This document shows, one piece after another, positions 1 through 64,000 of a stretch of DNA of 64,000 bases (within the stretch, counting starts at the first letter, position 1; each line of letters starts with the position of its first letter). Source of the stretch: Crocinitomicaceae bacterium (GTDB lineage: Bacteria > Bacteroidota > Bacteroidia > Flavobacteriales_D > Crocinitomicaceae); NCBI GenBank assembly GCA_024643555.1, contig JAHEMQ010000116.1, positions 1-64,000 of the forward strand, written 5' to 3'. The notes beneath the pieces were generated by a model, which saw only the letters and a list, made by a program, of their open reading frames with translations, did not search any database and was not told the DNA's origin. Both the position numbers and the translations under genes were made by a program.

Positions 1-485
1 CCAATAAAGATATGGTTCGTATCCACTTTATATACATTGGCCGTTTGACAATCCTTGTAAAAATAGCGAATCGCACCTTTTAAATCTTGAACGGCACGAA
101 CTACTGCTTTTACTGCATTTGCAGAATCAAAGGGAAAGAATCCCAAGCGGTAATCGATACTCGCACATACATAGCCTTTTTTCGCAAAGCTTTCCGACCA
201 TGTTTTCACGTCGTTGTCTGTCTTTGATCCACCGATAAAACTTCCACCGTGCACCCAAATAATCAATGGTCGTGCAAGTTCGGTGTCCCCAGTTGGTTCG
301 TAAAAATCCAGTTTCAATTGACTCGCGGTTCCACTAAAGGTATTGTTTTGTCCATAGGTAATATCGCTTGTTAAAGTAAAATTGCTAAAGACATCGTTTG
401 CATAACGACCGCCATTGCTGCACGGTGATTGGGCGAAGGAAACAACGCTCAAAAACAAACTAAATAGAAAAGTAACATTTTTCAT
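1..485 (-). CDS. Carboxylesterase / alpha-beta hydrolase, secreted, C-terminus cut by window edge
   Basis: My minus-strand translation from the ATG at 485: MKNVTFLFSLFLSVVSFAQ (signal peptide) followed by LIIWVHGGSFIGGSK and YVCASIDYRLGFFP, typical of type-B carboxylesterases. Confidence 0.8.
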   Translation of the reverse strand, partial: MKNVTFLFSLFLSVVSFAQSPCSNGGRYANDVFSNFTLTSDITYGQNNTFSGTASQLKLDFYEPTGDTELARPLIIWVHGGSFIGGSKTDNDVKTWSESFAKKGYVCASIDYRLGFFPFDSANAVKAVVRAVQDLKGAIRYFYKDCQTANVYKVDTNHIFI

Positions 486-500
486 AGGTTTTATTTTAGT

Positions 501-1817
501 TTAAGGAAATCGAATGCCGTCGTATTTTAAGGCATTCACTTGGGGGATTGTTGAATGGTATGTTAAATTTATGGCTTTTATAAATTCGTTGGCAAAAAGG
601 GCATTTCCTCTCGGATTTAAATAGATTCCATCTAAGGAGTATGCGCCTCCAGAAACAAATTTCGCACTCATGTTTACTCCATTGTAGACAAATCCATCAC
701 TTAAATTTGTAATAAATTGATCGGTATTCACCAGTGCCAGGTGGTATTGTTGAGCAAGGTTACGAATGATGGTGTTGTAAAGTGAAATTTTACTGCGAAG
801 AAGATTTAACTCTTCAATGTCCAAGACAAATTCATCTCGAATAGGGAACAAAACGCCCATTTGATTGCATTTAACGGAATCAAGAGGTAAACTCAAAAGG
901 AGTAATTCATTGGATTGAATTTGTCGCACAGCGAACATATTTGCCGTTGAATCTACGATCATGAAAGGATTTGCGCCAGTTTGAAAATAATAACCTAGCG
1001 GATTATAGATGCTATTTAAGGTTGCTGCATTTACATCATCTAAACTGAGGCCATTCCATGGAATCGTTGTGAAATAAGGCATTTGACTCACGTCTGGAAT
1101 GGTTGCAATCACTCCTTTGGCGCCATTAAGGGTTAAGTTAAATAACAATTGTTCGTAGTTCTGTTGAAATTCAAGCTCTGAAGGCAAGTTCTCATGTGTC
1201 CCTCCTGATTTTGCGTAATCCAATACATCTTCTAATCCAATGTACAGTTGAAAGAAACTAGCATTTCTCGACATAAGTTCATTCATCATGCTAGCCGTTG
1301 TGGAGGAAGACATCCGATGGAAGAATCCGTTCGTTGCCGACAAATTGGCATTGGTAAATTGATTGCTTTTTAATCCAGGAATTCCAAAGACATCAAATGG
1401 ATGGGCTGCTTGATAAATGTTTTGACTTAAACAGCTTTGATCACCTATAAGTGCATCTCTCAATGGGGACAATGAGGAAATGCCTTTACAATCCGTTTTA
1501 TATCCAAGGTGCATGGGTGCCAAGCCGTTTGTACTGATGCCAATGGAGGCAGTATTTAGAAAAGGAAAATTTGTCGGATTTGCACCGATTAATTCCATTT
1601 GAGTGGCTAGGATGTATGCTAAAGAATTTCCCTGACTTACTTTGTTCAATCCATCATTCATGTAACCCCCCATTTGGCCATCACCAATGTAAATCACATT
1701 GGTCAAGTCAAGTTCACCTTTCGTTGGAAGTGGCACTTGTTCTTTTTGTTTACAGGAAAGGAAGGCAAGTCCACAAAAAACGATAAATCCGATGTAGTGT
1801 AAAGTCTTCATTACCAT
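501..1817 (-). CDS. Lipoprotein with SGNH/GDSL hydrolase-like fold, apparently degenerate active site
   Basis: Lipobox-like FLSCK; block I position reads IGDGQMGGYMNDGL; C-terminal block reads DGIYLNPRGNALFANEFIKAIN. Confidence 0.7.
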   Translation of the reverse strand: MVMKTLHYIGFIVFCGLAFLSCKQKEQVPLPTKGELDLTNVIYIGDGQMGGYMNDGLNKVSQGNSLAYILATQMELIGANPTNFPFLNTASIGISTNGLAPMHLGYKTDCKGISSLSPLRDALIGDQSCLSQNIYQAAHPFDVFGIPGLKSNQFTNANLSATNGFFHRMSSSTTASMMNELMSRNASFFQLYIGLEDVLDYAKSGGTHENLPSELEFQQNYEQLLFNLTLNGAKGVIATIPDVSQMPYFTTIPWNGLSLDDVNAATLNSIYNPLGYYFQTGANPFMIVDSTANMFAVRQIQSNELLLLSLPLDSVKCNQMGVLFPIRDEFVLDIEELNLLRSKISLYNTIIRNLAQQYHLALVNTDQFITNLSDGFVYNGVNMSAKFVSGGAYSLDGIYLNPRGNALFANEFIKAINLTYHSTIPQVNALKYDGIRFP

Positions 1818-3046
1818 TTATAGTTTAGTGAAATTCCAGGGGCTAAGGCCACCGTACGAAAAGTTCCGTTCAATTGTGTTTCGAGATTTCTATCTGTTCG
1901 AGTGAGTTTCGTGGCATAAAAAGAAGCATCCACCGAAAAATGTGTATTGCAGCAATAACTAAAACCTATTGTTCCATAACAGCGATTCGCATCGGGAGTT
2001 TCAGGCGTAACAAATCCAGCTTGAACAGGAGTAAAACCGAATCCGCCTCCTGCTCTAAAAACTAGGTGTTTATTCGGAGTGTAAGAAGCGCCTCCTCTAA
2101 ATGCAAAAATACTTTTATAGTTTCGAGCAGATTTTGTATCAGAAAGTGAACTAGTATTTTGAGCATAATCAAATGCGAGCGTGTCGTAGGTTTTCCAATT
2201 CACATGATTGATGTCTAATACCAATTTCCATTTTTCGGACACATCGTATGAAAATCCTAATGTTAAGACACTAGGTAAGGGCAATGCTGCAGAAAAGCTG
2301 CCGTTTGGAAAATTAGGTGCAAGTGAATTTGGAACGGTAAAGCTTGCTTGTCCATCAGAAACAGCCATCGAAACTTTGGAGCGATAGGTCAATCCTACTG
2401 AAAAACGTGAGTCAAAATGAAAAAGAACTCCTAAGTTATATCCAAATCCGATTGCTTTCCCCGCTAGTTCTGCATGTCCGTAGTTTCCGAGACTGTCTTG
2501 TACAGGAATATCTTTTTGAAGATTGACGCTCCCGGAGCTCAGTACAAATCCACCGCCAATTCCAAGTCGTTCGCTGATGCGATAGGAAAATGTAGGTTGA
2601 ATAAAAATCGCTTTCAGTGAAAGTCGCGTTAAGGCAAAACGTCCGATCCAATTGGGCTCCCATTGAACGGTACTTCCAAAGGGTGTGTATACAGCCAATC
2701 CAACGCTTAAGGGTTCCAAGCGCTTTTTAAAGCGGTAAAGACCATAGGCGGAGAAAGGTGTTCCAACTGGGTTTTCTGTGTTATAAGAGAGTTGGGTCGC
2801 AGAATCCGTGTAATGCACGTGTGCAAAAATGGGTGTTGTTGCTAGGTTGATTTCAGATTTATTCGCAAATGCAGCGGCACCAGGATTGTAAAACAGGGTA
2901 GAGGCATCCGTATAAAGAGCTGTGCCGGCGCACCCCATTCCTTGTTGTTTTTGACCTTGAAAATTCACTTGAAACCCTTGCCCGAAGATACTTAGAGGAC
3001 ATGAGAGCAAGAAAGCTACATAAAGAATTTGCGTTAAAGCGTTCAC
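1811..3046 (-). CDS. Outer membrane transport protein, OmpP1/FadL family
   Basis: Signal peptide, QGFQVNFQGQKQQGMGCAGTALYTDASTLFYNPGAAAF, and beta-barrel pattern to the C-terminus. Confidence 0.85.
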   Translation of the reverse strand: MNALTQILYVAFLLSCPLSIFGQGFQVNFQGQKQQGMGCAGTALYTDASTLFYNPGAAAFANKSEINLATTPIFAHVHYTDSATQLSYNTENPVGTPFSAYGLYRFKKRLEPLSVGLAVYTPFGSTVQWEPNWIGRFALTRLSLKAIFIQPTFSYRISERLGIGGGFVLSSGSVNLQKDIPVQDSLGNYGHAELAGKAIGFGYNLGVLFHFDSRFSVGLTYRSKVSMAVSDGQASFTVPNSLAPNFPNGSFSAALPLPSVLTLGFSYDVSEKWKLVLDINHVNWKTYDTLAFDYAQNTSSLSDTKSARNYKSIFAFRGGASYTPNKHLVFRAGGGFGFTPVQAGFVTPETPDANRCYGTIGFSYCCNTHFSVDASFYATKLTRTDRNLETQLNGTFRTVALAPGISLNYKW

Positions 3047-3107
3047 AGTTTATGCTTGGGTTGTATCAAATATATTAAATTTAGTCGATAAAACTTAATC
3101 CTTTCAA

Positions 3108-3989
3108 ATGAAACCACTTAGACTGATTTGCATTCACTATTTTTTATTTATGATTTTTCCATCCATCGCTCAAGATCTCCCCGCATACGTTTTGTATACT
3201 GGAAATGGAAAGAAAACCAGTTTTGAAAAGCTCGAGGAAGCGACAGAAGGAAAGGAACTTATCTTATTTGGCGAATTCCACGACAATCCGATTTCTCATT
3301 GGTTGCAGCTGGAATTAACAAAGGAATTATTTGAAGAAAATGGCGCCAAACTTCAATTGGGATTTGAGATGTTCGAGCAAGATCAACAGTCTTTGTTAAG
3401 CGATTATTTAACTGGAAAATTAACGGATAAGCAATTCCAAGATACGATGCGTTTATGGCCAAATTACGAAACAGATTATGCTCCTTTAATTGCTTTTGCG
3501 AAAAACAATCATTTGTACTGTGTCGCCTCCAATGTTCAACGAAAATACGCATCCTTGTTATTTAAAAAAGGAAGGACAGCGTTGGACACCTTGTCAGCAG
3601 AAGTGAAAGCACAAATGGCTCCAATTGATTTCAAAGTAGACACGAGTTTGTCGCAATACCGAGAGGTTTTTTCGATGGGTGGACATATGGGAACAAATAT
3701 GGGAATGAACATGGTTGAGTCGCAAGCGTTCAAAGATGCAACCATGGCTCAATTCATTCTAGCGAATCCTGGGAGGCAAGATGGAACAGTTCATGTTCAT
3801 TTTAATGGGGCCTTCCATTCAGATTTTCATCAAGGTATTTTGTGGTATGTGCAACAAAAAAATCCACAGATTAAGGTGCTGACGATTTCTACGGTGACTC
3901 AAGAGGATGTCCGAAAGTTGGATAAAGAGCATTTGGGTCGGGCTGATTTTATTATCTGTGTTCCCGAATCCATGACAAGAACACATTAA
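3108..3989 (+). CDS. ChaN family (haem-binding uptake/Tiki-like) protein
   Basis: ELILFGEFHDNPISHWLQLEL..LGFEMFEQDQQ motif; signal peptide. Confidence 0.8.
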   Translation: MKPLRLICIHYFLFMIFPSIAQDLPAYVLYTGNGKKTSFEKLEEATEGKELILFGEFHDNPISHWLQLELTKELFEENGAKLQLGFEMFEQDQQSLLSDYLTGKLTDKQFQDTMRLWPNYETDYAPLIAFAKNNHLYCVASNVQRKYASLLFKKGRTALDTLSAEVKAQMAPIDFKVDTSLSQYREVFSMGGHMGTNMGMNMVESQAFKDATMAQFILANPGRQDGTVHVHFNGAFHSDFHQGILWYVQQKNPQIKVLTISTVTQEDVRKLDKEHLGRADFIICVPESMTRTH

Positions 3990-3991
3990 GT

Positions 3992-5338
3992 TTAATTTCT
4001 GCGTTTTTTGATGGTCGAAAGGATGGTTCCTTGAATGGTCTCTGTTTCCATTTGAGTTCCTTGTTCAATTTGCGTTGTTTCGTCGATCGCTTTCCCATTG
4101 ATTCGTGAGATGCTATATCCTCTTTTTAGGACGTGAATGGGATCCAAGAATTGAACTTTTTCTTCATATTGGCCAATTGCTTGTTTTTCCTTTTCAAGGA
4201 TAAATTTCAATTGAGGGCTCAACAAACGCCTGTGGTGTTCTAATTCTTGTGAAAATCCTTGAATGACGCTTCTGTATTGTTGTTGTACCTTGAAATTTAC
4301 TTGTACAAATCTATCCTTGGCCAGCTGCAGTCGTTTATTGACATCTTGATGAAGGTGATTTGCCAAAGAAAGTAGCAGTAAGCGTTTTTGTGACAAAAAG
4401 CGTTCATTGAGAACAGAAATATTCATTTTGATCTCACTTAATTCTAAATCAAATTCCCGGAAGGTTAATACTAGAAATTCAGCGAGTTGTGTTGGTGTTA
4501 TTGCGTTTCGATAGGCAATTAGTTCTGCCACCGTTAAATTGGTCGAGTGTCCAATTCCCGTTAAAACAGGTAAAGGAAAGGTCGCAATCGATTTGCAAAG
4601 CTCGAAATTGTTATAGCAGGTCATTCCGACTTCTGCTCCGCCACCGCGTACAAGGACCACAATATCGTATTGTTCTTTGTTTTTTTCAATTTCTGCTAGG
4701 GCTTGTCGAATGGAATTGACTGCTAAATCCCCTTGAACGTATGCTTCAAACAAGGTGGTTTCAAACAAGTAGCCATAGGTGTTCGAATGCAATACTTGAT
4801 AGAAGTCCGAAAGTCCCTTACTCGCATCACCAGAAATGACCGCGATACGTTTTGGAAGGAGTGGAAAAACTCGAGACTGGTTCGCGTTAATCAAAGCTAA
4901 TTTTTCCAGTTTACGCAAGGTTTCTTCTCGTTCACGTTGCAATTCACCGAGGGAAAAAGATGGATCAATATCTAAGATTTGTAAAGTGAGTCCGAAAGTG
5001 GGATGGAAATTTATTTTTGCCAAAAGCAGCAATGTTTTCCCGTCTTGCAGAGGTTCTTTGACCACTTGAATAAAAGCTTCATTGATTCGCTCCAATTGTT
5101 GCTTCCAAATTGTTCCCGTCATCTGAGCGACAATTTTCCCATCCTCCTTCTGCACCAACTCTGGAAAGGCGTGTCCACTAGGATATCTGTTCATCTTGTG
5201 CATTTCAGCCTTTACCCAATAGGTTGAAGTATACCGATCCTCCATGGTCTTTTGAATGGATTGCACGACTTGTTTGAGAGAAAAGACTTGTTTTTCTGAA
5301 TGAATCATGGCTGAAAATGCTGAGAGTGAAGTTAGCAA
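3992..5338 (-). CDS. xseA: Exodeoxyribonuclease VII large subunit (start may be the internal Met at 5308)
   Basis: OB-fold N-terminus, PKRIAVISGDASKGLSDFYQVL, VLVRGGGAEVGMTCYNNFELCKSIATFPLPVLTGIGHSTNLTVAELIAYRNAITPTQLAEFLV. Confidence 0.93.
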   Translation of the reverse strand: MLTSLSAFSAMIHSEKQVFSLKQVVQSIQKTMEDRYTSTYWVKAEMHKMNRYPSGHAFPELVQKEDGKIVAQMTGTIWKQQLERINEAFIQVVKEPLQDGKTLLLLAKINFHPTFGLTLQILDIDPSFSLGELQREREETLRKLEKLALINANQSRVFPLLPKRIAVISGDASKGLSDFYQVLHSNTYGYLFETTLFEAYVQGDLAVNSIRQALAEIEKNKEQYDIVVLVRGGGAEVGMTCYNNFELCKSIATFPLPVLTGIGHSTNLTVAELIAYRNAITPTQLAEFLVLTFREFDLELSEIKMNISVLNERFLSQKRLLLLSLANHLHQDVNKRLQLAKDRFVQVNFKVQQQYRSVIQGFSQELEHHRRLLSPQLKFILEKEKQAIGQYEEKVQFLDPIHVLKRGYSISRINGKAIDETTQIEQGTQMETETIQGTILSTIKKRRN

Positions 5339-5350
5339 ATTTCCGCTAAC

Positions 5351-6424
5351 CTACTTCAGTGGAATGCCACGTGAGCTGACGGGGCCAGTGTTTTTACTTT
5401 TTTCAATGGAAACGACAAAAGTTGTTCCGATTCCAACTTGACTTTTCACTTGAATGGACTGTCCATGAGATTCAACAATGTGTTTTGCAATTGCAAGACC
5501 AAGACCTGAGCCTCCTTCATTTCGATTTCTACTTTTCTCCACGCGGTAAAATCGTTCAAACAGTCTGGATAAATGATGTGGTTCAATTCCAGGACCATCG
5601 TCTTTAAATTCCACGACCAGACGTTCTTCCAAATTCAAAATTGAAACAGTGAGGGTGCCTCCAGGTTTCCCGTAGGATATGGCATTAGAAATCAAATTGG
5701 TAAACACTTGTCCCATTTTGTTTTTGTCGGCGTTCACATATTTCGAAGAATAAGATTTATCAAATACCAAGTGGTAGTTTTTGTCCTTTGCAATTAATTC
5801 AAAGAAATCGAATGATTCTTTTAATAAGTCGATTAGATCAAAAGAACGCACTTCCAATCGGAGGTTTTCCATTTCCATTCGGGTAATTTGATCGAGGTCT
5901 TCTAGAATCCCAGTAATGCGATCTGTGGATTTAGATGCACGCTCTAAAAAGGAACGATTCACTTGTGGGTCTTCGAGACCGCCATCTAGTAATGTCAACA
6001 AGTATCCTTGAATGGAAAAAACAGGGGTTTTTAATTCGTGTGCAAGGTTTCCAAGAAATTCTTTACGGAATTCAGCTTGTTCTTTCAATTTTGAAATTTC
6101 GATGGAACTGTTTTTTTTCCATTCTGCCACTTCCTTTTCGGCGTCTTCCATCAAAGAGTCGATGGATTTATTGAATCCAATATTGGCTGCTTGATTGACT
6201 TGTATGGATCGATAAATATTGGCTAAACGATATTGTATAAATCCTTTCAGTAGAAAATAAAAAACGAGGTAGGAAAAAATTCCAGAAAAGACTGGAATAA
6301 GTATCATGATGGTGCGGGATAATTCGACGATGATTGCGTGGACAATGAGTGTAAAGAGGAAACTTAAAAACATGAAAGCAATGCTTCCATATAAGATTAG
6401 TACACTCGGTCTGGCTGTTTTCAT
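5351..6424 (-). CDS. Sensor histidine kinase, PhoR-like
   Basis: Two TM segments, FLGNLAHELKTPVFSIQGY H-box, ATPase N/G boxes (NLISNAISYGKPGG, GGSGLGLAIAKHIVESHGQ). Confidence 0.92.
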   Translation of the reverse strand: MKTARPSVLILYGSIAFMFLSFLFTLIVHAIIVELSRTIMILIPVFSGIFSYLVFYFLLKGFIQYRLANIYRSIQVNQAANIGFNKSIDSLMEDAEKEVAEWKKNSSIEISKLKEQAEFRKEFLGNLAHELKTPVFSIQGYLLTLLDGGLEDPQVNRSFLERASKSTDRITGILEDLDQITRMEMENLRLEVRSFDLIDLLKESFDFFELIAKDKNYHLVFDKSYSSKYVNADKNKMGQVFTNLISNAISYGKPGGTLTVSILNLEERLVVEFKDDGPGIEPHHLSRLFERFYRVEKSRNRNEGGSGLGLAIAKHIVESHGQSIQVKSQVGIGTTFVVSIEKSKNTGPVSSRGIPLK

Positions 6425-7098
6425 TTTTCTTGGAAGGTATATCCGACTCCTTTTATGGTACGAATATAGTCATCTCCAAGCTTTTCACGTAATTTTCTGA
6501 TGTGAACATCAATTGTTCTTTCACCCACAACTGTTTCATTCCCCCAAACCACTGCTAAAATTTGGTCTCTGTTAAATACCTTACCAGGACGACTAGCTAA
6601 TAGTTCGAGTAATTCAAATTCTTTTTTAGGCAATGCCAATGACTCTCCATTTAATTCTACGACAAAACGATCTCTGTCAATGAGAATCGAGGCATCAAGT
6701 TTCGGAGTGGAAGTTTTAATTCTCCTAAGTAAGGATTCTATTTTGCTTAATAACAAACGCGGCCGAATGGGTTTATTGATGTAATCGTCAGCACCAGCCT
6801 CAAATCCCGCAATCTGAGCGTAATCCTCTGTGCGTGCCGTTAAAAAAGCGATGATAGGCTGATTCAAGTGCAAGTCTTTACGGATGATTTGACACGTTTC
6901 AATTCCATCCATGACGGGCATCATTACATCCAATAAAATCAAAGATGGATTTATCTGTTGAACAATTCGCAATGCCTCTTGTCCATTTGAAGCGACATAT
7001 ACTTTAAATCCTTCCTTACGAATATTGTAAGAAAGGAACTCCAGAATATCTGGTTCGTCATCAACAATTAAAATGGTATGTCCTTTCGAGTTTTCCAT
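6421..7098 (-). CDS. Response regulator, OmpR/PhoB family
   Basis: ILIVDDEPDILEFL, SLILLDVMMPVMDG, winged-helix ERTIDVHIRKLREKLGDDYIRTIKGVGYTFQ; 4-nt overlap with the kinase gene. Confidence 0.93.
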   Translation of the reverse strand: MENSKGHTILIVDDEPDILEFLSYNIRKEGFKVYVASNGQEALRIVQQINPSLILLDVMMPVMDGIETCQIIRKDLHLNQPIIAFLTARTEDYAQIAGFEAGADDYINKPIRPRLLLSKIESLLRRIKTSTPKLDASILIDRDRFVVELNGESLALPKKEFELLELLASRPGKVFNRDQILAVVWGNETVVGERTIDVHIRKLREKLGDDYIRTIKGVGYTFQEK

Positions 7099-7112
7099 AG
7101 GAAGAATAAAAA

Positions 7113-7138
7113 GGCTGCTGCACTTTCATGCAGCAGCC
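7113..7138 (-). terminator. Strong rho-independent terminator/attenuator candidate
   Basis: Perfect 10-bp stem ggctgctgca-ctttca-tgcagcagcc with a U5 tract on the minus-strand transcript. Confidence 0.8.
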
Positions 7139-7147
7139 GATTGAATA

Positions 7148-9691
7148 TTATTTTTGAATCATTAATTTTTCAGTTGTGATTCCAGACGCATTTGTCAAGC
7201 GTACTGTATAGAATCCAGCGGAAAGATTGTTGACAGGGAAGTTGACCATGTTCGTACCAATAACCGTTGATTCTTGGTTAATCAGAACACGTCCAGTAGC
7301 ATCGATTAATTCGATTTCTACTCTTTCGGTTGTTTGTTCAAAAGAAACAGTAACTTGTTCTGTAGCTGGATTAGGGAAAACATTCAAGATGGAACCAGAA
7401 GTTAATTCGTTGATCCCTACAGTTACATCTACTAAGAATACCGCTGTATCTGAACAGTTTCCGTTAATTGCGGTCAAGACAACAGTGTACGAACCATTCA
7501 CAGCATAAGCGTGTGTAGGTGCAGCGGCAGAAGAGTTGGTGAAATCACCGAAATCCCAAGAATAAGATGTAGCTCCAGCAGAAGTATTTGTAAAGGTTGC
7601 CACGTTGCCAGCCAAGGTCATTGTTCCTGCTGCCGTTGGTGTTGGGTTAAATGTTACTGAAATTGGAGCAGAAGTTCCAACACCATTACAAGCATTGGCG
7701 TTTGTTGCAGTAACAGTGATATTTGATGCTGTAGCTGTTACGTCGATGCTTTGTGTTGTTGCTCCTGTTGACCATAAGTAGCTATCCGATGTTGAAGCCG
7801 TAATGGTTACCACTTCACCAGCACACGCTTGTGTTGCAGAAGCGTTAATTGTTGGAGCTGGTGCGTTTGAAACGTTGATGGTTGTTGCTGCAGACGTAGC
7901 AGTACATCCGTTCACATCCGTTACAGTTACGGTGTACGAACCAGATGTTGATACCGTGATAGAAGCTGTTGTTGCATTTGTTGACCAAACATTTCCAGAT
8001 GTTGCACTTGAAGTTAAATCTACTGAACCACCTGTACAGAATGTAGTTGCGCCGCTAGCAGAAATTACTGGTGTAGCAGGTAAAGCGTTTACAGTAACTG
8101 TTACCATCGCACGCGGACCTTCATATCCAGCAGCATTCATTTGAGCCACATAATAGTTAAATGTTCCAGCTGTTGTTGTAGATGGTGTTGGAGCTGGAAT
8201 ACTTGTTCCACCTGTTGCAGTGGTGTACCAGTTAATTGTACAATCTTGGTTTCCTGTTGCAGTTAATGCTGATGCTGTAGCTCCTTGACAAACATTAATT
8301 GAAGTTGTCGTAGTTGGAGCTGGAATAATCACAGGGTTTATAGAAGCATCTAAGAAGGAGCTATTTGATAAAGCAATTGAAGCTGAAACAGGACGGAAAT
8401 CGGGGCTCAAATAGGTATTGTTTACTCCGTAAGGAAGTGTTAAAATGTTTGCAGAAGAAACAAGTGAATCGTTATTATTTGCACCAAACCAAGCTGAAAC
8501 ATTAAATGTGCTTCCAGCATTTCTTTCAACTGAATAGTTGGTAATGTAGCCAGCTACGAGGTTGTTTTTATATTTCAAAACACCATTTGTTGCGTTAGAC
8601 TCACAAGCAGTTCCATCAATGTGAATTCCACGAAGACCATCCATGAAAATACTGTTATAGATCTTCAATCCAGAGTTACGACGAATACGTGCTCCTCTTC
8701 TGAATCCGGATGCAACAGTAGCTGCTGTATTTCCTCTTAATGGACCAACAAAAGTAACATTTGAGAAAATGGCAGATGTTTGAGGTGAATTAGCAGAACC
8801 AGCAGCATCGTTATCTGATTCGAATCCTTCTGATGTTGAAACTGTTGGGTTATCAGCAATCAATGGGTCGCGAACTGCTAAGCAATATTGCACCATACCT
8901 GAGAAACCATTATCTGTATCGAAATCATCATCAAGGTTACGGTAAGACACTAGGTGACGGCAATTAACTGTACCACCAAACCACTCAAAAGCATCGTCAT
9001 TTGAAAAAGAAACCTGAACATAATCGATGGTTGTTGCACGTCCAACTGATCCCAATGTTAATCCATTGATTTCTTTATTTGGTTGGTATACATATCCTGG
9101 GAATTCGATGCGAACGTAACGAAGAATACCAGAGTTATCATTTACATCAGGATTTGTTCCACCACCATATTGCGTATCAAATGTTGGTGCTAATCCTTCA
9201 ATGTTTGCAATTCCACCAGCATTGTTGTTGGTCGATTTACCCATTAAAATAATTCCACCCCAATCACCTAAAGCACGTTGACCTACTGGTTGGTTTGAAG
9301 TAAATACAATTGGGTTTGAAGCTGTTCCATCAGCAATTAATTTAGATCCTTGCGTGATGAATAACCCAGAACCAGAAGTATTTTTATCTCCCATCACCAC
9401 TGTTCCTGGTTGGATGGTTAATGTCGCTCCATTTTTTACATAAATCTGTCCTTGTAATAAATAAACGTTGTTTGCTGTCCAAGTTGTATTTGTGGTAATT
9501 GCTGCCGTTACAGTAACATTTGAACTTTGGTACACCGTATTTTGAGGATCCCAATTTGACCAAGAGTCTGTCCATTGTGCCGTTGGTGCGGGAGCGAATG
9601 CTCCTCTGTAGTTTGCAGGCTGGAAGAAACTCTGCCCGAATGCGACAAGACTTACACAGAAGCTTAACGCGGTAAACGTAATTTTTTTCAT
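7148..9691 (-). CDS. Secreted T9SS-sorted protein with right-handed beta-helix-like N-terminal region, Ig-like/PKD region and C-terminal sorting domain
   Basis: NVYLLQGQIYVKNGATLTIQPGTVVMGD, PKD-like ATSYSWDFGDFTNSSAAAPTHAYAVNGSYTVVLT, T9SS CTD NVFPNPATEQVTVSF...AGFYTVRLTNASGITTEKLMIQK. Confidence 0.88.
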   Translation of the reverse strand: MKKITFTALSFCVSLVAFGQSFFQPANYRGAFAPAPTAQWTDSWSNWDPQNTVYQSSNVTVTAAITTNTTWTANNVYLLQGQIYVKNGATLTIQPGTVVMGDKNTSGSGLFITQGSKLIADGTASNPIVFTSNQPVGQRALGDWGGIILMGKSTNNNAGGIANIEGLAPTFDTQYGGGTNPDVNDNSGILRYVRIEFPGYVYQPNKEINGLTLGSVGRATTIDYVQVSFSNDDAFEWFGGTVNCRHLVSYRNLDDDFDTDNGFSGMVQYCLAVRDPLIADNPTVSTSEGFESDNDAAGSANSPQTSAIFSNVTFVGPLRGNTAATVASGFRRGARIRRNSGLKIYNSIFMDGLRGIHIDGTACESNATNGVLKYKNNLVAGYITNYSVERNAGSTFNVSAWFGANNNDSLVSSANILTLPYGVNNTYLSPDFRPVSASIALSNSSFLDASINPVIIPAPTTTTSINVCQGATASALTATGNQDCTINWYTTATGGTSIPAPTPSTTTAGTFNYYVAQMNAAGYEGPRAMVTVTVNALPATPVISASGATTFCTGGSVDLTSSATSGNVWSTNATTASITVSTSGSYTVTVTDVNGCTATSAATTINVSNAPAPTINASATQACAGEVVTITASTSDSYLWSTGATTQSIDVTATASNITVTATNANACNGVGTSAPISVTFNPTPTAAGTMTLAGNVATFTNTSAGATSYSWDFGDFTNSSAAAPTHAYAVNGSYTVVLTAINGNCSDTAVFLVDVTVGINELTSGSILNVFPNPATEQVTVSFEQTTERVEIELIDATGRVLINQESTVIGTNMVNFPVNNLSAGFYTVRLTNASGITTEKLMIQK

Positions 9692-9827
9692 CTTTTCTTA
9701 TTTTTTTTATCTGGAGCAAAGTTCAGACAATGATGTAGTCAAAGCGTTAGCATAACCCTATGTTTACACTAATTAATCGTTAAGAAATCATGAAGAAATG
9801 GATGTAATAAAAAGGGAATGTTAAGCC

Positions 9828-12791
9828 TTAAAATTTATAAGTCAAGGAGAAACTAATCGTTCGTCCAAATTTGGTGTTCCAAATTAAGTCGTCTTGATTT
9901 TTGTCAAAACGATTTTGTCCGCTTGATTCTCCTGTGAAAAGGTAGTTCCCAACTTTTTGTAGCACGTTGTTATTTGTTGAAGTGCTGAAATTGTTTTGAT
10001 AAAAAATCAAGTTTTGAGCGAGTACATTTTGGCAATTCAATTTAATCTCAAGTTTATTATTCTTAAAGGATTTTGCCAATTGAAAATCGAGGAATGTACG
10101 GCTTTTCTCCCAAATATCTGGTTGAAGTACACTTCCAAGGATGTACATTCTTGATCCAACACGGTTGACATTCATAGCGATGGTAAAGTCATTGGCAGTC
10201 TTATAGATAATCCCACAATTTAGAACGTAAGGAGATTGTCCTTGAAGAGGACGAGTATCGTAAGGAGTTCCAATGTTTTTTGATACATCTACAACAGAGT
10301 GAATCAGACCCAGATTGGTGAAAAATTCCAATTGATTCCATTTCGAAGTGGTGTCCAATTTGAACAAGGCGCCAATGTTGGATTTAAGTTCAAATTCTAG
10401 TCCGTAATTAAAGGCATTCGGTACATTTTTGTATGAAATTTCATTCATAACATCTGGACGTGTAATTTGCTCGATTGGGTTCACAAAATACTTATAGAAT
10501 GAACTAACAGAAATCACTTGTCCTTTACCTGGATAGTATTCATAACGAACATCTACATTGGTAATTTTTGCTCTTTTCAGAGAGTCGTTTCCAGACAAAA
10601 CGAATTGAGTATTAAAATCATAAAATGCAAATGGAGCTAATTCACGGTATTCAGGTCTGTTCAATGTTTGAGAGGCACTGACACGAAGTACTTTTTTTAA
10701 GTTGAAGTTGTGAATAAAATTGACTGATGGTAGAACATCCAAGTTGTGCATATGAACAGCCAAAGGTGACTTATCAGCTCTGCGTGCGTCCAAATTTTGT
10801 GTAAAGTCCTCCAGGCGGGCTCCATAAAGGATTTTATTCTTACCAAAATGTTGCATCATGGAAAAATATGCGGCATACAGTTGAGAATTAGCCGAATAAG
10901 AATCAGAAGCTTTTGTTCCGTCGGATAGTTTGAATCCGCCAATTCCAGGAGAAAGTAATCCCATGTTTTGAACTTGGAAAATAGAATCCTCCGGTAAATA
11001 AAGAAGGTTCGAATTGAAATTTGTGGCACCACCTACGGCTCCATATTTTGTGTAGCCAAGTTGGCGTGCTTGAAAATCTCTGTTTCTTAGTTGAACAAAA
11101 ACGCCCGTTTTAAATTCAAATTTCAGTTTTTTATCTTGCTTCGTTGAATCTTGGTTGTAAACTTCTTTCGTGAAATTCACTTTGTAACTTGACATGTTTT
11201 CTTTGTTGTTCGAAAAGAACATGTTTCCGCCGTAATCAGGACCAACATTCGTTTGAGAAATGTTTGCGACATACATTGTGTCGTGATAGTCAGGGCTACT
11301 CGGGTCATTGACATATTTCATGCGCGAATAAATGTTTCTGCGCAAGTTTGGGATGCTACGTTGGATGTTACTTAATCCAACCATCCAGTCAATTTTCATT
11401 TTCCCTGAAGGATCAAGGGCATGTTGACCACCTAATTGAGAAGAGAAAATTTGGTTGATGGTCATCCAATTTGCGTTGGAACGCAACAAGGAAGGATTTT
11501 GATCCAATGGATTAATTTCACCAGTACGGTTGATAATTCGATTATCCGAATTAATGGTGTATAGGTTTTTAAAGCTGATGCTATTTTTTGCATTTAACTT
11601 CAACGAAAAATTCAACATTGAACCGGTCAGAATTTGAGTGGAGTAAACTTTGTCGAAAAATTGGTTTTCAATTTGAGAAGTCCCACCTCCACCAGTATTG
11701 TCTGTAAATGATTTTCTAGTAGTCTCGTTGTAATTGTTGGTTTTGTTGTAGGAAAGAGACCCAATGAATCCGAACTCTTTTTTATTTTTAAATTCTTTGC
11801 GGTATCCACCTGCATATTGAAGGCTAAAATTCGGCATAAAAACACCATCGCTAATTTTCCAATTGGATTGAAAGGATTTAGCTAAGGCTGCTTGATCACT
11901 CATTAATGATGGATAATTTAAAACAGAAGGAATGGATGATGGGATTGCTCTTGAACCATCATCAAGTCCGAGCCAATCGAGTTTGCCTTCTTTCGAAAAT
12001 TTACGATTCTTGAACGTTGTGATGGTATTGTATCCTCCTGAAATAGAAATCGATTGAAAATTTTCGACAGGAATATTTTTTGTGCGAATTTGAATGATAC
12101 CACCAGCAAATTCAGCGGGTAAATCGGGAGAAGCGGTTTTAACGATTGATAAATTTTCCAACATATTGACAGGGAAAATATCAAAAGCGAAAGCTTTTCG
12201 GTCGGACTCTGAACTTGGTAGCGGTGCGTCATTCAGGTATGCGGCGTTATACCGGTCATTCAATCCACGTATCACAGCGAATTTGTTATCTTGTATACTT
12301 GCCCCACTAATTTTCTTTAAGGCATCGCCAACTGTTTTATCTGGACTTCTTTGTATTAATTGCGCAGGAATAATGTCCATCATGACATTGCTCTTATATT
12401 GCAGTTGTGTCGTACCAATGTTCGTCTCTGTGTTTACTTTGGTTTTCACGACTACTTCCCCTTTGGTAGAAACTGTGTTTGTCATGGAAATATTGACGAT
12501 GGTATTTTCTTTGGCTTTGACAAGGACTCCTGAAATCTCCATTTTTTGATAACCACCAGCATAAACCATCAGGGTATAGGTCCCCGGATTGACATCGCGT
12601 ACAACATATTCACCATTTAAATCGGAATATGCTCCTTTCGCAGCACCAAGAACGGTGATTTTCGCATCAAGTACTGCCACATCTGTTCCATCCACGGTGA
12701 TTTTTCCAGAAATAATTCCCAATTGGGAAAAACTAAAAAAGGATAAAAACTGAAAAAAAAGGATGATAACAAGACTTTTGCTCGAACACAT
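9828..12791 (-). CDS. TonB-dependent receptor with N-terminal carboxypeptidase-regulatory-like domain
   Basis: ISGKITVDGTDVAVLDAKITVLG..GTYTLMVYAGGYQ; plug VGDALKKISGASIQDNKFAVIRGLNDRYNAAYLNDAPLPSSE; long barrel ending ISFSLTYKF. Confidence 0.92.
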   Translation of the reverse strand: MCSSKSLVIILFFQFLSFFSFSQLGIISGKITVDGTDVAVLDAKITVLGAAKGAYSDLNGEYVVRDVNPGTYTLMVYAGGYQKMEISGVLVKAKENTIVNISMTNTVSTKGEVVVKTKVNTETNIGTTQLQYKSNVMMDIIPAQLIQRSPDKTVGDALKKISGASIQDNKFAVIRGLNDRYNAAYLNDAPLPSSESDRKAFAFDIFPVNMLENLSIVKTASPDLPAEFAGGIIQIRTKNIPVENFQSISISGGYNTITTFKNRKFSKEGKLDWLGLDDGSRAIPSSIPSVLNYPSLMSDQAALAKSFQSNWKISDGVFMPNFSLQYAGGYRKEFKNKKEFGFIGSLSYNKTNNYNETTRKSFTDNTGGGGTSQIENQFFDKVYSTQILTGSMLNFSLKLNAKNSISFKNLYTINSDNRIINRTGEINPLDQNPSLLRSNANWMTINQIFSSQLGGQHALDPSGKMKIDWMVGLSNIQRSIPNLRRNIYSRMKYVNDPSSPDYHDTMYVANISQTNVGPDYGGNMFFSNNKENMSSYKVNFTKEVYNQDSTKQDKKLKFEFKTGVFVQLRNRDFQARQLGYTKYGAVGGATNFNSNLLYLPEDSIFQVQNMGLLSPGIGGFKLSDGTKASDSYSANSQLYAAYFSMMQHFGKNKILYGARLEDFTQNLDARRADKSPLAVHMHNLDVLPSVNFIHNFNLKKVLRVSASQTLNRPEYRELAPFAFYDFNTQFVLSGNDSLKRAKITNVDVRYEYYPGKGQVISVSSFYKYFVNPIEQITRPDVMNEISYKNVPNAFNYGLEFELKSNIGALFKLDTTSKWNQLEFFTNLGLIHSVVDVSKNIGTPYDTRPLQGQSPYVLNCGIIYKTANDFTIAMNVNRVGSRMYILGSVLQPDIWEKSRTFLDFQLAKSFKNNKLEIKLNCQNVLAQNLIFYQNNFSTSTNNNVLQKVGNYLFTGESSGQNRFDKNQDDLIWNTKFGRTISFSLTYKF

Positions 12792-12854
12792 GTGAATGGA
12801 CTTTAAAATTCACCGCAAAGGAACGCAAGACCCTTGACGATTAAATTAATCCAA

Positions 12855-12905
12855 GGTTAAAATTCTGTTAATTTCATAAGATAAAAAGGTAACATTTTGG
12901 TAACA
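12855..12905 (-). promoter_or_regulatory. Candidate binding array: 7-mers on an 11-bp period upstream of the TonB receptor
   Basis: Minus strand TGTTACC-AAAA-TGTTACC-TTTT-TATCTTA-TGAA-ATTAACA-GAAT-TTTAACC; first two units identical. Confidence 0.5.
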
Positions 12906-12912
12906 TAAAAAA

Positions 12913-12930
12913 GGAGGGCCTGAACCCTCC
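12913..12930 (-). terminator. Rho-independent terminator after the OmpA-family gene
   Basis: ggaggg-cctgaa-ccctcc, A-rich on plus (U tract on minus transcript). Confidence 0.75.
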
Positions 12931-12958
12931 TTTTCACTTGGTGATGAACGCTTTTTTC

Positions 12959-15526
12959 TTAATCGAAAACAACTTTCATTTCTACTCGTCTATTTTTTTG
13001 ACGTCCTTCCGGCGTGTCATTTGTTGCAATCGGTTTTGTCTCACCGTAGTATTGAACCACAAATCGTGCGGCATCAATACCTTGAGAAACGAGGTACGCT
13101 TTTACCGCTTCTGCACGTTTTTTAGAAAGCAACATATTTGCAGTGTCGTCACCTTGGTTATCCGTATGTCCGGTAATTTCTAGTTTCCAAGTTGGTTTTT
13201 TCTTCAAGACTTCAGCAAGTTCTCCTAAAGAAACTTTCGATCCTTCAAGAATGACATCTTTCGCGACTTCGAACTCTAAGTTATCAAAGGCCGTTTTCAA
13301 CACTTCGATGACCGCTTGTTCAATCACAGGACAACCTTTGTTTGATTTCGGCCCAGGAGTGTTTGGACAATCGTCATCTTTGTCTAACAATCCATCTTTG
13401 TCACTGTCTTTGTAAGGACAACCTTTATTGGCTGCAGGTCCGGCTAGAGTAGGGCAGTCATCATCTTTGTCTAAGATTCCATCATTGTCACCGTCTTTGT
13501 AAGGGCAACCACGATTTTCTTGTGGACCAGCCACGTCTGGACACTCATCAATAAAGTCGTAAACTCCATCTGCATCTTTATCTGGACAACCTTTGTTTTC
13601 TTTTGGTCCTGCGTTATCAGGACATGCATCTTCTGCATCTGGAACACCGTCACCATCTTTGTCTGGACAACCTTTCAAGGCAGGTAAACCAGCAACAGTT
13701 GGACACGCGTCCTCAGAGTCAATGATTTTGTCACCGTCCGTATCTGGACATCCTTTGAATTCTTTTAAGCCAGCTACATCTGGACATGCATCCTTTTTAT
13801 CAATGATTTTATCACCGTCCTTATCAGGACAGCCATTGAACTCTGGCAATCCCGCTTCATTCACACACTCGTCATCCGAGTCAGGAATTCCATCATTGTC
13901 GGTATCTGGACAGCCTTTAAATGCCCATGTTCCTGGCACCTCTTTGCATTCATCCTTACGGTTGGATACTTTATCGTTATCATTGTCTTTCACTTTGTGG
14001 TAAAGAATTGGAATGCGCGTACCGAAATAAAATTCAATTCCGCTTACGTTCTTTTTAGCCATTAACGTTTTCATGTCGGTGATTCCCATCACTAATGGAC
14101 CGATACGTGTGGCGATTCCGTATTTCATACCGCTGTATTGATTATAGGAAATCGGCATGTACATACCAAAGTATGGACTGTCAAAACTTGGAGTCAATGA
14201 GAATTGGTTTGCAGTTTTAACCTTCGTGTCTTTTCCTTGAGAAATTAAATTCACCATGGAGGTAGCGTTCACGTAAAATCCTTTCCAAATTCGGTAATCA
14301 ATTTGAACGCTAACGGCTGTTGGTGTGCGCATTTTAAAGGTTTGCGAAGTGGATTGAAGCGCAACCCACTCCTTGTTCCCTGCGGCAGTGGATTGGTTGA
14401 TTAAGGTATCAATTACCCCATCAAATCCTTCTAAGTTCGTCGCAGTTTCAAAGCGGTGTAAGTTGAAGAAATTCGAGGTGTTCACTGCGAAATTACGACT
14501 CAATCCACCTTTGGTAAATTTCATACTTCCCATGTCAACGAGTGAAAGTCCTGCTCGTAATTTGTATTTGTTTTCGTTGCGACGCCACATATTTGTTTCC
14601 CCATCCATGTCGTATTTGTATTTCTCATAGTTTGGACGCCATTCGTACACTGCACCGATATCCAAACCAAAGCCTAATTTAGAGGCAGGTTTTAACAGGT
14701 CTTGAAAGGTTGGATTTTGTCCTGCCATTCCATTGTTTACAATCCCGTTTATGTTATTTGAATAACCGTAATCAAAAGTTCCGGATAAGTATTGAGAGGT
14801 ATCTTCGTTTTTCAGGTTATACGAGAAGTCATCCGTATACACGTATGCGGCAGCATGACCGAGCAAAAGTTTTGGAGAAATACCAACTTTCAGGAAGTGT
14901 TCTTTATTATCGACCACTACTTGAGAATAGTTAAAACCAACTTCGGTCCATGTCATGTAGTTGACATTAAACAATTGTTCATTGAATTTCGCATTCCATA
15001 AACTTGGGTGCACCAAACCGTCTTCCGCTAAAACAGCTAGTTTCGGATCCATGTTATCCACGTTGACAATTGTTCGATTGCGAATATTAAATCCAATGGC
15101 CGTTTTTTCGTTTAAGTGAAACATCGTATTCAATAAATCGAATTGGAAATTGATATTCGCACCTAAGGTTTTTGTTGACTTTTCGTCGTAGTTGTGGACC
15201 ACAAAACGATCGATAAAACTAGAATCTGGTTTAGACCAAGAATTCAAGATGTTTGGGTCTGCGAAAGACTTATACCACCAATTCCCTTGTCCACCTTGCG
15301 CAGTTCGCATGGCGTTTGCATCAAAATAACCGAAGTTTTGATAGACATTCATGTTCGTTCCTAAAACGAGCATGTCAAATTTATAGCGGCCATCCACAAA
15401 ATTGGCTGGATTCACTTGGTTTCCAATGACACCACCATAATTGCTACTTCCAAGTCCAAGGTAACTTTGTGCGTTGAGCGTGATTGATGAAAGTAAAAGG
15501 GAAATACCGACGATTAATTTTTTCAT
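12959..15526 (-). CDS. OmpA family protein with DUF5723-like N-terminus, thrombospondin type 3 repeats and C-terminal OmpA peptidoglycan-binding domain
   Basis: N-terminal barrel-like region, 8 DxDxDG..CP..GCP repeats, LEITGHTDNQGDDTANMLLSKKRAEAVKAYLVSQGIDAARFVVQYYGETKPIATNDTPEGRQKNRRVEM. Confidence 0.92.
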   Translation of the reverse strand: MKKLIVGISLLLSSITLNAQSYLGLGSSNYGGVIGNQVNPANFVDGRYKFDMLVLGTNMNVYQNFGYFDANAMRTAQGGQGNWWYKSFADPNILNSWSKPDSSFIDRFVVHNYDEKSTKTLGANINFQFDLLNTMFHLNEKTAIGFNIRNRTIVNVDNMDPKLAVLAEDGLVHPSLWNAKFNEQLFNVNYMTWTEVGFNYSQVVVDNKEHFLKVGISPKLLLGHAAAYVYTDDFSYNLKNEDTSQYLSGTFDYGYSNNINGIVNNGMAGQNPTFQDLLKPASKLGFGLDIGAVYEWRPNYEKYKYDMDGETNMWRRNENKYKLRAGLSLVDMGSMKFTKGGLSRNFAVNTSNFFNLHRFETATNLEGFDGVIDTLINQSTAAGNKEWVALQSTSQTFKMRTPTAVSVQIDYRIWKGFYVNATSMVNLISQGKDTKVKTANQFSLTPSFDSPYFGMYMPISYNQYSGMKYGIATRIGPLVMGITDMKTLMAKKNVSGIEFYFGTRIPILYHKVKDNDNDKVSNRKDECKEVPGTWAFKGCPDTDNDGIPDSDDECVNEAGLPEFNGCPDKDGDKIIDKKDACPDVAGLKEFKGCPDTDGDKIIDSEDACPTVAGLPALKGCPDKDGDGVPDAEDACPDNAGPKENKGCPDKDADGVYDFIDECPDVAGPQENRGCPYKDGDNDGILDKDDDCPTLAGPAANKGCPYKDSDKDGLLDKDDDCPNTPGPKSNKGCPVIEQAVIEVLKTAFDNLEFEVAKDVILEGSKVSLGELAEVLKKKPTWKLEITGHTDNQGDDTANMLLSKKRAEAVKAYLVSQGIDAARFVVQYYGETKPIATNDTPEGRQKNRRVEMKVVFD
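13330..13990 (-). repeat. Array of 8 thrombospondin type 3 (calcium-binding-type) repeats within the OmpA-family CDS
   Basis: Eight GCP-terminated Asp-rich units, e.g. DKDGDGVPDAEDACPDNAGPKENKGCP; boundaries approximate. Confidence 0.85.
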
Positions 15527-15529
15527 AGT

Positions 15530-17683
15530 TTACTGTTTGGTATATTGGATGAGATAAGAGCCTAAAAACGTAGTGAGGGAATAAGCGTTTGAACCAAATG
15601 GGCTCACTTGCACTTTTTCTTCTCCATGTCGTTCATTTTGGTCGCTTGCCCGTCCGAGTTGATCAAATATATACAATTCATTTTCAATGGCATCTAAGAC
15701 ACACAAAAGCGCTGTGCCATTTTTGGAATATGAGATGCTTAGCGAGGTGATTTCTTGCACTGGAATTGTTTTTTCCCAAAGCATTTGTCCACTGGCAGTA
15801 TAGGCATACAATTCTTTTCCTCGGGTCATGACGAAAACAATATCTTTATTGTTCAGATAAGTCCCGAGCAATTGAACGTTCTTTTTTGTTTGAAATTGTG
15901 TTGCTTTGCCATTTTTCAATACTTGGAAGCTTGAATTTCGTGTGGAAACAGCTGTGATTTCACTTCCTGCATTCACCAATGTAAAGGTGCTGTCTACGGA
16001 GTATTTTCCGATTGTCTTGCGTTTCTCTAGGTCAATGGTGTAATACATGGTTTCGGTCAGCACCCCTAGAATTGGTCTTTTAGCTCTGGTTGTAACTTCC
16101 ACTTGTTTGAGCGCGCCTACAAGCTGAAATGGCTTAACAGTACTGCCTTTTTCATTCACCAATTGAATGCTGTTTATGCTATTTGCCACAACAAATTCTA
16201 ATTTGCTTTTGGCGAAATATGCAGCTGGTTTGATATGGGCAAGGTTGGACATACGAAAGACAAGACGTCCTGTTTTGTCAAATAGTTGGACTTCATTCTT
16301 CAATTGAACAGCGGCAAAAGATTGCCCGATTTCTAGGAGACTCATGGCAAGCACTTCTTGTGGAATAGTTTTCTCCCATTTTTTAAGCCCATTAATGTAT
16401 CCAACAAGTTTCCCTTTGTCCGTGTAAGCGATGACATTCCCACGTTCAGGCAAGGCCACAAAATTGAGTACGCGTTCACCTGGGTTCATCACAAAATAAT
16501 CTTTGATTTTTTGATTGTCTTTTCGTTCCACAACATCCATGAAGCGACAAGAAGTTTCCACTAATTTTTTCCCGTAAACGCTTACGGTAGATTGCTTTGA
16601 AATGGAGATGTCACGGAAGGCAACTTTGCGGGGAAGGTTACCATAAATTAGGCGCATGCGATTTTCATCCTGAGACAAAGTATTCGCAAGTTCAGCCTCT
16701 GAAATAATAAAGTCCACCAACTCTTTCGAACTAGAAACAACAGCAAATCCGTTTGATTGAGCCACGAAAAGTGTCGAATTATCGGAGGAAAGGAAGTTGG
16801 AAAAACGCAGTTTGTCAAATTGTGCACTATTTTCATTCGACTCCTCCATGCCTAGTTTTTCATTTAGAATCTCAATCGGACTGTACTCTTCTTGGTAATC
16901 AAAAATGGCCGCTTTCGCCGAATCTTTAGAGATAAAGACAACGCCGCTGGAGATCATTTTTTGGGAGAAGGGGGATTGTGCAAATACCGGATCCAAATGA
17001 GCTAAGTATCCTTGTTCGAAGAAGGTGTATGTGTCAATATTCGAAGGTACAAACTGGGCAAAAATGCGCTGATCATCCATTACCCTCACGTGATTTTTTC
17101 CTATGTGACTTTTGGTGTAAGTGTAGATTTTTCCGTGCTTCACATAGCTATCGGAAATTAAACAATCGCGTTTTGCTTTGGTTAAATGAATTTTACTGAA
17201 ACTTGCTTTTGTATCACACGAAAATGCCGGTCCTGTTGATTCATTTAGGGAGCCCTCGAAAATTAATAATTGATTTCCTTTATAGATACCATGTAATTTA
17301 CCATATTCAAAGTTGTTGAGTTTACCCATTTGAAGTGGAAACAACCCCTGTTTGAACAATCGTTTGATGGCATAAATATCCCAGCTTGATTTTTGTTCAA
17401 TTAAAAATAAGACTCGTTTTGTACTAAAAAAGAGGGAGCTCGGTTCGTTTAGTTTTGGAACAACTGAAGAATAAATCGATTGATTGAGTTGCAATGTTTG
17501 AATGTGTTGTTCGTCCCAATTTACCTCCTCTGGATGGTGAATTCCCCAGACTATTGCATCTGATTCATTGAAGTAAGAACGAAAGTCAGCTGAGTTTTCC
17601 TTGTGCAAAAGACCATAAGAAACAAATCCAATCCAACAAAGGACAAGGACACCAAAGATGGCAAGAATGGAACGGTTGATCAT
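15530..17683 (-). CDS. Hypothetical membrane-anchored protein with beta-propeller-like C-terminal half
   Basis: 717-aa uninterrupted ORF, N-terminal TM helix; repetitive propeller-like phrases (NVIAYTDKGKLVGYINGLKKWEKTIP, ELYAYTASGQMLWEKTIPVQ); 3-nt gap to the OmpA-family gene. Confidence 0.75.
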   Translation of the reverse strand: MINRSILAIFGVLVLCWIGFVSYGLLHKENSADFRSYFNESDAIVWGIHHPEEVNWDEQHIQTLQLNQSIYSSVVPKLNEPSSLFFSTKRVLFLIEQKSSWDIYAIKRLFKQGLFPLQMGKLNNFEYGKLHGIYKGNQLLIFEGSLNESTGPAFSCDTKASFSKIHLTKAKRDCLISDSYVKHGKIYTYTKSHIGKNHVRVMDDQRIFAQFVPSNIDTYTFFEQGYLAHLDPVFAQSPFSQKMISSGVVFISKDSAKAAIFDYQEEYSPIEILNEKLGMEESNENSAQFDKLRFSNFLSSDNSTLFVAQSNGFAVVSSSKELVDFIISEAELANTLSQDENRMRLIYGNLPRKVAFRDISISKQSTVSVYGKKLVETSCRFMDVVERKDNQKIKDYFVMNPGERVLNFVALPERGNVIAYTDKGKLVGYINGLKKWEKTIPQEVLAMSLLEIGQSFAAVQLKNEVQLFDKTGRLVFRMSNLAHIKPAAYFAKSKLEFVVANSINSIQLVNEKGSTVKPFQLVGALKQVEVTTRAKRPILGVLTETMYYTIDLEKRKTIGKYSVDSTFTLVNAGSEITAVSTRNSSFQVLKNGKATQFQTKKNVQLLGTYLNNKDIVFVMTRGKELYAYTASGQMLWEKTIPVQEITSLSISYSKNGTALLCVLDAIENELYIFDQLGRASDQNERHGEEKVQVSPFGSNAYSLTTFLGSYLIQYTKQ

Positions 17684-17761
17684 GTTGCGTTTTTTTCCAA
17701 AAATAGATGGAATTCCCGCGCTGTGATTGCCGAAATATGATTTAAATTAACAAGTCAATGT

Positions 17762-18382
17762 TTAATCGAATAATTCGAGTTGACTTTTGTTGGGAAGTAA
17801 TTGGAATGTCATGCGGTGATGGGGACTAGCTCCGTGAATTGCAATAGCGTTTCGGTGCTCTGTAGTGGGGTATCCCTTGTTTTTATTCCAATGATAAACC
17901 GGAAATTCTTGGTGAAGATTTTCCATGATTTCATCGCGTTTGGTTTTTGCAAGTATGGAAGCTGCGGCAATCGATTGAAATTTTCCGTCTCCTTTGATGA
18001 TGCAAGCATGTGGAATTCCCGGGTAGGGTTTAAAACGGTTCCCATCAATGAGTAGAAATGAAGGTTTAGTCGATAATTGATCAACCGCGCGATGCATGGC
18101 CAAAAAACTGGCATTTAAAATGTTGATTTCGTCGATTTCAGTATGAGAGACGATGCCAATACCATAAGCCAGCGCATGCTTCTCAATTTGATCGCGCAAT
18201 AATAAGCGATTCCGCTCATTGATTTGTTTGGAATCGTTCAGTCCAATAATGGGTTTTTCCGGGTCTAGAATGACAGCTGCGGCAACTACGGGGCCACTTA
18301 AACAGCCTCGTCCTGCTTCATCGCAACCACCTTCCAGACGATCTAATTCGAGAAAGGCTAATAAATTTGACATCGGGTTCAA
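17762..18382 (-). CDS. rnhB: Ribonuclease HII
   Basis: EGGCDEAGRGCLSGPVVAAAVIL, GLNDSKQINERNR, DGNRFKPY, IAAASILAKTKRDEIM. Confidence 0.95.
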   Translation of the reverse strand: MNPMSNLLAFLELDRLEGGCDEAGRGCLSGPVVAAAVILDPEKPIIGLNDSKQINERNRLLLRDQIEKHALAYGIGIVSHTEIDEINILNASFLAMHRAVDQLSTKPSFLLIDGNRFKPYPGIPHACIIKGDGKFQSIAAASILAKTKRDEIMENLHQEFPVYHWNKNKGYPTTEHRNAIAIHGASPHHRMTFQLLPNKSQLELFD

Positions 18383-18431
18383 AATTGCAAAATATTTTGT
18401 AGATTAGCACATACGTTTAAACCACCACGCT

Positions 18432-18803
18432 ATGAAACATGTACTTTTTGGATTCTTTTTCTTGTTGTCAGGTTCTTTCGCATTCTCTCAAGTTGGGAAT
18501 ACAGCAAGTTGTACTTCCGTTAAAAACTTGAAAGAGGGAGTTTCCTCCGGCAATATTGAAGTGACCTTGCCAAGTCAATTAACACCGGAAGAAGTGGCAA
18601 GTTTTGCGAAATATTACGAGCCTTTTTTCAATGTAGACTTTAATTCAAAAAACCATGTTGCGACTTTTCAAATGGTTTCGAATACGTCGGATGCACGTCG
18701 AGTGATCATTCGATTTTTAGCTGCAAATCAAATTCAAACGGTGATCATTGAAGGCAAATCTTATCAATTACAAGACTTCTACCAAAACTTTCTAGAAAAA
18801 TGA
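18432..18803 (+). CDS. Small secreted protein of unknown function
   Basis: Signal peptide MKHVLFGFFFLLSGSFAFSQ; 4-nt overlap with the downstream gene suggests co-translation. Confidence 0.7.
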   Translation: MKHVLFGFFFLLSGSFAFSQVGNTASCTSVKNLKEGVSSGNIEVTLPSQLTPEEVASFAKYYEPFFNVDFNSKNHVATFQMVSNTSDARRVIIRFLAANQIQTVIIEGKSYQLQDFYQNFLEK

Positions 18804-19288
18804 GAATTATTTACAGCGGCATTTTATTCCTTGGACTAAGCTTACAAAGTTGTTCATCTTCGAAAGAAGGATTGAAGCATTATGGTCCTTCGGCTGTTGA
18901 CACAAACAAGGCTATTTCGATGGCTGAAATGGTGAAACAATTCAATGAAAATCCACAAGCAAACACCTTCACATTTTATGCGCCAATAGTGAATGTTTGT
19001 CAGAGTGCCGGATGCTGGGTAAATGTTCAGAAAGCGGATGGTGATTTAATGCGCATTCGTTTTAAAGATCATTTTGGAATTCCTCCTAAGACACAAACAG
19101 GAAATGTTGCATATTTTCATGGAGTTGCCTATTACGATACCATTTCCGTTGCTTTACAAAAGCATTTCTTGGAAGATGGACACGCTCCACAATCGGAAAT
19201 AGATAAAATCACCGAGCCGAAAATTGAATTGAATTTTCAAGCAGATGGTGTTTTGATTAATGCTTCTTCTTCCGAAAAGAAAAAATAA
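18800..19288 (+). CDS. DUF4920-like lipoprotein
   Basis: Lipobox LGLSLQSCSS; FYAPIVNVCQSAGCWVNVQKADGDLMRIRFKDHFGIP. Confidence 0.78.
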   Translation: MRIIYSGILFLGLSLQSCSSSKEGLKHYGPSAVDTNKAISMAEMVKQFNENPQANTFTFYAPIVNVCQSAGCWVNVQKADGDLMRIRFKDHFGIPPKTQTGNVAYFHGVAYYDTISVALQKHFLEDGHAPQSEIDKITEPKIELNFQADGVLINASSSEKKK

Positions 19289-19427
19289 GAACAGTTATTG
19301 TTAATGTGAATACAAGTGTTTTTGCCCACCATGTTGTGGACAGGAAAAACACCGCCATGTTCGCCGGAATGAGTAGGATGGTTAGCAGGTGAAATCTTCC
19401 CTGAAATTGCTTATCGGAAATCATATC
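19257..19427 (-). CDS. Small hydrophobic membrane protein, unknown (start assigned at internal Met; ORF extends to 19463)
   Basis: MDDMISDKQFQGRFHLLTILLIPANMAVFFLSTTWWAKTLVFTLTITVLIFSFRKKKH: two TM-like segments and a basic tail. Confidence 0.5.
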   Translation of the reverse strand, partial: DMISDKQFQGRFHLLTILLIPANMAVFFLSTTWWAKTLVFTLTITVLIFSFRKKKH

Positions 19428-19977
19428 GTCCATTTGGAGTAAAGCAAAGATGTAGGGGGACATCGTCCGTGTTCAGATCACTTATTTCAATAAACTCATC
19501 AAACAGGTTTAAACCGATGAAAACACAGCTTGGTTTGCATTTCGCTAAAAGACGATCGTAAAAGCCTTTTCCGTATCCCACACGGTGTCCTCGTTGGTCG
19601 ACGGCCAACAATGGAACAAAAACATAGTCTAGTTTGGATTCAGGAACAATTCTTCCATGTTTTGGTTCTGGAATGCCAAAATCGGAAAGTTCTAATTGAG
19701 TAGAACCTTCGTATAAATAGAGTGTCAGGCTGTGTTCAGAGAAATTGGACTTGGATAAAACAGGAAATCCACCCTTCATTACAATGTCTTCTAGTAGGCT
19801 ATACGTGTTTATTTCTAATTGTTTTTCAATCGGTAAAAACAAGCTAATGTATTTCCCTTGAAACTGCAAAGAATTCATCACAAGTGCTTGGACTTGTGAT
19901 GAAATTCTAGAAATATCGTACTGACTTAGTTCCTTTCGTTTGGATTTAACAAGGGCTCTAATTTCTGACTTTAGCAT
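19411..19977 (-). CDS. 5-formyltetrahydrofolate cyclo-ligase
   Basis: LKSEIRALVKSKRKELS..., FVPLLAVDQRGHRVGYGKGFYDRLLA. Confidence 0.92.
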   Translation of the reverse strand: MLKSEIRALVKSKRKELSQYDISRISSQVQALVMNSLQFQGKYISLFLPIEKQLEINTYSLLEDIVMKGGFPVLSKSNFSEHSLTLYLYEGSTQLELSDFGIPEPKHGRIVPESKLDYVFVPLLAVDQRGHRVGYGKGFYDRLLAKCKPSCVFIGLNLFDEFIEISDLNTDDVPLHLCFTPNGRYDFR

Positions 19978-20003
19978 GTATTATTTACTAAAGTAGATGA
20001 AAA

Positions 20004-22235
20004 TTACATACGTAATCTTAGTTCATTCAATTTACGGTTATCCACTACGGCTGCCGTTTTTCTCAAAGCACCAATCGCTTGACCTTGGAAAGAGCCTTTT
20101 AATGTTTTTGCCATTTCATCGCGTTCAACTTTGAATCCAGTGCTTGCTGGTGCTTTTGTAGTTTTCGTAATTTGAATCATGTAGACACCACTTTTTCCTT
20201 TTAATGGAAGGGTGCGTTTCCCTTTTTTCATCACTGAAGAAAACAACATTCCAATGATTTCTGGCTCATATCCAACATTTGCAATTTGAGGATTAGCAAA
20301 AGTAATCTCCGCTGTTTGAATCATTAAATTACATTTTTTTGCAACTGATTTAATGGAGTTTCCTTTCGACATTTGGTTCATGAATCGTTTTGCTTTTTTC
20401 TCCGTTATCAACTCTCTTTCCATGTCCAGTTTCACATTTTCAAAAGTAGGCTCGCCTTCCTCTTTAATCGAAGTTACCATTCCGATAATGTACTTGTCTT
20501 TGTCTTTGATTGGATAAGTTGTTAGGGACCCAACTTCTACACCATCACTATAGGCTAATTCGAAGATTTTGTCTGACGCCATGGATGTAGCGAATCCGTA
20601 AGCTTTAGGTGCTTTGTCTTCTAGAAGAATGCTGCGAGAAACGTAGTTTGCTTGACGTACGATTGTATCGAACACACTTACTTTTTTCAATAAGTCAGAC
20701 GTTTTTCCAATTTTACGGTCCAATTTGTAAAGGATGCTGTTGATTTCACTTTCCTTATTGCTAATTGTTTCCTCAGAAGCCTTAAATTGTTTAGAAATGG
20801 ATGCTAAAACAGGGAATTTAGAAGCATCTCTTTCCATTACCTCCACAATGTGGAAGCCAAATTCTGTTTTCACAACCGCAAACTTGTTAAGTGGAGCTGT
20901 TGCACAGAAAGAACCAAATTCAGGAACCATGTCGCCTTCCAAGAAGTTGTCTATGACTCCACCTGTTTTTTTCGATTGTGTATCATCTGAGAATTTGTCT
21001 GAAAGCGCAACGAAGTTATCCTTGTTCACGATTTTCAACAAACTATCTGCCGTTTTACGTTTCGCGTCAATGACTTTCGCATCTTTGGAACCACCGGTAG
21101 ACAATAAGATGTGTCTTGCTTTTAAACGAGATGGCGTGAATCCAATTACCTTGGAAATGACCATGTTTTCTTTCATCGCGTATGGACCTACCACTTGACC
21201 AATTTGAGCCAATTTGAAAATGGTGTCGTAAGAAATCGGATACGTTTGGTACTGATTTGATTTCGGATTTCCTTCTGGAACGGCAGTTGATCGCTTACTG
21301 TTGAAATAAACTTTTACATCACTATTGCGCAAAACATATAATGAGTCGTTTGTAGATGTTAAGAATCCAGCTTTCAACTCACTTAAAGTTTTATTCATCT
21401 TGTTGGTGTCCGCTTTTGAAGGCGCAACTACAACATCAAACACCTTTACTTCACGTGAAGAAGAACGAATTGAATATTTTTTATCTCCTTTGTGTTCATC
21501 GTAATAGGCTTTTAATTCACTGTCTGAGACTTTCACATCAGCATCAGCGATATCAGAGTAAGGACGGAAAACAAACGAAATCGATTTTGTTTCTTTGTTA
21601 CCATAGTAGTTATCCTCAGCTTCTAAATTTGTAACGTATGCTGCTTGATCCAATAAACCAAAGTACTTTTCACGTTTTCTTGTATCGGTGTAATATTGTT
21701 TCGTTCCATTCCACTGTTGAACAGCTTGTGGTTCCTTGCTTGTTTTAAGCTTGTTTAAGGTTGTTTGAAGTTTGGTGCGTCCTTCAACCATAGACTGAGG
21801 CGTAACTGCACCTGTCAATGAGTCAACAAAAAACTGATTTAAATCTTGGATGATGTTAAATCCATCTGTTGCCAACAAATATGCATTAAACTCACGTTCT
21901 GATACGGAAATTCCTAAAGCGGCATACTCTTTACTCAAAATGGTCGAGTCAACAAGGTAATTCCATCCATTGTCGTTCGCAGTTTCCATGTCAGCATCTG
22001 TAAATTCTTTTTGTGCTTGCATCGCTTGGTTGCGACCTTGCTCTTGAAATTTTGTACTTGCGATGGTATACTCTTTTGGATCTACTTTTTCACCGTACAC
22101 CGTACCGATACCATATTGACCTTCATTGATGCCCAATAAATGTTGGTAATCTGATAAAATGAAGGTTGCCAATGCAAGTCCTACAATTCCAACAAGTAAT
22201 CCTGATTTCGAACGAATTTTTCCGATAATTGCCAT
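20004..22235 (-). CDS. Peptidylprolyl isomerase, SurA_N/PpiD-like
   Basis: N-terminal TM anchor, SurA_N-like region, parvulin core RLKARHILLSTGG...KTGGVIDNFLEGDMVPEFGSF...VVKTEFGFHIVEVME. Confidence 0.88.
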   Translation of the reverse strand: MAIIGKIRSKSGLLVGIVGLALATFILSDYQHLLGINEGQYGIGTVYGEKVDPKEYTIASTKFQEQGRNQAMQAQKEFTDADMETANDNGWNYLVDSTILSKEYAALGISVSEREFNAYLLATDGFNIIQDLNQFFVDSLTGAVTPQSMVEGRTKLQTTLNKLKTSKEPQAVQQWNGTKQYYTDTRKREKYFGLLDQAAYVTNLEAEDNYYGNKETKSISFVFRPYSDIADADVKVSDSELKAYYDEHKGDKKYSIRSSSREVKVFDVVVAPSKADTNKMNKTLSELKAGFLTSTNDSLYVLRNSDVKVYFNSKRSTAVPEGNPKSNQYQTYPISYDTIFKLAQIGQVVGPYAMKENMVISKVIGFTPSRLKARHILLSTGGSKDAKVIDAKRKTADSLLKIVNKDNFVALSDKFSDDTQSKKTGGVIDNFLEGDMVPEFGSFCATAPLNKFAVVKTEFGFHIVEVMERDASKFPVLASISKQFKASEETISNKESEINSILYKLDRKIGKTSDLLKKVSVFDTIVRQANYVSRSILLEDKAPKAYGFATSMASDKIFELAYSDGVEVGSLTTYPIKDKDKYIIGMVTSIKEEGEPTFENVKLDMERELITEKKAKRFMNQMSKGNSIKSVAKKCNLMIQTAEITFANPQIANVGYEPEIIGMLFSSVMKKGKRTLPLKGKSGVYMIQITKTTKAPASTGFKVERDEMAKTLKGSFQGQAIGALRKTAAVVDNRKLNELRLRM

Positions 22236-22304
22236 TTCACTAAATTTTGAGATTGCGAATATAGCAAGAACTCGTCAATTTTGCTAATAAATGACAATAA
22301 AAAA

Positions 22305-22322
22305 GGAGGCTTATTTGCCTCC
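22305..22322 (-). terminator. Rho-independent terminator overlapping the stop codon of the 1983-aa gene
   Basis: ggaggc-ttattt-gcctcc followed by a U-rich tract on the minus strand; stop codon is plus-strand tta at 22311. Confidence 0.7.
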
Positions 22323-25300
22323 TCCTTTTTGTGGTGTTCCACCTTTTGGTGTCGTTGGATTCGTTGTATTCTGTGGACTTTGTTGCGCCGGAGCCGTTGC
22401 GGGTTTTGTTTGCGTCGGTGGCGGTGGTGGTGGTGTCGTTGGTTTAGGTGCCCCACTTGTCTGCACTTGTGCTGGTTTTGCTGGTGGTGGTGGCGGCGGT
22501 GATTGAACCGGTTTCGGTTGTGTTGTTGCTGGTTTTGCCGGAGGTGGAGTCGTCTGTACTGGTTTTGGTTGTGACTGTACAGGTTTTGGCTGGGCAGGAG
22601 TCGTTTGTACAGGAGCCGGCTTGGGTGTTGTCGGTGTCACATTGTTAGAATTTGGACGATTTTGTGGCGTGGGTTGTGGGCTATTTGACTTGTTTTGATT
22701 GGGTTGATTTTGTTGCATCATTCCATCTGAATTACCACCGCTTCCTCCAGAACCAGTTCCATCATCATAAGTTACGGTATACGTTTTACCATCGTTTCCA
22801 CATTGACTCGTCGCATTTAACTGAATGGTGTTTAGACCTGGATTTAAGTTCAAATTGAGACTGATTGCTCCTGCGTTGTTTTGATAGGAATAGATTTCTG
22901 TTCCATTAAAATTAAATTGAACAGGAACTGTTGGGGTGTAATTTGTAATGAAAGCTGTGAAATTCAAATTACTGGAATTTACGGTAGATCCACTGCCGGG
23001 ATTCGTAGTGATATCGATCACAGGTGGAATACAACTCTGGTAACGAATGGTGCGAAGTTGCGAAGATGTTCCACAAGCATTCGTCGCTGTTAACACGATT
23101 TCATCCACACCTTCAGGTAAATTCAGGGTTGAACTAAAGTTTCCATTTGTAAAGTTGAAATTGCTAACATTGCTTCCAGCTACCGTTAGACTAATGCCTT
23201 GACTGTTAGGCATGTTTTGAATGCTTGCTTGAAAAGGAAAGACTGGACTGTAGACTCCGTAAAATAAATCTACAGGATTGATAATGCTTACGACCGGTGG
23301 TACACATTGCTCAAATGTGACGCTGGTAGATTGGTTATCGGATCCACAATTGTTCGTCGCTGAGAGCACGATCTGATTCAGACCATTACTTAAGTTCAAC
23401 GTGGCTGTAATTTGACCGTTGACGAAACTCGCATTGGGAATGATATTGCCATTTAAAGTTAAGCTGATTCCTTGTCCATTTCCAATGTTCAGAATGGTTC
23501 CAGAAAAGTTGAACGTAGCATTCGTTACGGATGTGTTAGTGGAGATCGGATTACTAATGCTCACCACTGGAGCAAGGCATTCCTCAAATTTCACATAAAC
23601 TGTCTTAGCGTCTGTTCCACATGCATTTGAAACACTCATAACGATTTCGTTGTTGCCATTTGAAAGATTCAAATTCGCAGTTACATTCCCGTTTAGTAAA
23701 TTGAAATTTTGAACAGTTGAACCATTCAGACTTAAGCTGATTTGCGAAAGTGTGGCATTTTGAACGTTCGCTGAGAAAGGGAAATTTGCCGAACTCACGG
23801 TACTACTGATGCTGGAAGGATTGGAAATGGCAACAGTTGGTGCCACACAAGGATTGTAGGCAACATTGATCGTTTTACTATCGGAACCACAAGCTCCAAC
23901 GGCATTTAAAACGATGACATTGTTTCCATTGGATAAGGGAATGCTCGCAGAAACCTGTCCATTGCTTGGATTAAATTGTGCACTGTTTACTGGATTTCCG
24001 TTCACCGTTAAACTAACTCCTTGTCCGGAAGTGAGGTTTTGAATGGAACCTGTAAAGGACAAACTGCTGGATGTTGCTGTGAATGAACTCGAAGTCGGAT
24101 TGATGATCGACACTACTGGTGCATTGCATGGTTCATAGCGGATAATTCGGCTTTGGGCATCATTACCACAAGCATTTGTCGCAGAAAGCGAAATAGTGTT
24201 CATTCCGTTTGCTAAGGTAATATTTGCGGTCAATTGTCCATTCGAATAGCTAAACGTGTTGATTGGCGATCCGTTTAGTGTCAGCAAAACTCCTTGTGTC
24301 GAGCTCATATTCGTGATGTTTGCAGCAAAGGAAACGAGCGGATTAGAGACACCGAAATTCGTGTTTATTGGATTGGTAATAGATACGGTTGGTGCCGTGC
24401 ATGCCACGTATTGTAGGGCACTTGTTTTAGAATCGGTACCACAAGCATTTGTCGCAGTGATTACAAACGTGTTTAATCCTGGATTTAAGGTAAGTACTGC
24501 TGACACTTGTCCATTTGCGAAAGAAACATTGGTGACTGGTGCTCCATTGTGAAGCAAACTGATTCCTTGAGCGCTAGACATGTGTTGTGTCGTTGCTTGG
24601 AAGGTGTAGTTCGCACTTGTCACGGTTAAATTGTTTGACGCAGGACTACTAATGGTCACGGATGGAGTTTGACAGTTTAAATAAGTGATGCTGCTGTTCT
24701 TCATGTCTGAACCACATGAATTAGAGACACTTAAATGAAAAGTATTCACCCCAGGACTGAGGGTGACATTTGCGGAAAGTTGTCCGTTTGAATAGGAATA
24801 ATTGCTGATTGCAGTCCCGTTGAGCGTCAGAATAATGCCCTGATTCGAAGGGATATTTTGTATGGAAGCAACAAACGAATAGGCCGCATTCGTCACATTT
24901 CCAGCAGGGGAATTCACCGTAATTACTGGAGCAACGCAATTCGAATAGAAGATGGTAACGGTTTTAATGTCTGTTCCACAAGCATTCGTACCTTTCAGTA
25001 CGATGGTATTTAAGCCATTTTGTAAATTGAAATTGGCACTTACCAGTCCGTTCGAAAAAGAAAAGTTACTGATGGTGTTTCCATTTAGACTGAGTAAAAT
25101 TCCTTGTGTGGATGAAATCTGTTGCACATTGGCTTGAAAAGCAAAAGAGGCTGAACTTACGGATAATCCGCTGTTTGTTGGATTTACGATGGAAACAATG
25201 GGAGCAGTACATGGTGTATAATTCATATCCCAATGATGCTGATCTGTTCCACAGTTGTTCGTCACACTAACAACGAAGGTATTTACACCACTACTCAAGT

Positions 25301-28262
25301 TGACAGTTGCATTGAAATTCCCGTTATTAAAATTGAAGGGACGTTGGATACCGTTCTGAGTAAATACGATGTTTTGTGCACTGACATTACTGATGTTTGC
25401 TGTAATGAGTTGTGTCGCATTTGTGATGACTGTCGAAGGTACACTTGAGGTATTGGTGATTTGTGGCGCCACACAATTATCATAAGTGATATTCACTGTT
25501 TCAACATCGAGACCACAGTCATTCGTAGCATTGAAGATGATGGTATTTATTCCAGGGGTCAGATTAAGCGTTGCCGTTACAAGACCGTTTTGCAGATTGA
25601 AGGGAGTCGAAGTACCATTGAGTTTCAAACTGATATTCTGAGCACTTGACACATTTGCAATCGTTGCGCTAAATGGATAGGAAGCATTCGTAACCGTTGA
25701 TCCAGCGGGAATACTTGAATTTAATTGAATGGTTGGAGGCGTACATTGAACGTAATTAACGGTAAATGTCTCCGCGTCGTTTCCACAAGCATTGTTGACA
25801 GAAAGCGTTATCGTATTGATTCCATTGCTCAATGCAATAGACGCTTCAACGAATCCATTGTTGAAGGTAAACGGAATTTGCTGACCATTTTTAACCAATT
25901 GAATGTTTTGCGATTGCAGAATATTCGTCGCACTTGCTTTGAATAAGAGGGTCGATACGTTGGTCGTTCCACCAGTCGATGTTGGCTGTAGGAGCGTAAT
26001 CTGTGGTGCACTGCAATTGTTGTACGTTATTGTAAGCGTTTTACTGTCTGTCCCACAAGCGGAAGTGATGGTTTTTACCACAAAGGTATTTGTCCCAGGT
26101 AGTAAGGTGGTCACTGCACTGATTTGACCTGCTGTTTGATTAAAAGGAATGGGACTTCCATTTTGAGTAACGCTAATCGTTTGCCCATTCCCTAAATTAT
26201 TGGTGCTTGCCAAAAGCGTGAAGACTGGAATATTTGTGGATCCGCCATTCGATAACAATGAAAGTACAGGAGTGACACCCGTACAATTGGTGTAATTAAA
26301 TGAAATTGTTTCGACATCTGAACCACAATTATTTGTGGCGGTAATCGTAATGCTGTTGTTTCCATTTGCCAACGATAAACCAAGATCGATTGCCCCCGTT
26401 GTTGCGTTAAAGGTGAAGTTATTTTGCTCGATACCATTCAAAATTACTTTAATGCTTTGTTTTGTGGTGATATTGCTAACCGTTGCATTCAGTCGAAGGG
26501 CATTCGTTGTTGTTGTTATCGTTTGATTTTGAATTGGACTTTGTACCGTAATAACTGGAGCAGAACAGTTTTGGTAGTAAATAGAGGTGATTTCTACATC
26601 GTTTCCACAGCCATTGATTACTTCCACATTGAAGGAGTTCATTCCAGCGACAAGGGTAATTGGTATTTGCAATTGGCCAGATGCATTCAATGTGGGAACG
26701 GAGAGTTGTATTCCATTGTGAAATACTTTGATTGCTGCACTGGACAAGGTTCCGGTGATGTTTGCTGACAAGGTGAAATTTGCCGAACTTGTGGTGGTGC
26801 CGGAAGCAGTAGGATTTAACAGTTGAATACTTGCTGGAATGCAATTATCGTAAGTGATGGTTGCTGTATAGGTATTCGATCCACAGTCATTACTAATGGT
26901 CAATTGAACAGTATTGACTCCAGGATTTAAAGTAATGATGCGTTGTAATAATCCGTTTGCCGGATTATAAGTGGCACCATTTAGGGCCATGCCATTCATG
27001 GTGAGTTTGATGTTATTTGCAGAGACAGTTCCTTGGATGATCGCACTTAAGGTAAAGTCACTGGTTTTTACAGTAATGGAATTCCCATTCGGATTGGTGA
27101 AGACAGCTGTCGGTGTCACACAATTCAATAAGGTCACATACACAGTGGCATTTTCACTACCACAATTGTTGCTGGCATTCAGATGAAAAGTGTTTTGTCC
27201 ATTGTGCAATTGAACCTGCGCATCAATGGTTTGTGTTGAGGCATTGTAGTTGAAAAGCACGGGTTGATTCAAGTCATTCGTCAAAGTAGCCCCTGAAGCT
27301 GACAGCAAATTACTGACTTTAAATTCTATGTGATAGGAACTATTGGTAACTGTTTTGTTATTACCTGAAACAAGAGTTAAAATGGGTTTTGGACAGTTAT
27401 TCGCCGTGGTGTAATTATTGACATTGCTTGAATTATTTTCTGTCGAATGGCTGCTTCCCCTTGCTTTAAAGTGTAATTTCCAATAAACAGATGTGTAATG
27501 GTATAAATCATTTTTTAAGCGCGGAGTATTTGAAACGAAGCCATCAAAGGAATCTCCTCTGGTAAAAGTTGTTTTGTGTTCAATGCCGATACTTGCGCGT
27601 TTCCCAATTTGGTATCCCAACCCAAATCCTAAACTTGGCATCCATTTAACGTTGTATTTGTTTCCTGTTAGACCGTCCAATCTTGTCTCTGCAATTCCGT
27701 CTAAGTTCGATGAAAGTTGATTCGCAATAGGGCCATTTTGGAACATGGAAGCATAATCATAAATCGTGGAAGAATCGATTGTTCTGAATAAATCCCCATA
27801 AGTTTGTGTCCAAGTTAATCCAATTCCTCCGAACACGTAAGGGTCAATATTCGTGCGTTCTCGAACTCCATTCATATGCAATACCAACTCTAAGCTCAAT
27901 CGCTTAACATCCGTTTGGAAATTGTTGACGTAAATTGAGCTACTATCTACGTAGTATGGGGATAAAATTCCACCTGGATAATTTGCGAGTGAAATGGCGC
28001 TTGTATCTTGTCCAACCCAAGTTCCTGTTAAGAATCGTGCTCGAAGGTCAAAGCTTATTTTTTTCCCATAGTCATAATTATACGAACGACCTAGAATGAA
28101 ACCGTAGCCAGAACTGGTGACATTTTTAACATCGGTGGTATTCCATGCCGCACCGACATTCATTCCAAAAAACCATTTAGAACTAATATCGTAGTTGATT
28201 CGTTGCGCGTTTAAAAAAGAAATGCTCAGCAAGAAAGCACTCAAAAAGTACCATTTTTTCAT
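22311..28262 (-). CDS. Giant repetitive outer-membrane/surface protein: N-terminal beta-barrel-like domain, 17 repeats, Pro-rich C-terminal tail
   Basis: Signal peptide; about 260-aa OMP-like N-terminus (YVFGGIGLTW..., LGFGLGYQIGKRASIGIEHKT); repeated N-x-CG-x-D...Y..C-x-x-P unit; PQP/KPVQ/PPPPPP tail. Confidence 0.88.
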   Translation of the reverse strand: MKKWYFLSAFLLSISFLNAQRINYDISSKWFFGMNVGAAWNTTDVKNVTSSGYGFILGRSYNYDYGKKISFDLRARFLTGTWVGQDTSAISLANYPGGILSPYYVDSSSIYVNNFQTDVKRLSLELVLHMNGVRERTNIDPYVFGGIGLTWTQTYGDLFRTIDSSTIYDYASMFQNGPIANQLSSNLDGIAETRLDGLTGNKYNVKWMPSLGFGLGYQIGKRASIGIEHKTTFTRGDSFDGFVSNTPRLKNDLYHYTSVYWKLHFKARGSSHSTENNSSNVNNYTTANNCPKPILTLVSGNNKTVTNSSYHIEFKVSNLLSASGATLTNDLNQPVLFNYNASTQTIDAQVQLHNGQNTFHLNASNNCGSENATVYVTLLNCVTPTAVFTNPNGNSITVKTSDFTLSAIIQGTVSANNIKLTMNGMALNGATYNPANGLLQRIITLNPGVNTVQLTISNDCGSNTYTATITYDNCIPASIQLLNPTASGTTTSSANFTLSANITGTLSSAAIKVFHNGIQLSVPTLNASGQLQIPITLVAGMNSFNVEVINGCGNDVEITSIYYQNCSAPVITVQSPIQNQTITTTTNALRLNATVSNITTKQSIKVILNGIEQNNFTFNATTGAIDLGLSLANGNNSITITATNNCGSDVETISFNYTNCTGVTPVLSLLSNGGSTNIPVFTLLASTNNLGNGQTISVTQNGSPIPFNQTAGQISAVTTLLPGTNTFVVKTITSACGTDSKTLTITYNNCSAPQITLLQPTSTGGTTNVSTLLFKASATNILQSQNIQLVKNGQQIPFTFNNGFVEASIALSNGINTITLSVNNACGNDAETFTVNYVQCTPPTIQLNSSIPAGSTVTNASYPFSATIANVSSAQNISLKLNGTSTPFNLQNGLVTATLNLTPGINTIIFNATNDCGLDVETVNITYDNCVAPQITNTSSVPSTVITNATQLITANISNVSAQNIVFTQNGIQRPFNFNNGNFNATVNLSSGVNTFVVSVTNNCGTDQHHWDMNYTPCTAPIVSIVNPTNSGLSVSSASFAFQANVQQISSTQGILLSLNGNTISNFSFSNGLVSANFNLQNGLNTIVLKGTNACGTDIKTVTIFYSNCVAPVITVNSPAGNVTNAAYSFVASIQNIPSNQGIILTLNGTAISNYSYSNGQLSANVTLSPGVNTFHLSVSNSCGSDMKNSSITYLNCQTPSVTISSPASNNLTVTSANYTFQATTQHMSSAQGISLLHNGAPVTNVSFANGQVSAVLTLNPGLNTFVITATNACGTDSKTSALQYVACTAPTVSITNPINTNFGVSNPLVSFAANITNMSSTQGVLLTLNGSPINTFSYSNGQLTANITLANGMNTISLSATNACGNDAQSRIIRYEPCNAPVVSIINPTSSSFTATSSSLSFTGSIQNLTSGQGVSLTVNGNPVNSAQFNPSNGQVSASIPLSNGNNVIVLNAVGACGSDSKTINVAYNPCVAPTVAISNPSSISSTVSSANFPFSANVQNATLSQISLSLNGSTVQNFNLLNGNVTANLNLSNGNNEIVMSVSNACGTDAKTVYVKFEECLAPVVSISNPISTNTSVTNATFNFSGTILNIGNGQGISLTLNGNIIPNASFVNGQITATLNLSNGLNQIVLSATNNCGSDNQSTSVTFEQCVPPVVSIINPVDLFYGVYSPVFPFQASIQNMPNSQGISLTVAGSNVSNFNFTNGNFSSTLNLPEGVDEIVLTATNACGTSSQLRTIRYQSCIPPVIDITTNPGSGSTVNSSNLNFTAFITNYTPTVPVQFNFNGTEIYSYQNNAGAISLNLNLNPGLNTIQLNATSQCGNDGKTYTVTYDDGTGSGGSGGNSDGMMQQNQPNQNKSNSPQPTPQNRPNSNNVTPTTPKPAPVQTTPAQPKPVQSQPKPVQTTPPPAKPATTQPKPVQSPPPPPPAKPAQVQTSGAPKPTTPPPPPPTQTKPATAPAQQSPQNTTNPTTPKGGTPQKGGGK
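22760..27395 (-). repeat. 17 tandem ~72-75-aa protein repeats, two Cys per unit
   Basis: Units such as NCVAPVITVNSP...GNVTNAAYSFVASIQNIPSNQGIILTLNGTAISNYSYSNGQLSANVTLSPGVNTFHLSVSNSCGSDMKNSSITY; boundaries approximate. Confidence 0.85.
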
Positions 28263-28364
28263 AGACTAGATTTTTTTAGGTGTCCTACCTATTTTCATGC
28301 CAAATTTCCGAAAAAAAGCACAAGGAAAAAAATAGTGGAGCAGGATCATTCACCGAACCTTGAT

Positions 28365-29258
28365 TCAATGGTAGTAGGAGTACTTCGTAAATCGCAGGAT
28401 GAGCATAAAGTTGGTGGAGACATCTCGGAGAATGGTGGATCCTAAAAGTTGTGTTTTCGTATCGAAAACTACCTGGAGGTCTTTTTGAAATTGCCCATAC
28501 CGATAAAAATGTGCTTCCATTAAATTACCGTAGGAATCATAACGGTATTTCCATTCTTCATCTGCCAAGGTTTCCTGTTCATTAAATGATGCTTTCATAG
28601 AAAGCAGTCCACGGTCGTCATAGTGGTAAGAAGATCGCTGTTCGATGCCACTCATGTAATAACGCAATTTGCGTTCAATGAGGTATCCATCTTGATTGTA
28701 TGTCGAAATCTCATCTAAATAAGGTAGGTGATAGTTGTTCAACTTCGTTAGGGTGCGAACATTTCCCTGTTCAGAATACTGCTGGTATTCGGTATTGAGC
28801 AGTATGGATTGACTTACTTCATTGGTTCGATAATTGTAAATTTCGCGGTACGTATTCAACTCCCGCAAGTGATGCAATGAATCATAATCAAAGACCATTT
28901 TTGTGTAGCCGCCATTTTCGGATTTACGATGTGCAATTAAGGCCCCATCCTCGGAGTAAAAAAATTGATGAAGAACGGTATCTTTTTTTTTGTTGACTGT
29001 TCGAATATCCAAGCTCTCGATTAATTGTCCTTGTTCGTCGAAACGGTAACGCACCCAATCTGAACTTTCGCGAATGACATCACCAGGTTTCTTTGTGGAA
29101 TAGGTTCCTTCAATCGTTTTTATGTGATTGGACTGAATGATGTCCCGATTGAAAAAGGGTTGTTCTGTAAAAGCTTCTCCCTCTTGATTCAACAAAAGTT
29201 GGGTAAGTCCTTCGAAAGAAAGAATACTGCAGCAAAGAAATATCAGGATGTGTTTCAA
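28365..29258 (-). CDS. Secreted protein with YD/RHS-like repeat phrases, unknown function
   Basis: RYRFDEQGQLIESLDIRTV, FYSEDGALIAHRKSENGGYTKMVFDYDSLHHLRELNTY, YHYDDRGLLSMKASF, YRYDSYGNLMEAHFYRYG. Confidence 0.7.
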   Translation of the reverse strand: MKHILIFLCCSILSFEGLTQLLLNQEGEAFTEQPFFNRDIIQSNHIKTIEGTYSTKKPGDVIRESSDWVRYRFDEQGQLIESLDIRTVNKKKDTVLHQFFYSEDGALIAHRKSENGGYTKMVFDYDSLHHLRELNTYREIYNYRTNEVSQSILLNTEYQQYSEQGNVRTLTKLNNYHLPYLDEISTYNQDGYLIERKLRYYMSGIEQRSSYHYDDRGLLSMKASFNEQETLADEEWKYRYDSYGNLMEAHFYRYGQFQKDLQVVFDTKTQLLGSTILRDVSTNFMLILRFTKYSYYH

Positions 29259-29263
29259 ATGGT

Positions 29264-30805
29264 TTACAAAGTACTAAGCACACTTTTCCAACTCGCTTTT
29301 TTAGCAATCAAGGCTTCGATTTCATCCATTGGAATGCGAATTTGTTCCATTGTATCACGGTCACGCACCGTCACAGTTTCATCAGTTAAGGTCTGATGAT
29401 CAATGGTAATGGAGAACGGTGTCCCAATGGCATCTTGACGTCTATAACGTTTTCCGATGGAATCTTTTTCATCATATTGGATGGAGTATTCGAATTGTAA
29501 ACTACGCATGATTTCACGAGCTTTCTCCGGAAGTCCATCTTTCTTTACAAGCGGAAGTACGGCTGCCTTATACGGAGCAAGAACCGGAGGGATGCGCAAA
29601 ACAACTCGGTCTGAGCCATCCTCTAATTTTTCGTTTTGATAGGCTGCACTTAAAACGGATAGGAACATGCGATCTAGTCCAACCGAAGTTTCCACCACAT
29701 ATGGCACGTAGCTTTGATTCAATTCTGGGTCGAAAAACTGTAATTTTTTCCCAGAAAACTGTTCGTGTTGTTTTAAATCGAAGTCAGTTCGCGAGTGAAT
29801 TCCTTCCAATTCTTTGAATCCCATCGGGAAATTGTATTCAATGTCACATGCGGCATTTGCATAGTGCGCAAGTTTAATGTGATCATGGAAACGGTATAAA
29901 TTCGCTCCGAGACCAAGGTTTTTATGCCATTTCTCACGTGCATCTTTCCAGTATGCATACCATTTCATTTCTTCACCTGGCCGAACAAAAAACTGCATTT
30001 CCATTTGTTCGAATTCGCGCATTCTGAAAATAAATTGACGTGCTACAATTTCGTTACGGAACGCTTTTCCAATTTGAGCAATTCCGAAAGGAATTTTCAT
30101 GCGTCCAGATTTCTGAACATTCAGAAAGTTTACAAAGATTCCTTGCGCTGTTTCTGGGCGCAGGTATATTGTTGAAGCATCTCCAGCCACAGAACCAAGT
30201 TCAGTCGAGAACATTAGGTTAAATTGACGGACTTCTGTCCAATTCTTCGATCCCGAAATCGGACAAACGATTTCCAAGTCGATGATGAGGTTTCGCACAG
30301 CTTCGAGGTCACTGTTTTCAAGTGCTTCGCGCATGCGAGACTCAATCGATGCGATTTTCTCGGCATTTCGGAGAACGTTTGGATTGGTTGCTCTAAATTG
30401 TGTTTCATCGAAGTCAGCACCAAAGCGATTTTTCCCTTTTTCAACTTCCTTCTCTATTTTTTGGCGGATTTTCTCCATGTGTTCTTCTAGAAGCACATCC
30501 GCGCGGTATCTTTTTTTGGAATCTTTGTTGTCAATCAATGGATCATTAAAAGCATCGACGTGACCAGATGCTTTCCAAGTAGTGGGGTGCATGAAAATGG
30601 AGGCATCAATGCCTACAATGTTTTCATGCATTTGCACCATGGATTTCCACCAGTAGGTTTTGATGTTGTTTTTCAATTCTGAACCCAATTGTCCATAATC
30701 GTACGTTGCTGCTAATCCGTCGTAAATTTCCGATGAGGGAAAAATGAATCCGTATTCTTTCGAATGCGAAATGATGTCCTTTAATTTATCCTGTTGTTGG
30801 TCCAT
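29264..30805 (-). CDS. glyS: Glycine--tRNA ligase (class II, single-chain type)
   Basis: GFIFPSSEIYDGLAATYDYGQLGSELKNNIK, YLRPETAQGIFVNFLNVQKSGRMKIPFGIAQIGKAFRNEI, RMREFEQMEMQFFV. Confidence 0.96.
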   Translation of the reverse strand: MDQQQDKLKDIISHSKEYGFIFPSSEIYDGLAATYDYGQLGSELKNNIKTYWWKSMVQMHENIVGIDASIFMHPTTWKASGHVDAFNDPLIDNKDSKKRYRADVLLEEHMEKIRQKIEKEVEKGKNRFGADFDETQFRATNPNVLRNAEKIASIESRMREALENSDLEAVRNLIIDLEIVCPISGSKNWTEVRQFNLMFSTELGSVAGDASTIYLRPETAQGIFVNFLNVQKSGRMKIPFGIAQIGKAFRNEIVARQFIFRMREFEQMEMQFFVRPGEEMKWYAYWKDAREKWHKNLGLGANLYRFHDHIKLAHYANAACDIEYNFPMGFKELEGIHSRTDFDLKQHEQFSGKKLQFFDPELNQSYVPYVVETSVGLDRMFLSVLSAAYQNEKLEDGSDRVVLRIPPVLAPYKAAVLPLVKKDGLPEKAREIMRSLQFEYSIQYDEKDSIGKRYRRQDAIGTPFSITIDHQTLTDETVTVRDRDTMEQIRIPMDEIEALIAKKASWKSVLSTL

Positions 30806-30878
30806 GATGCAAAGTTAGCCCTAATTGAGATTTGAGAGACAAATTCTAAAAACAATTTCAACAAGGCATTTTTGATAG

Positions 30879-31646
30879 GTGCATTTGAATGTTTACTTTT
30901 ACGTCATGCGATTATACCTTTCGAATTCAGAATTCATCGAAACGACAGAGCCGATTGACATTTCGATGTCCCTTCAAGCAAATGAGCACAATGTGCGCGC
31001 TTGGTACGTGGATCCACCACGAATGGAAACCGTTCGTGCCAATGGATTTATCGGGAGTATTTCAGAAGGAGGAAGTGTGAACTTTCGTGATGTGTTTTTC
31101 AATCCACATGGACATGGAACACATACTGAATGCTGTGGACATATCACCAATGAGGTGTATTCTGTCAATGAAGTATTGAAGTCCTACTTTTGGAAGGCAA
31201 GCTTAATCAGTGTCCAACCAAGGCAATTGGAAAATGGGGATTTTGTGGTGCAAGCGGATCAAATTGCTCCCTTGATGGATGCGGGTTTTAGTGAGGCAGT
31301 CATTATTCGCACCTTACCGAATGCTCTTGAAAAGAAGTCAATGAACTATTCCGGAACGAATCCGTGTTATTTCGATGTTGCTATTGTGGATTTATTGAAC
31401 GAATACGGTGTTAAACATTTTATGGTAGATCAACCCTCGGTCGACCGAGAAGAGGATGGAGGAGCACTCGTTTTTCACCATGCTTTTTGGAACGTTCCTG
31501 GAAAGCCTAATTTTGAACGGACCATCACTGAGTTGATTTATGTGGCGGATTTTATTGAAGACGGAAATTACATTTTGGAAATCCAAATGGCGGCTTTTCA
31601 GAATGACGCGAGCCCGAGCAGACCTGTTTTGTATCGCATCCAATAA
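30879..31646 (+). CDS. Cyclase family / kynurenine-formamidase-like protein (start may be at 30906)
   Basis: VNFRDVFFNPHGHGTHTECCGHI metal-site-like motif; overall cyclase-family pattern. Confidence 0.78.
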   Translation: MHLNVYFYVMRLYLSNSEFIETTEPIDISMSLQANEHNVRAWYVDPPRMETVRANGFIGSISEGGSVNFRDVFFNPHGHGTHTECCGHITNEVYSVNEVLKSYFWKASLISVQPRQLENGDFVVQADQIAPLMDAGFSEAVIIRTLPNALEKKSMNYSGTNPCYFDVAIVDLLNEYGVKHFMVDQPSVDREEDGGALVFHHAFWNVPGKPNFERTITELIYVADFIEDGNYILEIQMAAFQNDASPSRPVLYRIQ

Positions 31647-31650
31647 AAAA

Positions 31651-31666
31651 AGGGCTTTGCAGCCCT
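31651..31666. terminator. Hairpin between convergent genes
   Basis: agggct-ttgc-agccct preceded by A7 (favours minus-strand termination). Confidence 0.5.
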
Positions 31667-32002
31667 TCCTAGTAGTAGACATTAAAGTCTGAGTGGTACG
31701 ATTTTAAGTAATAAGGACAGGGACTTCTTAAACACATTCCCGAAGGACGTCGACAAAAACTATTAAACTCTTATCAAACTAGAAAAATGAAACTGCCTCT
31801 CCAAGCAGCTTGTCAACTTCTGCGTATAAGAAGACTCCTGTTTCTCTCCTTATTTCATTTTAAAAATAGAAAGGAACTTTGGAACAAAACCTAGCAAATG
31901 AATATCCTTGCTTTGCAAATGAACATTATGCCACTTTTTATGAATATTCATTTTTCAAGTTCTGAAAAAACGGTGTTAACTGAAATATTGGGGCATAAAA
32001 AA

Positions 32003-32020
32003 AGCAGCTCGTAGGCTGCT
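32003..32020. terminator. Bidirectional terminator downstream of the YHYH gene
   Basis: agcagc-tcgtag-gctgct flanked by A7 and CTTTT. Confidence 0.7.
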
Positions 32021-32042
32021 CTTTTACTCGTTGATTATGGAC

Positions 32043-33401
32043 TTATTGAATCACCAATTTCTTTGTTGTGGCTTGTCCTTGTATTTTTACTTGATACAGA
32101 CCTTTGTATAAGGTGTCTGCATTGAAATAAGCAATGGTACTTCCTTGAACAATGCGCTGTGTTTGAATTAATTTTCCGAAGGCATCGTACAATTCAACAG
32201 TGACCGATTGATTCTTAAACTCGTTTACTTGTACCATGATGATGTCGTTACTTGGATTTGGATAAACAGACCAATCTGAGTCGCTAAATTCGTTGATTCC
32301 AGCACTTGAAGTATAGGTGCTTACAGGTTCTGTAATGGATGTCACTTTTGTTGCCGTTTTTACACCGTAAAATGTGGGACCAACCACATAGGGATATGCG
32401 GAATTCCATTGACTATCAACAGTTGCGAAATAGCAATAAATTCCATTTGGATATTCAGGTGTAACACAGAAGCGTCCGTTGTGAATGTCTAAATAATCTG
32501 CCTGTCCTGCGTGACTGATAAATTCATAATCCTCACGAAAGTAACCAAGCGGATAGGTTGTACTCACAGCTGGTCCATCTGGCACATCTGTTCCGTCAGC
32601 CCAGACCGTTCGAGTACTGATGTTTCTCAATTGATAAGAGGATTTCATACGCGAAATTCCACCCGTGCCATCTGCATTCTTGAATCCATATGCGCCATAA
32701 ATCGGGAAACCATCGTAGGCATAACCAATAAGCGGAGAATGAACCATGGAATCAATGACATAAAGCCCGTCTGCATCGTAGAGATCACAGACATTTGAAA
32801 TCACTGTCAAATCTAATTTAAAGGCACTTGGATTTTGATGGTGGTGATAATTCCCCATGGCCGGATGACCTTTCGAGCAATCGAATCCTGGTCGTTCTGC
32901 TGGAATTGCATCTCTGTTCCAGGACATCACTGCTATTGGTCCGCCCGGACACGGAGGATTTCCTGGTCCACCGCACAGGGCATTCGCACTTGTATTCCAA
33001 GCAACGCCATCTCGGTAGTCAAACAAGGCCACTCCATTCACGAAAATACCAATGTTTCCACCTGTTGTTGCGGTAAAGGTTCCTGTGTTTTGAGCCGGAC
33101 TTAAAGGGATTTTGAATATGGCGTTTTGATTGGTTGCCAAGGATGGATTCCCATCCATAAAAGGTCCTGTAATGTAAGATGGTACTCCCGTTGTTGTCAC
33201 ATAAACCCAGTTGCTTGAATATTGTACACTTTGCACGTTCGCTAAAGTGGTTTCGTTTATTGGTGTGGAATTTCCCTGGACATAATGTCTTCCCGTAATG
33301 CCAGTAGAATTGATTAACCAATGTTCAATGGCAGGATTTAACTGTGCTACCGCTTGATTTCCGATGCACAGTATAAGGATACAACGCAGAATTTTTTTCA
33401 T
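32043..33401 (-). CDS. YHYH-domain secreted protein with T9SS C-terminal sorting domain
   Basis: GNYHHHQNPSAFKLDLT, GYAYDGFPIYGAYG; CTD SVYPNPSNDIIMVQV...YKGLYQVKIQGQATTKKLVIQ. Confidence 0.88.
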   Translation of the reverse strand: MKKILRCILILCIGNQAVAQLNPAIEHWLINSTGITGRHYVQGNSTPINETTLANVQSVQYSSNWVYVTTTGVPSYITGPFMDGNPSLATNQNAIFKIPLSPAQNTGTFTATTGGNIGIFVNGVALFDYRDGVAWNTSANALCGGPGNPPCPGGPIAVMSWNRDAIPAERPGFDCSKGHPAMGNYHHHQNPSAFKLDLTVISNVCDLYDADGLYVIDSMVHSPLIGYAYDGFPIYGAYGFKNADGTGGISRMKSSYQLRNISTRTVWADGTDVPDGPAVSTTYPLGYFREDYEFISHAGQADYLDIHNGRFCVTPEYPNGIYCYFATVDSQWNSAYPYVVGPTFYGVKTATKVTSITEPVSTYTSSAGINEFSDSDWSVYPNPSNDIIMVQVNEFKNQSVTVELYDAFGKLIQTQRIVQGSTIAYFNADTLYKGLYQVKIQGQATTKKLVIQ

Positions 33402-33425
33402 GGATATTTTTTTTAAAGTTAGATG

Positions 33426-34469
33426 TTATTTGTTTTCAAAACTTGCATTTCGTTCATTTTGAGGATACTTGAAAAGTGGATTGAATAAAAAGGTAGGATC
33501 ACTCAGTGTCTTTAAAAAGGCGATGAGGTCTTTTTGTTCATGGTCGGAAAGGGTTCGATTGAGTTTTTTCAATTCGGCACTTTTGGGTATGTTGCTGACG
33601 TGAAGTTGGCTATAATGGGCAAGTACATCCTTTAATTGTTTGAAACGTCCATCATGCATGTAGGGAAAACTAAATTCTATATTTCTGAGGGTTGGAATTT
33701 TAAAAAGTAAAGAGTCTTCAGAACGATTGGTGATCTCCATGCGGCCATAATCATTCAATTTTGGATTGATGGGAAGTCCATTAGACTTAAATTCATGTTT
33801 GGTGAACAAAGGTTCTTGGTGACAGGAAGCGCAATATTTTTTAAACAAGGAGTAGCCCGCGCTTTCCTGTTCAGTGAATTTGGCGTGGTGATTTTTCACA
33901 TGGTCGTATTTTGATGCTGCGGAAACCAATCCAATAGTGAAATTCGAAAGTGCTTTCAGTAGTAAATCCGTAGTTATTGTGCTTTCTCCGAATGCTTGGT
34001 AAAATCGTTTTCGATAAAAAGTCGAGTTGTTTAAGCGTCTGAGAACCTCATGGAGTGTATTGTCCATTTCCTTGGCATGCGTCAATGGATTGATCGCTTG
34101 CTTGTTTAGAGAACTGACACCGCCATCCCAATGAAAGGAATTTTGCCAAGCTAAGTTGATGAGAACAGGTGAATTTCGCGTCCCAATTTTACCATCGATT
34201 CCATGGCTCAAGGCGTGATCAATGTGCGTAAATCCCGAATATTGTAAATGGCAATTGGCACAGGAAATCGTACTGTCACGCGATAAGTCCGGGTCATAAA
34301 ACAAGCTTCGACCTAATTCAAATTTATCCAAACTGATTGGATTAGCTTCAAAATCATAGCTAGGCAAAGGCCAGTGTTTTGGAACATAAAAGGGATGTTC
34401 ATTTCGGGTAGCACTGAAAATGAATACCAGTGTAAGCAACATACCAAATATGCGGAGAAGGAGTTTCAT
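33426..34469 (-). CDS. Di-haem cytochrome c peroxidase family protein (MauG/MbnH-like)
   Basis: Two CXXCH motifs (ISCANCHLQYSGFTH, KKYCASCHQEPLFT), GIDGKIGTRNSPVLINLAWQNSFHWDGG, FPYMHDGRFKQLKDVL. Confidence 0.9.
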   Translation of the reverse strand: MKLLLRIFGMLLTLVFIFSATRNEHPFYVPKHWPLPSYDFEANPISLDKFELGRSLFYDPDLSRDSTISCANCHLQYSGFTHIDHALSHGIDGKIGTRNSPVLINLAWQNSFHWDGGVSSLNKQAINPLTHAKEMDNTLHEVLRRLNNSTFYRKRFYQAFGESTITTDLLLKALSNFTIGLVSAASKYDHVKNHHAKFTEQESAGYSLFKKYCASCHQEPLFTKHEFKSNGLPINPKLNDYGRMEITNRSEDSLLFKIPTLRNIEFSFPYMHDGRFKQLKDVLAHYSQLHVSNIPKSAELKKLNRTLSDHEQKDLIAFLKTLSDPTFLFNPLFKYPQNERNASFENK

Positions 34470-35116
34470 TTCGTAAAAAACTGGCGGGCAATAATTTGGC
34501 AGTAACTTTTCGCTAAAGCGCCTGGAATCATGATGCGTTGCGTTGTTTTCAAAGGTTCCGTCTGTTCAAAAAAGGCTTGTAAATCTAGAATGAGCCGATC
34601 TCCTTGTATGACTAAGGAAATTGGGACGATCGTTTTATTTGGTTGGTGATAGCCTCCCAAATGGAATTCAAAAGATTGATCATCCATTGGAAGTATGCTT
34701 GCATTACCAACACATTTAAATTGGATGTACCCTGAATTCCAAGCCCAATACATTCCTTTCAGTGGATCTAAATCGCCTTCAACAGATGCTGAAACGTGAT
34801 AGGAGGAATCGAGTCCGAATTGAAAGGTTAAGCTATCGTAGCCATCAATGGGAAAATCAGGAAAAAGCAATAAAGACTTTTCATCAGCGGCATCTACGAG
34901 GTGCGCGCCTAAGACGATTTGTTTACGGTTAGATTTTATGAATTGAAAATCGGAAAGGTACATTTTCAGTTCGTCGAAGGAAATGGAATCATTTCCCAAT
35001 GGATAGGATTTGTTTAGCGAAATGATTTCTTTGCCCCATTGAAATTGCAGGTGCAATTGTCCGCTGACTTGTTGTGCGAGTAAAAGAAAAGCCAGAAGAA
35101 ATTTTCTGAACATCAT
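34466..35116 (-). CDS. MbnP-family-like copper-binding protein
   Basis: DSISFDELKMYLSDFQF, FGLDSSYHVSASVEGDLDPLKGMYWAWNSGYIQFKCVG, FEFHLGGY; 4-nt overlap with the di-haem peroxidase gene. Confidence 0.82.
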   Translation of the reverse strand: MMFRKFLLAFLLLAQQVSGQLHLQFQWGKEIISLNKSYPLGNDSISFDELKMYLSDFQFIKSNRKQIVLGAHLVDAADEKSLLLFPDFPIDGYDSLTFQFGLDSSYHVSASVEGDLDPLKGMYWAWNSGYIQFKCVGNASILPMDDQSFEFHLGGYHQPNKTIVPISLVIQGDRLILDLQAFFEQTEPLKTTQRIMIPGALAKSYCQIIARQFFTK

Positions 35117-35550
35117 GGGCGTGGACCTGGACGATCACTGCGTTCAATCATTCGATGAACTACTTCCGCTAATTTTTTTGCTTGTTTTGCCGTGCAATGT
35201 GTTTTCACTCGAGTGAAATGCTCAAACGTACATGCATCAATTTTCGATTGAAGGGCGCCAATCTTCTCATAAATTTGCTGATTATGAAGCTTTGATTGGT
35301 TATCTAATTTGATTTGAGTGCGCAGTTCTTTTTGCTGCTCCAAATAGTGATTCTTTTCTGCCAGGTGTTGTTTGAATTCAATGTCCACCCATTTCGCTGC
35401 TGAGCCTTTCATTTTTAATATGTGGCTTAAACGAGGAGGATGGGGTGGGAATCCAGGTTTTCTGTCTTGCATCAATTGGACCAACATGAGTACATTAACT
35501 AAGATAAGAATACTCAATAAAAGGTATAAAAGTCGATTTGTTTTCATCAT
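35113..35550 (-). CDS. Periplasmic heavy-metal sensor / CnrX-CpxP-Spy-like protein
   Basis: Single N-terminal TM then all-helical Lys/Glu/Gln-rich region with His (FPPHPPRLSHILKMKG...HLAEKNHYLEQQKELRTQIK...). Confidence 0.65.
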   Translation of the reverse strand: MMKTNRLLYLLLSILILVNVLMLVQLMQDRKPGFPPHPPRLSHILKMKGSAAKWVDIEFKQHLAEKNHYLEQQKELRTQIKLDNQSKLHNQQIYEKIGALQSKIDACTFEHFTRVKTHCTAKQAKKLAEVVHRMIERSDRPGPRP

Positions 35551-35553
35551 TCG

Positions 35554-35802
35554 TTAGATGGAAAGATTAGAGCCAAAATTAGCATATTGTGTTTCAAGAA
35601 GTTGTTCTTCCGCCAATTTTTCTTGTTGCGCACTAAAAAAAGCTAGGTTTAACATCACGCAAACGAAGGTTGCAATAATGAATGTTGTTGTTCTTCGTTT
35701 TAGTCTTTTAGCCTGTTGTGGAGCTTGCAAGAGTTTTTCGTGCAGTGAAGGTGAAACTTCAATTTGTTCCATTGGAAAGAAATGTTCGTTCGAATTATTC
35801 AT
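35554..35802 (-). CDS. Short single-pass membrane protein, putative anti-sigma factor
   Basis: 82 aa: ~38-aa cytosolic N-terminus, TM TTFIIATFVCVMLNLAFFS, short C-terminal tail; directly downstream of the ECF sigma gene. Confidence 0.6.
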   Translation of the reverse strand: MNNSNEHFFPMEQIEVSPSLHEKLLQAPQQAKRLKRRTTTFIIATFVCVMLNLAFFSAQQEKLAEEQLLETQYANFGSNLSI

Positions 35803-35838
35803 GTGTTTTTAGATGTTATCCCATTGTAAATCTTGTGG

Positions 35839-36408
35839 TTAGATCTCATTATTTTTAATGGTTGTGTTTAATTGTTGTTTTAGTTGCTGTTTGGCTCTAA
35901 AAATGAGTGACTCGACAGCAGATAAAGAAAGATTCATACTTTCGCTGATTTCCTTGTAACTGAATTCTTCCATGTGATGTAAGGTGTAAGAAATGCGTTG
36001 ATTTTCGGAAAGTTGTTGGACGGCATTCAAAAAAACATAGGTGCGTTCTTTTTGCATCAGTGCTTGTTCCGGATTTTTGTCAAGATCGATGGTTTGATCT
36101 GAAAATGCAATATCAATGCGTTGATGAATGCCAAACCTTTTCTTTCGTTTGGCTTTTCGTATGTATTCGAGGCATTTGTTTAGTGTGATGCGGTGAATCC
36201 ATGTGGATAATTTTGAATCCCCTTTAAATCTTGAAATGGATTGATAAATGGTTAAAAAAATGTCCTGTGTCGCATCTTCTGCTTCTTCTTTATTCTGAAG
36301 AATGTACCAGCACATATTTAGTACTTTTTTCTCATAGGTGAGTACGAGTGCTTCGAATGCCTTAACATCGCCGCGTTGTAACGCCTGTATATCAATTTCT
36401 ATGGACAC
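35839..36408 (-). CDS. RNA polymerase sigma-70 factor, ECF subfamily
   Basis: ALVLTYEKKVLNMCWYILQNKEEAEDATQDIFLTIYQSISRFKGDSKLSTWIHRITLNKCLEYIRKAKR; region 4 FSYKEISESMNLSLSAVESLIFRAKQQLKQQL. Confidence 0.93.
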   Translation of the reverse strand: MSIEIDIQALQRGDVKAFEALVLTYEKKVLNMCWYILQNKEEAEDATQDIFLTIYQSISRFKGDSKLSTWIHRITLNKCLEYIRKAKRKKRFGIHQRIDIAFSDQTIDLDKNPEQALMQKERTYVFLNAVQQLSENQRISYTLHHMEEFSYKEISESMNLSLSAVESLIFRAKQQLKQQLNTTIKNNEI

Positions 36409-36443
36409 TAAATCTTGGATGTCATCTTTCCACTAAACTTGTG

Positions 36444-36890
36444 CTAAAAGAAAAGTCTACCATTTAACCATTCAGGATCGAGGATGGCTTTTTGTTTTTC
36501 GTAGAATCGAATCGCGGGTTCATTCCAAGTCAAGACTTGCCAATCCATGCGCTGTACTTTTCGTTCTTTCGCTGTGCTGACTACTTGATTGAAGAGCAGT
36601 TGACCGATGCCATGTTGACGTTCAGTTTCAACGACGTAAAAGTCCTCAAGGTATAAACAGGCTCCTTTCCAAGTGGAGTAGGAGGTATAATACAAGGCAA
36701 ATCCAACAATTTGATTTTCTTTTTCTGCCACAATGGCCTCACATAGGTTTTTGTCAAATAAATCTGCTTTCAGATTTTCTGGAGTGTTGGTGACTTGTTC
36801 CGGCGCTAATTCATATTCCGCTAGTTCTTGTATGAGGGAAAAAATGGCGGAAACATCAGCTTCCTTTGCTGAACGAATATGAACCTTCAT
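36444..36890 (-). CDS. GNAT family N-acetyltransferase
   Basis: MKVHIRSAKEADVSAIFSLIQELAEYE..., LYLEDFYVVETERQHGIGQLLFNQVVSTAKE. Confidence 0.88.
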   Translation of the reverse strand: MKVHIRSAKEADVSAIFSLIQELAEYELAPEQVTNTPENLKADLFDKNLCEAIVAEKENQIVGFALYYTSYSTWKGACLYLEDFYVVETERQHGIGQLLFNQVVSTAKERKVQRMDWQVLTWNEPAIRFYEKQKAILDPEWLNGRLFF

Positions 36891-39800
36891 TATTTCAGTC
36901 CATTAAGGTCGAAACGCAAGGTGATTCCTGTTTTCAAATTTCCTGTAGGATAACTCAAGAATACTTTCGGCGTGTTAATGAATTGTTCGTAATAGAAGAT
37001 GGCACTTAAGTGATCCGATAATTTGTAATTGGCATCCAATTTAAAGCTAACTGTCGTTTGTCCTGCCGTTGCTTGATTTGTGTTCTCTACCACTTTGCGA
37101 ATTACGGTAGAATTGTCGCGGAAGGAGAAATTGATGTTAATCAATAAATCACTTGGTTTCAAGGTTCGAACCGGCAATTTCAATTTCGGTACGTTGATGA
37201 CTGTTCCAACAACAATCTCTTTGCCCAATACTTCGGTTACTTGGTTGTTGTTCAATGATAGCGTTGTTTGACGGTCCTTTTTGTACTCGAAATTCGTTGT
37301 GATGTTTTTTCCTAAGATGTTCCAAGTTGCCAACATTCCAATCAATGGTGAAAAACGTTCAGAAATCGTAATGTTTTGAATTTGCATTGGGGCAATGTAG
37401 TTGTTATTGATGTCTTGTGCGGTAGCATGTCCATTTGCATCTAAGGTTGCATTTAAGTTCGTTTGCATTCCATTGACGCTTACTGAGGACGAATATCCAT
37501 GGTTCAATTTGAAGGATTTAACAACATCTTTCGCAAAAGCAAATTTCGAAAGTCCGTTATAGTTTATGGTCCAGTTTGGCAATGGAACATTGGACAAAGG
37601 ATGAATTGATTTTGCATCGATGCTCGAATTCGTATAAGCTGTTAAAAAAGCGCCCATGACAACCTCTTGCTGCGAACCTGAATAGCCGGAATAGTATCCG
37701 CTTGGCAATAATGAGGAATTCGGATTTTGTGCACCCAACAACTGTGAAACTTGTGTTCGGTTGTTCAACATCGTTGTAAAGACAGTAGAAGAGAAATCTT
37801 TTCCTTCTTTGATGAAGGCAGATCCCCAAGTAACGGTTGAGTAGGTGAGGGTACTCGATTCGAATTTACTTTGACTTTCAAAGGCACTTGTCGTGGAATT
37901 CCAACGGTAAAATTCTCCAGAATTCGTACTATAATTACGGTTCAAGTTTAAGTTAATGTTCAAGTCCTTTATCGGTTCAAGTGTTGCCTTTAATTGAAGA
38001 TTTGCTGTATGCGTTGTGGTGAATTGCTTGTTCAAGTTCTCATTTTGAACCAGCCAATTTTGGTCACGTGCCATAGTACTTACATTGTACCCATTGCTGC
38101 GGCCTAATAAGTCATAACCTTGTTTTCCGAATACAAATCCAGCCATTCCTAAAGAATTCCCATTCATTCCAAGAATGCTAGATTCCTGATTGTATCCAGG
38201 TAACATGGTTCCGTCGGTCAACGCATAAGTTCCTGATACATTACGAACACTCATGATTAGTCGTGCTGCAAACCCACCAATTGGATTCACTTTTTCTTTT
38301 TCCTTTTCTTTGATGGCTTGCTCACGCAGTTGTTTGCGATCAAAGCGTTTTTTCTGACGTTCGTACTGTTTCAATTCTTTCGCCGTCATTTCTTCAATCG
38401 GTTTCTCTGGCTTGAACTCCGGTAATTTCGCAGGACCTGGTTTTGGTTTCGCTCCGGTTCCACCATCTCCGCCGTCGTTGCCCAACTTGGAATTCACATT
38501 TCCTTTCATTCCTTTTCCATCCGATAATACCCGTTTGAAATAAGGAACTTTGTTATACAATGTCACCAAGTTTCCTTGTAAAGTCATGTTAATCGAACGG
38601 TTATTTTGAACCGTATTTCCGAAGGCTGTTTGTCCTAGTGGCGCTCGTTGCCAGTTATATGTTCCCGCATATTTCGCATTTGCTGTAAGCCAACTGGTTA
38701 GTGGGAATTTATCTAACGGAACATTGTAACTAATGCTGTAGTTATGTGTGTAATCCATCGTTCTTCCGAAGGTTGACATTTGCGAACGAATCGTATCCAA
38801 AAACTCATGGTATCCTTCCGGATTAGTGACGCGATCGACTCCATGATTCCCTTCGACAAATATGGATTTGTTTGTTGCGCTAAATGTCGTTTTCAAGTTC
38901 TTTGTTAAATCGTAGCCAATTTGATAGTTTCGGTTCCAATCAAAGCGTTTCAGGTAAATCGGGTCAAATTGGAAAGTAGGTACGATAATGTTTCTGACTT
39001 GACGTTCGTTGTAGATGCGTGAGTAGTCGTTGGTAAACGTAATGTTTTTAGGAAGTAAGAAGAAATTGAAATCTTTGATCCATTTTAACCAAGGGGATTT
39101 TTGAACAGGCTCCCATTTCTTGAATGGTTCAATTGCTTTTCCAGCAAAAGTGTAATTGTAGTTTAATGACCCTGTCCATGTTTTCGTGCGATCACCGGCA
39201 ATGTTGAAATCGCGTTTGATGTTTTCTGCAAAGGCATAAGTTGCCGACCAATTGGATATGCTCCAGAATTCTGGTTTTGTTCCAGCTTTTGCTTCTTTTC
39301 GAACATTGGTGAAGTTGTATGAACGACGTTCTGTGAAATCTTGACCAAGTTTAGCACGCTCTTTACGTGTGGCATTGTCATAACTCGATAGCTTGATGTC
39401 GGGATTAAATGGATCGTATTCCGGATTTATGACACCCAAAGAATAGCCATAGAAAAACGGCAAGGAAACACGTGCTTGTTTACCAAAAAATTGACCCAAT
39501 TGAACTGTGGTGTTCATGTCAAATCCAATTTTTTGATTTCGCTGACGGTCTTGAACGCGACTATCGACACTTCCCCAGTTAATCCCTGAGTAATTTCCAG
39601 ATGCAGAAATGTTCGCAAAATCAGCTAATTGCACTTGCATTTGTCCAACTGCGGCATCCCCACCATCGCTCACGAAATCTGTTAATCGAAGCTCATTCAC
39701 CCATACATTGACACATTCTGCATCACCTGCATCAGGTTGCCAAATGTTATCAGGATCCGTTTTTAGTGGATTTCGCACACCAATCATAATGGTTCGCATG

Positions 39801-42800
39801 CCTTGTAAGTTCGGACTTCCTTTGACTTTCAGTTTTCGTTGTGGATTTTGAGGATCGACAATTTCATATTCATTCACATAGGAAACTCCTGGTGCGCCTT
39901 GTTCTACTTTTTTATTACGCTCTGTTTTCAGGTTAAGTAAATCATCAAAAACGATTTCAATGTTATTTAATTCAGGCCAAATTGTTTCAGGATTGGTTGC
40001 TCCCCAATCCGTTACTTTCAATGGCAATTCATACTCGTAATAATTTTCCACGTAATCTGTTCCTAAACGCACAAAAACGGAAAGCTCATTGTCCTTTAAT
40101 TGGTTTTGTACAACCGATTCTGCATGGACAAACATTTTCATTTTTTTGTAGGTACGAACATCGAATTGTACGTTTCGGTATGCCGCGCGTGCGTCGCCAT
40201 CTTGTAAGTTACACACTTCTAGTACCAAAGACTGTTCGTTCATTTGTCGCTGGTACACTTGAGATGGGTCGATTTCACGTGTAATTCCTGGTGGAATCAC
40301 ATAATTGATGGGTTGACGTTGTCCATTTTCTTCAATGTTCAAAGCCGCAATATTAAAGGTAGTCAAGTTCGGATCAGTTTGAACACTCAATCCTGGTTGT
40401 GTTAAATCTTGGGTGTATCTTCTCCATTCTCCGCGGATTAATTCCAAGCGCGCAAAGCGTAAAACCACTTCTTCATCAAAGTTTTTCAAATACATGCGCA
40501 TGAAGCGAATAGAACGGAAATCCTGAATACCGTTTACGCGTTTTTCGAACGATTTAACAGGGACTTTAAATTGATACCATGTTTCCGTTTTCGTTCCGTT
40601 TTGATACACTTGTTTGTTCGTGATGAAATTATTTCCAACTTGTTGTAGGTCGTTAGGACGCATACTCACACGATATTGGAAATAGCTTTCACTTTCAGCT
40701 AAGTTGTTATCTTGGTTGATGTCTTCGTTGTCGGGCTGATTACTCGCTTGCGTTGGATATCCGGCCGCATTGGCGGTGTCAGACATGCTTGTTGTTGGCG
40801 AGTTACCTTCCATGCCATTGTAACGCTTGTATCTTTTCAGGATATTTAATTGCTGGCTGTCGTAATTATCATCCAAGTAATACGTGTAATCGTCATTGGA
40901 AGGATCCGCAATCATGCGTGCTTTTGTTGCTGCATTGAGAGTTGGATTGTTTTGAACCCAATTCACATAGGCTTGATGGGCTGTCAACTCTTGATCATCT
41001 TTCCATCCGTCAATCCCAACGTCTTGATTTTGGCGAGCAGCAGGATCATTATTGAAGGCATTCACAACAATTTGCTGCGTTGAAATTCTGGACCATTGTG
41101 TCGTGTCCATGTTGTCACTGATCGGTACATCATTGGTAGCAGGCAAGCCATTCTCAAAACTTTTACGCGAATCTGGCAGAACATCTTCGGAGATATTTCC
41201 GAGGTTGAAGTATAAGTCACCACCTGTATGAAAGGTGTTTGGATGTTCGTTTTCAGCATCTTCGTTGAATGGATCCAACACCCAAAACTGAATGAACTCG
41301 ATGTTCGCCACCTCAAAGTCGTTGGTCGTTAAGCCACGCATGATACCACCCCAACGATTCTCTGGATTGGTAAAGTATCCAAGGGAGTCGACCGTATTCG
41401 TTGTATCGTAATTGTACATGCCGCGTTCCGAAGGATAATATGCCAACTCGAGAATGGGAATGTTTTGAATGGAACCGTACTGTTGTTGTAAGTTCGGGAA
41501 GATGTCCACCTGATTCACCAAACGCATACGGCTATCGGTTAGCATAGCAGGATTTTGTTTGATGTGCTGTGGCGTCAAGGAATTACTTTGGTAGAAAACG
41601 GGATCAATGGTGTACCAAACCGCTTTCGCTCGTTTAAATCCAGCCGATAGATTCTTGGAGCTCGCTTCTGGGAATAAATCTGGTTGTCCTTGTGGAATTG
41701 AAGCCATTTTCCAAGCTGAGAATTGTCGTAGATCGATGGCACTTTGACTGGCTTCAAAGTCATCCACGTAGGATGTCCCTGACTTGTTGATGGCTTTTGG
41801 CTGACCTGGAATCAAATGCGCATATTCACCTGTCATGGACAAAGTTGACATTTGGTTAGTAGAAATCACAGGGAGTAAGTCTACCAACTTCGTCAACAAT
41901 GGAACATTCGTTCTAAACGAGAAGTCAGTTCCTAAAATGGTATTTTTGAAAGGTTCATTTCCAAAATCGACCTTTTGAGTCACTGGTCGTTCCATCATGC
42001 GGATCGCGGTTGCTCCAATTTTGAAGTTTTCGTTCAAACGGTATTGGTAATGTCCTCCCATCATAGAACGCGCTTGGAATCCAAAAACGGAGTTGCTTTC
42101 AATCGTGATTTTAATAGGAGTATTTGACTCTAAGATTCCAGTGTTTAAGATTTTTACGCGGCTGAAGGCATAGTCTACTGTATAGTCTGTTCCTTCAATC
42201 AAGCGAATTCCTCCAGCGGTAACAACAACAGCTCCTTGAGGAATATTCATCACATTTAATGGGATTTCAGAACTAATGGAAGATTGAAATTCTCCTTTGA
42301 AAACAAAACGATTTTTACTTGGGATTTGCTGTGCAGCGGTTTTTGTAGAATCGTAAAGTTCAGTATACGCAATTTTGTTAACGTTTACTTGAGGCACACC
42401 GGCATCCTCCAATTTTTTAGCAAGGGTTTTACCGAAAGGCTCAATGGTACTAAAGAAAATGCGTCCATTTTTCTTGTTAATCGTTCCGCCATTGTCAATT
42501 TTGTTTCCAACAACGTTAAACGGTGCAAAATCGAAAACACCATCCGAGAATGGTTGGTTGTTTTGGTTGATTTTATCCATGTCCAAGAGAGTGACAATTT
42601 GCTTTTTGTCAACCCCTGCGAAGGGCATAAATGGTTGTAGGACGGACGTTTCTTGATTGTTGTAGTACACATCGATTTTGAAGCCTAGTTGGTCCACTTG
42701 ATAGGCACCGATGGAGTAAACATTTTTCATCATCAAATCCCAAATTTTATTTTTCGGATTCGTGATGGTTGGCTTAATTAATTTCAAGATCAAGGCTTGC

Positions 42801-44245
42801 TGTCCACTTGCTCCATCCGTCGAGAATTCACCCACTTGATAGGTTTGACCACGGTAAGTGTATTCATAAGCAACGGCTAAGACCTCGTCGTTATTCAACG
42901 CATTGTTCAAGGAAATGTATCCCAGTAGTGAATTATAGGTGAATTCTTGCTCTGTCAATTTTCGGGCATTTTCCACTTTTTCAAAGTCCATGGCTTGGCG
43001 GAAAGGGCCTGGTGCATTCACCTGTGTAGCGAGTGCAGTGACGGAATTTACAAAACTGCGAATCATCGGTTGATTCGATGCCCACTCATAAAGTCCATTG
43101 GCTTGGTTGTCAGGAATATCGTTCACCGAGAAGTTGCCAGGGTTTCCTTGGCAGTTGGCTGGAAGTGCTTCTCCTAAATCAGAGAAGGCAACAATGTTTC
43201 TCGTATTTTCGGTATTACTCGTACGGTTGGTTACCCACACTTCAATACGTGTAATGAACATTGTTGAATTGACCATTGGCAAGGTCGACATTGCCGTGTC
43301 GTAATGTTGTTGTTGGTATAAGTTTAGGAAATAGTGGCGGTTTGCCTCGTAATTATCGGCGGTGATTTCGAATTTCTGAATTTGAGCTTTTCCGGTCACA
43401 TTGATTTCGGTTCTCTTCCCTTTGGAGGCAGCGGCAATGAGATCAAAGGTAGATCGTCCAAATTTCAATTGTGTTTTAACACCAAATAAGGTTTGAGAAC
43501 CTTGGATCAATGAAGTTGGTAATTCCAGGGCGACATTTCCGAGCGCTATTTTCTGAATGATTTCATCTTCCTTCCCTGTATGTTCAATTTTAGAGATGTT
43601 CTCAAAATCAAAGTTCGCTGCGGTGTTGTATTTCATGTTCAACTTCATCTTGGTCCCAATTTGACCAGTGATGTCCATGTTGATGTTTTGATTGAAGTCG
43701 AAGCGTGTAATGTTCCGTTGCTTCATCGGTAGCAGTGGATTGTCTACCCGAGAGTGATTGACTCCAAGCGATAGCTCCAAATTACCCCCTGGAATGATTT
43801 TTATTTCATCGGAACCAAAGATGCTCGTAAAGGCCTTGCTACCGATTTTGATGGGAAGTTCAAAGGCGCGATTTTCGGAAGTTTGTTCTTCAATGATTTC
43901 TTGCCAATCCATTTTTTGAGACTTCTTCTCGTTGTAATCGAGGTATTCTTCCAAGCTCATTTTGGATGGATTTCGGTAGTAAAGTCCGTTTTTCCCCAAT
44001 GTTTCTTTGAAGACATATTGTCCAGTCTCCGGATCAAAAACAATGGTTTGTTGCATCGAAGTGGGATCTCCGAGGTCGAAACTTTGCGGTAAATTTTGAT
44101 ATGGATTCAGCGGATTAAAAATAGGAAAGGGTAAGTTAATGCCATTTTGAGCACTTGCCTTTTCTGCGTAGAACAGCGCAAAGAAAGCAATCAGCATTGC
44201 TTTCATGGAAAGTTTCGTCGTACAGTTTTTCAAGTAGTTAGGCAC
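36890..44245 (-). CDS. sprA: SprA/Sov, T9SS outer-membrane translocon protein
   Basis: 2451 aa; PGGNLELSLGVNHSRVDNPLLPMKQRNITRFDFNQNINMDITGQIGTKMKLNMKYNTAANFDFEN; lies directly next to ruvA. Confidence 0.94.
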   Translation of the reverse strand: MPNYLKNCTTKLSMKAMLIAFFALFYAEKASAQNGINLPFPIFNPLNPYQNLPQSFDLGDPTSMQQTIVFDPETGQYVFKETLGKNGLYYRNPSKMSLEEYLDYNEKKSQKMDWQEIIEEQTSENRAFELPIKIGSKAFTSIFGSDEIKIIPGGNLELSLGVNHSRVDNPLLPMKQRNITRFDFNQNINMDITGQIGTKMKLNMKYNTAANFDFENISKIEHTGKEDEIIQKIALGNVALELPTSLIQGSQTLFGVKTQLKFGRSTFDLIAAASKGKRTEINVTGKAQIQKFEITADNYEANRHYFLNLYQQQHYDTAMSTLPMVNSTMFITRIEVWVTNRTSNTENTRNIVAFSDLGEALPANCQGNPGNFSVNDIPDNQANGLYEWASNQPMIRSFVNSVTALATQVNAPGPFRQAMDFEKVENARKLTEQEFTYNSLLGYISLNNALNNDEVLAVAYEYTYRGQTYQVGEFSTDGASGQQALILKLIKPTITNPKNKIWDLMMKNVYSIGAYQVDQLGFKIDVYYNNQETSVLQPFMPFAGVDKKQIVTLLDMDKINQNNQPFSDGVFDFAPFNVVGNKIDNGGTINKKNGRIFFSTIEPFGKTLAKKLEDAGVPQVNVNKIAYTELYDSTKTAAQQIPSKNRFVFKGEFQSSISSEIPLNVMNIPQGAVVVTAGGIRLIEGTDYTVDYAFSRVKILNTGILESNTPIKITIESNSVFGFQARSMMGGHYQYRLNENFKIGATAIRMMERPVTQKVDFGNEPFKNTILGTDFSFRTNVPLLTKLVDLLPVISTNQMSTLSMTGEYAHLIPGQPKAINKSGTSYVDDFEASQSAIDLRQFSAWKMASIPQGQPDLFPEASSKNLSAGFKRAKAVWYTIDPVFYQSNSLTPQHIKQNPAMLTDSRMRLVNQVDIFPNLQQQYGSIQNIPILELAYYPSERGMYNYDTTNTVDSLGYFTNPENRWGGIMRGLTTNDFEVANIEFIQFWVLDPFNEDAENEHPNTFHTGGDLYFNLGNISEDVLPDSRKSFENGLPATNDVPISDNMDTTQWSRISTQQIVVNAFNNDPAARQNQDVGIDGWKDDQELTAHQAYVNWVQNNPTLNAATKARMIADPSNDDYTYYLDDNYDSQQLNILKRYKRYNGMEGNSPTTSMSDTANAAGYPTQASNQPDNEDINQDNNLAESESYFQYRVSMRPNDLQQVGNNFITNKQVYQNGTKTETWYQFKVPVKSFEKRVNGIQDFRSIRFMRMYLKNFDEEVVLRFARLELIRGEWRRYTQDLTQPGLSVQTDPNLTTFNIAALNIEENGQRQPINYVIPPGITREIDPSQVYQRQMNEQSLVLEVCNLQDGDARAAYRNVQFDVRTYKKMKMFVHAESVVQNQLKDNELSVFVRLGTDYVENYYEYELPLKVTDWGATNPETIWPELNNIEIVFDDLLNLKTERNKKVEQGAPGVSYVNEYEIVDPQNPQRKLKVKGSPNLQGMRTIMIGVRNPLKTDPDNIWQPDAGDAECVNVWVNELRLTDFVSDGGDAAVGQMQVQLADFANISASGNYSGINWGSVDSRVQDRQRNQKIGFDMNTTVQLGQFFGKQARVSLPFFYGYSLGVINPEYDPFNPDIKLSSYDNATRKERAKLGQDFTERRSYNFTNVRKEAKAGTKPEFWSISNWSATYAFAENIKRDFNIAGDRTKTWTGSLNYNYTFAGKAIEPFKKWEPVQKSPWLKWIKDFNFFLLPKNITFTNDYSRIYNERQVRNIIVPTFQFDPIYLKRFDWNRNYQIGYDLTKNLKTTFSATNKSIFVEGNHGVDRVTNPEGYHEFLDTIRSQMSTFGRTMDYTHNYSISYNVPLDKFPLTSWLTANAKYAGTYNWQRAPLGQTAFGNTVQNNRSINMTLQGNLVTLYNKVPYFKRVLSDGKGMKGNVNSKLGNDGGDGGTGAKPKPGPAKLPEFKPEKPIEEMTAKELKQYERQKKRFDRKQLREQAIKEKEKEKVNPIGGFAARLIMSVRNVSGTYALTDGTMLPGYNQESSILGMNGNSLGMAGFVFGKQGYDLLGRSNGYNVSTMARDQNWLVQNENLNKQFTTTHTANLQLKATLEPIKDLNINLNLNRNYSTNSGEFYRWNSTTSAFESQSKFESSTLTYSTVTWGSAFIKEGKDFSSTVFTTMLNNRTQVSQLLGAQNPNSSLLPSGYYSGYSGSQQEVVMGAFLTAYTNSSIDAKSIHPLSNVPLPNWTINYNGLSKFAFAKDVVKSFKLNHGYSSSVSVNGMQTNLNATLDANGHATAQDINNNYIAPMQIQNITISERFSPLIGMLATWNILGKNITTNFEYKKDRQTTLSLNNNQVTEVLGKEIVVGTVINVPKLKLPVRTLKPSDLLININFSFRDNSTVIRKVVENTNQATAGQTTVSFKLDANYKLSDHLSAIFYYEQFINTPKVFLSYPTGNLKTGITLRFDLNGLK

Positions 44246-44254
44246 TAGTCTTTG

Positions 44255-44830
44255 TTATAAATTCCTTAACGCTTCTTTAATTAGTTCTTCCACGCTTTGA
44301 TTTCCGGTATCAATTTTATCCAATACCTTTTCAGCGGACTTCTTATCGAATCCGAGGGAAACCAATGCATTTAACGCATCAAATCGATTTCTATTGTTCG
44401 AAGTGAAAATATTTTCTGAAGAAAGTTCCATTTTCGAAACCTTCGATTTTAAATCAATAATGACACGCTGAGCTGTTTTTGTTCCAATTCCCTTAATTTT
44501 TTGAATCGTTGCTACATCCTCCACCAAAATGGCTTGTGCAATTTCATCGGGAACAAGAGAAGACAACATGATCATGGCTGTATTTGGTCCAATTCCAGAG
44601 ACACTGATGAGGTGGTTGAACATTTCTCGCTCTTCTTTATTCGCAAATCCATAAAGAATATGAGCATCCTCGCGAACAATAAGTTTGGTAAAAACTTGAA
44701 CGGCCTCCTCACTTCCCAATTGTGAATAGGTATTCAATGAAATTTTCACTTCATATCCGACACCTCCACACTCAATGAGGAGATCTGTTGGATTTTTTTC
44801 AATTAACCTACCGTTCAATCTACCGATCAT
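44255..44830 (-). CDS. ruvA: Holliday junction branch migration protein RuvA
   Basis: MIGRLNGRLIEKNPTDLLIECGGVGYEVKISLNTY, VSGIGPNTAMIMLSSL, KIKGIGTKTAQRVIIDLKSK. Confidence 0.95.
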   Translation of the reverse strand: MIGRLNGRLIEKNPTDLLIECGGVGYEVKISLNTYSQLGSEEAVQVFTKLIVREDAHILYGFANKEEREMFNHLISVSGIGPNTAMIMLSSLVPDEIAQAILVEDVATIQKIKGIGTKTAQRVIIDLKSKVSKMELSSENIFTSNNRNRFDALNALVSLGFDKKSAEKVLDKIDTGNQSVEELIKEALRNL

Positions 44831-47097
44831 TTCTCATTGTTTTGTGCATCAATTACTGCAATCTTAATCATGTTTGAAATTTCTCTAACGGATGCACCTA
44901 ATTGCATGACATGAATCGATTTTCTTAGACCGATGAGGATAGGTCCAATGGCGTCAACTTCATTCATTTGTTGCAATAACTTATAGGCGATGTTTCCAGC
45001 AGATAGATTCGGGAAAATCAAGGTATTTACTTCCTTGTTGGCCAAAGTAGAAAAAGGGAATTTTTCATTCATCAATTCACCATTCAAGGCAAAATTCGCT
45101 TGCATTTCACCGTCCACCACTAAGTTGGGATGTGATTCGTGCAGAATTTCTACTGCTTTCGCCATTTTTTCCGGATCTGGTCCTGGAGAAGAGCCAAAAT
45201 TCGAATAACTTAAAAGAGCAACACGTGGAGTCATTTTCAAACGACGAATCATTTTCGCCACATTGACCGTAATTTCGGCAATTTGCTCTGCAGTTGGATT
45301 TAAGTTGACAGTGGTATCGGCCAAGAATAATGGACCTCTTTTCGTGTTCAAAATGTACATGCCGGCTACGACATTGACATCTTTTTGCATACCAATGGTA
45401 CGAATAGCAGGACGAACAGAGGAACGGTAGCTTCGAGTTACCCCGGTAATCATGGCATCCGCATCGCCACGGTCCACCATCATGGCACCAAAATAATTAC
45501 GTTCACGCATCAAGGAAATGGATTCAAATTCCGTCATTCCTTTACGTTTGCGTTTCTCGAAGAACTCAGACCCGTAAGTGATTCTGCGTTTTTCTTCTTC
45601 ATCCGATTTACAGTCGATGATTTCCACTTCCGGTAATTCAATACCGTATTCGGCCATCAAATCTTGAATTTTTTGTTTGCGTCCAAGTAAAATTGGGAAT
45701 GCAACTCCTTCTTCATACGCCTGTTGAGCAGCCTTCAGAATTTTAATGTTGTCACCTTCCGGGAAAACAACCGTTTTTGGATTTCCCTGCGCTTTCGTTG
45801 TAATGTTTCGAAGCAACTTGTTATCCAAGCCCAAACGACTCTTCAACTGATTTTCGTAGTCTTCCCAATTCTCTATTGGAAATTGAGCAACTCCTGAATC
45901 CATGGCTGCGCGAGCAACGGCCGGCGCCACATAATAAATCAATCGTGGATCTAAGGGTTTCGGAATGATTTGTTCGCGTCCAAAAGAAATGTTTTTACCG
46001 CCATAGGCCTCAATGACTTCTTCGGGAATACTTTCCTTGGCAAGAGCAGCAATTGCTTTCACAGCGGCTAGTTTCATTTCTTCGTTGATGCTTGTCGCAC
46101 GTACATCCAACGCGCCACGGAAAATGTATGGGAAGCCAAGTACATTGTTTACTTGGTTAGGATGGTCAGAGCGTCCTGTCGCCATGATGATATCTTTGCG
46201 CACCGACATGGCTTCTTTGTAAGAAATTTCAGGTTCCGGATTCGCTAAAGCAAATACAATCGGATCTTTCGCCATGCTAGCCACCATTTCTTTGGAGACG
46301 AGTCCAGCTTTCGATAAACCCAAAAATACATCTGCATTTTTAAATGCCTGATCAAACGGAATATCTTTCGGATGATTCGCATAAAACGCTTTCATTTCAT
46401 CCAAATCCGTACGTCCTTTGTGAATCAATCCTTTGGAGTCATACAAATAGAGGTTTTCTAATTGAACACCCAAGGAATGGTATAAACGCGCACATGAAAT
46501 GGCAGCAGCTCCAGCTCCGGACACCACAATTTTTACTTTGGATATTTTCTTTTTAGCTAATTCCAGGGCATTTAACAAGGCTGCGGAACTAATGATTGCT
46601 GTTCCGTGCTGGTCGTCGTGCATGATGGGAATGTCTAATTCCTCTTTCAAGCGACGTTCAATTTCAAACGCTTCTGGAGCTTTGATATCTTCTAAGTTGA
46701 TTCCTCCAAACGTTGGGGCAATGGCTTTTACGGTTTGGATGAACAAATCTGGGTCTTTCGCATCAATTTCAATGTCAAATACATCGATGTCGGCAAAGAT
46801 TTTAAAAAGCAATCCTTTTCCTTCCATGACAGGCTTAGAAGCTTCCGGACCTATATCGCCTAAACCAAGAACCGCAGTACCATTGGTAATGACAGCTACT
46901 AAATTTGCTTTGCTTGTGTATTTATAAACATCTGCCTTATTTTCGGCGATTTTTAAGCATGGCTCTGCCACGCCCGGAGAGTAGGCGAGTGATAAATCGC
47001 GTTGAGATGCATATGGTTTTGTAGGTACTACTTCTATCTTTCCCGGTTTTCCGGAAGAATGGTAATCCAAGGCATCTTGTTTTCTGATTTTCGACAT
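44827..47097 (-). CDS. maeB: NADP-dependent malic enzyme with C-terminal phosphotransacetylase-like domain
   Basis: PYASQRDLSLAYSPGVAEPC, MHDDQHGTAIISSAALLNALE, C-terminal PTA-like VVFPEGDNIKILKAAQQA...MLLSYSNFGSS-type region. Confidence 0.94.
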   Translation of the reverse strand: MSKIRKQDALDYHSSGKPGKIEVVPTKPYASQRDLSLAYSPGVAEPCLKIAENKADVYKYTSKANLVAVITNGTAVLGLGDIGPEASKPVMEGKGLLFKIFADIDVFDIEIDAKDPDLFIQTVKAIAPTFGGINLEDIKAPEAFEIERRLKEELDIPIMHDDQHGTAIISSAALLNALELAKKKISKVKIVVSGAGAAAISCARLYHSLGVQLENLYLYDSKGLIHKGRTDLDEMKAFYANHPKDIPFDQAFKNADVFLGLSKAGLVSKEMVASMAKDPIVFALANPEPEISYKEAMSVRKDIIMATGRSDHPNQVNNVLGFPYIFRGALDVRATSINEEMKLAAVKAIAALAKESIPEEVIEAYGGKNISFGREQIIPKPLDPRLIYYVAPAVARAAMDSGVAQFPIENWEDYENQLKSRLGLDNKLLRNITTKAQGNPKTVVFPEGDNIKILKAAQQAYEEGVAFPILLGRKQKIQDLMAEYGIELPEVEIIDCKSDEEEKRRITYGSEFFEKRKRKGMTEFESISLMRERNYFGAMMVDRGDADAMITGVTRSYRSSVRPAIRTIGMQKDVNVVAGMYILNTKRGPLFLADTTVNLNPTAEQIAEITVNVAKMIRRLKMTPRVALLSYSNFGSSPGPDPEKMAKAVEILHESHPNLVVDGEMQANFALNGELMNEKFPFSTLANKEVNTLIFPNLSAGNIAYKLLQQMNEVDAIGPILIGLRKSIHVMQLGASVREISNMIKIAVIDAQNNEK

Positions 47098-47151
47098 TCC
47101 AATATTTTAGGGGAACAAATATACGAAATCGAGTCGAATAAGGGAAACAAA

Positions 47152-47195
47152 AAATCCTTGCAAGTCAAGGAATGTTCCATGGCTTACAAGGATTT
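47152..47195 (-). terminator. Hairpin downstream of sucB
   Basis: aaatccttg...caaggattt with adjacent A tract on plus; internal competing stem. Confidence 0.45.
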
Positions 47196-47211
47196 AAATA
47201 TGCATTCAAAA

Positions 47212-48474
47212 TTAGAGGCCCAATAATACTTCTAACGGATCTTTCGATCCAAAAATCATGCGTTCCGGATGCTCTAGCATTTCTTTAACTTTTACCAAGA
47301 ATCCAACAGATTCTTTTCCATCGATGATGCGGTGGTCATAGGACAAAGCGACGTACATGATTGGACGAATTTCGACTTTGCCATTAATTGCCACAGGTCG
47401 CTCCACAACGTTGTGCATTCCTAGGATTGCAGATTGTGGTGGGTTGATAATCGGCGTGGATAACATGGAACCAAAAACACCTCCATTGGTGATGGTGAAT
47501 GTTCCTCCAGTCATATCTTCTGGAGTGATTTTCCCATCTCTCGCTTTGATGGCAAGACGTTTGATTTCACGTTCGATTTCCGCTAAGGACATTTGTTCTG
47601 CATTTCGAACAACAGGAACCATAAGTCCTTTCGGCGAAGAAACCGCAATACCGATATCCGCATAATCGTGGAAAATCATTTCGTTTTCACTGATTTGTGC
47701 ATTCACAGCAGGATACAAGTTCAATGCTTCGGTCACTGCTTTGGTGAAGAAGGACATAAATCCTAAATTCACTTCGTGGTGTTTCGCGAAAGCGTCTTTG
47801 TATTTTGCACGAAGGTCCATAATTGGTTTCATGTCCACTTCATTGAAAGTCGTTAGCATCGCTGTTTCGTTCTTCACAGAAACCAATCGTTCAGCGATTT
47901 TACGACGTAGCATCGACATTTTCTCACGGCTTTGGTTGCGCGATCCGCCCCATGCTTTTGCGGCATCCGTCGAGAATCCGTTTGACATGGCCTCAATCAC
48001 GTCTTGTTTTGTGATGCGTCCGTCTTTTCCACTCGCTTTTACTTGTTGAGCTGATACATTGTTCTCCTTCATCATTTTGGCTGCGGCAGGTGAAGCCGAG
48101 CCTGCTGCATAGGAATCCGTTTTAATGGGATCTGGATTGGGAGCGGGAGCTGCTTTTTCCTCTTTTACCGGTTCCGGCGTAGCTTCTGCCGTTTTTGCTT
48201 CTGTAGTTGGAGCTGTACTTCCAGCAGGTCTAGCAGCCGAGGTGTCAATTAAACACACGACTTGACCAACCTTCACCACATCTCCTTCCGCTGCTTTCAG
48301 CGTGATAATACCGCTTTCTTCTGCAGGAAGTTCCAATGTGGCTTTATCCGAATCAACCTCAGCAATTGCTTGGTCTTTTTCTACATAATCACCATCGGAA
48401 ACCAACCATGTTGCAATTTCCACTTCTGATATCGATTCGCCCGGACTTGGGACTTTCATTTCTAAAACAGCCAT
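47212..48474 (-). CDS. sucB: 2-oxoglutarate dehydrogenase E2 (dihydrolipoyl succinyltransferase)
   Basis: Lipoyl domain [26 protein letters not shown]3-binding [29 protein letters not shown], catalytic [18 protein letters not shown]. Confidence 0.96.
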
Positions 48475-48497
48475 TTTTTTTCTTTTTAGTTCTAGTA

Positions 48498-51218
48498 TTA
48501 TTTCGCGTAAGCAAAAATGTCTTTATACAATTTTGCCAATCTAATTTCATGTAATTTTTTGGATCCTTCTGCGGAGGCAGCGCTTGCAGAGCGACAAATA
48601 CCTTGAATTGGTAAGTGACGCATGCTCATTGCGATGTGTGTCCATGCACCCATATTTGCAGGCTCTTCTTGTGCCCATAAAATGTTTTTCGCCTTGTATT
48701 TCTCCAGAATTGCCTCAATTTGTTTTTGTGGCAAAGGATACAATTGCTCAATGCGAACAAAAGCCATGTTTTTCACTCCTAATTCATCCGCTTTTACTTT
48801 CATCTCATAGTAGAATTTCCCGCTACAAAGAACAACGGTATCTACTGATTTCACAGTTGCTGTAGGATCATCTAATACTTCTTGGAAGGAACCGCTAGCC
48901 ATTTCATCCAAGCTAGATGTTGCTGCTGGATAGCGCAATAACATTTTTGGGGAAAATACCACGAGTGGTTTTCTGAAATCGCGTTTTACTTGTCTTCTTA
49001 ACAAGTGAAAATGGTTTGCTGGAGTTGAGGTATTCACCACCTGCATGTTCAAATCTGCGCATTGCTGAAGAAAACGCTCCATGCGTCCAGATGAATGTTC
49101 TGCACCTTGTCCTTCATACCCATGCGGAAGTAACATCACGAGTCCACTTTGCGTAGCCCATTTGTCTTCTCCAGCGGAGATGAATTGATCCACCATGATT
49201 TGTGCACCGTTGAAGAAATCTCCAAATTGTGCTTCCCAAATCGTTAGTGAGTTTGGAGTTGCTAATGAATATCCATATTCAAATCCAAGCACGCCGTATT
49301 CTGAAAGAAGTGAATTGTAAATCGAGAAATTCGCTTGTTTTTCTGAAAGCAAATTCAAGGTTTCAATTTCTTCTTCGGTATCCTCGGTTTTAACTACGGC
49401 ATGACGATGTGAGAAGGTGCCGCGTTCCACGTCTTGTCCGGAAATGCGAACGGGGTGTCCTTCAGTCAATAAAGTTGCATACGCCAACATTTCAGCGGAG
49501 CCCCAATCTAATTTATCTTCTTTGATGGCTGTCAAACGATCCTCAAAAATTTTGGCAATTTTCCGGAAGTACTTTTTACCTTCTGGCAAGGTGGAAAGTT
49601 TGATGCCAAGTTCCAATAACTTTTTCTTGTCTAGTCCGGTTTTTGGAGAAGATTCAAAATCTTTTTCCGTTCCATGACGGAATTTATCCCAGGTTAAACT
49701 CAAGAAATCATAAACGAGTGCCTTTTCATTTTTTCGGGATGCGGTGAACTCATCTTCCAAAAATTGTTGGTATTCCTCTTCGATGCTTTTCGCTTCGTCC
49801 TTGGATAAGATAGCCTCGCGCTCCAATTGCTCGAGGTAAATATCTTTTGGATTGGGATGTTTTGCGATGATGTTGTATAATTTCGGCTGGGTGAATTTCG
49901 GCTCATCCCCTTCATTGTGACCATATTTACGGTAGCACAATAAATCGATGAAGATGTCGCGGTTGAATTGTTGTCTATACTCCATGGCGATTTCAATCGT
50001 CTGAACAACCGCTTCAATGTCGTCCCCATTCACATGGAATACTGGACATAAAGTTGTTTTCGCGACATCGGTACAGTAGGTAGATGAACGCGCATCCAAA
50101 TAGTTGGTGGTAAATCCAACTTGATTATTTACCACAATATGAATCGTTCCACCAGCTCTGTATCCATCGAGTTGAGCCATTTGAATCGTTTCATAGACAA
50201 TTCCTTGTCCAGCAACGGCTGCATCACCATGAATTAACACCGGACACACTTTGCTTTCATCGTGAAAAACCTGATCAATTTTTGCACGGGATATTCCTTC
50301 CACAACGGTATTTACCGCTTCGAGGTGAGATGGATTTGGCGCGAGTGTTAAGCCAATTTCTTTATCTCCATTAATTTTTACGTGAGAAGTAAATCCTTGG
50401 TGGTATTTCACATCCCCGTCGAAGTATCCTTCAAAGTCAAACTGTTTTCCTTCAAATTCAGAGAAGATGTCACGTGGACGCTTTTCGAAAATATTAGTCA
50501 GGGTGTTGAGGCGTCCACGGTGTGCCATTCCCATCACAAAATATTCCACTCCAAGGCTTGAACCTTTTTGAACAAGTGTGTCTAATGCAGGAATGAGGGC
50601 TTCACCACCTTCAATGGAGAATCGTTTTTGTCCAACGAATTTTTTACCTAGAAAGGCTTCAAATCCAGATGCTTGATTCAATTTTTTAAAAATTTGAATC
50701 TTGCGGTTTTTATCAAAGCTTGGGCGATTATTTAATTCAATTTTATTTCGGAACCAATCGATGCGGTCTGGATCACGCATGTAGATGTATTCGATTCCAA
50801 TGGATTGACAGTACGTCAATTCTAAGTGAGCAATGATGTCACTCAGTTTTGCTGCTCCAATCCCAATCTCTTCTCCCGCTTGAAATACTTCATTCAAATC
50901 GGCATCGCTCAATCCGAAATTAGAAATCTCTAGGGTTGGCGTGTATTTTCTGCGCTCGCGAACAGGATTCGTTTTGGTGAACAAGTGTCCACGTGTGCGA
51001 TACCCATTAATGAGGTTTAACACTTTGAATTCTTTTAAGTAATTCTCTGGAATAACTCCTGTTTCGTCGTAGTTCGTTCGTGCGAAATCAAATCCTTCAA
51101 AGAATTTGCTCCAACTTACATCTACACTTTCTGGGTTCTGACGGTATTGTTCGTACAAATAGTCGATGGCGTTTACATCGGCATTCCCCACATATGATAT
51201 TTTGTCCATGCGCTTCAA
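48498..51218 (-). CDS. sucA: 2-oxoglutarate dehydrogenase E1
   Basis: [93 protein letters not shown]. Confidence 0.96.
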
Positions 51219-51531
51219 TCCTTTTTTTGCATGACAAAGTTAGGTATTTGGTCCGCAAATGAAGGAAATGTTAAGAATAGATTAACACTAAAAATCAGCA
51301 GTTATGCGCTGTTTTAGTTTCGAACAGAGCAAGACAATTGAAATCGATTAATGCCTCTGAAACGTAGTGCAGGGAAGAGAAAAACGACTTTTTAAATTCA
51401 AAAAATGAATGTTGCAAATCTTTTCATCTGCAATTGTGCGGTTGATCCTGGGTTTAACTACGCAAAAAAAATGCGGATAAAATAAGAATTTCTACTTTGT
51501 GATCCCCACATGAGTTTGGGGGAACAAAAAA

Positions 51532-51551
51532 GGCTCCCACTTTTGGGAGCC
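51532..51551 (-). terminator. Rho-independent terminator downstream of the T9SS protease gene
   Basis: ggctccca-cttt-tgggagcc, preceded by A6 on plus (U6 on minus transcript). Confidence 0.8.
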
Positions 51552-51576
51552 TTTTCAAATCGTTTTTAGCGTTTGC

Positions 51577-53997
51577 TTATTTTTTCACAAAACGTTTTGT
51601 CACGGCGAATTCATCCGAAACAATTCTAATTTGATACATGCCTTGTGCCAAAGATGCGGTGTTCATTTTCATGACCACACCTTGACTAGCTGGAACTACC
51701 TGAAGTACTTTACCGCTAAGGTCTAATATTTCAATGGTATTTACTTTTGCGTCCGTGTTTTTCAAGTCCACAAACAATTCGTTTTCTGTTGGATTCGGAT
51801 AAACGCTAACAGTTTCAAGTGGATTTTCCAACATTCCATTTGTGGCTGTGATGTTGATGGTGTAATCTTCCACTTCCCCAAAAGTACTTTGTCCACAAGG
51901 ATCAATGGCACCGTCAACCGAATAAGAAACGCGTACACGCATTCTCACGTTTCCAACCGTTGCAGAAGTTGGTACAGTAAAATTAAATACGTTAGACCAA
52001 CCTGCAGCAACAAGCACATAAGCCACTTGTTCCCCTGGATCACTAAAGCTATTGTTGTTGTTAAAGTCGATCCAAGCAGCCACTTCATCATCGGTGTACG
52101 CTTGTGCCGTTTGACCAATGATTCCTGGTAAAATCGTCATGCTGTAAGAAGCACCTTTTGCCAAGGAAGTAGAGATGTTCGTGTAATCTCCGTATCCACC
52201 CGTAGAACATGTCGTTGTGTTGTTGATGGTATTCAAAGTTACGGTGTTGATGTACTCATCACATGTGGCAGAAGAACCGGCACAAGGACCTGTCAATGCT
52301 GCAACGATGATGTAATTCGTTTTTACTTCACTATCTGAACCTTGTGCATTTGTAGCAGTTAAAGTAACTGTATATTGCCCGATTGTATTAAATGTAATTT
52401 GTGGATTTTGACTCGTTGCACTTGTTCCACCTGCATACGCCCAGCCAGTTGCTGGCGCAACAGTCCAAGCCCATGATGTAGGAACTCCCGTAGTAAGATC
52501 CGTGAAGGAAACCGTCGTCCCTGGAGAAACATTCGTTTGATTCGCCACAAAGTTTGCCACTGGCGCAGTTGGAACTACAGCTGTACATGGATCAGAGGAT
52601 CCTGCTAATTGAAGCACACCTGAATTCGTTGGGTCTAACCACGGTTTTAGTTGAACATTGGTTGCTGTTCCGTTGCTTGTCCAGTGGAAAGCTACTTTGC
52701 CATAAGAATCCGGAGCGGTCTGCGAAGTACAATACGAACCTCCACCGGTCAAGGTTCCGATCACGTAGCCTTGCGAACTGTTAAACAAAGGAGACCCGGA
52801 AGAACCACCTTCAGTAACACCATAGCCATTTGAATTCGAAGTCCAAGTAATTCTCCAATGAGAACCCGTTGCTGTTCCCCATTGTGTGCTAACAGTTGTT
52901 CCGGAGAAAGTTGATATTTTCTTGATATCCCCAGCTGGATGGTGAATACCGACACCACCTGTTGTAGCTGCTGGATTGGCATTCCATCCATTCCAGTATG
53001 CGTTGAAAGCTGTGGATTTTAATTGCGTAATCACTGTTGCCTCATTTGAAGCGGTACCCATTTTCACTAATAAGAAATCGGATCCAGAAGTTCCACCGCC
53101 ATCGTTCGCGTCAGCAATGCGCAAACATCCAGTGATGAAATGACTAGCCAAAGTTCCAACTGTTGTTGGATTCGTACATGATGGCGCTTCGTATCCGAAA
53201 TAGAATTTCCATTGTGTCATGTTCGCAGCTGTTGCGCTCACACCACAATGTAATGCCGTTAAAAAATAAGGTTTACAATCTGCGGCGGTGTTGTTGATTA
53301 ATGTTCCAGAACACCATCCCGCTTGGGCGCCTTCTACTACATAAAGTCTGGCAACTCCGCGTTTTTGGTTTTGCCAAGTATCACCAACAGGTGAACAATT
53401 TACGTTCACTTCACACGAAGCTGATTCATTGATTTTTTGAGCACTTGGATTGCCTGTAGAACGGTAGTTGTACATGATACGGTCGATGTAAATTTCAGAC
53501 GGCGTCGTGTATGTTGGTTCTGTTAAGGTCAACATTAATTTATCTCCGAAACACAAAGCTGCGTTTTGACGAAAATGATCTTGTACGTCAGCAGCTGTCA
53601 TGATTGGATGTACGTCTTGTCCTTTCATGTTTTGAATGCGCAAGGTAGAAGAACCATACAATTTAAAAGTTTCAAATAGGAAACTGATGGCTTCTGCATT
53701 CGGCGCATGAACGATTAATTGCCATTGACGATCTCCATTCGAAAGAGTGGTCCAACGTCCGCTATTCTCTGTTGTCACATTGATTAAACGAGCAACTGCA
53801 ATGCGGTAAAGTAATCCTTGTTTGTCTCTTAAGGCATCTTCTTCCGCGAGTTGAGCGCGATCTGGTGCTTCCACTGCTTGAACAGGGACATTTTTGGAGA
53901 TTTCAAATTTGTTTATCGCTGACAAGTCGGATTGTCCGAACACATTCGAACTCAACATAAACGCCAACAATAACGCAGATAGTACTAATTTTTTCAT
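51577..53997 (-). CDS. Secreted trypsin-like/lysyl-endopeptidase-like serine protease with PKD and GEVED-type domains and T9SS sorting domain
   Basis: WCSGTLINNTAADCKPYFLTALHCG, SDFLLVKM, VTEGGSSGSPLFNSSQGYVIGTLTGG; DFNNNNSFSDPGEQVAY...FGEVEDYTINI; CTD SVYPNPTENELFVDL...YQIRIVSDEFAVTKRFVKK. Confidence 0.92.
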   Translation of the reverse strand: MKKLVLSALLLAFMLSSNVFGQSDLSAINKFEISKNVPVQAVEAPDRAQLAEEDALRDKQGLLYRIAVARLINVTTENSGRWTTLSNGDRQWQLIVHAPNAEAISFLFETFKLYGSSTLRIQNMKGQDVHPIMTAADVQDHFRQNAALCFGDKLMLTLTEPTYTTPSEIYIDRIMYNYRSTGNPSAQKINESASCEVNVNCSPVGDTWQNQKRGVARLYVVEGAQAGWCSGTLINNTAADCKPYFLTALHCGVSATAANMTQWKFYFGYEAPSCTNPTTVGTLASHFITGCLRIADANDGGGTSGSDFLLVKMGTASNEATVITQLKSTAFNAYWNGWNANPAATTGGVGIHHPAGDIKKISTFSGTTVSTQWGTATGSHWRITWTSNSNGYGVTEGGSSGSPLFNSSQGYVIGTLTGGGSYCTSQTAPDSYGKVAFHWTSNGTATNVQLKPWLDPTNSGVLQLAGSSDPCTAVVPTAPVANFVANQTNVSPGTTVSFTDLTTGVPTSWAWTVAPATGWAYAGGTSATSQNPQITFNTIGQYTVTLTATNAQGSDSEVKTNYIIVAALTGPCAGSSATCDEYINTVTLNTINNTTTCSTGGYGDYTNISTSLAKGASYSMTILPGIIGQTAQAYTDDEVAAWIDFNNNNSFSDPGEQVAYVLVAAGWSNVFNFTVPTSATVGNVRMRVRVSYSVDGAIDPCGQSTFGEVEDYTINITATNGMLENPLETVSVYPNPTENELFVDLKNTDAKVNTIEILDLSGKVLQVVPASQGVVMKMNTASLAQGMYQIRIVSDEFAVTKRFVKK

Positions 53998-54058
53998 GGT
54001 TTAATAGTTTGTTGTAATTTCACCTCAAAAATAGAACTTTTTCTTAATTTTCAAAGGT

Positions 54059-54742
54059 ATGTTGCGTGTTTGTTTAGTAGAGGATGAACAAAGTTTAATT
54101 GAATTAATCACCCTGAATTTGGAAATGGAGGGGTATCATGTTCAATGTTTTTCGGATGGACAGACTGCGATGAAAGTTTTTGAAAATCCATTTCATTTTG
54201 ATTTGATTATTCTCGATGTCATGTTGCCACATGTCAATGGATTCGACCTATGCCGTGAAATACGAAAACACGATTCAACACCCATATTATTTTTATCTGC
54301 GAAAGGGACTACTGCGGATCGCGTAGCAGGATTAAAATTAGGCGCGAATGATTACTTGGCGAAACCTTTTGATTTAGAGGAATTGTTGTTGAAAATTCAA
54401 ATTTTAACGCAAGGATTAATTAGTACGGAACTTCAGAAATCAATGAATATTGGAAAGCTGACGGTTGATTTTACCACCTTTAATGTTACAAATGATAAAG
54501 GTCAAAAGATCCATGAGTTCTCCAAACGTGAAATTCAATTGTTGGAATTGTTTCATGAAAAAGAAGGAAAAGTAGTTTCTCGTGATGAAATTTTAGACCG
54601 TGTTTGGGGTGCAGATCAATTTCCGACTTCGCGCACCATTGACAATTACATTTTAGCATTCCGAAAGTTATTTGAAGTCGATGCGAAACATCCAAAACAC
54701 TTTTTCTCAATCCGAGGTGTTGGATATAAGTTTCTTTCTTAG
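54059..54742 (+). CDS. Response regulator, OmpR family, no adjacent kinase
   Basis: VCLVEDEQSLIELI, LIILDVMLPHVNGFDLC, winged-helix TSRTIDNYILAFRKLFEV...FFSIRGVGYKFLS. Confidence 0.92.
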   Translation: MLRVCLVEDEQSLIELITLNLEMEGYHVQCFSDGQTAMKVFENPFHFDLIILDVMLPHVNGFDLCREIRKHDSTPILFLSAKGTTADRVAGLKLGANDYLAKPFDLEELLLKIQILTQGLISTELQKSMNIGKLTVDFTTFNVTNDKGQKIHEFSKREIQLLELFHEKEGKVVSRDEILDRVWGADQFPTSRTIDNYILAFRKLFEVDAKHPKHFFSIRGVGYKFLS

Positions 54743-56052
54743 TGTTCTATTTCTCCTAATTCCTTGGGGTCGTGTTTGTGTTTGAACAACAGCGCAAAAA
54801 GTACTGCCACGACCAAGCAATATCCAGCAAACGTAATCCAAGTGAAATGCCAATTGGTGGAACCATCTGCATTTTTGAAGTATTGGTCAATGACCCAGCT
54901 ACTGATTATTGTTCCGAAATAAGCACCAAAGCCATTCGTCATCATGATAAATAGTCCTTGTGCACTTGACCGCATGCTGGCGTCTGTTGTTGTTTCGATG
55001 TACATCGACCCGGAGATCAGGAAGAAATCAAAGGCCATTCCGTAAACGATACACGATAATACAATGAAAACGCTGCCCATTGGTACCATTCCAAAGGCAA
55101 AGAATCCGTAACGTAAAACCCAAGCGAAAAGTGCAAATAACATGACGTTTTTCATTCCAAAACGCTTCAAGAAAAAAGGAATGGTGAGGATGAATACGGT
55201 TTCGGAAACTTGAGAAATAGAGTAAATGATCGTTGAATACTTCTCGACAACCGATCCTTTTTCGAATCCACTCAGGAAGGCATCTCCGTACATATTTGAC
55301 AATTGTAATGCGGCCCCTAGAAGCATGGAGAATAAGAAAAACAAGGTCATTTGGTACGATCCAAACAAGCGAAAAGCGTCTAGTCCAAGTTGGGAAATCA
55401 AGGATTTTTTCTCATCGTTTTTTCCTTGTGGCGCACAAGCGGGAAGGGTAAATGCAAAAAGTCCTAGAAAAATGGCGATTGTTCCCGCAATGACAAATTG
55501 CATCGCATTGTCTTTGCTTCCAGTTAAATTCGTGATCCACATGGCAGCAATAAATCCAATGGTACCCCAAACACGAATGGAAGGAAAATCCTTAACCACG
55601 TTTCCATTATACATGTTCAAGATGCGGTAGGAAACCGAATTGGAGAGTGAAATGCTGGGCATGTAACAAATCATTCCGGCAAAAATGACCCAATACAACA
55701 CATCGTATTCAGGCATGTTTGAAAAAAATGGTACGTGTTCTTGTACAAATTGGAGGTTGGGAATCAGTAGTAAAATACTACCGTAACAGATGTGCAACAA
55801 TCCATACAGTCGTTCGGCACGCATCCATTTATCGGCAATGATACCAATGATGGACGGCATTAAAATGGAGGATAATGCCAACGTTGAAAAAATGGCTCCA
55901 AATTGGCCAAATGTCCAACCTTTACCAACGGTACAATAAGTTCCAATGGTGGTTAACCAAGCTCCCCACACAAAGAACTGCAAAAAGCTCATGGTGGTCA
56001 GTTTGAATTTCATCGCGCCAAGCGTCGAACTAACTGCGTCTGTTGATTTCAT
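54739..56052 (-). CDS. MFS nucleoside permease (NupG-like); likely start at internal Met 56013
   Basis: MKFKLTTMSFLQFFVWGAWLTTIGTYC, IGIIADKWMRAERLYGLLHICYGSILLL; 12-TM pattern. Confidence 0.88.
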   Translation of the reverse strand: MKSTDAVSSTLGAMKFKLTTMSFLQFFVWGAWLTTIGTYCTVGKGWTFGQFGAIFSTLALSSILMPSIIGIIADKWMRAERLYGLLHICYGSILLLIPNLQFVQEHVPFFSNMPEYDVLYWVIFAGMICYMPSISLSNSVSYRILNMYNGNVVKDFPSIRVWGTIGFIAAMWITNLTGSKDNAMQFVIAGTIAIFLGLFAFTLPACAPQGKNDEKKSLISQLGLDAFRLFGSYQMTLFFLFSMLLGAALQLSNMYGDAFLSGFEKGSVVEKYSTIIYSISQVSETVFILTIPFFLKRFGMKNVMLFALFAWVLRYGFFAFGMVPMGSVFIVLSCIVYGMAFDFFLISGSMYIETTTDASMRSSAQGLFIMMTNGFGAYFGTIISSWVIDQYFKNADGSTNWHFTWITFAGYCLVVAVLFALLFKHKHDPKELGEIEH

Positions 56053-56620
56053 CGCGTATTTTTGAGGCTAATTCATAATCTTCATTTTCAATCGCCTCCG
56101 TCAGTTGTTGGGATAAATCCTCTTCACTGACATCTTTCCACTCGTTTCCATCGGCTGTTGTTGCCTGATTTTGTTCTTCGTCTTCGTCAAAGTCGAATGA
56201 TTCATTGCCGTCATTTTCTGCGCCGCCTACTTCGTCCAGTATTTGTGCAAGTGTGAAAATAGGTGCATTAAAACGAACGCCAATGGCAATCGCATCGGAT
56301 GTTCGACTATCGATTTCTGTCAGTTGTCCATCTCGTTCGCAAATCAACTTTGAATAAAAGACTCCTTCTTGAAATTTATAAATCAAAATTTCTTTCACCG
56401 TCACACCGAAGGATTTGCAAAAAGATTTGAATAAATCGTGTGTGAGTGGGCGGGAGGGAACCATTTTCTCCAATTCTACGGCAATAGCTTGCGCTTCGAA
56501 TCCACCAATAACAATTGGTAACTTGCGTTTTCCAGCGACCTCAAGTAGGGTCAGAACGTATGAGCCAGACTGTGTTTGGCTATATGCGATTCCGGTTATT
56601 TCCAACTTGATTTTCTGCAT
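56030..56620 (-). CDS. Bifunctional nuclease (DUF151) family protein with C-terminal UvrB/UvrC motif
   Basis: LPIVIGGFEAQAIAVELEKMVPSRPLTHDLFKSFCKSFGVTVKEILIYKFQEGVFYSKLIC, EIDSRTSDAIAIGVRFNAPIFT; UVR motif EAIENEDYELASKIRDEINR. Confidence 0.93.
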   Translation of the reverse strand: MQKIKLEITGIAYSQTQSGSYVLTLLEVAGKRKLPIVIGGFEAQAIAVELEKMVPSRPLTHDLFKSFCKSFGVTVKEILIYKFQEGVFYSKLICERDGQLTEIDSRTSDAIAIGVRFNAPIFTLAQILDEVGGAENDGNESFDFDEDEEQNQATTADGNEWKDVSEEDLSQQLTEAIENEDYELASKIRDEINRRS

Positions 56621-56647
56621 AAGTAGGTTTTCTTACGAAGATAGGGA

Positions 56648-57589
56648 TTAATGTTGAGTTGCTTTGAAGCGCTTCACTGCTTCTGTTAATCTAGGAATGA
56701 CTTCGAAAGCATCACCCACGATACCATAATCTGCTGCTTTGAAGAAAGGAGCTTCGGTATCCGTGTTTACCACCACGATGACTTTGGATCCGTTCACACC
56801 AGCTAAATGCTGAATGGCACCAGAGATTCCAACGGCAATGTATAAGTTTGGACGAATCGCCACACCAGTTTGACCCACGTGTTCGTGGTGAGGTCTCCAA
56901 CCGATATCCGCAACGGGACGCGAACAAGCTGTTGCAGCACCCAAGGCATCTGCTAGCTCCTCGATCATTCCCCAGTTTTCTGGACCTTTCAATCCACGTC
57001 CTGCCGAAACAACTAATTCTGCTTCAGGTAAAGGAATGTTTCCTTCTGGTTTTTTCGTTTCGATTACTTTGATGGAAGAAGCACCCGCTAATCCACTTGT
57101 TTCTTCAACAGAACAAGCACTACCTGATTTTTCAGGTTGGATGCTATTCGGCAACAAGGAAATGATGCGTTTTGCACTAGCAACATTCACGTATCCTACT
57201 GCTTTTCCAGAGAACACATTGACTTTAATCGATCCATCTGCTTCAGGAACGGCAATTGCCCCAGCGACTAATCCTGCTTTCATGCGAACAGAAAGTCTCG
57301 GAGCGACCGCTTTCCCATAAATGTCATGCGAAAAAATGACAGTCGACGCAGAAATTTGATCTGCTATTGCGGCTACTAAACGTGCTAATTGTTGTGGGTC
57401 TTCACCATCAACAGAACGGTCTACCAAAACTTTTGACGCGCCGTATTCTCCTAATTGTGCCAATTGTTCATTCGATGCGGATCCGTTTGTAATAACGGTC
57501 ACATCCCCACCTAATTTTTTACCGTAAGTCACTGTTTCTAAAGCTGCTTTAGAAAGTCCAGTTGTTGAATTGATATATACGAGTACCAT
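56648..57589 (-). CDS. etfA: Electron transfer flavoprotein alpha subunit
   Basis: ELVVSAGRGLKGPENWGMIEELADALGAATACSRPVADIGWRPHHEHVGQTGVAIRPNLYIAVGISGAIQHLAGV. Confidence 0.95.
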   Translation of the reverse strand: MVLVYINSTTGLSKAALETVTYGKKLGGDVTVITNGSASNEQLAQLGEYGASKVLVDRSVDGEDPQQLARLVAAIADQISASTVIFSHDIYGKAVAPRLSVRMKAGLVAGAIAVPEADGSIKVNVFSGKAVGYVNVASAKRIISLLPNSIQPEKSGSACSVEETSGLAGASSIKVIETKKPEGNIPLPEAELVVSAGRGLKGPENWGMIEELADALGAATACSRPVADIGWRPHHEHVGQTGVAIRPNLYIAVGISGAIQHLAGVNGSKVIVVVNTDTEAPFFKAADYGIVGDAFEVIPRLTEAVKRFKATQH

Positions 57590-57598
57590 GATCTTTTC

Positions 57599-58339
57599 TT
57601 AAATTACTTTTGCTTCGTTGTGTAATAATTCGACAAGCTCATCCATGTTAGATGGGTCGATCATCTTTACGGATGACTTCGCATTTGGCATGCTGTAAGA
57701 AACATAACTACTTAAATCTTCTACTGCTTCTGCTGGAATAACCGTTAATGGTTTCGTTCTAGCAGCCATGATTCCGCGCATGTTTGGAATGCGTTGTTCA
57801 GCCATTCCCTTTGCACAAGAAACAACCGCTGGAGTGGAAACTTCCACCACTTGAACACCTCCAACGATTTCGCGTTCTAGTGTTAAGGTTGCGCCATTTG
57901 CATCCAATTTTGTCGCTAAAGAAACAAATGGAAGGTCCATTGCTTCTGCGATCATTCCACCGACTTGAGATCCATTGTAATTGATGGTTTCTTTTCCGGT
58001 CATGACCAAGTCGAATCCTTTCGATTTTGCGTAAGAAGCCACTTGCATCGCAACGAAATAGGCGTCTTTTGGATCTGCATCGATGCGCACCGCTTCGTCG
58101 GCTCCAATCGCTAACGCTTTGCGAATCACCGCCTCATCCGTTGCAGTTCCTACGGTCACAATGGTCACCGAACCACCAATCGTTTCTTTTAATTCCAAGG
58201 CACGAACAAGTGCGTACCACTCATCGTATGGATTAACAATATATTGAACTCCATTTTCATCGAATTGCGTATGGTTGTTTGTGAACGCAATTTTAGAAGT
58301 GGTATCTGGAGCTTTACTGATGCAAACCAAAATATTCAT
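57599..58339 (-). CDS. etfB: Electron transfer flavoprotein beta subunit
   Basis: MNILVCISKAPDTTSKIAF..., IVNPYDEWYALVRALELKE, DLVMTGKETINYNGSQVGGMIAEAMDLPFVSLATKL. Confidence 0.95.
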   Translation of the reverse strand: MNILVCISKAPDTTSKIAFTNNHTQFDENGVQYIVNPYDEWYALVRALELKETIGGSVTIVTVGTATDEAVIRKALAIGADEAVRIDADPKDAYFVAMQVASYAKSKGFDLVMTGKETINYNGSQVGGMIAEAMDLPFVSLATKLDANGATLTLEREIVGGVQVVEVSTPAVVSCAKGMAEQRIPNMRGIMAARTKPLTVIPAEAVEDLSSYVSYSMPNAKSSVKMIDPSNMDELVELLHNEAKVI

Positions 58340-58418
58340 GTTCTAAATCTTTTAAAAGTGATGCAAATTTAAGGAAATTAATCTACCAAAAATGGACAAA
58401 ATTCGCCTGTCCATAAAT

Positions 58419-59327
58419 TTAATAATTCAAGCTCAGTGCAAATAAAAGAGCGGAGAAAAAAGTAAGCAAGGCCACTTTTTTCAATTCGCCATCGAGCAGA
58501 GCAGGTTCTTCTGTTAAAAAAACTTTTTTCAAATGGAGAAAGAGGAAAATACTTGGCACTAAAGAAAGGAGTAAAAAGACGTTACCTGAGAGCTTAACCA
58601 AAAGAATGACGGTAGTCCACCAAGGAAGTGCTCCGCCAACGATTAAAAAAGCATGGTAGAATTTTCCTTTTCGGAATCCAAGTTTCACGATGAAGGTATT
58701 TTTATTGGAACGACGATCGTTCTCGATGTCGCGCAAATTATTCAGGTTGAGCACGGCAGTACTCCAGAGTCCAATGGTGATTGCTGGAAATAACACCAAC
58801 CATTCAAAGGATAAGCCATACAGCTGAAAAACGCCGAGTACACTCACCAATCCGAAGAACATAAAAACCATCACATCACCGAATCCTCGATAACCGTATG
58901 CATTTTTCCCGACCGTATAGGTGATGGCAGCTAGGACACATAAGCCTGCGAGCACGAGGTAAAAAAACAAGGCTTGTGAACTCAAGTTATCGGCACTCAC
59001 ATAAATCAAGGAAATGGCAGAAATCATCGATGCCAAAGCTGTCATGAAAATCCCACGTTTCATTTCTGTTTGGGAAAGTAATCCAGATTGAATCGCACGA
59101 GCTGGACCAACGCGGTTTGCATTGTCTGTTCCTTTTTGACTGTCCCCAAGATCATTGGCAAAATTCGAAATCACTTGAAAACCGATGGTGGTGAACATGG
59201 CTAACGAAAAAATACGTCCGTCCCATTTGTCTAAAACAGCTGCGAGCCCTGAACCAACAATGATTCCTGAAACGGATAATGGCAGTGTTCTCAACCGTGC
59301 GGCATTTAACCAAGCTTTTATTTTCAT
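58419..59327 (-). CDS. menA: 1,4-dihydroxy-2-naphthoate polyprenyltransferase
   Basis: WLNAARLRTLPLSVSGIIVGSG, QVISNFANDLGDSQKGTDNANRVGPARAIQSG, NLNNLRDIENDRRSNKNTFIVKLG. Confidence 0.93.
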   Translation of the reverse strand: MKIKAWLNAARLRTLPLSVSGIIVGSGLAAVLDKWDGRIFSLAMFTTIGFQVISNFANDLGDSQKGTDNANRVGPARAIQSGLLSQTEMKRGIFMTALASMISAISLIYVSADNLSSQALFFYLVLAGLCVLAAITYTVGKNAYGYRGFGDVMVFMFFGLVSVLGVFQLYGLSFEWLVLFPAITIGLWSTAVLNLNNLRDIENDRRSNKNTFIVKLGFRKGKFYHAFLIVGGALPWWTTVILLVKLSGNVFLLLSLVPSIFLFLHLKKVFLTEEPALLDGELKKVALLTFFSALLFALSLNY

Positions 59328-59851
59328 GCGTTTTTGCGTTTATAAATGGGAACGGTGGAACAGGGTTCACCGTACATGATTGACTGAACTGATCCTTGCA
59401 AGTGCGTGAGTAGGGTGACCATGGCGAACTCAGGAGCTGGGATGTCGCTGCAGCCTTTCACGATGATTTTTCCATTCTGAAAAGGAAGTACATCAATGGC
59501 AGTAATCGCATCTTGAATCAAGGATTTCTCCAATGCACGTTGATCTCCTACCACCACTTTTTTGGCGATGGGTTGTAATGCCGAAGCGACTAACATATAG
59601 GCCCAAGTTGGTACAATGGCATCCGCAGAGCAGTAAATGAAAACCGCTTTGTTTTCATAAAAAAGCCAATCGTTTTCTTTGATCCACGTACGGAAATCTT
59701 TTTCTTTTAGCACAAGTCCTTGCCAAAGTTGTTCGGCTAAATCGATGCCAACGATGGAAACACGAGGTTTATAGTCCGCCAAATCGAGTTGAATCAGACC
59801 ACTATCTTTTACCTTGTTTTTGATTTCGTCCATGATGCAAAGATACGTCAA
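59324..59851 (-). CDS. DUF2480 family protein (start probably internal Met at 59833)
   Basis: MDEIKNKVKDSGLIQLDLADYKPRVSIVGIDLAEQLWQGLVLKEKDFRTWIKENDW. Confidence 0.82.
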   Translation of the reverse strand: MTYLCIMDEIKNKVKDSGLIQLDLADYKPRVSIVGIDLAEQLWQGLVLKEKDFRTWIKENDWLFYENKAVFIYCSADAIVPTWAYMLVASALQPIAKKVVVGDQRALEKSLIQDAITAIDVLPFQNGKIIVKGCSDIPAPEFAMVTLLTHLQGSVQSIMYGEPCSTVPIYKRKNA

Positions 59852-59931
59852 GTTCGAAAACGGAAGTCGAATTTTTTCAAGACAGTCTGTCAGTATTTTT
59901 CCCTAGGCATATCTTTTGACAAGCAAGAGGC

Positions 59932-60714
59932 ATGCAGAGTCAGCCACCCTTCGAATCTCATTTGAGAAATGCCATCCCACCGGCCTTATGTGTGCTCGCA
60001 TTGATGTGGTTGTTCTATTGGGCAGATTTTCTCTTTATCTATGATTTTCATCAACTTGGGGTGGTTCCAAAACGCGTTTCTGGATTACTCGGTATTTTCT
60101 TTATGCCATGGATTCATGCTCATTCAGACGTGAAGCACATTTTAAATAATTCGGTCCCAGCATTTTTATTGGTAACCTTGTTGTTTTATTCCTACAAAGA
60201 AATAGCGCTGAAAGTCTTTTTGCTCAGTTGGTTTTTGACTGGAGCTTTACTTTGGGTCTTTGGAGCGAATAACGGAGCACACCACATTGGCATGAGTGGG
60301 GTGATTTACAGTCTTGCCGCCTTTTTATTTACTTCAGGGGTTCTTCGGAAATATTTACCGCTGCAAGCGCTTTCTTTGTTTATTATTTTTCTATACGGTT
60401 CGATGATTTGGGGGATTTTCCCAACCAAAGAGCGCATTTCCTGGGAAGGTCACCTCAGTGGAATGATTGTCGGGGTGGTATTGGCGTTTTTGTTCCGTGC
60501 TCGTGGACCTCAGCGTCCAAAATACCAATATGAAATTGAAAAAGAACTAGGAATTGAGCCACCTGATTTGGAAGGGATCTACCTCGAACGATTGCGTTTG
60601 CAGGAGGAAGAGGAGCGCGCACGCGAGGAAGCTTTGCGCAATGTGAGTAGTGACATCCAGGTGCATTACATCTTCAAAGAAAATCCACCATCGTCTGATA
60701 AGGAAACGAACTAA
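59932..60714 (+). CDS. Rhomboid family intramembrane serine protease
   Basis: FMPWIHAHSDVKHILNNSVPAFLL, catalytic HHIGMSGVIYSLAAFLF, ISWEGHLSGMIVGVVLAFLFR. Confidence 0.92.
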   Translation: MQSQPPFESHLRNAIPPALCVLALMWLFYWADFLFIYDFHQLGVVPKRVSGLLGIFFMPWIHAHSDVKHILNNSVPAFLLVTLLFYSYKEIALKVFLLSWFLTGALLWVFGANNGAHHIGMSGVIYSLAAFLFTSGVLRKYLPLQALSLFIIFLYGSMIWGIFPTKERISWEGHLSGMIVGVVLAFLFRARGPQRPKYQYEIEKELGIEPPDLEGIYLERLRLQEEEERAREEALRNVSSDIQVHYIFKENPPSSDKETN

Positions 60715-61097
60715 GCACGTTCTTTTTTACGAGCGAGCAAACGAAAAATAAACCAGCCAATGCTAACACCAAGGGTATTCGCAAGGGCATCGAAAAAAGA
60801 TTGTTCTCGTCCTGGAACGAATCCTTGAAGCCATTCCATCAACAAGCCATAGCCAACAAAAAACAAAAGGAAGCGAAACACTTGCTTTTCGTGATGGGCC
60901 TTCAATCCACAAAAACTAAAGACGGCATACGCGATGAAATGATTGATCTTGTCATTGCTTTGAATCTCCACACCAGATTTGGGAGGAAGCAAGCTCAAAA
61001 CGGCAATACCGATGCCAACAAGAATCGTTACGAATAGCCAGCGCTTATTCCAACTCATAACCCAATTTTTGTCCTTTGTCAATGGCTGGAATCCCAT
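60711..61097 (-). CDS. VanZ family protein (likely start at 61058)
   Basis: NDKINHFIAYAVFSFCGLKAH, GLLMEWLQGFVPGREQSFFDALANTLGVSIGWFIF. Confidence 0.87.
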   Translation of the reverse strand: MGFQPLTKDKNWVMSWNKRWLFVTILVGIGIAVLSLLPPKSGVEIQSNDKINHFIAYAVFSFCGLKAHHEKQVFRFLLFFVGYGLLMEWLQGFVPGREQSFFDALANTLGVSIGWFIFRLLARKKERA

Positions 61098-63834
61098 CTT
61101 TCAACCAAATTGGGGCTGGTTTTCCTTGTAAGTAATGGTCAAAAAATTGACGCATGCGGATGCTTAAATCGAATTTGTATGGAAGTTTGGTTAGGTTGTG
61201 GTCGTCATCGTTGTAATTCAACATCCAACAAGGTTTTCCAAGCCGTCTCATTCCATTGTACAATTCAAGTCCTTGGTACCATGGAACTGCTCCATCTCGG
61301 TCATTCGCCATGATTAACAATGGCGTGGTAACATTTGGAAGGTGAAACAAGGGTGAATTCTCGATGTACAAGGCTTGAGCATCCCAAATGGTTTTTCCAA
61401 TGCGACTTTGGGTGGACTCATATTGAAATTGACGGTTCAACCCTGAGCCCCAACGAATGCCACCATATGCAGAAATCATGTTTCCAACGGGTGCTCCAGC
61501 CATTGCAGCTGCGTAGCGTTTGGTCATCGTAACCAGTTGAGCGGTTTGATATCCTCCCCAACTTTGTCCTTGTAAGCCCATGCGTGTGGAATCAATTGGA
61601 AACTGTTTGAGGAGCTGGTCAGTTGCGCTCATGATGCAATTGTATGCCGATTTGGCAGGGTGACCAATCTCATAACGAATATCCGGAATGAAGACGAAAT
61701 ATCCAGCAGATGCGTATTCCGTCGGATTAATCGTACTTGCCGAGGGACGTGGACCTTGATAATTATGCAAATTATCCGAATTCAATTCATAGTAATAAAG
61801 AAGGAGTGGGTATTTTTTCGTGGCATCGTAATCGGCCGGTTTATATAAAATTCCTTCTAGGTTTTGTCCGTCGTAGGCTTTCCATTTCACGATTTCACTC
61901 GTCGCCCAATTGTAGTTCGCTTGTTGCGGATTTGTTACGGACAGAACTCCTTCTGGCTGATATTGATCGTTCCATAATTCCAATTCCGGGTAATGAGAAA
62001 CCGTCATCCAACGGAAAAAATAATGGTTTTTGTTTGGGGAACGTTCGATCAAGGAAATGCGTGCAGGAATTTCAATGATTCGTCGCAATCCGTTAGCTTG
62101 ACTTGCGTCAAAGAGATGCAGCCCTTCATTTTTCGTGGCGACATCGAAACTTGTTGCATAGCAATCGCTTAGGTCGATGTAGACGCTATCGGATTCCCAT
62201 TTCACTAAGTCCATGTGCACCTTGTTCTTCGTAGCCCATTCATTCGTTAGGGACCTTAAATCCTGTTTACTGATGTGATAATCCCACAGATCGAATCTTG
62301 ACTTAAAATACACGTGGTCTTCGCTGCGATCAAAGCCAATCCAACCTTCTGGACCTGCTTCCATTGGTTGACCATTTAAGTCTTCATTCCAGGTAATGTC
62401 TTTGCGATGGGGATTCATGTAAAAAACCGTTTTCGCTGCAATGTCGAGTAAAACGTATTGATTTTTCGTTGGATTGAAATAAGTAAAGTAGTTCCCTTTT
62501 GGAGAAAGAATTCCTGGGTAGGGGAGCCCTCTTCCGAGGATTTCTATGGAACCATCGCTCAAGGAAATACGATAGACGTCCTCCAATCCTGGTGATTTCC
62601 ATTGCTGTTGTATGGCATAAGACTCATTGCTTGTGGCGAGTAGGTAATCGCCAAATTGTTGGTCAGTTACGCGCACACTAAGTGTATCGTTGCTGAGTGG
62701 AATGATTTTCTCGTTGTCAAAGCGAAAAACGTACAAATCACTCCGTTTTTTCTCTTGGTTCAATTGTACCAGTTGCTGCGCTTGAAGTTCTTGGTCTTGG
62801 TAGTGCCAGATGTCCACACGAACTTTCTCTGAGTCAAGAAGGGTGTCTTTCACGTCCGCTTTTACGCGATCGGCCACACCGAAGAACAAAAAGCGATTGT
62901 CCTTTGTGAAAATAGGCGTGCGGTTTTCGGAAATGCCTTTCAAGGTGTCGAAATCGGGTGTGAATGTGTCGCCAAAAATCCATGTTTTATTAGAAACGAA
63001 GTCAAAGACGTTTAATTCAAATTGTTTCACTTTGTTAGTGTCCATGCTGGCAAAAAACGCCAAACGTGTTCCGTCTTCGTTCCAAACCGGTGCTTCGCAA
63101 GCCGTATTTCGGTCAAATTCTTTGATGAGTTTTTGTGTGGCAACCTCGTAGATGCGGACCTGCGAAGAATCGTTTTTCAGTTTTTGTTGCGTGACGATCG
63201 CCACGTATTTTCCGTTTTTAGGCAAGGAGTACTTCGTCACATTGGCTTGCTTCCAAGTGTTGGTCGTGGTCCAAATGGTGAGCTGATGTCCGTCGCTTTT
63301 CGGTTTCTCTACTGGTTTTTCTTCTTTTTGAAATCCATGTTTTTGCAGCCAATTCTTTTTCACTTCCGGAGCAGGTTTAGGGCTTACTTCTGACAAATAG
63401 GCGAGCACAGAAGCGTCTTCCGTAATTTGGAAGGACTTCAATTTTGGGATTTTAATCAGGGAATCATTCGCTGTTAAAAGAATGTACAAACTATCCTTTG
63501 GCCATTTTTTCTTGTCAACTTTGTTCAATTCACAGTTTCGGAGGGTATCATATCCTGGAACGACTCTCCACGCGATGAATTGTCCGTTGGGATCGAGTTG
63601 GGCATCTTTTGCTCGTTTAAGGGAATCGTGTTTTCCAGTAGCGCTTTGATACCAGTGCAAGTACCCATCGCCCACGAGCGGATTGATTTCGTAGGTCAGC
63701 CATTCGTCATTTTGACTGAACTGTTGTTTTTCCAATCGTTTCCATTCCTTATAGGCTTGGTGATCGATGATTTTTTGTTGTCCCCAACTAGTGGAAACAA
63801 TCAGTAGAATGAAGTAAAAAAGAAGATTTTTCAT
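61045..63834 (-). CDS. S9 family (prolyl oligopeptidase-type) peptidase, secreted
   Basis: Signal peptide; beta-propeller N-terminus; RMGLQGQSWGGYQTAQLVTM nucleophile motif; ANDRDGAVPWYQGLELYNGMRRLGK; NYNDDDHNLTK. Confidence 0.93.
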   Translation of the reverse strand: MKNLLFYFILLIVSTSWGQQKIIDHQAYKEWKRLEKQQFSQNDEWLTYEINPLVGDGYLHWYQSATGKHDSLKRAKDAQLDPNGQFIAWRVVPGYDTLRNCELNKVDKKKWPKDSLYILLTANDSLIKIPKLKSFQITEDASVLAYLSEVSPKPAPEVKKNWLQKHGFQKEEKPVEKPKSDGHQLTIWTTTNTWKQANVTKYSLPKNGKYVAIVTQQKLKNDSSQVRIYEVATQKLIKEFDRNTACEAPVWNEDGTRLAFFASMDTNKVKQFELNVFDFVSNKTWIFGDTFTPDFDTLKGISENRTPIFTKDNRFLFFGVADRVKADVKDTLLDSEKVRVDIWHYQDQELQAQQLVQLNQEKKRSDLYVFRFDNEKIIPLSNDTLSVRVTDQQFGDYLLATSNESYAIQQQWKSPGLEDVYRISLSDGSIEILGRGLPYPGILSPKGNYFTYFNPTKNQYVLLDIAAKTVFYMNPHRKDITWNEDLNGQPMEAGPEGWIGFDRSEDHVYFKSRFDLWDYHISKQDLRSLTNEWATKNKVHMDLVKWESDSVYIDLSDCYATSFDVATKNEGLHLFDASQANGLRRIIEIPARISLIERSPNKNHYFFRWMTVSHYPELELWNDQYQPEGVLSVTNPQQANYNWATSEIVKWKAYDGQNLEGILYKPADYDATKKYPLLLYYYELNSDNLHNYQGPRPSASTINPTEYASAGYFVFIPDIRYEIGHPAKSAYNCIMSATDQLLKQFPIDSTRMGLQGQSWGGYQTAQLVTMTKRYAAAMAGAPVGNMISAYGGIRWGSGLNRQFQYESTQSRIGKTIWDAQALYIENSPLFHLPNVTTPLLIMANDRDGAVPWYQGLELYNGMRRLGKPCWMLNYNDDDHNLTKLPYKFDLSIRMRQFFDHYLQGKPAPIWLKDGIPAIDKGQKLGYELE

Positions 63835-64000
63835 TTCTTGGAAGTTGATTTAGACGTCAAATAAACACCGGTAAAGATAACGAACATGTAGAGAATCTTT
63901 TCGGAGGTGATGGTGCTTCGGTAATCCTCGGACCAACCGATGACCGCAAATAAAAAGGTAAAGAGCAACACCATGACAGGTTGAGTGTAAATGTAGGCAC
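63831..64000 (-). CDS. C-terminal fragment of a small membrane protein, possibly EamA/DMT-type transporter
   Basis: My translation: ...AYIYTQPVMVLLFTFLFAVIGWSEDYRSTITSEKILYMFVIFTGVYLTSKSTSKK*; continues beyond the window. Confidence 0.6.
   Translation of the reverse strand, partial: AYIYTQPVMVLLFTFLFAVIGWSEDYRSTITSEKILYMFVIFTGVYLTSKSTSKK

Follow-up and report, generated by a model that had tools for sequence, protein, structure and literature searches.

In Cupriavidus, nickel and cobalt are sensed by the CnrH/CnrY/CnrX and NccX systems, in which an ECF sigma factor is accompanied by a short single-pass protein and an anchored periplasmic helical protein. Beyond the methanotrophs, MbnP/MbnH pairs occur widely, and how they are controlled in those organisms is poorly known; in family members other than those described here, MbnH converts a tryptophan of MbnP by oxidation into kynurenine, which creates a copper site. 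Where such a pair stands isolated in a methanotroph, its neighbourhood has TonB receptors and the regulators MbnI/MbnR (PMC3621798, PMC9601215). Kynurenine is also part of the copper site of MopE, and the MopE/SACCP and CorA/CorB sequences are not markedly similar (PMC3621798). In jumbo phages, the YHYH domain found in tails and baseplates is a predicted zinc hydrolase (PMC7824862). Here we describe a locus in the window, a 64,000-nucleotide stretch of a Crocinitomicaceae contig, where genes for an ECF sigma factor, a single-TM protein and an anchored putative sensor (together the trio) are followed by MbnP, MbnH and a YHYH protein.

Organisation and conservation of the locus

All six open reading frames are confirmed on the minus strand, running from 36408 to 32043 (Table 1), and their coordinates, lengths and Pfam matches bear out the tight, same-strand arrangement in this order described in an earlier sequence-only reading. 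The widest gap in the unit (36 nt) is between the sigma and TM genes, with 3 nt between the TM and sensor genes, 4-bp overlaps at the sensor/MbnP and MbnP/MbnH junctions, and 24 nt between MbnH and the YHYH gene. A terminator-like stem followed by seven T lies 23 nt past the YHYH stop codon (the stem at 32003-32020 is also listed on the plus strand), and this apparent terminator, the close spacing and the overlapping junctions all support an operon. A GNAT gene on the same strand, itself abutting sprA, ends just 35 nt before the GTG start of sigma, and because of this a promoter belonging to sigma is not obvious. A dyad search in the ~200 nt upstream of sigma at the trio loci gave no common ECF-type promoter motif; only AT-rich pairs were recovered, shared by at most six loci, against up to five in shuffled sequences, and a shared ECF promoter was therefore dropped and sigma autoregulation stays hypothetical. 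A cyclase/kynurenine-formamidase-like gene (30879-31646, plus strand) was set aside as a partner because a similar gene was seen there only in the nearest relative (L004) and because it has no clear signal peptide.

Table 1. Features of the locus in window coordinates
Feature	Position	Strand	Length (aa)	Evidence
ECF sigma factor, GTG start	35839..36408	-	189	Sigma70_r2 1.6e-16, Sigma70_r4_2 1.4e-15 (Pfam); TIGR02937 over cut-off
Single-pass protein, candidate anti-sigma	35554..35802	-	82	Slot, size, topology; predicted N-terminus inside
N-anchored helical protein, candidate periplasmic sensor	35113..35550	-	145	Relatives' Pfam matches, profile search of PDB
MbnP-family protein, signal peptide	34466..35116	-	216	PF20243 2.4e-31
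MbnH/MauG-like di-haem enzyme	33426..34469	-	347	CCP_MauG PF03150 3.9e-50
YHYH protein with T9SS type A sorting domain	32043..33401	-	452	PF14240 1.5e-57, Por_Secre_tail 7e-13
Terminator-like stem AGCAGC/GCTGCT plus seven T	31996..32020	-		Direct sequence reading

Searching with the window's MbnP gave 44 loci, and sigma, sensor and MbnP genes occur together at 25 of them (24 of these 25 also have a TM protein in exactly the window's slot), a recurrence that makes the order more than chance, and it persists among divergent Bacteroidota with differing flanking genes. A tree of 101 Bacteroidota MbnPs has a two-way split (SH-aLRT 99); on the window's side 46 of 49 are accompanied by the trio, by a YHYH gene further down, or by both, and on the other side none of 52. 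The trio thus co-occurs with MbnP in related genomes, as the proposed system implied, and one MbnP/MbnH clade is now tied to a specific candidate trans-envelope switch and to surface export. Among 31 strong sensor matches sampled across the order, 20 adjoin MbnP and three more cluster with YHYH. The trio also heads other cargo, including YHYH-SCO1 units (L105, L176), an oxidase-redoxin-YHYH unit (L109) and an MbnP-MbnH-multicopper oxidase unit (L023).

The trio and the MbnP/MbnH pair

The nearest solved relatives of the sigma factor are AlgU, RpoE and SigW, which score far better than CnrH (1.8e-7). The 82-residue protein has a basic stretch, KRLKRR, before its TM segment, shows a conserved pattern in the paired alignment, and matches nothing in Pfam or NCBIfam; a short single-pass protein of the same slot, size and topology is present at 24 loci besides the window. 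For the putative binding of sigma by this protein the one structural line is indirect: a fused (read-through) sigma-TM model, built without a sigma-alone control, superposes at 3.0 Å on CnrY-bound CnrH, and the AlgU-MucA and RpoE-RseA complexes superpose on it poorly (13-14 Å). The 145-residue protein has no family over cut-off in Pfam or NCBIfam. However, of 23 relatives at the equivalent place in the gene order, 12 match PF13801 Metal_resist and 8 match PF07813 LTXXQ, and in a profile search of the PDB the best solved relative is Spy (6e-5), with NccX at 0.16. These relatives suggest membership of the Spy/CnrX superfamily for the predicted sensor, in agreement with its initial description as CnrX/CpxP-like. 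Residues H62, E105, F112, C119 and Q123 are conserved, H62, E105 and C119 being those that might bind a metal, with departures at the His and Cys in some trios (L116, L120, L160, L176). Of the parallel to CnrHYX drawn at the outset, the gene arrangement stands and is repeated at the 24 other loci, but the kinship of the sigma factor does not, and the trio is best read as a CnrHYX-like switch, not as a proven CnrHYX member.

The MbnP protein scores 109.5 bits against its Pfam family (cut-off 27 bits) and 27.9 bits against the NCBIfam equivalog TIGR04052, below the 140-bit cut-off, and it is therefore a relative rather than the same equivalog. A WxW motif is present, with W124 kept in 99 of 100 relatives and W126 in 94 of 100, and H152 is invariant; a sequence search of the PDB gave no match for MbnP. 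For MbnH the best NCBIfam match is TIGR04039 (5.9e-58; 196.5 bits, under the 362.85-bit cut-off), and it matches structure 6e1c at 1.5e-39. Two CxxCH haem sites are found in all 102 sequences, and Tyr286, in place of the peroxidase Met, in 98 of 102, with an aligned Tyr in 6e1c. That this is an MbnP/MbnH-like pair is supported by its WxW and two CxxCH motifs and by the Tyr at the position typical of MbnH.

The YHYH protein and its gene neighbours

The YHYH protein scores 195.2 bits against PF14240 (cut-off 25 bits) and carries the conserved histidines, with D174, H179, H186, H188 and D230 invariant in the alignment. Its T9SS sorting domain scores 44.1 bits against TIGR04183 (cut-off 23), and T9SS machinery is encoded within the window by the neighbouring sprA (SprA_N, 4.7e-176); together these support the earlier suggestion that the protein is exported as a T9SS type A cargo. 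Searched against the PDB, an AF2 model for YHYH (pLDDT 79) found no counterparts beyond T9SS-tail and immunoglobulin-like folds; the core had no fold match, and structure therefore gave no function. The domain also occurs in phages and diatoms, and few matches are on plasmids.

YHYH (PF14240), a family of uncharacterised function, is linked to copper by gene neighbourhood, and this is new; among the papers searched, none joins MbnP with YHYH. A profile restricted to the YHYH domain, with the sorting domain left out, placed 19 SCO1/SenC genes no more than 3 kb from a YHYH gene in 39 genomes, compared with 0.21 expected. Other YHYH genes adjoin MbnP/MbnH or T9SS multicopper oxidases, and the only T9SS multicopper oxidase found in the window's genome adjoins a YHYH gene. 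These SCO1, MbnP/MbnH and multicopper oxidase neighbours strengthen the sequence-only view of the YHYH protein as a further component of the copper system. It is possible, if not quite probable, that YHYH constitutes a copper protein family, with an exported three-His/Asp site working alongside MbnP/MbnH, SCO1-like chaperones and multicopper oxidases, and that in Bacteroidota one ECF/anti-sigma/sensor trio governs a copper regulon dedicated to the cell surface. The strong SCO1 linkage provides the family with a copper role open to experiment, as a rival to the zinc-hydrolase function predicted in the literature.

A candidate copper switch, its alternatives and related systems

The six genes probably form one operon, in which a membrane-held, CnrHYX-like ECF switch would drive an extracytoplasmic module: a copper protein in the periplasm, the di-haem enzyme that would modify it, and a partner that is secreted. 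By analogy with the holding of CnrH by CnrY, the cytoplasmic N-terminal ~40 residues of the 82-residue protein may hold sigma at the inner membrane. The anchored Spy/CnrX-like protein would respond to a signal in the periplasm, copper or the damage it causes being the likeliest, and free sigma to transcribe the operon and perhaps targets elsewhere, such as the oxidase-redoxin-YHYH cluster. MbnP and MbnH would pass to the periplasm, where MbnH, as in its relatives, may turn an MbnP tryptophan into kynurenine to give a copper site, and the YHYH protein would leave through T9SS and use its three His and an Asp to bind a metal, which is probably copper. Weighing against this reading are the missing common motif upstream of sigma, the order-wide trios whose visible cargo has no copper link, the variation at the sensor's His and Cys, the MbnP and MbnH scores under the equivalog cut-offs, and the poor superposition of the AlgU-MucA and RpoE-RseA complexes.

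It is unlikely that the trio is instead a general envelope-stress switch, in which a Spy/CpxP-type chaperone responds not to metal but to proteins that are misfolded or exported to the surface, with a mixture of secreted proteins as cargo. Spy as the best solved relative and the LTXXQ matches are consistent with this, as are the many cargo proteins that are T9SS clients, the eight of 31 order-wide trios with no copper-linked cargo in view, and cargo that is partly unrelated to copper (CotH in L110 and L005; EF-hand, VTC and DUF4956 genes with the trio of L120). The cargo is nevertheless mostly copper-linked (MbnP/MbnH, SCO1, multicopper oxidases), and the sensors matching Metal_resist argue for metal. 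Very unlikely is that the genes are neighbours without common control, with other targets for sigma and a GNAT/sprA transcript running into it; the position of the GNAT gene and the lack of a common upstream ECF-type motif could be so explained, but not readily the order kept among divergent Bacteroidota despite different flanks, the two overlapping junctions, or the trio preceding YHYH even without MbnP/MbnH (L105, L121, L122, L160, L176).

The alternative for the YHYH protein, which we consider rather unlikely, is a hydrolase that depends on zinc and acts on the cell surface or on neighbouring cells, its proximity to copper genes reflecting shared export or stress timing rather than copper chemistry. 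A His triad and Asp are the predicted Zn site of the jumbo phage tail hydrolase (PMC7824862), and the same residues are invariant in our alignment, yet the SCO1, MbnP/MbnH and multicopper oxidase neighbours have no evident link to hydrolysis.

Relative to the Cnr and NccX systems, then, the candidate copper switch shares the trio's composition, Metal_resist matches among the sensor's relatives and the superposition of the fused model on CnrH-CnrY. It differs in a sigma factor closer to RpoE/AlgU/SigW, a TM protein without a family match, the marginal NccX score, and a cargo of copper-linked secreted proteins rather than an RND efflux pump, in a different phylum. With the methanobactin producers (GenProp0940; Methylosinus) the window has in common an adjacent pair, its Pfam families and the WxW and di-haem motifs, but its pair is under the TIGR04052 and TIGR04039 cut-offs and is without methanobactin genes, and where isolated methanotroph pairs have MbnI/MbnR it has a CnrYX-like pair. 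MopE/SACCP and CorA/CorB of methanotrophs likewise combine a copper-binding surface protein with a di-haem partner, although neither a sigma/sensor trio nor YHYH is described for them in PMC3621798. The jumbo phage proteins share with the window's the named YHYH domain and its conserved His triad with Asp, but the window's protein is a predicted T9SS export encoded among copper genes, rather than part of a virion.

Layout of the operon and identity of its products

The six same-strand ORFs proposed by the sequence-only reading are found where it placed them, all on the minus strand, and along the order sigma, TM protein, sensor, MbnP, MbnH and YHYH (PF14240) they are separated by 36, 3, -4, -4 and 24 nt. 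A terminator scan found no terminator-like sites between them on this strand. The YHYH stop is followed, after 23 nt, by a G+C stem and seven T on the minus strand as read from the sequence; the scan puts the same stem on the plus strand. Upstream, 35 nt lie between the end of a GNAT gene, which abuts the T9SS gene sprA, and the sigma start codon. A gene similar to the convergent putative cyclase was seen in the same place only in comparison locus L004.

Features of the window and of related comparison loci (L-numbers)
Feature	Position	Strand	Remarks
Putative cyclase (PF04199)	30879-31646	plus	converges on operon; weakly like kynurenine formamidase
YHYH	33401-32043	minus	
MbnH	34469-33426	minus	
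MbnP	35116-34466	minus	
Sensor, 145 aa	35550-35113	minus	
TM protein, 82 aa	35802-35554	minus	
ECF sigma	36408-35839	minus	GTG start
Oxidase-redoxin-YHYH cluster, second YHYH locus	L106:2198-6131		own genome (GCA_024643555.1), contig C99; no trio nearby
YHYH-(MORN)-SCO1/SenC unit	L103, L153-L157, L162-L166, L168, L169, L173-L176		trio ahead in L105, L176

Pfam and NCBIfam both back the sigma factor and bear out the predicted MbnP/MbnH-like pair and YHYH protein with a T9SS type A tail. In NCBIfam, MbnH matches TIGR04039 best; among solved relatives, 6e1c ('Di-heme enzyme'), the Methylosinus MbnH, ranks second. The window's MbnH retains two CxxCH motifs and, like 6e1c, a Tyr at a position apparently occupied by Met in the peroxidase 1iqc; MbnP keeps WxW and the invariant His. 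Both proteins score under the NCBIfam equivalog cut-offs and are therefore relatives of the methanotroph proteins, not those proteins themselves.

Neither the 82-aa nor the 145-aa protein alone has a family match above cut-off. Syntenic relatives of the latter, for which a CnrX/CpxP-like label was suggested, match Metal_resist (12 of 23) and LTXXQ (8 of 23); a profile of these relatives matches the solved structures of Spy (6e-5) and, weakly, NccX (0.16). The sigma and TM genes share one frame, so a read-through product could be folded (pLDDT 74, pTM 0.58), with stops read as Gln and an alignment of ten equivalent products and seven sigma proteins. Foldseek matches of this model include CnrY-bound CnrH (3.0 Å, TM 0.82 by target) and RsiW-bound SigW (TM 0.84); superposition on RNAP-bound ECFs mostly gave 21-28 Å, and that on the complexes AlgU-MucA and RpoE-RseA 13-14 Å. 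The model tentatively favours a compact, CnrY-bound-like arrangement of the sigma and the candidate anti-sigma.

Conservation of the sigma-TM-sensor trio

A scan with the window's MbnP, using one genome per species, gave 44 loci, all assigned to Bacteroidota by title. Sigma, sensor and MbnP occur in this order in 25, and an 82-115 aa single-TM protein fills the middle slot in 24. The co-occurrence anticipated for Bacteroidota MbnPs is also apparent in a tree of 101 MbnPs, whose two sides are split by a branch with SH-aLRT 99: on the window's side 34 of 49 rows are trio-linked and 12 linked by YHYH only, most rows having been recruited by similarity to the window's MbnP and the labels being independent of recruitment, whereas none of the 52 on the other side is linked by trio or downstream YHYH. 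The other side includes L063 and L070, where YHYH is upstream of MbnP. It also holds two more MbnP-MbnH pairs of the window's own genome (L002, L003), which lack sigma, sensor and downstream YHYH. Longer MbnPs at six loci (L073, L081, L085, L089, L092, L093) matched a sorting-domain-containing profile at the C-terminus and are probably themselves T9SS cargo.

Among 120 genomes of the window's order there are 31 strong sensor matches: 20 adjoin MbnP, three cluster with YHYH without MbnP, and eight have no copper-linked cargo in view. All sensor matches whose neighbourhood was opened are part of a trio, with the TM slot not resolved at L086. Of 148 genomes sampled evenly across the phylum, 39 carry MbnP, and only a few of these have the trio next to it, so the arrangement is a minority, clade-specific one.

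Alternative cargo and the gene-context link of YHYH to copper

The trio also heads YHYH(-YHYH)-MORN-SCO1 (L105, L176, and L152, whose start is missing), YHYH alone (L121, L122, L160), multicopper oxidase-redoxin-YHYH (L109), MbnP-MbnH-multicopper oxidase (L023) and units with CotH (L005, L110). At L120 (3377-6535) it precedes EF-hand, VTC and DUF4956 genes; together with CotH, these may represent surface cargo of another kind. The L106 cluster consists of a T9SS multicopper oxidase, AhpC/TSA-type redoxin and YHYH in an order that recurs in L109, L158 and L159. Its oxidase is the single Cu-oxidase_2 match that the 86% complete assembly yielded, and we infer that it may be a natural trans target of the window's sigma.

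The original suggestion that YHYH is a further component gains support from its copper-linked neighbours. Across 39 Bacteroidota genomes, which together carry 61 YHYH genes, 19 of 89 SCO1/SenC genes (several of those linked confirmed as PF02630) lie within 3 kb of one, versus 0.21 expected by position alone (Poisson P ~1e-30, a guide only, as related genomes are not independent). Further YHYH genes adjoin MbnP/MbnH or a T9SS multicopper oxidase (5 of 14 oxidases are near YHYH, a descriptive figure from genomes partly chosen for oxidase), and many have no copper-gene neighbour in view, some being on short stretches. A unit of YHYH, often a ~200-aa MORN-type lipoprotein-like protein, and then SCO1/SenC recurs across many families of Bacteroidota.

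D174, H179, H186, H188 and D230 of YHYH are invariant among 30 relatives, and the core fold has no match in the PDB. A His triad and Asp of the domain have been predicted to bind zinc in a phage-tail hydrolase (PMC7824862), but the gene neighbourhoods in Bacteroidota favour copper as the candidate metal. In a Deinococcus plasmid (L178; NZ_CP092194.1) a HupE/UreJ-family gene follows YHYH by 4 bp, a possible metal link outside Bacteroidota.

Proposed function and relation to known systems

The operon most likely constitutes a trans-envelope ECF switch that would drive an MbnP/MbnH copper site in the periplasm together with a YHYH protein for export. Support is good for the architecture and fair for copper as the metal. 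A literature search, incomplete in coverage, found no paper on the combination of sigma, TM protein and sensor with MbnP/MbnH and YHYH. In methanotrophs, isolated MbnPH pairs have as neighbours TonB receptors accompanied by MbnI/MbnR regulators (PMC3621798, PMC9601215), a setting that differs from the one here. By analogy, the operon may work like the Cupriavidus nickel/cobalt system CnrHYX joined to MbnPH, a likeness that would not by itself make it a member of CnrHYX proper.
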